From positions 1 to 22,211 of the IMG/VR virus record IMGVR_UViG_3300027917_000186: DNA of 22,211 bases; one strand, written 5' to 3'. Of this stretch, positions 1 through 22,211 are shown one piece after another. Numbering within the stretch: position 1 is the stretch's first letter; the number at the start of each line of letters is the position of its first letter. Both the position numbers and the translations under genes were made by a program. The DNA is from a virus. The notes beneath the pieces are model-generated. The model had not been told where the DNA came from. It made no database searches and saw only the letters and a list, made by a program, of their open reading frames with translations.

Positions 1-630
1 AGTAGTTATACTGCTTGTTAGTGTGTTTGTACCCGTGTTCAGTAAAGATGCTCCATAAACAGTGGGGTCATATATGTACTGACCCAACGAACCAACACTA
101 TAGCCCCATCTTGGCTCTGTAGGTTTTCTAAGGTAGTTTACGGTAACCCCTGAATTTATACTATCTGGCTTAACATATACCCTTTCATTTTCGTAAAGGT
201 ATGTTGGAAAATATTTTGTCGATGCTGTAAGTAATGACCTCTGTATATTATAAAAGTCATGTCTCTGCAGTCTCTGAAGTTCTACTTGATTTCCATTTAT
301 ACCAGTGTAAACCACTGTGCCTAAACGATATAGGTCAGATGGTAGTGTATAATATGGTGTGTTTGGGGTTGTAATATTGTCGTATGTTGCGTCACCGAAA
401 GCCTTGAATATAGAAAGCTTTTCGTCTGTGTTCATTATTCTGTCTGAATAATCAGCGTCTGCCTGCGGAACACGAATCTGTTGGTTTAGTTCTTCTGCAT
501 AGCCTTCAAACATTTGCAGTTGAACTTGATTGGCTATTTTATTGAACTCATTAGGTGTAACATAACCTCTCTGTTCCTTATTAAGAATCAGTAATGCGGT
601 TTTATATACCTCGTTAATGTTTATAGCCAT
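1..630 (-). CDS. Virion structural protein, candidate head-tail connector (partial, runs off the left edge)
   Basis: The frame is open from an ATG at 630 to the window edge, giving 210 codons with no stop, so the C-terminus is missing. The start reads MAININEVYKTALLILNKEQ, and the next section includes GYVTPNEFNKIANQVQLQMF and a YxLPSDLYRLGTV stretch. This N-terminal pattern resembles proteins I recall from crAss-like and flavobacterial phages, encoded shortly after the major capsid gene and annotated as structural or connector/ring-type proteins. It is the first gene past the capsid gene and its 286-residue neighbour, which is where connector genes usually sit. The start follows an A/T-only leader (AAATAAAT) without a Shine-Dalgarno sequence. 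A structural role is likely. The exact role (adaptor, ring or stabilising protein) is a guess. Confidence 0.6.
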   Translation of the reverse strand, partial: MAININEVYKTALLILNKEQRGYVTPNEFNKIANQVQLQMFEGYAEELNQQIRVPQADADYSDRIMNTDEKLSIFKAFGDATYDNITTPNTPYYTLPSDLYRLGTVVYTGINGNQVELQRLQRHDFYNIQRSLLTASTKYFPTYLYENERVYVKPDSINSGVTVNYLRKPTEPRWGYSVGSLGQYIYDPTVYGASLLNTGTNTLTSSITT

Positions 631-656
631 ATTTATTTTTTATTAATTATAAAGGC

Positions 657-679
657 TAGGTCAGTTTTATTCTGACCTA
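657..679 (-). terminator. Intercistronic hairpin, possible weak terminator
   Basis: A perfect 8-bp stem, TAGGTCAG with CTGACCTA, encloses a 7-base loop. It lies just downstream of the 286-residue gene, which stops at 704, and upstream of the next start at 630. On the minus strand only a short, broken T run follows, so it may attenuate transcription or protect the mRNA 3' end rather than fully terminate. Confidence 0.5.
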
Positions 680-703
680 ACCTATATAATATATATTACG
701 TTG

Positions 704-1564
704 TTACATTAGTTTTTTCTCGATAGATGAAAATATTTCCATACCCTCGTCTGTCTTGAAAAATGAAGCCATAGCTGAGTATGGGTGTTCATCAAATGGA
801 ACGGTCATTAACTTTCTACCATTGCTGGCCCATGTAAATGTACGTTGGTCTTGAGATAATTTAATGATACCTTGTTCAGCCGCTTTAATTGCAAAGTTTC
901 TAAGCTGAATGTTATCATCTAGTGCTAGACTAATAAACAGTCTTGGATTACTTTTAGCTAGTATCATAATGTCTCTTCGTATCTCTTTACTTGTCATCTT
1001 AGAAACACTTGAACCCTTTTCAGCTCTAAGTATAGCCTCTGCATGGTCGATGTCAATCTCCCTTGCGGCTGTCATTGCCTCAAGCTCAGTCTCTAAATCC
1101 TCTAGTCCATATTCAGCCTCTTGTACAGGGTCAAACTCTGTATATAGTTTATCCTTGTGTGGGTGATATAAAGACAATAACTTTTGAAGTGACTGCTTCT
1201 CTTTAGGTACATTCAGAACACCATCTTTAAAAACGATGTGTTCCATTGTTACGGAGCCATTCTGCTCATCTACGAAACAACTTTTCTGATTTGTTGCGTA
1301 CCGTATTTCTCTCTGAGAGTTTGTCTCAGGGTCAAACCACAGTAGTGGATGCCTTGGAGTGTGTTTACTTGCCAATGTATAAGTTAATGGTGACTTACCT
1401 CCTGTCAAATAGTATTGACGGGACTTAATCTCCCATTCATCTTTCTTCTTGGTTTCTTTTACTTCAACTGGTTCAGGAGCTACTGGAGCTTCAATTACAG
1501 TTTCGTTTTCTTGTACAACCTCATCTACTTGAGATTCTGTTGTTGTTTTTCTAGGTCTTGCCAT
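704..1564 (-). CDS. Conserved capsid-neighbour protein of unknown function (286 aa)
   Basis: The first 40 residues are low-complexity and charged, rich in Val, Glu and Pro, and are probably a disordered arm. A compact region follows from about residue 44, beginning DEWEIKSRQYYLTGGKSPLT, then the blocks HTPRHPLLWFD and REIRYATNQKSCFVDE. The middle is an acidic helical stretch (about 143-180), and the rest is a mixed helical domain. I recall similar proteins directly after the major capsid gene in crAss-like and related Bacteroidota phages, but no biochemical function. It lies between two hairpins, so its expression may be set separately from the capsid gene. The start at 1564 follows an A/T-only leader (AATTATATTATATC). 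A minor capsid, head-lining or connector-associated role is possible. No enzyme motif is visible. Confidence 0.6.
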   Translation of the reverse strand: MARPRKTTTESQVDEVVQENETVIEAPVAPEPVEVKETKKKDEWEIKSRQYYLTGGKSPLTYTLASKHTPRHPLLWFDPETNSQREIRYATNQKSCFVDEQNGSVTMEHIVFKDGVLNVPKEKQSLQKLLSLYHPHKDKLYTEFDPVQEAEYGLEDLETELEAMTAAREIDIDHAEAILRAEKGSSVSKMTSKEIRRDIMILAKSNPRLFISLALDDNIQLRNFAIKAAEQGIIKLSQDQRTFTWASNGRKLMTVPFDEHPYSAMASFFKTDEGMEIFSSIEKKLM

Positions 1565-1597
1565 GATATAATATAATTAAATAGTTTAAAAAAAATA

Positions 1598-1630
1598 AAA
1601 CTTGGGGCCACACAACATGACCCCAAGTTT
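1598..1630 (-). terminator. Rho-independent terminator after the major capsid gene
   Basis: A perfect 10-bp stem, AAACTTGGGG paired with CCCCAAGTTT, encloses a 13-base loop. On the minus strand it is followed by TTTTATTTTTTTT, a classic U-tract. It begins 14 bases past the capsid stop codon at 1644 and is the strongest terminator in the window. It may let the abundant capsid mRNA end here, with partial readthrough to the next gene. Confidence 0.85.
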
Positions 1631-1643
1631 ATAAGATTAATGC

Positions 1644-3173
1644 TTACGCAGTAGCCTTGAACAACACGAAGTTGTTAGCAGCCTGAGTAACCAAACAACG
1701 CTCAGAAAGGAAATGAACCTTCATTACGTCTTCTCCTGAAGTAGCAGCACCACCTACAGAACCTGTAATCCAAGACTTCATTCTTCGGTCATCAGCTTCA
1801 GAAGCACGATAACGAGCGTGAAGGAATGGTCTACGAATGTTAGTACCTAACATCTGGTCGTAAACGGTAGTTGTTCCAGCAGGAACCAATACACCCTCTA
1901 TGTCTCCTGTAAGACCACGAGTAGAAGCATCGTTAAGATATTTCCAATCAGTCTTGTAGAAGTCATAAGAACCTCTTCGGAATCCAGAGAATCCTAAGTT
2001 CAGAGCCATTTCAGAGCTGTTCTCGAATACTCCGTAAGAAGTACCACCAGCACCGTAAGAGTTCTGAGCAGCAAGCATATCGTCCATGTCTAGTGACGTA
2101 GCACGATTTAAGAAAAGCATATTCTCCTCAATAGCACCCTGCTTGTCAAGGTTAGCTAGAATCTTGTCGAAATCAGCTAAACCAGTAGCAGCAGTGAAGT
2201 TGTTATACACGTTTCCTCGCTCCTCGATAGCAGCAAAAAGACCTTGTGTACCTTTCACGTTAGCACTAGCACTACCTCCAGCTAGTTGTCCGATAGCAGC
2301 AGAAGGAGTACCTGCTCCATCAACATCAGCAGATGCAAGCTCACCTTCTACAGAAACCATCTCTAGGTAATCCTGAAAACGTAGACGAGTCTCGCCTTCA
2401 GCCTTCAAGTACCAAAGGTATCCAGAAAGTCCAGCCTCATCAGTAACTTCAACCCAACCAATTTGAGAAGCGTCAGAACCTGAAACCTCATACTGGTCTT
2501 TGATGATTACTGGGCTATTGTTGTACTGAGTGAATGATGGTGTAATAGAACCAGTCATAGAGTCAGTACCCTTACCAAATTCAGAGCCGTACACGAAGAT
2601 TTTAATCTCTCCACCGTTAACATCGTTACGAACGGCATCCAAGTTAGCAGCAGTGTAAGGATATGCATTAAGCTTCCAGTTGTTTCCTGGAGAGTTACTT
2701 ACAGGCTCTGCAGCAACAAAACACTTGAGAGAGTTTAGGCTTACCGTGTTGTAAACAACAATAGTAGAACCAGCTCGGATAATAGGTTGAATAGACGCTC
2801 CAGCAGAGTTTTCACCAGCTACATCCTGAATCAAAGTTGTACTACCACCAATAGTAATATTTGATGCGTTAGCAGGTACCCCACTACCACCCATACCACT
2901 CTCGAAAGAAAGGTGTAGACGGTTTTGCTCAGACCAAATAACTTGGTCAGAAGTCATTGGCATCTCAGCCCCAACCATACGAAGAAAACCAGAGATTGTA
3001 CGGTTACCGTAACGCTCTACTTCAGCTTCATAGATTTCAGGTAGATACTGCTGTGCGAAGTCGTTTCCGCTTCCATCAGCAAAGTTTAAATAAGAACCTT
3101 GAGTAATACTCTTAAATGGAGTAGGTACCAAGGAAAACGAACCCAACGGGTCGTTAGTTGCAAATGTTCCCAT
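1644..3173 (-). CDS. Major capsid protein, HK97-fold (509 aa)
   Basis: This is the likely building block of the icosahedral head. The N-terminus reads MGTFATNDPLGSFSLVPTPF and is followed by QQYLPEIYEAEVERYGNRTI and a FLRMVGAEMPMTSDQVIWSE stretch. Length and sequence style match the major capsid proteins I recall from crAss-like and marine Bacteroidota phages. The neighbours agree: a scaffold-like gene ends 7 bases upstream, with portal and large terminase before it. The gene is richer in G+C than its neighbours (one sampled 60-base line gave about 47%, against about 30% in the scaffold gene and 38% in the portal gene) and its early arginines use CGT, both consistent with selection for high expression. 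The strong terminator just downstream fits this. No catalytic motif is expected. The fold is inferred from family resemblance, not shown by any motif. Confidence 0.85.
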   Translation of the reverse strand: MGTFATNDPLGSFSLVPTPFKSITQGSYLNFADGSGNDFAQQYLPEIYEAEVERYGNRTISGFLRMVGAEMPMTSDQVIWSEQNRLHLSFESGMGGSGVPANASNITIGGSTTLIQDVAGENSAGASIQPIIRAGSTIVVYNTVSLNSLKCFVAAEPVSNSPGNNWKLNAYPYTAANLDAVRNDVNGGEIKIFVYGSEFGKGTDSMTGSITPSFTQYNNSPVIIKDQYEVSGSDASQIGWVEVTDEAGLSGYLWYLKAEGETRLRFQDYLEMVSVEGELASADVDGAGTPSAAIGQLAGGSASANVKGTQGLFAAIEERGNVYNNFTAATGLADFDKILANLDKQGAIEENMLFLNRATSLDMDDMLAAQNSYGAGGTSYGVFENSSEMALNLGFSGFRRGSYDFYKTDWKYLNDASTRGLTGDIEGVLVPAGTTTVYDQMLGTNIRRPFLHARYRASEADDRRMKSWITGSVGGAATSGEDVMKVHFLSERCLVTQAANNFVLFKATA

Positions 3174-3179
3174 AGTTTA

Positions 3180-4346
3180 TTAATTTTTGAACTTGTTTTT
3201 ATTAATTTTAAGTTTTGAAGAGTCGATACCGTTGACGGCCTTAACCTTTAAACCATTTATAAACAGACTATCGTTTGACGTTTGTCTAGGTGCTTCACCC
3301 GTTATGTTCTTAGACTTAACAGCGACCTCCTTGATAGCGTCAGCCTTACCCTGTTCGTAAAAGTGTGAGGCAATTTTGTCAACATTTTGGGCTGCGTACA
3401 TTGCTTTATGATACTCGTCAAATCTTTTTACATTACCACCTTCATCGAGAAACTTTCCCAATATGTTGTTAATGCTAGATTGAGTATCGGCAATTGATTC
3501 TGGATTACTTACCCCGTATCTAAACTTCTTTTCTCCTACGTTAAAATCAAAACCTTTGAAATCGTTTTGGAAAAAATCTTTAGTTTTAGATTTGAATAAA
3601 CTTCTAGATTCTTCAGCTTGTTGTTCACTCTCCTTGTAGCGATTAAAAAAGTCCATTGCTTTTCTTTGTTCGTTGGATAACGTGGGCCTCGACTTGATTT
3701 CCTCGTAGTATTTATCCTTCAAATCATTTAGAAATGAATGGGCTTTTGAAACCTCTTCTTTTTGAGCAAGTTTTTTTCTCTTGATGTCTCGCTCATCATC
3801 AAGGTCTTCATCGTAACGAAAGTTTTCTTCCATTACAAAATCTATTTCCTCATCGTCAAGATGTGGTTTTGTTTTCTTATAGTACTCTCTTAGTAGTGTT
3901 TCTTCATCTACGTTTGAGTAGTCTGTATTTAATCGGACATAGTCCTGTAGGTCACCACCTGTTTCGTTAATAAACTTTACTAGCTTATCTACACCATCTG
4001 GTAGGTTTATCTTAACCTTATCCTCTGTCTGTTCAACAATGGGTGCTACCTCTTCTTTTTCAGTAATCTCCTGTATTACTACTTCCCCTTCTTCTGACTT
4101 ACCCCCATCATCTGAACTGGTGACTTCTTCGGAAGTGCTTTCAGATTTTGGTTCGGGTGTTCCTTCCTCCACTTTTTGTACAACTTCGGAAGGTTTATCC
4201 TCATGTACGTCATTTGTGCTTTGCTCTTGAACGGCATCTTCTTTTTCTTTTAGTTCCTCTTTCTTTTTAGAAAGGTCTAACTTGGTTACTGTTTCTTTAG
4301 CCTTCCTGGGCTTGACTTTTGACAAGTCTACTTTTGTTTCCGACAT
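3180..4346 (-). CDS. Scaffold-like head assembly protein (388 aa)
   Basis: This is probably an internal scaffold for prohead assembly. The first 110 residues are low-complexity, very rich in Lys, Glu, Ser and Val, and look disordered. A conserved-looking helical block follows from about 117: LPDGVDKLVKFINETGGDLQ, then DYSNVDEETLLREYYKKTKP and an acidic, then basic, coiled-coil stretch to about 235. The C-terminal part is helical and ends in a Lys/Asn-rich tail, which is typical of a capsid-binding end. It lies between portal and major capsid genes, the normal place for a scaffold. I see no protease motif, so any scaffold cleavage would need another enzyme. The ATG at 4346 has an A/T-only leader. 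It could instead be another internal head protein, but scaffold is the best fit. Confidence 0.7.
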   Translation of the reverse strand: MSETKVDLSKVKPRKAKETVTKLDLSKKKEELKEKEDAVQEQSTNDVHEDKPSEVVQKVEEGTPEPKSESTSEEVTSSDDGGKSEEGEVVIQEITEKEEVAPIVEQTEDKVKINLPDGVDKLVKFINETGGDLQDYVRLNTDYSNVDEETLLREYYKKTKPHLDDEEIDFVMEENFRYDEDLDDERDIKRKKLAQKEEVSKAHSFLNDLKDKYYEEIKSRPTLSNEQRKAMDFFNRYKESEQQAEESRSLFKSKTKDFFQNDFKGFDFNVGEKKFRYGVSNPESIADTQSSINNILGKFLDEGGNVKRFDEYHKAMYAAQNVDKIASHFYEQGKADAIKEVAVKSKNITGEAPRQTSNDSLFINGLKVKAVNGIDSSKLKINKNKFKN

Positions 4347-4373
4347 AATAATATAATATATAATTGTTTAAAA

Positions 4374-6779
4374 TCATCTTGGCTCAAATTGCTCTAAACC
4401 AATACCACCCAACACATCGTTTCCAGAGGACTCAAAGTCTGTTGGTAGCAAGTTGTTTTTTCTTTGGTTGATGAGTTCACTCTGTTGAGTACCCTGCATC
4501 TTAATTCTTTTATCTTTTCGGTCCTCTATCTCTTGTTCTTTTTGACCCTCAGCATTAGCCCTTACTTGAGCTAACTGCATGTTAAAGTTAAACTCAGCTT
4601 GCATCAACTCTCTCTTAATCTCAGCTTCAGCTCTAAGCCTTTGTATTTCAAACTGAGACTTAGCTTGCTCTATGTTAACCTTTTCTTGTGTTAACGCTTG
4701 TTGTTTTTGAACCTCAGCAAACGCAGCCTTTTCAGCAGCCTCAGCATTAGCTTGAGCTTGAGCTTGAATGTTTTGCAACTGAGCCTGTCTATCGGCCTCA
4801 ATCTTTTTCTTTCTTTTCTGCTTTAATATCTCGTTAGCAAGCTTTATGTTCTGTATCTCTCGAATGTCTATAACATCCTCTATGTCGATACCACCACTCT
4901 TTAATGCAATCTGTATGTTTTGTTCAAGCTGTGCTTTTTCTTCATCCTCTGGCTCAAGCTCTAGGTATATACCAAAGTCATGTAGGTGTAATTTACTTAT
5001 TTCTTGAAGCGTACCTACATTGTATGCACTTATTGCCTCCTGAAGTGAGTTGTTTGTCAATGCAAACTCAATAGAATCTGCAATCCTTAGAGATATGTTT
5101 TCGCACGTTCTAGCGGATAAATAAAGGCTAGACTGTAGTATGTGTCGTGTCGCTACATTTGATGCGTTAGCGGCAAGCTTTTGAAGTCCTACAAGCGTGT
5201 CCTCCATAGGTGCGCTACCGTCACGAGCTTCGTTAAGCCCTGTGACATCCCTAATCATTTGTAAGTAATACTGATAGGTGTTAATTAATGCCGATAACTT
5301 TGCCTGACCGTTTGATGAACTTAGTTCCTGTATAGGAACCTTACCTCTATTCATATCACCATCCTGTGTCAGAGACCTACCTAGTATACTACCCGTTTGG
5401 AAGTACATGTTCAAAGCCTCTTGGGGATTATAACTTGTACCATTACCCAAATCCACCTCTGCTAATCCATCTACATCTAGGTATACTCCGTCTGGGACCA
5501 ACTTAGATATGACCTGCTGTATCTTTAAGTTTGTAATATTTATCATATCAGCAAACCCAGTAATCTTACTTACCGTTGACTCTATCCTACCCTTATACAT
5601 TCTTGGGGCAGAGATAGCGTAATTCATATTGACCTTTGTTGTGTCAGCGTATGGCCTTGTCATATTCTCTGACAGTCTCCAATCAATCATTTGGTCGTAT
5701 CCAAGAATCTTAGCACCAGTGAACAACACCTCTATAGTCCTAGACACTTTCTTAAATGTGTCCGATGGTGGTGGGTCAAAAGAATCTGTCTTTTCTATAA
5801 CCTTCTCAAGACCATTACCAGTTTGCTTTAACTTAAACACCTGATTCATATACGTCTTGTACTCAAAGTATAAAACCTGAACTGTGTTCTCGTCATAGTC
5901 GTTCCAACCAACAACATAGTCGCTTCTGTTACCCATCTTAGATATTCTATCTAACTCTTCCTCAGAAATAAATGGGTACTGCTTTTTAAGTTCTGGTATT
6001 GTTATAGACTTAACCTCACCAACATAGTAAATATCATCAAAGTTTGGGTCCTCAGTATACGACCAAACCATTTTAGCTGGGTCACAGTAGTTTACTACAA
6101 CACCCTCAGCCTTGTTCCAATCAGTTTTTACCGCAGCAATACCAAGAACTGTTAAGTCATGGTTCAATCTTCTCCTTATCAGCTCAAATTTATTCTTATC
6201 CAAGGTATTATTTATAACCTCTTCTTCAGCTATCTCTATGGATGGCTTGTACTTGAGTTGCATGTGGATAGATATCTCCTCCTCTGTTTCTGGAAGATTG
6301 CTTTGGTCTGGGGTACTGTACAGGTCTAGCCCCATCATCTGCTTTATTTGTTCTATCTCTGCCTTAGCGGTAATATCCCGTAGTAATCCAGATGCGTAGT
6401 TTGTTCTTTTCTTTATAGACTCTGGGTCTTGAGCATAAGCATTAATCTTATACTTCTTCTCCGACATACCATTAACAACGATGTCAACAAACTTAGATAT
6501 AACTGGTACTGGCTTCCAGTCTAAGTTAAGGTATGATAGGTCACCGTTAATAGATAACTCATCCTTATACTTCTGTATTGGCTGCTCACCTCTAGCGTAA
6601 AGCCTTAGGTTGTGGTACTTGTTCCAATTAGTTGCAAACCTGTTACCGCTTCTCCCACCATGAAACCACTCACCCTCTATAGCCCTCCCTACTTGAACGC
6701 CATATTCAAAGCTCTTTTTCTCCTCATCGCTAACGACTTGGCTTGGGAACGAACTATTTGGATTTGTACTTATATTCAT
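4374..6779 (-). CDS. Portal protein (801 aa)
   Basis: The portal forms the dodecameric ring at one head vertex through which DNA is packaged and ejected. The evidence is size, position and sequence style: it overlaps the large terminase gene by four bases (ATGA) and precedes the scaffold and capsid genes. A mixed alpha/beta body covers about residues 20-640, with recognisable stretches such as DWKPVPVISKFVDIVVNGMS and a region around RDVTGLNEARDGSAPMEDTL. The last 150 residues hold a long Gln/Ala/Glu-rich coiled coil (about 650-770), then an acidic tail ending in EQFEPR. This long C-terminal coil matches portals I recall from crAss-like phages and would be expected to project into the head as a barrel. 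Translation is likely coupled to the terminase. Confidence 0.85.
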   Translation of the reverse strand: MNISTNPNSSFPSQVVSDEEKKSFEYGVQVGRAIEGEWFHGGRSGNRFATNWNKYHNLRLYARGEQPIQKYKDELSINGDLSYLNLDWKPVPVISKFVDIVVNGMSEKKYKINAYAQDPESIKKRTNYASGLLRDITAKAEIEQIKQMMGLDLYSTPDQSNLPETEEEISIHMQLKYKPSIEIAEEEVINNTLDKNKFELIRRRLNHDLTVLGIAAVKTDWNKAEGVVVNYCDPAKMVWSYTEDPNFDDIYYVGEVKSITIPELKKQYPFISEEELDRISKMGNRSDYVVGWNDYDENTVQVLYFEYKTYMNQVFKLKQTGNGLEKVIEKTDSFDPPPSDTFKKVSRTIEVLFTGAKILGYDQMIDWRLSENMTRPYADTTKVNMNYAISAPRMYKGRIESTVSKITGFADMINITNLKIQQVISKLVPDGVYLDVDGLAEVDLGNGTSYNPQEALNMYFQTGSILGRSLTQDGDMNRGKVPIQELSSSNGQAKLSALINTYQYYLQMIRDVTGLNEARDGSAPMEDTLVGLQKLAANASNVATRHILQSSLYLSARTCENISLRIADSIEFALTNNSLQEAISAYNVGTLQEISKLHLHDFGIYLELEPEDEEKAQLEQNIQIALKSGGIDIEDVIDIREIQNIKLANEILKQKRKKKIEADRQAQLQNIQAQAQANAEAAEKAAFAEVQKQQALTQEKVNIEQAKSQFEIQRLRAEAEIKRELMQAEFNFNMQLAQVRANAEGQKEQEIEDRKDKRIKMQGTQQSELINQRKNNLLPTDFESSGNDVLGGIGLEQFEPR

Positions 6780-8992
6780 CTATCTATTATTTTGGAAACA
6801 CTACCAGTATTGTCATATCTTTTAAAGCCAAGTTTAATATTGTTTCTAACCACTTTGTTTATAGGTGCGTATCTATTTTTGTTACAAGCCATTATTGCTA
6901 GTCCTGAACTAATAGACGCATCAAACTTTGTTCTGTTGTTTATATCAAATCTTGCCCAATCATTTAATGTTCTATCGAAATACATATCACCGTATTGGTC
7001 ATCACCTATGACCCCAACACACTCGTCTATGTAAGTCTCTATTGCGGCTGCATGAGCCTGCTTAACGTCTTCACTTGAGTTAGGTATACCACCTATCTCT
7101 CTTTCTGTTTGTGAGAGGTTGTTCCAAGTCCTATCTGGTCTATTCATAGAGTAACCTCTATAACCCCTTCTTTTAATGTGATACAAGAGTCTTGGCTTGT
7201 TATTCTCACAAAGTATTGGCATACCGTAAAAAACAATAGCCATCAATATATCCTCAAAAAATATCTCAGCGGTCTGTGGTCTAGATATATACTCTAGAAA
7301 AAAGTGGTTTGCTGGGGCCTCCTCCATAGAAAACTTTGTCAGTCCGTGAAGAGAACCATTTGAACCTACGCCACTTACAGTACCCGATATATCGTAACTA
7401 TCACAGCCGAATGCCCCTAAGTGTTCGTTACCAGGGTACTTAACCCCATTTTTTATTATTACTCTATTTTGAAGATTTGTGTTAGGAACCCATGAAATTA
7501 AAAATCTTCCGTTATTGCTAGGTAAAAATATCACCCTTGTATCCTTTATACCATTCTCCCATTGAAAGTTACCCTTTGTAAGTATATTGGTGTTTCTTAG
7601 GTCTTGGTTATAATCTATCTGCTGATATATCCTAGTGAGGTTAAACAAAGAGTTCTTAGCCTCATCCCTAAACGCATGCTCCACTGTTCTTGGGAACTGC
7701 CTATAAAATTCATTAAGACCATCCTGGTCGCTCTTTAATCCCTCTACCTCGTTCTCCCAGTAATCAATAACACCCATCCGTATTTCATTACCAAAGGTAT
7801 CGTAAACTTTTTTCTCTGGTGTTTCAAATACAGGGTATCCATACTCGTCTATGTATCCCTCGTAGTTCCACTCCATCGGTATAAACAGGCTATACAACCC
7901 AGATGCTGTCTGCCCGTTTGCATTTCTTTTGGTTACATCAGAGTCCTCGTACAACTTCTTGAAGTTCTCACCTCCCTTGTCTAGAGAGTTTGATGTACTC
8001 CCCATCATGCACTTACCAATTACCCTACTACCTAACCTTAGACATGTCTTAGTAACCCTCCAGTTGTTAAGTATGTTTGTGGGTTTCTCCCACTTACCAC
8101 TCTCATCATGTACCAACAACGATAGTTTCTCACCATCGTATGAGTTATCCCCTGTGTTCTTCCAGTCTATGGTTGTGTCAAGACCTGTAATGTCCTCAAC
8201 CTTGTTGTTTGCATCCAGCTTCTTTCTAGTAAACTTAGACGCTGGTACACGGTACGCAAGCTCTGTTTTAGGTCTATCCATACCATCCTGTATGGGTTTG
8301 AAGAAGAACGGGTAGTTAACCGATATTGGCACCACCTTGTCTGTGAACATCTTCTTAGCATCGGGTCCTGTCTTAGACAGTATACCAAACCTTGAGTCAC
8401 TAGATAGTGTTGCTAAGTTTACAGTTTCTGCTGATGACATAAAAGAAAAACCAGAGCGTCTATTCTTTAAGTAGCACATCCCGTAGCTTCTGTGGTCAGC
8501 CTTACAAGCCTCCCAAAATATAAAGAACAATCTGTTAGACTCTCTAAAGTCTGGCTTACCAATATCTATCTTAGACCACTGTAGGTAGTTGTAGTGAGAA
8601 CCTGTTATGTATGTTGGCTTTTTGTTGTTTATAAACCAAAAACCATCTTCTCTTCTAGTAAACTCCGTGTCTATGTAGTCAAACCATTTATTCTTAAACT
8701 CATCTGGTGCCTCATTCCAATCAAAAACACTCTTAAACCTAGATAACTCTTTTGGGTATTCAGTGTACTGCCATTTGTTATCTTTAAACTTAACCACATC
8801 AAACTCTGTAGGTAAAGCTATCTTTAGGTTTTGTATCTCGTATATCTCACCAATCTGACCGTTCTTACTTATAACTACAATGTCGTGGTCTTCATTGTAC
8901 CCATACTTCCACTTCTTTCCATTGTTCATTCTTTTCAGAACATGTGGCTTTATGTGGTCATCTATTATATTTACTAATGTCTGCTCGTACAT
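6776..8992 (-). CDS. terL: Terminase large subunit, packaging ATPase and nuclease (738 aa)
   Basis: This motor pumps DNA into the prohead and cuts the genome. A Walker A-like segment, KNRRSGFSF, lies at about 176-184; it is the variant P-loop common in phages of this group. Walker B is LSLLVHDE at 290-297, with the acidic pair D296/E297, and a coupling motif GSTSN lies at 331-335. The C-terminal RNase H-like nuclease shows GCDSYD (D531), an acidic residue near LCENN (E596), and D691 in RTKFDAS, as expected for a metal-binding triad. The length is usual for crAss-like terminases. The gene shares one base with the gene before it (TAATG) and four with the portal gene after it (ATGA), so all three are probably translationally coupled. 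Confidence 0.93.
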   Translation of the reverse strand: MYEQTLVNIIDDHIKPHVLKRMNNGKKWKYGYNEDHDIVVISKNGQIGEIYEIQNLKIALPTEFDVVKFKDNKWQYTEYPKELSRFKSVFDWNEAPDEFKNKWFDYIDTEFTRREDGFWFINNKKPTYITGSHYNYLQWSKIDIGKPDFRESNRLFFIFWEACKADHRSYGMCYLKNRRSGFSFMSSAETVNLATLSSDSRFGILSKTGPDAKKMFTDKVVPISVNYPFFFKPIQDGMDRPKTELAYRVPASKFTRKKLDANNKVEDITGLDTTIDWKNTGDNSYDGEKLSLLVHDESGKWEKPTNILNNWRVTKTCLRLGSRVIGKCMMGSTSNSLDKGGENFKKLYEDSDVTKRNANGQTASGLYSLFIPMEWNYEGYIDEYGYPVFETPEKKVYDTFGNEIRMGVIDYWENEVEGLKSDQDGLNEFYRQFPRTVEHAFRDEAKNSLFNLTRIYQQIDYNQDLRNTNILTKGNFQWENGIKDTRVIFLPSNNGRFLISWVPNTNLQNRVIIKNGVKYPGNEHLGAFGCDSYDISGTVSGVGSNGSLHGLTKFSMEEAPANHFFLEYISRPQTAEIFFEDILMAIVFYGMPILCENNKPRLLYHIKRRGYRGYSMNRPDRTWNNLSQTEREIGGIPNSSEDVKQAHAAAIETYIDECVGVIGDDQYGDMYFDRTLNDWARFDINNRTKFDASISSGLAIMACNKNRYAPINKVVRNNIKLGFKRYDNTGSVSKIIDR

Positions 8993-9273
8993 TACTTCTT
9001 AGACCTATTCTCAGCAAAACCAGAGAATACCTTTTTTGGTGCCTCAACTTTTTCTACATTGTTGAGCATATTTTCCTCCTCGTTAATTCTGTTTAAGATT
9101 TCAAACGCATCAAATATTGCAAGCTTTTTAGTGGCCGCTGCGTTCTTTAATCTATCCGCTGATACATCATCCTCACCCCCAGTAACTATTGGCTCTCTAG
9201 CCACCTTAATTAGCTCCTCAACCGCTGCTCGTCCAGCTTGGATTATACTTAGTTTCGCTTCCTTCGTTTCCAT
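8992..9273 (-). CDS. Small protein before the terminase, candidate small terminase subunit (93 aa)
   Basis: This short, mostly helical protein contains the block SADRLKNAAATKKLAIFDAF (about 50-69) and a basic tail (FAENRSKK). It directly precedes the large terminase and shares one base with it (TAATG), the usual place for a small terminase subunit. I recall similar small proteins at this spot in other Bacteroidota phages, but I see no clear helix-turn-helix for DNA recognition. The small terminase call therefore rests on position. The start at 9273 lies inside the end of the upstream gene (56-base overlap), so expression probably depends on translation of that gene. Confidence 0.5.
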   Translation of the reverse strand: METKEAKLSIIQAGRAAVEELIKVAREPIVTGGEDDVSADRLKNAAATKKLAIFDAFEILNRINEEENMLNNVEKVEAPKKVFSGFAENRSKK

Positions 9274-9814
9274 AGGTCAAAACAATATTTTTAGATTTCA
9301 TACAATATAATAACTCACCATCCACAATAAACTCAAACTCTGACTCTGGGGTAAACCCAACAACCATTCCTGGGTGTACATTGTTCTCTTCAAGAATTTT
9401 GTTGCCATACCTAAGTATTCCTGTAAGTGGTTTTTCTTTTTGGGATGACCACTCATCATCATTAACAACGGGTTGTACAAAACAATAATCAAGGTTTGAT
9501 TCATTGTCACCATAAAGATATATCTGCTCTGGTGAACAAGCGTACATATCTTCTTTTATATGGCTACGACTATTCTTTTCATTACCCCTTATGTCGTAAA
9601 ACCTCCTAAACACATTATGGTGGACAATAACCTTGTCACCAACCTTGATATCTGTTACAATAGATAGTGGAGTGGCTATTACCTCTGCCTCGTTACTAAC
9701 GCTTTTGTAGCTTTCAATCTTTGTGTTAGTTACAAACTTAACCCCACCAATATCTTTGGTATTGTTATACCTACCAGATATAGGCTTAACAATGAAATCG
9801 TACACACTTTTCAT
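9218..9814 (-). CDS. Tandem GroES-like (co-chaperonin fold) protein (198 aa)
   Basis: The sequence reads as two GroES-like domains. Domain 1 (about 3-102) has FIVKPISGR, then a polar loop with GGVKFVT in the position of the GroES mobile loop, then VSNEAEVIATPL, KVGDKVIVHHNVFRRFYD and a closing CSPEQIYLYG strand. Domain 2 (about 110-182) has CFVQPV, LTGILRYGNKILEENNVHPG, MVVGFTPESEFEFIVDGELL and CMKSKNIVLTYG. In each, the order of strand, loop, V/GD-type turn and final strand mirrors GroES. The gene stands in the packaging module, far from the groEL/groES pair, and overlaps the small gene before the terminase. It may be a second co-chaperonin, or the fold may have been adopted for a structural role. 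The fold is inferred from pattern; chaperone activity is not shown. Confidence 0.55.
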   Translation of the reverse strand: MKSVYDFIVKPISGRYNNTKDIGGVKFVTNTKIESYKSVSNEAEVIATPLSIVTDIKVGDKVIVHHNVFRRFYDIRGNEKNSRSHIKEDMYACSPEQIYLYGDNESNLDYCFVQPVVNDDEWSSQKEKPLTGILRYGNKILEENNVHPGMVVGFTPESEFEFIVDGELLYCMKSKNIVLTYGNEGSETKYNPSWTSSG

Positions 9815-9819
9815 GGGTG

Positions 9820-10044
9820 TTAGTATTTCAAGTCGTACTCCACAGATATACCCATGTTCTTATTGAAGTCTTTCCAGGGCATCACCTCATCGTTCTTGGT
9901 TATGTATATCCTGTACACATTATCCTTCTCGATGTCTTCTATGTTTGATACACAGTGGCCACCATAAACCTCTTGACCCACAGCGTAATGCATAGCGTTC
10001 TCCTTGTACTCCTTACCTATAGTTATCTTCCTTATTATAGACAC
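9820..10044 (-). CDS. Small conserved phage protein of unknown function (74 aa)
   Basis: The recognisable core is VGQEVYGGHCVSNIEDIE (about 22-39), and the protein ends with MPWKDFNKNMGISVEYDLKY. I recall similar proteins just upstream of terminase genes in crAss-like phages, with no known function. The first codon here is GTG at 10044, two bases after the previous stop. An in-frame ATG at 9993, preceded by AAGGAG at suitable spacing, would give a 57-residue form. I kept the longer form because the segment ITIGKEYKENAMHY resembles the N-terminus of relatives as I remember them. No membrane segment or catalytic motif is visible. The small beta-rich pattern may indicate a binding module. Confidence 0.55.
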   Translation of the reverse strand: MSIIRKITIGKEYKENAMHYAVGQEVYGGHCVSNIEDIEKDNVYRIYITKNDEVMPWKDFNKNMGISVEYDLKY

Positions 10045-10046
10045 AG

Positions 10047-10274
10047 CTACTCAGTTTCAACTTTAGTATACGAGCCATCAGAAAGGTCTATGTTAATGGC
10101 CCCGTATTTGTTTTCAAGCTCTTTCTTGGTGGCATTAGACTCCCCTAACGCTTCAATGTATATCTTCAAGAGACCATCCTTTTCGGTCTCTATAAAGCCT
10201 ATTCTTTTAAGTAGATTGTTTAACTCTACCTGCTGCTCAACAATCTTGTCAAGCTCTTCTTTTTCTATTTTCAT
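10047..10274 (-). CDS. Small coiled-coil protein of the packaging module (75 aa)
   Basis: Residues 1-55 are almost entirely predicted helix with heptad-like spacing (EELDKIVEQQVELNNLLKRI), and the C-terminus reads KYGAINIDLSDGSYTKVE. I recall proteins of this length and ending in a similar place in marine and crAss-like phages, with no established function. It opens the run of small genes leading to the terminase. The start has the A/T-only leader AATTAAATTAAATTAA directly before ATG. It could help terminase or head assembly, but nothing in the sequence proves that. Confidence 0.6.
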   Translation of the reverse strand: MKIEKEELDKIVEQQVELNNLLKRIGFIETEKDGLLKIYIEALGESNATKKELENKYGAINIDLSDGSYTKVETE

Positions 10275-10290
10275 TTAATTTAATTTAATT

Positions 10291-12162
10291 CTATATGTGT
10301 GGGATTAAATAAGTTCCCGTAAAGTTATTTAGCGTCATATCAGCACTACCGACAGAACCGCTTTGCGCTATAGTTGTTGCGCCATTTGCTTCATTAAACT
10401 TATACCAGTAAAGAGGTTGACTTCCAAATATATTTGTCACATTTCCACCCCTTCCGTTATTATATATTGCTTGTGCCTCAGCAAGTGTACTAACCCTTTC
10501 GTCAAAGACTATATCATCCATAGCTATTTCAGAGTATAAGGTATTGCTATTACCCCTGTAGAAAAAAGAACCAAAGTTATCAAGACCATCAAATAAGCCT
10601 TGAGCAGAAGAACGGGTCTGCAACACACCATCATAAACAAGGTAAATTACACCATCAACAGTATCTGGAACCTTTGATAGTACCGCTTTTGCTTCTTGTC
10701 CGTCTACTATAAAGGTGATTTCGTCACCCACTCTGTACCCAGAACCCACAGCCTCTACACGAAGTCTGTCTATATTACCACCAGAAACAACAGCAGTTAC
10801 CTGCATTCCTGTTCCACCAGGTGGATAAGCTGTTGTTGGAACGGTATAACTAGCATCTGCGGCACCAGTTATATTTTGCGTTATATCATCAGTCAGTGAG
10901 GCGTTGTTATTAAAGTAATAAAAATGATGCCAGTCATTGTCCAATATATTTAAATTCCACTCAACTTGTCTACTGTTAAAGTCTCCGTCAGATGCAAACC
11001 TTATGTATGGCGATGTGTTTCTGTGGTATATATATGTACTAGAGTTGCTTTGGCTTGATAATAACACATTAGTTTTACTAGTATCAGCACCAATTGGTCT
11101 TTTAGCCCAATAAGAGATAACCATACTAGAAAATCTATCTGTGCTATTCCAAGGAGTACCTATTGTACCTCTGTCATTTGAATTACCTACTGCTGGTTGA
11201 ATGTAATTACCAAAATCATACAACGCTATTGTTTGATTAGATATAGTATCAGAACCTACAATATTGTTTACTGTTATACTATAATCGCCAGGGGTTTCTA
11301 CATTTACTATGGCTGTTATCTGAGTAACACTGTCTATAGTGTAGCTCTCAACAACCGCAGTTCCAGACGCACTTAGGCTTGTGACTGAATAAAAGTTTGT
11401 ACCAGTTAATACAACCTGAGCTGGTGATGTGGTATTTACAGAACCGCTGGTAATTGTTGGTGCTTCTAATGCGTGTGGTGACCAATCACCGTTTGTTGGG
11501 AAGTATAGTGTTGCGTTATTACCGTTACCGCTTGAGTCAACAATGGTGGTGCCACTTGTTTGGTCAAACCTGTAAAATATATCTGGGCTTGTTATTACAG
11601 TATTACTTAATGTTCCGCTTCCTCCATTATATAATGAATCTACTTGACCCTGAGTTAATGTTCCGTCTGCGTCTATAATTAGTTCGTCTATAACAAACAA
11701 ACCGTAAGATGTATAACTTCTACCTATAAGGCTTATATTTATAGCCTCTGCATCATAGTCTTCTGTTGTACCCGTAGACTTTACTGCGTTAATCCACAGC
11801 TCATTAACTCCACCATTTAATGATATGGCAACATGATTCCAACCCGTAGAGTTGGCTGATATAGTCCATGTAGTGCTAGTACCAGCAGAGGCTTGAAATG
11901 TAGCAGAGGTGCTTGAGTCAAATCGAAAGAACATGTCAGCATCCCCAACATGACCAAAGATATATTCATTAGAAATGCTACCATCAAAATAAACCCAACA
12001 GCTTAATGCAAACCCACTTGTTGCTGCTGGTTTGTTTACGGCAGATAACATTTGCATAAAGCTCCTGTCTCCGTCACTATACAAAGAGTTAACAAACTCA
12101 AAGGGTACCCCAGTTCCGTTGGGTCCTATTATACATAAGTCTATACCTAAACCTAAAGACAT
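10291..12162 (-). CDS. LamG/IPT multidomain virion protein, likely adhesin or fibre (623 aa)
   Basis: Three beta domains are visible. Residues ~35-225 form a LamG (concanavalin A-like) domain, with LSCWVYFDG, a GWNHVAISLNGG strand and a terminal YRFD...DSSGNGNNATL pattern. Residues ~234-315 look like an IPT/TIG immunoglobulin-like domain (APTITSGS... VVLTGTNF... PGDYSITVNN). Residues ~345-620 form a second LamG domain (VISYWAKRP, NDWHHFYYFNNN, VIYLVYDGVLQ, FGSFFYRGN). The second LamG is split at about 425-500 by a segment with VTAVVSGGNIDRLRVEAVGS and GYRVGDEITF, a module I recall from many phage structural proteins. Such lectin-like domains typically bind glycans, so a receptor-binding or surface-attachment role is likely. 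There is no signal peptide, as expected for a virion protein. Which virion part carries it is unknown. Confidence 0.7.
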   Translation of the reverse strand: MSLGLGIDLCIIGPNGTGVPFEFVNSLYSDGDRSFMQMLSAVNKPAATSGFALSCWVYFDGSISNEYIFGHVGDADMFFRFDSSTSATFQASAGTSTTWTISANSTGWNHVAISLNGGVNELWINAVKSTGTTEDYDAEAINISLIGRSYTSYGLFVIDELIIDADGTLTQGQVDSLYNGGSGTLSNTVITSPDIFYRFDQTSGTTIVDSSGNGNNATLYFPTNGDWSPHALEAPTITSGSVNTTSPAQVVLTGTNFYSVTSLSASGTAVVESYTIDSVTQITAIVNVETPGDYSITVNNIVGSDTISNQTIALYDFGNYIQPAVGNSNDRGTIGTPWNSTDRFSSMVISYWAKRPIGADTSKTNVLLSSQSNSSTYIYHRNTSPYIRFASDGDFNSRQVEWNLNILDNDWHHFYYFNNNASLTDDITQNITGAADASYTVPTTAYPPGGTGMQVTAVVSGGNIDRLRVEAVGSGYRVGDEITFIVDGQEAKAVLSKVPDTVDGVIYLVYDGVLQTRSSAQGLFDGLDNFGSFFYRGNSNTLYSEIAMDDIVFDERVSTLAEAQAIYNNGRGGNVTNIFGSQPLYWYKFNEANGATTIAQSGSVGSADMTLNNFTGTYLIPHI

Positions 12163-12163
12163 A

Positions 12164-12430
12164 CTACTTTAAAGATATAATGTCACTAGCTGTAGTTCCA
12201 GTGGCTAGAACATAGTCCACAATAACTGGTAGAAAACTTCCGTCAGGTACGTTTGCAAAAATAACCGCATCTCCAACCTCTCTTTTACCTGCCATTAAAA
12301 CCTTAACAGACCCACCTGTACCGACATACAATACAGAGCCAGTAAGGTTAGTAGCTGGTGATATAGTGTCTGATGCTGCTACTGTAGCCGCCTCTGTTCC
12401 AAAATCTGGTTGATTACCGAATTGTCCCAT
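12164..12430 (-). CDS. Small beta-rich virion protein (88 aa)
   Basis: The protein is short, Gly/Val/Thr-rich and almost free of charge clusters. Its centre reads SVLYVGTGGSVKVLMAG, followed by VIFANVPDGSFLPVIVDYVL and an ATGTTASDIISL ending. I recall this pattern in small structural proteins of cyanophages and other marine phages, where the function is undefined or described as decoration. The ATG at 12430 lies after a hairpin that separates it from the preceding gene. It ends 2 bases before the start of the LamG protein, so the two are probably co-expressed. A small head- or fibre-associated beta protein is the best description. Confidence 0.6.
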   Translation of the reverse strand: MGQFGNQPDFGTEAATVAASDTISPATNLTGSVLYVGTGGSVKVLMAGKREVGDAVIFANVPDGSFLPVIVDYVLATGTTASDIISLK

Positions 12431-12449
12431 TTTGTTTATTTAAGTTAAT

Positions 12450-12477
12450 ACCCCCATAGGTTTTATCCTACAGGGGT
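12450..12477 (-). terminator. Intercistronic hairpin between two small virion genes
   Basis: ACCCC (12450-12454) pairs with GGGGT (12473-12477), and TAGG (12457-12460) with CCTA (12467-12470). A symmetric 2x2 internal loop separates the two stems and the apical loop is six bases. The minus strand downstream is AT-rich but has no clean U-tract, so attenuation or mRNA processing is as likely as full termination. Confidence 0.5.
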
Positions 12478-12490
12478 GTTTATTTAATTA

Positions 12491-12745
12491 TTAAGATAAA
12501 GTTACACTGATAACCGTAGTAGCAGTAACTGTACAAACAGTTAATTCACCTGTATCAAGAGCAAGGAACATATCTCCTTTTGTAAGGGTTGCTGTTGCTG
12601 GTGCTGTATCTAAAATCTTAACAAACCCTGCGATGTCACTTATTGTAACACCTTGGTTGTTTGTTCTTGAGTTTGCTGGTTGTAGGTCTGTACCGCTATT
12701 AAATCCGCTAAATACAGTTCCTAAATTAATTACTTCGTTTGCCAT
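12491..12745 (-). CDS. Small beta-rich protein, probable virion component (84 aa)
   Basis: The sequence is rich in Thr, Val, Ala and Gly with few charges. It contains GTVFSGFNSGTDLQPANSR, then SDIAGFVKILDTAPATATLT, GDMFLALDTGELTV and a Thr/Val-rich ending, which suggests a beta-sandwich or beta-clip fold. No membrane segment or motif is visible. It resembles its 88-residue neighbour in size and composition, but I could not align the two convincingly. The start at 12745 follows an AT-rich leader without a Shine-Dalgarno sequence, and a hairpin lies after the stop. The context points to a structural or decorating protein. Specific function is unknown. Confidence 0.5.
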   Translation of the reverse strand: MANEVINLGTVFSGFNSGTDLQPANSRTNNQGVTISDIAGFVKILDTAPATATLTKGDMFLALDTGELTVCTVTATTVISVTLS

Positions 12746-12772
12746 TTTTTCTAATTGTTGTGTTGTTAGTTA

Positions 12773-13114
12773 TTAAACGGGTATTTTACCAAAAGGTACC
12801 CCACCTTTATTATATGCTTCCTTTTCCCAAGGCTCTTTACCAGTCCCCATCATGTTCAATGAACGAGAGTACTTCTTCCCCTTCCAATAGAAGTTAGGGC
12901 CATCCCAATCTAAGTCACCTCTCTCGATTTGGTCAACATGGACCTTTTCGTGTTTGATGACTGCATCGTGATACTTTGGGTCAAGGTCTTTATTTAATAG
13001 TATGGTACCGTTCTTATTGGTTCTACCAAGAACAGACTCCTCTTCTTTAAAGTCATTTAAGTATACGGCAGGCCCGTTAAGATTGTATGGTGGCTTGTCT
13101 AACTTAAATGCCAT
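12773..13114 (-). CDS. Small putative zinc metallopeptidase with HEXXH motif (113 aa)
   Basis: The sequence shows HEKVH at 55-59 within DAVIKHEKVHVDQIERGDLD, which matches the HEXXH zinc-binding motif. A downstream Glu in EPWEKEAY (E97 or E99) could be the third ligand. A GTILLNKDL strand precedes the helix, as in many minimal metalloprotease-like domains. I recall small proteins of this pattern in marine Bacteroidota phages, without known substrates. The segment LNMMGTGKEPW carries the NMMG core repeated in neighbouring proteins. The gene shares one base with the upstream gene (TAATG). Possible roles are head maturation cleavage or cell-wall access during entry. The enzyme call rests on the motif alone; the substrate is unknown. 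Confidence 0.55.
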   Translation of the reverse strand: MAFKLDKPPYNLNGPAVYLNDFKEEESVLGRTNKNGTILLNKDLDPKYHDAVIKHEKVHVDQIERGDLDWDGPNFYWKGKKYSRSLNMMGTGKEPWEKEAYNKGGVPFGKIPV

Positions 13115-14067
13115 TACTTTCCTTTTTTACCTTTCATCATAGGCTTCTTACCATACATACTAGCACCTTCGATTTTATTCAATCGTCTTTCTTGTCTAGC
13201 TTTACGTCTTTCTTCACGTTTTTCTTGTCGAGCTTCTTTAGGAGTTTGTGGGTCATCACCACTTACAATATTAGCTGCTTTTGCGACAACCCTACCAGGT
13301 GTCATAGCTATGTCTTTTAGGTTTTCCAAATGCTCATAAGCATCTTTCCTATTAGCTTTTTGCATCTTACCAATACCCATCATGTTAGCACCATCTCCAT
13401 ACATGTTACAACCTCGACCACCCATATGCTTAGAGATTGAATTACCCATCATGTTAGCACCTGTACCCTCTTCAGCCTCTTTTCTATCTCGTCCTTTACC
13501 AAAAGCCTTTCCAGCTAGTCCGCCAGCTATTGCCCCAAAAGGTCCAGCGGCTAACATACCATATCCAGCCCCAACAAGCGCACCTTTTGTTTCTTTTTTA
13601 CCCATACCCAATAAATCTGGTCCTTTTTCTTTTCCAGTCATCTTTGCTCCTTTTAATGTTTTTCCTGTTTCTTGTATTAATTTATCTAACACATTCATCC
13701 CTTTTTCTTTTAATTCCTTACCAACACCTGTCTTACCAAATTCAGTAATATCTTTTTTGAGTGACTTTTTCTTTTTCATTGAAAATCCCTCTGAGAAACG
13801 CTCTCCAGCACCCAAGCTTTCAATACCAGATAATGTTGGCTTTACATATGGTGCAAGAAAACTAGCAATAGTAACAGCCTCAGTAGCTCCAAAATTAGGC
13901 CCCTTGCCGTACATACTAGCACCATCCTTGTCAGCTCTTTCGTTTTCTAGGTAGTGTAGCCTAGCCTCTGGGCTTAGGTTTTTGTTGTACGCCATAGATT
14001 CATCGTACTTTCTTTCAGCTTTTTTAGCTTTTCTTTTGGCTTTTGCAGCCTGCATTTTTGCTTTCAT
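13114..14067 (-). CDS. Basic protein with repeated GxNMxG motifs and a glycine zipper (317 aa)
   Basis: I do not recognise this gene. The N-terminus (1-25) is Lys/Ala-rich. Short glycine-flanked motifs recur: GASMYGKGPNFG (49-60), KGPDLLGMG (148-156), GANMMG (203-208), GCNMYGDGANMMGIG (219-233) and GASMYGKKPMMKG (301-313). A glycine-zipper-like hydrophobic stretch at about 163-190 (ALVGAGYGMLAAGPFGAIAG onward) could insert into a membrane. Residues 275-298 are strongly basic. The mix of basic arms, zipper and repeats would suit an internal virion protein that leaves with the DNA, but this is inference. The repeats are also visible in the DNA, with two identical 18-base copies about 69 bases apart. 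It lies between the lysis genes and the HEXXH gene. Confidence 0.5.
   Translation of the reverse strand: MKAKMQAAKAKRKAKKAERKYDESMAYNKNLSPEARLHYLENERADKDGASMYGKGPNFGATEAVTIASFLAPYVKPTLSGIESLGAGERFSEGFSMKKKKSLKKDITEFGKTGVGKELKEKGMNVLDKLIQETGKTLKGAKMTGKEKGPDLLGMGKKETKGALVGAGYGMLAAGPFGAIAGGLAGKAFGKGRDRKEAEEGTGANMMGNSISKHMGGRGCNMYGDGANMMGIGKMQKANRKDAYEHLENLKDIAMTPGRVVAKAANIVSGDDPQTPKEARQEKREERRKARQERRLNKIEGASMYGKKPMMKGKKGK
13151..13923. repeat. Short dispersed repeats encoding the GxNMxG/GxSMYG motifs
   Basis: ACCCATCATGTTAGCACC occurs at 13375-13392 and again at 13444-13461. CCATACATACTAGCACC at 13151-13167 has a one-mismatch partner at 13907-13923. A shorter related copy (ACCCATCATGTT) lies at 16097-16108 inside another gene. 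Read on the minus strand in frame, they encode GANMMG and GASMYG. Confidence 0.7.
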
Positions 14068-14085
14068 TTTTTGTAATTAAATATC

Positions 14086-14577
14086 TTAAAACGGTTTTAT
14101 AAACTTCCACCCAACCTTAACCAAGACCGCAAGTGAAACTATTAATATAATCCAAAACAGATACCTCTTTAGGTACCTTTTCATTTGGTCTAGTATTCCT
14201 TCCTTCCTTACAACTACCTTTTCAAACGGTATCTCCACCGTTCGTATGATTGTATCGCTCTTACACTCACCTTGTATATATGTCGTGTCACCGACCCTAA
14301 CATACTTAATTCTAAGCCTGTCCTTATATAAATATGTAGTATCTCCAGGTATGTTAATAAACGAAGTGTCATACTCAATCCTGTCCGATATAATATTGAA
14401 TGTATCACGCAGTGTGTCCTTGTTTAATAGCTTAGGGTACTTAATCGTAAGTTTTTCTATCTTGCGTTCAGCCCTCCTAAATTTATTTTCTAACCTCTGC
14501 TCAACAGAGCATGAGTTAAATAAAAATACAGTTAAGAGTATAAAGAATACACCGTCTTTCCTTTTACTCTTTTGCAT
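14086..14577 (-). CDS. Unimolecular spanin (u-spanin), lysis (163 aa)
   Basis: This protein would link the outer and inner membranes and fuse them in the last step of lysis. The N-terminus has a basic start, a hydrophobic stretch (FFILLTVFLF) and a Cys at position 23 in FNSCS, a relaxed lipobox of the kind seen in Bacteroidota lipoproteins. The middle (about 25-130) is a periplasmic stretch with a basic helix (FRRAERKIEKLTIKYPKLLN) and then beta-like segments. The C-terminus has a single membrane segment at about 139-156 (FWIILIVSLAVLVKVGW). A lipoprotein end plus a C-terminal membrane anchor is the u-spanin layout known from phage T1 gp11. It overlaps the peptidase gene by 46 bases, as spanin genes often overlap their neighbours. 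Confidence 0.75.
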   Translation of the reverse strand: MQKSKRKDGVFFILLTVFLFNSCSVEQRLENKFRRAERKIEKLTIKYPKLLNKDTLRDTFNIISDRIEYDTSFINIPGDTTYLYKDRLRIKYVRVGDTTYIQGECKSDTIIRTVEIPFEKVVVRKEGILDQMKRYLKRYLFWIILIVSLAVLVKVGWKFIKPF

Positions 14578-14996
14578 TTTAAAACTTGATTTCTATTATC
14601 CCTTTCTTTGTAAGAAACATGAACCCAATCTGGGTTGTCCTCGTCACCGTACTCCCAGATAAGCTGGTCAAAGTCTAAGTTGTCTTTTATAAAGTTAAAC
14701 ATGTCTGCATTAGACATATGTCCTAGCGTGTCATCAATATCCATAGCCGCACCATTAATAGCGCAATGCTGTGAACTTGATGAACCACCAATGGCTCTGT
14801 TTAACTCTACGCTTCTGAACAGACTATTTATAGCTATAGGACCACCTACATGTTTCCTGAGTGGCTCAAACACCTTTTCACATAATAGTTTTATCCTCTC
14901 CATCTGCTCACCACTGGGTATGTTTTCTATACCCTTTCTAATGGCAGTGTTACTTTTAGTTACTTCCTTATAAGAAACGTGTTCAGTTACCTTCAT
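14532..14996 (-). CDS. M15-family peptidase, probable endolysin (154 aa)
   Basis: The protein should cut peptidoglycan peptide bonds and break the cell wall during lysis. Zinc ligands are visible as H77 and D86 in SSQHCAINGAAMDIDD and H126 in WVHVSY, the M15 (D-Ala-D-Ala carboxypeptidase-like) pattern. SLFRSVELNRAIGG (58-71) precedes them, as in the family. The H-to-D spacing is nine residues rather than the usual seven, a two-residue insertion I recall in relatives from Bacteroidota phages. There is no signal peptide, so it needs a holin to reach the wall. It overlaps the small membrane protein before it by four bases (ATGA) and the u-spanin after it by 46 bases. A virion-associated entry peptidase is a less likely alternative. 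Confidence 0.82.
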   Translation of the reverse strand: MKVTEHVSYKEVTKSNTAIRKGIENIPSGEQMERIKLLCEKVFEPLRKHVGGPIAINSLFRSVELNRAIGGSSSSQHCAINGAAMDIDDTLGHMSNADMFNFIKDNLDFDQLIWEYGDEDNPDWVHVSYKERDNRNQVLKCKRVKGKTVYSLYS

Positions 14997-15160
14997 TTAT
15001 TTTTTTTGATGGTTATCCATTTATGAACAGTATATCCTATAGTAACAAGGAGTAGTAATATTTTCAAAGACATCTCTATGTCGCTAAAAGATATTCCAAG
15101 CGTTGTTATATTAATCAACACGATTTTCATCTCGTTGTACATCAACTTAATTAGGGGCAT
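14993..15160 (-). CDS. Small membrane protein of the lysis cassette (55 aa)
   Basis: I found this gene by reading the minus strand between its neighbours. It starts with ATG at 15160 (MPLIKLMYNEMKIVLINITT) and ends with TGA at 14993. It overlaps the genes on both sides by four bases (ATGA at each junction), which strongly supports it. One clear membrane segment lies at about 31-46 (LKILLLLVTIGYTV), a weaker hydrophobic stretch at 12-25, and a basic tail (HKWITIKKNK) follows. Between a two-segment membrane protein and the peptidase gene, it may be a second holin, an antiholin or an accessory membrane protein. It resembles no specific family that I can name. Confidence 0.6.
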   Translation of the reverse strand: MPLIKLMYNEMKIVLINITTLGISFSDIEMSLKILLLLVTIGYTVHKWITIKKNK

Positions 15161-15399
15161 CATTCTTCTTCTTTATCTTTTTTACCGAAAATCTTACCTG
15201 CCTCAGCAATACCAAAAGCACCAAGAGTGACTATAACAAAAGAGTTAAATATAATGTCATTAATAACAAGCTCTTTGCCCCATAACCCAGTTGCAATGTC
15301 TGTGACTGCAAAAAGTGTCATCATAGCAAACGAAAGGAAACCCACTATGTTCTTTTCGTTGTACTTATTTCTGTTTTCAAATATTTTCCAGAAAGACAT
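15160..15399 (-). CDS. Candidate holin, two membrane segments (79 aa)
   Basis: The protein has two hydrophobic segments (about 18-38 and 46-66), a short turn with GKELVIND between them, a basic N-terminus and a highly charged tail (FGKKDKEEE). Size, topology and position two genes before the M15 peptidase fit a class II holin, which forms lesions in the inner membrane to release or activate the endolysin. It overlaps the next gene by four bases (ATGA) and begins one base after the stop of the preceding gene. Holins are too diverse to confirm by sequence alone, so the call rests on layout and context. Confidence 0.6.
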   Translation of the reverse strand: MSFWKIFENRNKYNEKNIVGFLSFAMMTLFAVTDIATGLWGKELVINDIIFNSFVIVTLGAFGIAEAGKIFGKKDKEEE

Positions 15400-15400
15400 A

Positions 15401-15568
15401 CTAAAATCCTTTTGCTCGTTCAGTTATAGGACCCATCTTGCATGATGGCTGATTCTTAGCTAAAAGCTTAATACCCTTAATACCGTTGCTGTCACCTTTT
15501 TTGGTTGGGAACTCACTCATGTCTAGTGGTCCGTCCCATACTGAACTTATACCTAAATCTTTTATCAT
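15401..15568 (-). CDS. Small hypothetical protein before the lysis cassette (55 aa)
   Basis: The frame runs from ATG at 15568 to TAG at 15401. It reads MIKDLGISSVWDGPLDMSEF first and ends with QPSCKMGPITERAKGF. It fills the space exactly: its stop is one base from the holin start and its start lies 18 bases past the preceding stop. There is no membrane segment. The C-terminal CKMGP stretch loosely recalls the Met/Gly-rich peptides of its neighbours, but it is too short to count. Tight packing and the complete frame support it as a real gene. Function is unknown. Confidence 0.5.
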   Translation of the reverse strand: MIKDLGISSVWDGPLDMSEFPTKKGDSNGIKGIKLLAKNQPSCKMGPITERAKGF

Positions 15569-15586
15569 TTTGTAGTTATTTATTTT

Positions 15587-16030
15587 TTAAAAACCCCTTG
15601 ATTCTTCAGAGCCGTAAAGACCACCAAACAACTCGGTCATTTTATCATTTTTTCTATTCGACACTGGGTTCACACCCGTTATTTTTTCAAGCTTGTTGTA
15701 TTGAGCCGCATCTTTTAATTTACCACCGCCCTCTCTAATTCCCCCAAGGCCTCCCTTCGTAAACAAATCTTCATTTTGCTCTCTAAAATAATCAGCCTGT
15801 GCTGCATTTACATTGCCAGAGTTAACCATTTTAGCCTGCCTACGCAACTCAACCTGTTGTGGGTCAATCGCTGGTGTTTCTTGAGATGGTGTTTCTAATT
15901 CTGGAGTTGGTGGTGGTGGTGGTGGTGCCGCTGCTGGTGTGGGTGTCTGTCCAGTAACCGTATTAACTAAGTTGCTAATTATATTGCTGTTACCAAATAA
16001 ATTTGGGCCTTTTTCTTTTCTTGTTTTCAT
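15587..16030 (-). CDS. Pro-rich small protein with GPNLFG motif (147 aa)
   Basis: I do not recognise this gene. The N-terminus MKTRKEKGPNLFGNSN carries a variant of the glycine-flanked motif of the neighbouring proteins. A Pro/Ala-rich linker follows at about 31-56, including six consecutive prolines from a (CCA)6 tract, and then a helical polar half (VELRRQAKMVNSG, QADYFREQNEDLF) and a Gly-rich C-terminus. It shares one base with the gene before it (TAATG). The shape is a short tag, a flexible linker and a small helical body, which would suit an accessory virion protein attached through its N-terminus. This is inference. No enzyme or membrane motif is visible. Confidence 0.45.
   Translation of the reverse strand: MKTRKEKGPNLFGNSNIISNLVNTVTGQTPTPAAAPPPPPPTPELETPSQETPAIDPQQVELRRQAKMVNSGNVNAAQADYFREQNEDLFTKGGLGGIREGGGKLKDAAQYNKLEKITGVNPVSNRKNDKMTELFGGLYGSEESRGF
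15909..15926. repeat. Trinucleotide tract (GGT)6 on the plus strand
   Basis: Six GGT units encode a run of six prolines (CCA codons) on the minus strand. Unit gain or loss would keep the frame and alter linker length. Confidence 0.85.
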
Positions 16031-16530
16031 TAGTCCCTCCTCATTTTTTTAGGTCCAGAGCTATATCTTTTTGCTCTATTCAATGCCCTGTCTATACCCA
16101 TCATGTTTACACCTTCTTCGTCAGAGCCGTAACCCATTGATTCAAGCCTTTCCATTCTATCCTTTCCAGGACCCCTAAGCTTGCCAGCGGCCTCTCTTGA
16201 CTTTAGTCTAGCTAATTTTTTCTCTTGTCTGTCCTCAAACTTACCAGCCCTTTTTTCTTGGTTGTATTTCATTTTCTTTTCTCTGTACTCTAGTCTAGCT
16301 AATTGAGCAGAGTGGCCTCTCTCTTTTGCTATCCCTTTTCTTATATCTATTTCATCCTGACTTGGTAGTAAGGTTCTAATAGGATATTTCTGCATACCAG
16401 ATGAACCATAGTTTGTTTGCAAATCATTAGTACCAGTGCTTGTATCCAATGAATCAGGGCTATTGTACATGTTTGTGATGTCCAAATTTCGGTAACCACT
16501 CTCTCCTACATATTTTTTGTTATCTGCCAT
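16030..16530 (-). CDS. Basic helical protein with a GVNMMG motif (166 aa)
   Basis: I do not recognise this gene. The first 60 residues are polar and low in charge (NLDITNMYNSPDSLDTSTG). From about 68 to 118 there is a strongly basic, helix-favouring stretch (EYREKKMKYNQEKRAGKFED then RQEKKLARLKSREAAGKLRG), which could bind nucleic acid or form a coiled coil. The segment EEGVNMMGIDRALNR (138-152) repeats the motif found in the 317-residue protein downstream. The C-terminus is basic (GPKKMRRD). It shares one base with the next gene and begins 25 bases after the winged-helix gene. A DNA-associated or internal virion protein is possible; the sequence does not decide. Confidence 0.5.
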   Translation of the reverse strand: MADNKKYVGESGYRNLDITNMYNSPDSLDTSTGTNDLQTNYGSSGMQKYPIRTLLPSQDEIDIRKGIAKERGHSAQLARLEYREKKMKYNQEKRAGKFEDRQEKKLARLKSREAAGKLRGPGKDRMERLESMGYGSDEEGVNMMGIDRALNRAKRYSSGPKKMRRD

Positions 16531-16554
16531 CTTTAAGTTCTCTTGTAATATATA

Positions 16555-16995
16555 TTACTTGTTTTTATCATTATTCGCAGAAATAATTGATTTAGATAAA
16601 ACTTTATCCATATAACTCCTGCCTAACATAATTTTATTATGGGTGCTAGTAGGTAAATCCTCATGCCCAAGCATTATCTTATATATCTTGTTTGTTAGCT
16701 GCTTAGTCCTTAGAGAGACCTCGTACACATGGTACTTCTGTGTTGTGTGGTTTCTTTTTCTCCAAACCACAATCCAACCGTTCTTGAGTAACCTATCCCA
16801 CCTTCTCTTGTCCCAGCTATAGGAAAACACGCCAGTCTCATAATCCCTCTTAGTGAACCTACCCTCACAGTCTAGGTATATTAAAAGTTCTAGGTCAGAG
16901 TCTGATAAACCATTTGTTTTACAGGCCCACTTCCTTATTGTTCTGTAATGCTTTAATAGGTTTATATCCTTCAGAGTCTGTGGCTCTATCCTCAT
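16555..16995 (-). CDS. Winged-helix (MarR-like) protein, possible late regulator (146 aa)
   Basis: The protein is helical with a winged-helix pattern. The block HYRTIRKWACKTNGLSDSDL (about 16-35) leads into LELLIYLDCEGRFTKRDYE, then WDKRRWDRLLKNGWIVVWRK supplies a recognition-helix-like segment and a basic wing, followed by YHVYEVSLRTKQLTNKIYKI. I recall close relatives in flavobacterial and other marine phages, annotated as MarR-like or winged-helix proteins. It overlaps groES by four bases (ATGA), so it belongs to the chaperonin operon. It could regulate this operon or late genes, but winged-helix proteins can also act in assembly. No effector domain is visible. Confidence 0.65.
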   Translation of the reverse strand: MRIEPQTLKDINLLKHYRTIRKWACKTNGLSDSDLELLIYLDCEGRFTKRDYETGVFSYSWDKRRWDRLLKNGWIVVWRKRNHTTQKYHVYEVSLRTKQLTNKIYKIMLGHEDLPTSTHNKIMLGRSYMDKVLSKSIISANNDKNK

Positions 16996-17252
16996 AAAAC
17001 AACAACAACGTCAAACTCCTTTATCACCTTGTATACCACACCCTTTATCTCCATGTCAAAGCCAGCGTGTCTGTCGTAATAAACCGTGTCACCCTCAGTG
17101 ATACCTTCAACAAGGTTACCAACCTTAGATACTGTGGCCTCTCTGTATCTTATATCATCCTTATGGGCATCAGATAAAATTAATCCACTCTTAGTTTTAG
17201 TGACCCCCTCTTTTATTGGTTGGATGAGCATGTACTTACCTATAGTCCTCAT
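16992..17252 (-). CDS. groES: Phage GroES-type co-chaperonin without roof hairpin (86 aa)
   Basis: This is the lid that would close the GroEL chamber for protein folding in the cytoplasm. It has the GroES order: strand YMLIQPIKEG (7-16), mobile loop about 15-33 with the hydrophobic triplet LIL at 24-26 that docks on GroEL, then EATVSKVGN, GDTVYYDRH and the final VVYKVIKEFDVVVV. Between VGN and GD there are only seven residues, where E. coli GroES has sixteen, so the roof beta-hairpin appears to be missing, as in phage T4 Gp31. That would leave a more open dome. It overlaps groEL by four bases (ATGA) and the winged-helix gene by four. Its place after groEL reverses the common bacterial order. 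Confidence 0.85.
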   Translation of the reverse strand: MRTIGKYMLIQPIKEGVTKTKSGLILSDAHKDDIRYREATVSKVGNLVEGITEGDTVYYDRHAGFDMEIKGVVYKVIKEFDVVVVL

Positions 17253-18790
17253 TTTTGTCTAAGATTGTTGATTACACAATTTGTAGACATAATGGTCGTA
17301 GACACAGACACAGCGTTCTTCAATGCACTCTTGGTTACAAGCAGTGGGTCAATGATACCAGCCTTTATCATATTGACAATTTTACCTGTTTTGACATCGA
17401 CCCCATATCCAGTCCTCTTGTCGTAGATAATATCATCGTACTCACCATTTATCATAATAACCTCGTAAGGCTTTCTAATAGCCCTTAAAAGGCTTTCTTC
17501 GACCTCATTTACAGCCTTAACTTTATCAGACGCATTTAGTAGTGCTACGCCACCACCTGGGAGTATTCCCTCCTTTATGGCGGCTCTTGTTGCACAGATA
17601 GCGTCTTCAACTCTATCACTCTTTTCTTTTAGTTCTACTTCAGAGTTGGCTCCAACCTTTATTACCGATACTTTACACGATAGTATGGCAAGTCTTTTTT
17701 CTAGTTGTAACTTCTTGCCTGGAAACTTTGTTTCTTCTATCTGAGACTTAACTAGTTCTACAAGCTCCTTTACCTCATCATTCAGCTCATCAACCTCAAT
17801 GATTGTCTCCTCCTTGTTTGTTATAGCCTTTGAGCATTCACCCAAGTGTTCTGGTTGTATAAGGTCCATATCGTCACCAAGGTCTTCGTTGATTACCGTT
17901 GCTCCTGTGATAACAGCTAGGTCCTGCATTCTTTCCTTCCTGTTGATACCATAGTCTGGTGCGTCAACAACATTAACCTTTATGTTACCCTTTATCTTAT
18001 TCATCGCTAAAGCAGAAACAACCTGCTCATCAGCGTCACCGATTATAAGTAACTCCTTGTTGTTCTTTATGACGTAAGCGAGTATCGGCTCTATCTTCCT
18101 TATGTTCTCTATCTTGTTCTCTACAATAAGGACCAGTGGGTTGTTTAGTACACAAGAGCCACTATCCTTGTCTGTGATAAAATGAAAGTTCTTTAGTGGC
18201 TTATCTAGTGTTGCGCCATTAACAACCTCAAACGATGTACTCTCGTCTCTAGAAATTTCCATTGTTACAACACCACCCTTACCAGAGGCATTAAACGCAG
18301 ATGATATTATCTCACCCAGCTCTTCGTCATTGTTTGACGATATCGTGGCAACGTGTTTTAGCATGTCACCACTCACATCTATAGCTCTATCCTCTAAGTA
18401 TTTTATTACCTTAGTGGTGGCTGAGTTTATACCAGCCTTAATCTCTCTTTCACTAAACCCCTTAATTTTTTGTGCCTCACTTATAATTGAGTGTGCAAGT
18501 ATGGTGGCTGTGGTTGTACCATCACCAGCCTCTTCCACCGTCTTTTTTGCGGCTTGCTTTAATAGGGTTGCACCCATGTTTTCAACTGGGTCTATCAATG
18601 TAACCGCATTAGCTACAGTAACACCGTCCTTTGTTACCACTGGTTTTCCAGAGCTGTCCTCTAAGAGTACACATTTACCACTAGCCCCAAGCGTTGAACT
18701 CACTGCCAAGTATAGTTTATCTATACCATTAAAAACATTTTCCCTAGCCTCATCACCGAAGCTAAGGTGTTTAATTATATTGTCTGACAT
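17249..18790 (-). CDS. groEL: Phage GroEL-type chaperonin (513 aa)
   Basis: This ATP-driven folding chamber has intact equatorial ATPase motifs: TKDGVTVA with D55, GDGTTT at 89-94 with D90, and the late VEDAICATRAAIKEGILPGG block with the third conserved Asp. These match E. coli D52, D87 and D398. The apical domain is recognisable (TLDKPLKNFHFITD, APDYGINRKERMQDLAVITG). The protein ends at STTIMSTNCVINNLRQK, lacking the C-terminal GGM-repeat tail of most bacterial GroELs, which explains its shorter length. It is strongly diverged from typical Bacteroidota GroEL, so recent capture from a host is unlikely. It is translationally coupled to groES. A natural substrate is the phage capsid protein, as with the T4 system, but this is inferred. 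The leader is A/T-only. Confidence 0.93.
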   Translation of the reverse strand: MSDNIIKHLSFGDEARENVFNGIDKLYLAVSSTLGASGKCVLLEDSSGKPVVTKDGVTVANAVTLIDPVENMGATLLKQAAKKTVEEAGDGTTTATILAHSIISEAQKIKGFSEREIKAGINSATTKVIKYLEDRAIDVSGDMLKHVATISSNNDEELGEIISSAFNASGKGGVVTMEISRDESTSFEVVNGATLDKPLKNFHFITDKDSGSCVLNNPLVLIVENKIENIRKIEPILAYVIKNNKELLIIGDADEQVVSALAMNKIKGNIKVNVVDAPDYGINRKERMQDLAVITGATVINEDLGDDMDLIQPEHLGECSKAITNKEETIIEVDELNDEVKELVELVKSQIEETKFPGKKLQLEKRLAILSCKVSVIKVGANSEVELKEKSDRVEDAICATRAAIKEGILPGGGVALLNASDKVKAVNEVEESLLRAIRKPYEVIMINGEYDDIIYDKRTGYGVDVKTGKIVNMIKAGIIDPLLVTKSALKNAVSVSTTIMSTNCVINNLRQK

Positions 18791-18836
18791 TTAATTAAAT
18801 TTAATTTACTACTTGTAAAGACGAAAACCCCTACGG

Positions 18837-19130
18837 TTAGATGTCTTTGTCTTTCTTAACTCTATTCTTTGCGGTTATTAATATTCTTTCTTCAAGTCTG
18901 GCTACATTAGCCTTTAGTGTTGCGTTCTCCAACAATAGTGCCTCTATTTTTTCATACAAGCCCTTCACCTTCTCCTCAAGCCCAACTATCCTTTTCCTGT
19001 TATCCTCTCTTATACTACTCTTAAAAGATACTGAATTATCTATTTTCTTCTTCCATATATTCCAGCCCTCTTTTATGCCCAAGGCACCAATAAGGGCTAC
19101 CAACATAGGTATAATAGTTTCATTATCCAT
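18837..19130 (-). CDS. Membrane-anchored coiled-coil protein (97 aa)
   Basis: An N-terminal hydrophobic stretch (about 5-20, TIIPMLVALIGALGIK) is followed by a Trp/Lys-rich interface (GWNIWKKK). A coiled coil then runs from about 47 to 86 (VGLEEKVKGLYEKIEALLLE and NATLKANVARLEERI), and the tail is basic (KNRVKKDKDI). I recall such small proteins in Bacteroidota phages, usually near structural or lysis genes, without known function. The gene starts 8 bases after the fibre-like gene and lies 46 bases before groEL, in a gap with no clear promoter or hairpin. Possible roles are a lysis accessory, an injection protein or a membrane-remodelling factor. Confidence 0.55.
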   Translation of the reverse strand: MDNETIIPMLVALIGALGIKEGWNIWKKKIDNSVSFKSSIREDNRKRIVGLEEKVKGLYEKIEALLLENATLKANVARLEERILITAKNRVKKDKDI

Positions 19131-19138
19131 TAAATCAT

Positions 19139-20452
19139 TTATTTAAAGTCCTGCTTTATTGATGCGTATACATCCGATGTATCTGCAAGAAAACTAATTA
19201 TATCTACAGCGTTTATAGTTGCAGTTATTGTTGGTACCAACCCTCCAGGCCAATCAACAGAGCCACCAAGGTCTGTAGTATATGCTGTTATGTTAAAGGT
19301 AGAGGACGGGTTTTGAATAACCTTTAACACAGCGGACGTACCCAACGGTAGGTTAGTTATTGCTAAGGTTGTATTTTCAGTCAATGAAATCTCACCATAC
19401 GCACCCTGTGACGCATCCCATGTGGCCGTACCTGACAAAGAGGTTATTGAAGACTTTGTAGTGGTAAACTGTTTTGATGTGGATATGTTTGATTCTATTT
19501 GGTCTGCCCTTAATTTGTTTTGAGTGTCATCGTATGTAAACGCAGCCTCGCTAGTAAGTGCGCCACTCCCGTTTCCGTATGGCACCTCTGTTGCTGTTAT
19601 GTTTACTGTTGTTACTCCTGTATTGTCGATAGTAACATCACCTGACATTGCGACAGATGCTGATTGGTTAGATGCGTTACCTACAAATATTTTAGCGGAA
19701 TCAAGGTTTGGTGTTGCGTTTGTTCTACCTGCACCAATCACTTTTATAACACCATTGTTTGCGTTTACCCTAACAATATTACCTATGTTCTGAATTAGGT
19801 TGGTTTCACCTGATGGTTTTATCTTAGTAAATCCCCCTAAAATGCTTGAGCTAACATAGATTGTATCACCAACGGTTAGTGAGTTGCCCTCAGAGTCTGA
19901 TGTTGTGTTAAGTGGATATGTTCCTGAGCCATATATATTTCCAAACGTAATAATCTGAACAGTCTCACCATTTAAAGCACTCCTGTTGGCAAATCCAAAT
20001 GAAGGCATTGTCGATACATTATTGGCTTGCGCCTTTGCCACCAATGTATTTGCACCAGAGGCACCAGAAATATAAACAACATCACCCTTAGATAAATCCC
20101 CATCAGCCTGTGCTGTGAATCTAATACCACCGTCTAGGTCACCCCTAAACTCGCCATTCGACTCTGGCCAGTTTTCAAGGGTTACATTACTATCTGCATC
20201 TATTGTAACACCTGTATCGTTCTTAATAACCTTACCTGTGGTTCCATCGTACACAGCAATAGAGTTGTTTACGGAACTTGCTGGACCAGTGACATAATCA
20301 CCACCACCACCACCACCAGCTAAGTCTACAATGCTTTGTATACTAGTTGTTTTGGTTGATTGTGGGTTTGTTGTGTCCTCGTTGTCTATAATCAACACCT
20401 TATCAGAGGTTGTTGGGGTAGATTTTTCTGGATATGTGTAATTAATTGCCAT
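19139..20452 (-). CDS. Fibre-like virion structural protein (437 aa)
   Basis: The protein is beta-rich and Thr/Ser/Gly/Asn-rich with few aromatic or charged clusters. The N-terminus (MAINYTYPEKSTPTTSDKVL, then IIDNEDTTNPQSTKTTSI) is of the sort I recall in tail-fibre or spike proteins of marine phages. A six-glycine hinge at about 46-51 follows, then repeated short beta segments (SIAVYDGTTGKVIKNDTG, GDVVYISGASGANTLVAKAQ, VGDTIYVSSSILGGF, NATPNLDSAKIFVGNASNQS). No peptidase, lectin or intramolecular chaperone motif is visible. It is expressed with the small basic proteins upstream. A fibre, spike or head-decoration fibre is likely; the receptor and exact location are unknown. Confidence 0.6.
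   Translation of the reverse strand: MAINYTYPEKSTPTTSDKVLIIDNEDTTNPQSTKTTSIQSIVDLAGGGGGGDYVTGPASSVNNSIAVYDGTTGKVIKNDTGVTIDADSNVTLENWPESNGEFRGDLDGGIRFTAQADGDLSKGDVVYISGASGANTLVAKAQANNVSTMPSFGFANRSALNGETVQIITFGNIYGSGTYPLNTTSDSEGNSLTVGDTIYVSSSILGGFTKIKPSGETNLIQNIGNIVRVNANNGVIKVIGAGRTNATPNLDSAKIFVGNASNQSASVAMSGDVTIDNTGVTTVNITATEVPYGNGSGALTSEAAFTYDDTQNKLRADQIESNISTSKQFTTTKSSITSLSGTATWDASQGAYGEISLTENTTLAITNLPLGTSAVLKVIQNPSSTFNITAYTTDLGGSVDWPGGLVPTITATINAVDIISFLADTSDVYASIKQDFK
20301..20318. repeat. Trinucleotide tract (CCA)6 encoding a glycine hinge
   Basis: Six CCA units read as GGT on the minus strand and give six glycines near residue 46-51 of the fibre-like protein. The same unit appears at 15909-15926 in the opposite orientation, where it encodes proline on the minus strand. 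Confidence 0.85.
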
Positions 20453-20472
20453 TTTTTCTCTTTATATGTTTT

Positions 20473-20811
20473 TTAGTATTTACCTCTCCTGTTTTTTGGG
20501 GAGGATTCGGTGGAACCACCCTTTCCAGCCCATAAATTTTTACATGCCCAGTACCTTGCTGTAAGTTTATCATTGGCTGTACTGCATTTATGCCGTGCCT
20601 TGAAGCTTTTTCTGGCTGCATCACTGTAATTATGCCCATATCCAGAGGCCCCGAAGTGTATTATCTTCTCTTTCCCCCCAGAACACGCTTTAACCATCTT
20701 TTTCTTGCCAGGTCTAGAGGATTTTGTGGGTTTATTGCAGGCCATTTTGGATTTATCCACCATGTTTGGACCTACACCCTGCACCCTTCTACTCAGCCAT
20801 GTACTATTCAT
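20473..20811 (-). CDS. Small basic Cys-containing phage protein with duplicated N-terminal tag (112 aa)
   Basis: I chose ATG at 20811, in a TGATG junction with the preceding stop; a GTG one codon earlier is also possible. The N-terminus MNSTWLSRRVQGVGPNMVDK shares its opening with the upstream gene. The rest is basic, with four cysteines in KMACNK, VKACSG, ARHKCST and YWACKN, and a conserved-looking block SFKARHKCSTANDKLTARYW. I recall this FxARHKC...ARYWxCK pattern in small proteins of cyanophages and other marine phages, some considered virion parts. The cysteines might bind zinc, but the spacing is not a standard finger. It precedes the fibre-like gene by 20 bases. Function is unknown; a DNA-contacting or head-associated role is plausible given the charge. 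Confidence 0.6.
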   Translation of the reverse strand: MNSTWLSRRVQGVGPNMVDKSKMACNKPTKSSRPGKKKMVKACSGGKEKIIHFGASGYGHNYSDAARKSFKARHKCSTANDKLTARYWACKNLWAGKGGSTESSPKNRRGKY

Positions 20812-20817
20812 CACTTT
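20787..20817. repeat. 31-base direct repeat, copy 1
   Basis: This segment matches 21401-21431 with one mismatch in 31 bases. It spans the stop of one gene, the TGATG junction and the first nine codons of the next. Confidence 0.9.
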
Positions 20818-21425
20818 GTTTTATTTGGTTTTAATCCTGGAAAGCTTCGATACATTTGTTCATCTGAAAGCCCTTTTCGTTTTTTATATTGATATGCTGG
20901 TTCCTGTTTACCACTTGTACCCATAACTGTTTGGGTTAACATTTTCATGTTTTCTCTACTTTTCAGCTTTTTGGGGGTAGTCGACTTGCTTTTTAACTTA
21001 CCTATAGGCATCTTTTCTAAACTCTGAAGCATTACCTTTTGTTTTGGTTTATCATATAAAGGAAACTCTTTTACTGTTTTATTATTACTACTAATAATTC
21101 TTGAAGGTTTCATTTTGGTCTGACTGGCATAATAATCATAGGGCCAGCTCTTTGAAGTTGTTAAACTTGGGGTATTTGCTGGAACTATATTGGCAGACTT
21201 AGTTTTGAAAGTGTTATAGAGATTATAACCTCTGTTGGCCATGAACTCTTTTTCAAAATAATTAGTAAGTAAATGAGCATCTAAGCTATCACTGTACGCC
21301 TGAATCCTTGGGTCGTCACGGTCATATGTTACATAAGGTTTTACACCCTTACTATTTTTCTTTTTAACGGGGTCACCCTCTGCGTTTGGGCCTTTTATTT
21401 TTCTACTCAGCCATGTATTATTCAT
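20811..21425 (-). CDS. Basic polar protein with duplicated N-terminal tag (204 aa)
   Basis: I do not recognise this gene. I chose ATG at 21425, in a TGATG junction with the upstream stop; GTG one codon earlier would add one residue. The opening MNNTWLSRKIKGPNAEGD mirrors that of the next gene (MNSTWLSRR...GPNMVD), with the same start signal in the DNA. A block PYVTYDRDDPRIQAYSDSLD (about 31-50) may be a small helical element. The remainder is Lys/Ser/Thr-rich, without membrane segments, and looks largely disordered apart from a helical DSLDAHLLTNYFEKEFM stretch. It belongs to the tight run of small basic genes. An internal or accessory virion protein is the most reasonable guess; no function can be assigned. 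Confidence 0.5.
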   Translation of the reverse strand: MNNTWLSRKIKGPNAEGDPVKKKNSKGVKPYVTYDRDDPRIQAYSDSLDAHLLTNYFEKEFMANRGYNLYNTFKTKSANIVPANTPSLTTSKSWPYDYYASQTKMKPSRIISSNNKTVKEFPLYDKPKQKVMLQSLEKMPIGKLKSKSTTPKKLKSRENMKMLTQTVMGTSGKQEPAYQYKKRKGLSDEQMYRSFPGLKPNKTK

Positions 21426-21431
21426 CACTTT
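21401..21431. repeat. 31-base direct repeat, copy 2
   Basis: This is the partner of 20787-20817, 614 bases away, with a single C/T difference. It covers the end of the 90-residue gene and the first nine codons of the 204-residue gene. Confidence 0.9.
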
Positions 21432-21697
21432 TTCTCTGATTTTGTTCCGTTACCGTCATTACCACGGTTCTTTTTTATTGATTCAAACCGACCATCCTCG
21501 TGGTCGTAGTCTCTTTCTGCCATCCAAGCCTTAGCTTTACTCAAGGAACCTAGTTTGGACACCATTTCAGTTAGTTTAGCCCTACGAATCCTTTGGTTTT
21601 CAACCCTCTTCTTCTTTCTAGCTGGGGTCATTGCTATTTTATGGTCCCTTATAGCCTTAGTTTTGGCCGCCTCTGGACTTAACTTCTGCTTTCTCAT
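21425..21697 (-). CDS. Small highly basic phage protein (90 aa)
   Basis: The N-terminal two thirds are very basic and helical (KLSPEAAKTKAIRDHKIAMT, PARKKKRVENQRIRRAKLTE), consistent with nucleic-acid binding. The C-terminus has a distinct block, DYDHEDGRFESIKKNRGNDG, then NGTKSEKK, a pattern I recall in small proteins of uncultured marine phages. It overlaps the preceding gene by four bases (ATGA), and its stop forms a TGATG junction with the next. It could package with DNA in the head or act as a small DNA-binding factor. No defined fold or catalytic motif is visible. Confidence 0.55.
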   Translation of the reverse strand: MRKQKLSPEAAKTKAIRDHKIAMTPARKKKRVENQRIRRAKLTEMVSKLGSLSKAKAWMAERDYDHEDGRFESIKKNRGNDGNGTKSEKK

Positions 21698-22020
21698 TTT
21701 TTGTACCCGTCTTTCCAGTTACCTTTTCTGGCGAAGTCTATCATTCTTTTTTTAGTTAAGAATTTATATACCTCACCAGCCTCCAATGCCTCTTTGTACG
21801 ACTGCTCTTTGTAACCACCTTTACCGTCTTCTGTAATTGTAGGCCAAGCTGTTCTTTTACCGTCATCAGCCACGAGGTGTGTAGATGGTTCATGTCCCTC
21901 ATATAAAGGTTTTTTATTAAACGATGTAATTTTATTACTATCATCCATTTCAACGTAAGTCTTTGTTGACCTACTACCACTTATATGTTTCTTCTTGCCA
22001 ATCCTTCTTTTTCTAGGCAT
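21694..22020 (-). CDS. Small basic phage protein with a WPTI...GE-FA-GxWK pattern (108 aa)
   Basis: The N-terminus is strongly basic (MPRKRRIGKKKHISGSRSTK), followed by a beta-like strand with TYVEMDD. The second half reads KRTAWPTITEDGKG, then SYKEALEAGEVYKF and MIDFARKGNWKDGYKK. This resembles a short domain I recall in many phage internal or structural proteins, in which a PTI strand is followed by an EA..xGE helix and a final helix ending GxWK. The start at 22020 lies 5 bases after the stop of the upstream gene, and the end overlaps the next by four bases (ATGA). A small virion-associated protein is likely. The exact role is unknown. Confidence 0.55.
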   Translation of the reverse strand: MPRKRRIGKKKHISGSRSTKTYVEMDDSNKITSFNKKPLYEGHEPSTHLVADDGKRTAWPTITEDGKGGYKEQSYKEALEAGEVYKFLTKKRMIDFARKGNWKDGYKK

Positions 22021-22025
22021 GTCTC

Positions 22026-22211
22026 TTATTCTTTATTTTTTAGTTTATACTTGTACAACTCGTATGGGCTACGAATCTCATCCTTATGAAACAGATTTAC
22101 ACTAGTGTTTGTGTGTTCAGTACCTGACATTAACCCTATACCTGGGTGCTTGTGCATTTCACCTATCCATAGCTTACCCTCTTTTGTGTAGTGGGGTACC
22201 CCCTCCATATT
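22026..22211 (-). CDS. Small phage protein, possibly 5'-truncated by the window edge (at least 60 aa)
   Basis: The frame is open to the right edge. An ATG at 22208 would give MEGVPHYTKEGKLWIGEMHK, continuing HPGIGLMSGTEHTNTSVNLF. The codon before it is AAT, in frame with no stop, so translation may start further upstream; the sequence would then read NMEG, in line with the motif seen elsewhere. The pattern of Lys/Gly turns and His-Thr-rich strand (GTEHTNTSVNLFHKDEI) resembles small peptides I recall in phage accessory virion proteins. No other domain is visible. Start and full length cannot be decided here. Confidence 0.45.
   Translation of the reverse strand, partial: NMEGVPHYTKEGKLWIGEMHKHPGIGLMSGTEHTNTSVNLFHKDEIRSPYELYKYKLKNKE

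Follow-up and report, generated by a model that had tools for sequence, protein, structure and literature searches.

A tandem GroES-fold protein encoded upstream of the large terminase gene in a group of related phages: a candidate Cpn20-like co-chaperonin

What could a further protein of GroES layout be doing among the packaging genes of a virus that also carries a groEL/groES pair? The question is raised by the window, the whole stretch of 22,211 bases of a virus record analysed here, in which the genes considered all lie on the minus strand. An ORF at 9218..9814 (minus strand) encodes a tandem GroES-fold protein of 198 aa, which matches PHROG 13932 'co-chaperonin GroES' with E = 4.5e-18. 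In minus-strand order, the genes for the phage GroEL (17249..18790; PF00118, E 1.8e-55) and the single-domain phage GroES, some small genes, a peptidase-like gene and a large LamG-like gene come first. They are followed by genes for 75 and 74 aa, the tandem gene, a gene for 93 aa (8992..9273; an ORF with homologues in related loci), the gene for the large terminase subunit, terL (6776..8992; PHROG 6681, E 1.7e-164), the portal gene (4374..6779; PHROG 6547, E 7.3e-145), a putative scaffold gene and a gene for a virion structural protein (1644..3173; PHROG 13704 'virion structural protein', E 1.6e-94), which is likely the major capsid protein. The labels peptidase, LamG and scaffold were read from the translations and have no database match behind them. 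The tandem ORF begins 5 bases past the preceding gene and at its 3' end runs 56 bases into the beginning of the 93-aa gene. This one gene separates the tandem gene from terL, so that the tandem lies two genes upstream of terL, as the original prediction had placed it, and the predicted distance of about 7 kb to the true groES (16992..17252, minus strand; PF00166, E 8.2e-10) was found to be about 7.2 kb.

The original prediction had also held that both halves of the protein follow the GroES layout, and this was borne out by structure prediction of the whole chain and of the N-half, with GroES-family matches for each half. Using 86 aligned sequences (the window protein and IMG/VR homologues), AlphaFold2 modelled the whole tandem with a pLDDT of 88 and a pTM of 0.80, and the N-half alone with a pLDDT of 92.5. 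The sole PDB match of the whole chain at E ≤ 0.001 in Foldseek was 7ekq_R (E 1.6e-4), a 'Cpn20 co-chaperonin subunit' that is itself a tandem GroES, and the query TM of 0.56 to this chain compares with 0.17-0.30 for single GroES chains among the matches listed. Similarly, VIA-align placed the whole chain on 7ekq_R with Z 9.6 (157 residues aligned, rmsd 4.0, model residues 1..182), and the next 15 rows were GroES, Cpn10 or T4 gp31 on residues ~100-185 with Z 6.0-8.1. For the N-terminal domain (residues 1-104; 9503..9814, minus strand), the best 16 VIA-align rows all belonged to GroES, Cpn10, gp31 or Cpn20 (Z 5.6-8.0), the best 14 being GroES, Cpn10 or gp31, and below the GroES family came dehydrogenases with Z 5.4 and 5.1, then 4.5 and lower. 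The N-terminal domain of these dehydrogenases has a GroES-like fold. Foldseek returned no match for the N-half at E ≤ 0.001, the best E being 0.012 with GroES chains on top. As VIA-align Z values of 7-8 are the usual best for models without a clear match, these middling scores place the weight on the occupation of the top rows of the N-half by one family. On this structural evidence the N-half is assigned to the GroES fold, and both halves are GroES folds in the models. When compared with predicted viral structures, the tandem matched best a 186-aa protein (E 2.4e-21) and the cpn10 of phi18:3 (E 3.3e-13). A chance resemblance or a wrong fold was rejected on the two models and their structural matches.

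At the level of sequence the two halves differ. The window protein has no Pfam match, PF00166 included. When profiles of the halves were compared by hhalign with host GroES (31 sequences: E. coli and 30 from genomes of one phylum), the C-half (C-terminal domain, residues 105-184; 9263..9502, minus strand) was recognised with a probability of 97 and E = 1.3e-10, whereas the N-half reached an unconvincing probability of 8, or of 34 when phage GroES was added to the set, with an alignment from residue 1 to 63. The link of either half to Cpn10 profiles, which had been put forward for checking, is thus clear for the C-half but not for the N-half. For the Baltivirus-type N-half the corresponding probabilities were 6 and 54. 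The family alignment A2 was made from locus proteins of 171-211 aa thinned to 87 representatives, of which 86 were used; L269 (odd start) and the annotated-record loci L081-L084 were left out, and the start was shifted to a conserved Met in seven sequences. PF00166 was detected at E ≤ 0.1 in 47 of these 86 members, with a best E of 2.2e-6. When three C-halves were scanned alone, those of phi18:3 (34.7 bits, E 1.8e-8) and of the Calle-type tandem L166 (25.2 bits) scored over the Pfam cut-off and that of L055 (17.4 bits) under it, and Pfam Cpn10 was found in none of seven N-halves scanned in the same way. In sequence terms the C-half is related to Cpn10, and the N-half is recognisable mainly by its predicted fold. 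A recent duplication of one GroES is not supported, since a profile comparison between the two halves reached a probability of just 5.5. Cpn20 was absent from the matches of the 86-member family profile against PDB sequences.

How widespread is the gene, and how closely is it tied to terL? A tblastn search over 50,697 phage records gave 77 records at E ≤ 1, comprising 68 from Flavobacterium, 7 from Cellulophaga, Maribacter phage Panino and MW202828, and one IMG/VR scan alone yielded at least 599 relatives; the Panino protein as query found no IMG/VR relatives. Into the locus set we took 80 of 299, 80 of at least 599, 80 of 540, 4 of 4 and 20 of 20 relatives. Of 269 loci collected, 268 have a tandem ORF, and 267 of these show a TerL match no more than 2.5 kb downstream; in the remaining one the sequence ends after just 10 bases. 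Some contigs are represented more than once, having come from several scans, and this, together with close relatives such as the several Elemovirus-like genomes among the 33 tandem-bearing records discussed below, means that the counts are not independent. Among the 208 loci with an ORF-level TerL match, 182 have a homologue of the 93-aa gene in the interval from tandem to terL, and with neighbouring small genes syntenic as well, the linkage to terL alone says little. The gap from tandem to TerL measures ~640-900 bases in 30 of the 208 loci (L193, L195, L238 and others), which suggests that an inserted gene fills it. Remote tandems of 200 aa stand one gene before terL in phi18:3, phi46:3, phi13:2 and phi19:3. 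In phage Gundel, whose TerL is related, the place of the tandem is taken by a 103-aa gene. That the tandem might be an ordinary host gene was considered and, going by the contig titles, rejected: a scan of genome contigs gave 30 loci, 29 of them titled MAG and one bin. One homologue (L290, CP070801.1) lies inside a 1.05-Mb record titled Aenigmatarchaeota MAG chromosome, a placement that could stem from faulty binning or assembly.

In order to compare the putative anchoring segments, loop length was counted between the first two strands of each domain. The loop of the N-domain (residues 12-41; 9692..9781, minus strand) is a mobile-loop-like segment; it measures 30 aa in the window, where it contains GGVKFV, and 27-31 aa in all 90 tandems. 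The C-domain loop, which in the window is shortened (residues 118-126, wider bounds 116-131; 9437..9463, minus strand), has 16-18 aa in 83 of 90 tandems (53 window-like, 24 MW-like and 6 Elemovirus-like) and 25-27 aa in the other seven (3 Callevirus-like and 4 Baltivirus-like). Hydrophobic residues were counted in any four consecutive positions, and all 31 host GroES loops reach three. By the same count, N-loops have three (75/90) or two (15/90), long C-loops three or four (7/7), and short C-loops three (13/83), two (59/83) or one (11/83). With one tryptophan, the window C-loop is among the poorest in hydrophobics; the idea that C-loops of the window lineage are free of a hydrophobic stretch is wrong for many relatives by these counts per four residues. 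Mean information was lowest of 13 segments in the C-loop (1.84 bits) and amounted to 2.84 bits in the N-loop and 3.53 bits in block 59-70, which is among the most conserved and includes H65 and N67, invariant in 86 of 86 members. The HHN motif is missing in the remote phi18:3-type tandem. Shortened and least conserved, the C-loop of the window lineage is under weaker constraint.

The tandem gene is constrained by purifying selection. Whole-gene NG86 dN/dS amounted to 0.069-0.086 in the four computable pairs of five tried, with 0.056-0.077 for the N-half (three pairs) and 0.079-0.104 for the C-half (four pairs, L025 aside); in the fifth pair (L025) synonymous change was saturated and the C-half alone gave 0.30. 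In four pairs the last 14 codons show a synonymous change of 0-0.14, and in the fifth one of 0.46; these values are low when compared to the rest of the gene, as the shared bases with the 93-aa gene would lead one to expect. Within that overlap (9218-9273), the C-terminal tail YNPSW of the tandem shares its bases with the start of the 93-aa gene, and the tail is missing from the aligned tandems of MW202828, Elemovirus and phi38:1. Given its low synonymous change, part of the conservation of the tail may be due to overprinting.

Partner genes were looked for in 33 tandem-bearing records. A groEL was found in 30 of them (24 of 26 plus 6 more) and not found in G001, G018 and phi18:3. A single Cpn10 is present in 31, in 30 of them over the Pfam cut-off (23 plus 7) and in one (G005/L053) by phmmer. 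The two records without it, G001 and G011, end inside or beside that gene: G001 has at its very end a frame of 39 aa with a partial Cpn10 match of 18.1 bits, below the cut-off, and this truncation also accounts for the absence of groEL there. In G011 the groEL gene extends up to the end of the contig. The tandem and the single Cpn10 are present in phi18:3 and in G018, a record whose 72.8 kb come close to the length of phi38:1 but which may be incomplete; lacking a groEL match, both would need the GroEL of the host. Of the tandem types with long C-loops, phi18:3 and G018 are without a groEL match and phi38:1 is with groEL. In one phage, Gundel, neither tandem nor groEL nor single Cpn10 was found. 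The position of the groEL/groES pair varies: it is on the same strand and 7 kb off in the window, whereas in Elemovirus and phi38:1 it lies on the opposite strand, and in phi38:1 also at a great distance. As the 33 records are related phages, common inheritance instead of function may account for the co-occurrence. The window GroEL keeps the ATPase aspartates D52, D87 and D398 (E. coli numbering) and is without a GGM tail. It differs from E. coli GroEL at several apical positions that serve as binding sites. In many of 41 host genomes of one phylum, a frame of ~130-270 aa gives a second and weaker Cpn10 match in addition to the usual groES.

These data lead us to regard the tandem, with reasonable though not strong confidence, as a late Cpn20-like co-chaperonin that is produced from the packaging operon and forms part of a GroEL lid for the folding of late phage proteins; the proteins whose folding it helps are probably the virus's own. 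The place of the gene suggests late expression. The tandem would bind GroEL, in the window lineage most likely with the longer and better conserved N-domain loop as main anchor, and tandem and single GroES, the presumed lid partner, would form a mixed lid of seven domains from about three tandems plus one single; substrates might be capsid, portal or terminase. The co-chaperonin chains of 7ekq, two Cpn20, one Cpn23 and one Cpn11, amount to seven GroES domains, with two matched stretches each in Cpn20 and Cpn23. Tandem and single co-chaperonins of Chlamydomonas form functional hetero-oligomers of seven domains, and concatamers of six or eight domains still work with GroEL (PMC5780408). The pseudo-sevenfold or altered symmetry that the original prediction had suggested for a lid would thus have a solved precedent in chloroplasts. 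On the seven-domain model of the chloroplast and the near-constant co-occurrence in phages, we consider a role in the lid, in the manner of Cpn20, more likely than one in packaging, and a lid of mixed composition more likely than a homo-oligomer. The lack of a Pfam Cpn10 match in the seven N-halves, the C-loop that with 16-18 aa in 83 of 90 tandems is shorter than an ordinary mobile loop, and the apical departures of the window GroEL count against a lid role. A fixed complex is not favoured, as tandem and single gene lie in separate operons, on opposite strands in Elemovirus and phi38:1. A more specific version, in which phages have evolved a chloroplast-style mixed lid tuned to late phage proteins, with unequal anchors in the window lineage, is doubtful, the more so as many short C-loops do contain hydrophobic residues; the short loops of the C-domains would make the anchors unequal, in the extreme leaving about four of seven strong, and phages without groEL would fit such an asymmetric lid onto the GroEL of the host.

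The separate operons would also suit a tandem that forms the lid alone, as a six- or eight-domain ring without single GroES, as the Cpn20 of the apicoplast may do, and lone tandem co-chaperonins can work with sevenfold chaperonins (PMC5780408). However, a single GroES accompanies the tandem in 31 of 33 records, among them two in which no groEL was found, and we consider a tandem-only lid unlikely. Still less probable is that the fold was recruited away from GroEL to packaging or head assembly, where the tandem would act with terminase or portal and not be a major part of the virion. Such a role would fit the constant nearness of TerL, an N-half that has no Pfam Cpn10 signal and yet an invariant H65/N67 in a highly conserved block, and a short, poorly conserved C-loop. 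But the 93-aa gene is syntenic too, the remote phi18:3 type does without the HHN motif, the N-loop is retained and the tandem co-occurs with a single Cpn10.

Mass spectrometric notes in two phage records bear on the same point. In the phi18:3 record, 12 proteins are marked as MS/MS-detected, including gp099 at the portal position, and tandem gp096 and TerL gp098 are unmarked. In positions 44000-72529 of the phi40:1 record, marks stand on the portal gp091, the eight proteins after it and gp087, the note on gp085 being truncated, and again tandem gp089 and TerL gp090 are unmarked. This weakens the tandem as a virion component and with it the original suggestion of recruitment as a head or portal component; a low-copy virion part could be missed, and TerL, transient on heads, is equally unmarked. 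The GroEL of phi38:1 was reported to be dimethylated in free virion samples (PMC13288928); as these samples were virions released after lysis, this GroEL need not be built in. A last reading, that the tandem caps another ring such as the host ClpP, in the way of Cpn11/20/23 in the solved Chlamydomonas ClpP entry, takes up the fact that the best structural match is a Cpn20 chain of a ClpP entry. The presence of tandem Cpn10 chains in that entry would be enough to explain the match, no pointer to ClpP was seen in the locus, and we regard a ClpP cap as very improbable.

The original prediction knew of no described phage system with a separate tandem beside terL plus a groEL/groES pair. The arrangement itself was confirmed; its novelty was not, as the same arrangement exists in deposited genomes of Elemovirus, Callevirus phi38:1 and MW202828. 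Several GenBank/RefSeq records and PHROGs label the gene cpn10 or co-chaperonin GroES, others hypothetical, as KC821614, KC821612 and MW202828 do for the tandem gene. The PHROG 13932 gene of Elemovirus, Callevirus and Panino belongs to the same family (~180-200 aa) and either adjoins terL on its upstream side or is separated from it by one small gene, but the annotations seen say co-chaperonin GroES or chaperonin cpn10 only and leave the tandem unstated. As far as the text available goes, chaperonin cpn10 stands among the core genes listed for the Pervagoviridae, with which cpn10 is meant left unspecified (Table 2 in PMC8776804), and the Panino paper mentions GroEL and GroES homologues (PMC11590407). 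No statement on a tandem build of phage GroES was found in the literature searched, which lay mostly outside subscription papers and supplements. The gene family is thus already known as co-chaperonin, and its tandem build is apparently undescribed in print.

Among known relatives, the Cpn10 of Baltivirus/Bacelvirus (phi18:3, phi46:3, phi13:2, phi19:3) shares the length of 200 aa and the place one gene before terL, and that of phi18:3 is a remote homologue over its whole length (45.9 bits). In contrast to the window protein, these have long loops in both halves and no HHN motif, and phi18:3, in which alone of the four groEL was looked for, has no groEL match. The chloroplast Cpn20 (7ekq_R) likewise consists of two head-to-tail GroES domains, matches the fold of the whole chain and occurs together with a single Cpn10, whereas the window lineage has a short second loop. 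T4 gp31 (1g31_A) is a GroES-fold phage co-chaperonin with Z 6.9 to the N-half and 6.0 to the C-half, but has a single domain. It works with the GroEL of the host, where it replaces GroES. It serves the folding of the capsid protein (PMC5780408).

Tandem GroES is known from plastids, where the question is how an even number of domains sits on a sevenfold ring. The phage version is widespread, has two loop states, occurs both in phages that show a groEL match and in phages that do not, and cultivable phage-host pairs (Cellulophaga, Flavobacterium) are available. Through a phage tandem co-chaperonin, lid symmetry, partial anchoring and substrate tuning could be studied experimentally outside plants, and alongside T4 gp31 there would be a second way in which phages supply a co-chaperonin. 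The TerL proteins of Elemovirus, Callevirus and Panino have ~140 extra residues, and there the tandem abuts TerL with no gene between; a weak profile match (probability 12) hints that in these phages the 93-aa gene may have been fused to the N-terminus of TerL.

Follow-up and report, generated by a model that had tools for sequence, protein, structure and literature searches.

Genes and repeat at the locus

Three adjacent genes on the minus strand form the locus described here, which lies in a window of 22,211 bases that is a complete IMG/VR virus record and carries its long genes on this same strand. Gene C (21425-21697) encodes a protein of 90 amino acids and is a conserved upstream neighbour, adjoining gene B in the relatives L085, L086 and L084 and being fused to it in frame in L083. 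Gene A (20811-21425) encodes a basic protein of 204 amino acids, mostly disordered by prediction, and gene B (20473-20811) a protein of 112 amino acids assigned to phrog_7595, with a weak match, under the cut-off, to DUF5754 (Tlr6F). Proteins A and B both begin with a short peptide that we call the tag: MNNTWLSRKIKG in A (21390-21425, minus strand) and, in B (20764-20811, minus strand), the 16-residue N-terminal extension MNSTWLSRRVQGVGPN, which precedes the usual start methionine of the family (codon 17, MVDKSK).

The DNA around the start of these tags is repeated. A repeat search of the window returned one 31-nt family with copies at 20787-20817 and 21401-21431, 30/31 identical (97%) and spaced by 614 nt; read on the minus strand, either copy is AAAGTGATGAATA[A/G]TACATGGCTGAGTAGAA. 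It is the longest repeat of the window with at most one mismatch, the runner-up measuring 21 nt and the maximum in 60 Markov-1 resamples 22 nt. The repeat is genuine and well above the chance level, and the two positions and single-base difference given by a first-pass annotation of the window are borne out by the search and the resampling. Both copies span a gene junction: the upstream gene ends, its stop overlaps the next start in TGATG, and the codons for MN[N/S]TWLSR follow. Copy 1 (21401-21431, minus strand) joins the end of gene C to codons 1-8 of gene A (MNNTWLSR), and copy 2 (20787-20817, minus strand) the end of gene A to codons 1-8 of gene B (MNSTWLSR); sequence and ORF translations agree at both junctions with the layout that the annotation had described. 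Copy 2 is also a 31/31 nt match to the sole copy present in the relative L088/L086. According to the annotation, the shared start is followed by basic residues and GPN, after which the proteins become unrelated. This proved correct: A continues with KIKGPNAEG and B with RVQGVGPNMVD, and in BLASTP residues 1-12 alone align (8/12 identical, E 1e-4; next match E 24).

Profile matches place the portal gene product of the window in phrog_6547 and its virion structural protein in phrog_13704. The closest isolates for the latter protein are Manatee Spring podovirus, Maribacter phage Panino, Flavobacterium elemo phages and Cellulophaga phages, none of them reaching 60% identity. The phage is a marine one related to phages of Flavobacteria-like hosts, the host type being judged from these closest isolates. 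It also encodes a GroES and GroEL pair (16992-18790), relatives of which occur in most B-bearing loci.

Families of genes A and B

Close relatives of the locus (L083/L001, L084/L002, L085/L087 and L086/L088) were collected by a pattern scan and a gene C search. A GroEL tree unites the window with L083-L086 in a single clade (97/100), in which L086 (96%) and L085, both without A, are nearest to the window, the branching order among these three not being fixed.

Residues 17-94 of B match the phrog_7595 profile with an E value of 5.8e-16. Against Pfam PF19058 the score was 18.4 bits (E 0.0022), and because the gathering score of 27.4 was not reached, we file B as phrog_7595 and call it DUF5754-like, not a Pfam-grade member. 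DUF5754/Tlr6F (PF19058) has members in polinton-like viruses, giant viruses and phages (PMC4642659, PMC12220804), and the body of B groups with the phage members of this uncharacterised family and of phrog_7595. Relatives of B are encoded on at least 588 IMG/VR stretches. Tagless DUF5754 relatives outside the clade start at MADKSKM or similar, which corresponds to codon 17 of B, and B starts 16 residues earlier; the (M)xDKSKM start is a habit observed among the relatives collected and no curated family criterion. Since the tagless homologues start near Met17 of B, its tag is a 16-residue extension gained in the clade. Unlike members of DUF5754/Tlr6F outside the clade, B thus has an N-terminal extension, and it occupies another genome position, after C. 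The B gene of the L089 group has no tag and is placed elsewhere, downstream of an M15 peptidase gene.

In the structure model of B, residues 1-16 are predicted to be disordered (pLDDT below 50) and residues 21-50 belong to a folded core (pLDDT 82-88). Comparison with the PDB gave no fold match (best E 0.81), and comparison with BFVD matched only phage and giant-virus proteins of mostly unassigned function. A weak sequence match of B to ribosomal L7A (E 0.009) was judged compositional and set aside.

Evidence of selection on the tag comes from its codons. Between the window and L087, L088 and L002, codons 2-16 of the B tag differ by 0-1 nonsynonymous changes (about 35 sites) and 3-4 synonymous ones (about 10 sites); the sole departure in this stretch lies in the first codons of L083. 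As the changes are mainly synonymous, the peptide is translated and kept by selection. Maintenance of the B tag peptide by purifying selection is therefore supported, in agreement with the selectable peptide that the annotation had proposed. Within IMG/VR, patterns of the form TWL[SN]RK[VI]..G, which fix some codons and can miss other codings, had no matches beyond this clade and the L089 group.

Homologues of A were reached by way of the gene C search and then a search with the A1 profile, which found them only in L089/L090/L091, one phage group. Two adjacent A paralogues of 277 and 228 amino acids are located before gene C in the L089 group, and gene A is 45% and 38% identical to the L089 proteins. 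The paralogues start with MQTWLNRKIQGPRQVG and MMRQTWLNRKINGPRQVG, each having an N-terminal QTWLNRKI.GP tag, and the A family therefore has a tag of its own. No relatives of A were found in isolate phages or in bacterial and archaeal genomes, and an exact 8-mer peptide search of IMG/VR with A gave no match. The structure model of A is poor, with low confidence throughout (pLDDT 51), and was left out of the fold search. Two weak Pfam matches, both under the cut-off, were rejected: one of A to SduA_N (E 0.015) and one of the 108-amino-acid gene D to DUF4171. In a 3052-amino-acid protein of G003 (L135:81-9239), one stretch resembles the C-terminal end of a paralogue from the A family (E 7e-10).

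Empty site in relatives and origin of the repeat

All four close relatives have C joined directly to a tagged B, in L083 by an in-frame fusion; each has one tag, and A is absent. The contig of L084 begins with TCAGAGAAAAAGTGATGAACAGT..., 14 nt before B, and thereby matches the end of C followed by tagged B. The extra unit of the window (20818-21431, minus strand) measures 614 bp and consists of one repeat copy and the body of A, its ends sliding anywhere inside the repeat. When this unit is removed, the window aligns without a gap over 611 nt to L087 (555 identical, 91%) and to L088 (571 identical, 93%). The empty sites and the gapless match after removal of the unit therefore identify A as an extra gene. 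On the favoured topology of the GroEL tree one gain stands against at least two losses, and A is most simply explained as a gain in the lineage of the window.

In L083 (G001:50681-51247), the stop of C is lost and its reading frame runs on into tagged B, so that a fusion of 188 amino acids containing KGTKSEGPNMMGQTWLSRKVQGVGPNMVDK results. The tag of L083 has a copy of GGTCCAAACATG on each side.

The start of A carries traces of two sources. Its codons in the window are AAT ACA TGG CTG AGT AGA AAA ATA AAA GG, those of B in the window and in L086 are AGT ACA TGG CTG AGT AGA AGR GTR CAG GG, and those of A2 in L089 are CAA ACA TGG TTA AAT AGA AAA ATA AAT GG. Codons 1-8 of A are like those of the B clade through AGA and the later codons like those of the A family, in a comparison that offers only about four synonymous sites and few informative bases. 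Given the peptide and the codon usage of the window, the probability of the same six codons is 0.0016, and CTG, common to both tags, accounts for 7% of the Leu codons of the window; the DNA itself was therefore copied or exchanged, beyond the peptide alone. The 5' end of A looks chimeric, as would fit an exchange inside the tag or a conversion of the tag. Gene conversion of the tag following an independent insertion would give an identical appearance.

We consider it likely that the repeat is a recombination scar, left when the extra gene A was placed between the conserved genes C and B by an exchange inside the common N-terminal tag. The donor would have carried a tagged A and, behind it, a second tagged gene, an arrangement seen in A1-A2 of L089; the closest homologues of A are 38-45% identical to it. 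If this donor recombined with the resident junction of C and tagged B, both crossovers falling in tag sequence, exactly one unit of tag and gene would be inserted, correctly aligned with the coupled start at TGATG. The first-pass annotation had preferred the copying of a translation start and peptide tag onto a new gene. Applied to A, this part of the proposal does not stand, as the A family is already tagged (TWLNRKI-GP) and B is tagged in the four relatives that lack A. The gain of a tag does hold for B, as an earlier event, given the start of the tagless homologues near Met17; A would have entered at the junction of C and B by tag exchange.

The main alternative is that the order C, tagged A, tagged B is ancestral and that recombination between the tag repeats removed A from the relatives. 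We think it rather unlikely. An exact deletion between direct repeats would leave the same gapless empty site, the B tag could have been derived from the adjacent A gene, and A-family genes do adjoin C in the L089 group, but on the favoured GroEL tree separate losses are needed in L085/L086 and in L083/L084. Moreover, within the window one tag differs from the other at 1/31 nt, as against 0/31 (L088) and 2/31 (L087, L002) between the B tags of relatives and that of the window, so that gene conversion would have to be assumed for a pair of long standing. The annotation had also raised, and disfavoured, a gene duplication in which A was copied from B, or B from A, and diverged except in the first codons. 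Duplication is not supported, and the downstream alignment that the annotation proposed revealed no full-length homology between the two proteins, with the tag present in relatives. A and B lack similarity past residue 12, the family of A is a separate one found in the L089 group, that of B has many members, and B is present without A in four relatives. Such a duplication is hardly credible, despite the common start and the adjacency that give the pair the look of a tandem duplication.

Two further readings concern the repeat itself. The tag peptide might be functionless and the repeat only a recombination or translational-coupling element at the DNA or RNA level, a view to which the coupled TGATG stop/start within the repeat and the apparent use of the repeat in the exchange lend something. 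It is nevertheless improbable: the changes in the B tag are mostly synonymous, the L089 group keeps the tag peptide with other codons, and in L083 the module lies in the frame of the C-B fusion, without a stop. Insertion of a mobile element with target-site duplication is very improbable. A target duplication of 31 nt would be long, neither a recombinase nor a nuclease is encoded in the unit (nothing in it matches a recognised family above the cut-off), and the duplicated DNA is coding, in frame with the gene of the insert, whose homologues already have the tag. Direct repeats do flank the insert and the relatives have an empty site, but A-family genes with their own tag occur in L089 without target duplications (one case).

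Comparison with known systems and possible role of the tag

Insertion of A at the tag resembles known phage module exchange, in which the swap takes place at a short common sequence at gene borders, and differs from it in that the common sequence of the window codes for a conserved peptide on different proteins. A comparable case is gene 68 of Island3, compared with Brujita, both Cluster I mycobacteriophages: a small extra gene without homologues lies between conserved neighbours, its end and the adjacent gene have 18 residues (about 50 bp) in common, and the authors infer short-repeat recombination, by insertion or deletion (PMC3029335). In keeping with exchange of this type, the extra gene of the window is flanked by short direct repeats and its relatives have a gapless empty site. 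The common stretch is C-terminal in Island3/Brujita and N-terminal, including the start codon, in the window; unlike gene 68 of Island3, A has homologues that bear this tag, and purifying selection acts on the peptide. The event adds a variation to the phage mosaicism known from short common sequences, and its interesting part is the clade-specific N-terminal peptide common to the two proteins. The locus makes phage mosaicism readable at a defined site, where the empty site, the filled site, the A-family source and the chimeric join can all be followed in the sequence, and it offers an N-terminal peptide common to unrelated proteins and maintained by selection.

A flexible N-terminal peptide common to small basic proteins, as the models predict it, suggests docking on a common partner. 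The tag may thus be a short flexible docking peptide that brings small basic proteins to this partner (the virion or its precursor is a plausible one), much as the capsid targeting sequence of T4 does. The internal proteins of T4 are diverse and alike only in this conserved sequence (PMC3012670); the short conserved N-terminal peptide on the otherwise unrelated A and B resembles them in layout, which alone is compared here, membership not being claimed. A capsid-targeting role for the putative tag is possible by this analogy, and its docking on the virion is a tentative suggestion that we hold with some doubt. The B domain is found within the minor head/DNA pilot family phrog_220 (E 7e-15). 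This link, and that of an A paralogue to the 3052-amino-acid protein of G003, are hints that may point to the particle. Should the tag indeed guide proteins to the inside of the virion, this would account for the addition of cargo genes without loss of delivery, and relatives of Flavobacteria phages would offer a directly testable counterpart to the internal proteins of T4. A common peptide would at the same time keep the tag DNA similar enough for recombination.

The motif G[PASV][NSK][MLA].G occurs eight times in the window proteins, against 0.46 expected from shuffles. It is found as GANMMG, GASMYG, GPNLFG and GPNAEG in four proteins without evident homology (13114-14067, 15587-16030, 16030-16530 and 20811-21425, minus strand), and it is also enriched in the relatives G001-G004. 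The copies mostly differ in codons between genes, and most are therefore no recent DNA copies. A related module, GP[NSK]MQGSW[IM]RKH, is present in neighbouring genes of three relatives. L087 (1282-1572) and L088 (603-893) carry a gene of 96 amino acids between E and C, in which an EF-hand-like DMNKDGRLSKEDF occurs together with the module GP[NK]MQGSWIRKHINGAGPNAEG. The single match to GSW[I/M]RKH beyond the clade, in L136, was attributed to chance, no gene related to those of the window being present there.

The broadest reading would make MxxTWLSRK(V/I) a tag for virion targeting or docking, specific to the clade and passed among unrelated phage proteins, its DNA doubling as a recombination handle, and would assign the GPNM.G-SW[I/M]RKH modules to the same address system. 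Taken as a whole this is unlikely and is offered as speculation; were the mobile tag real, new cargo genes could be inserted with tag and translational coupling already in place.

Separate observations concern G005 (63,566 bp, L094/L097). About 4.9 kb of its start recurs at its end, the genes of 312-5081 appearing again from 59010, and this genome is therefore terminally redundant despite its classification as linear. It also carries a family of 75-amino-acid genes in tandem copies.
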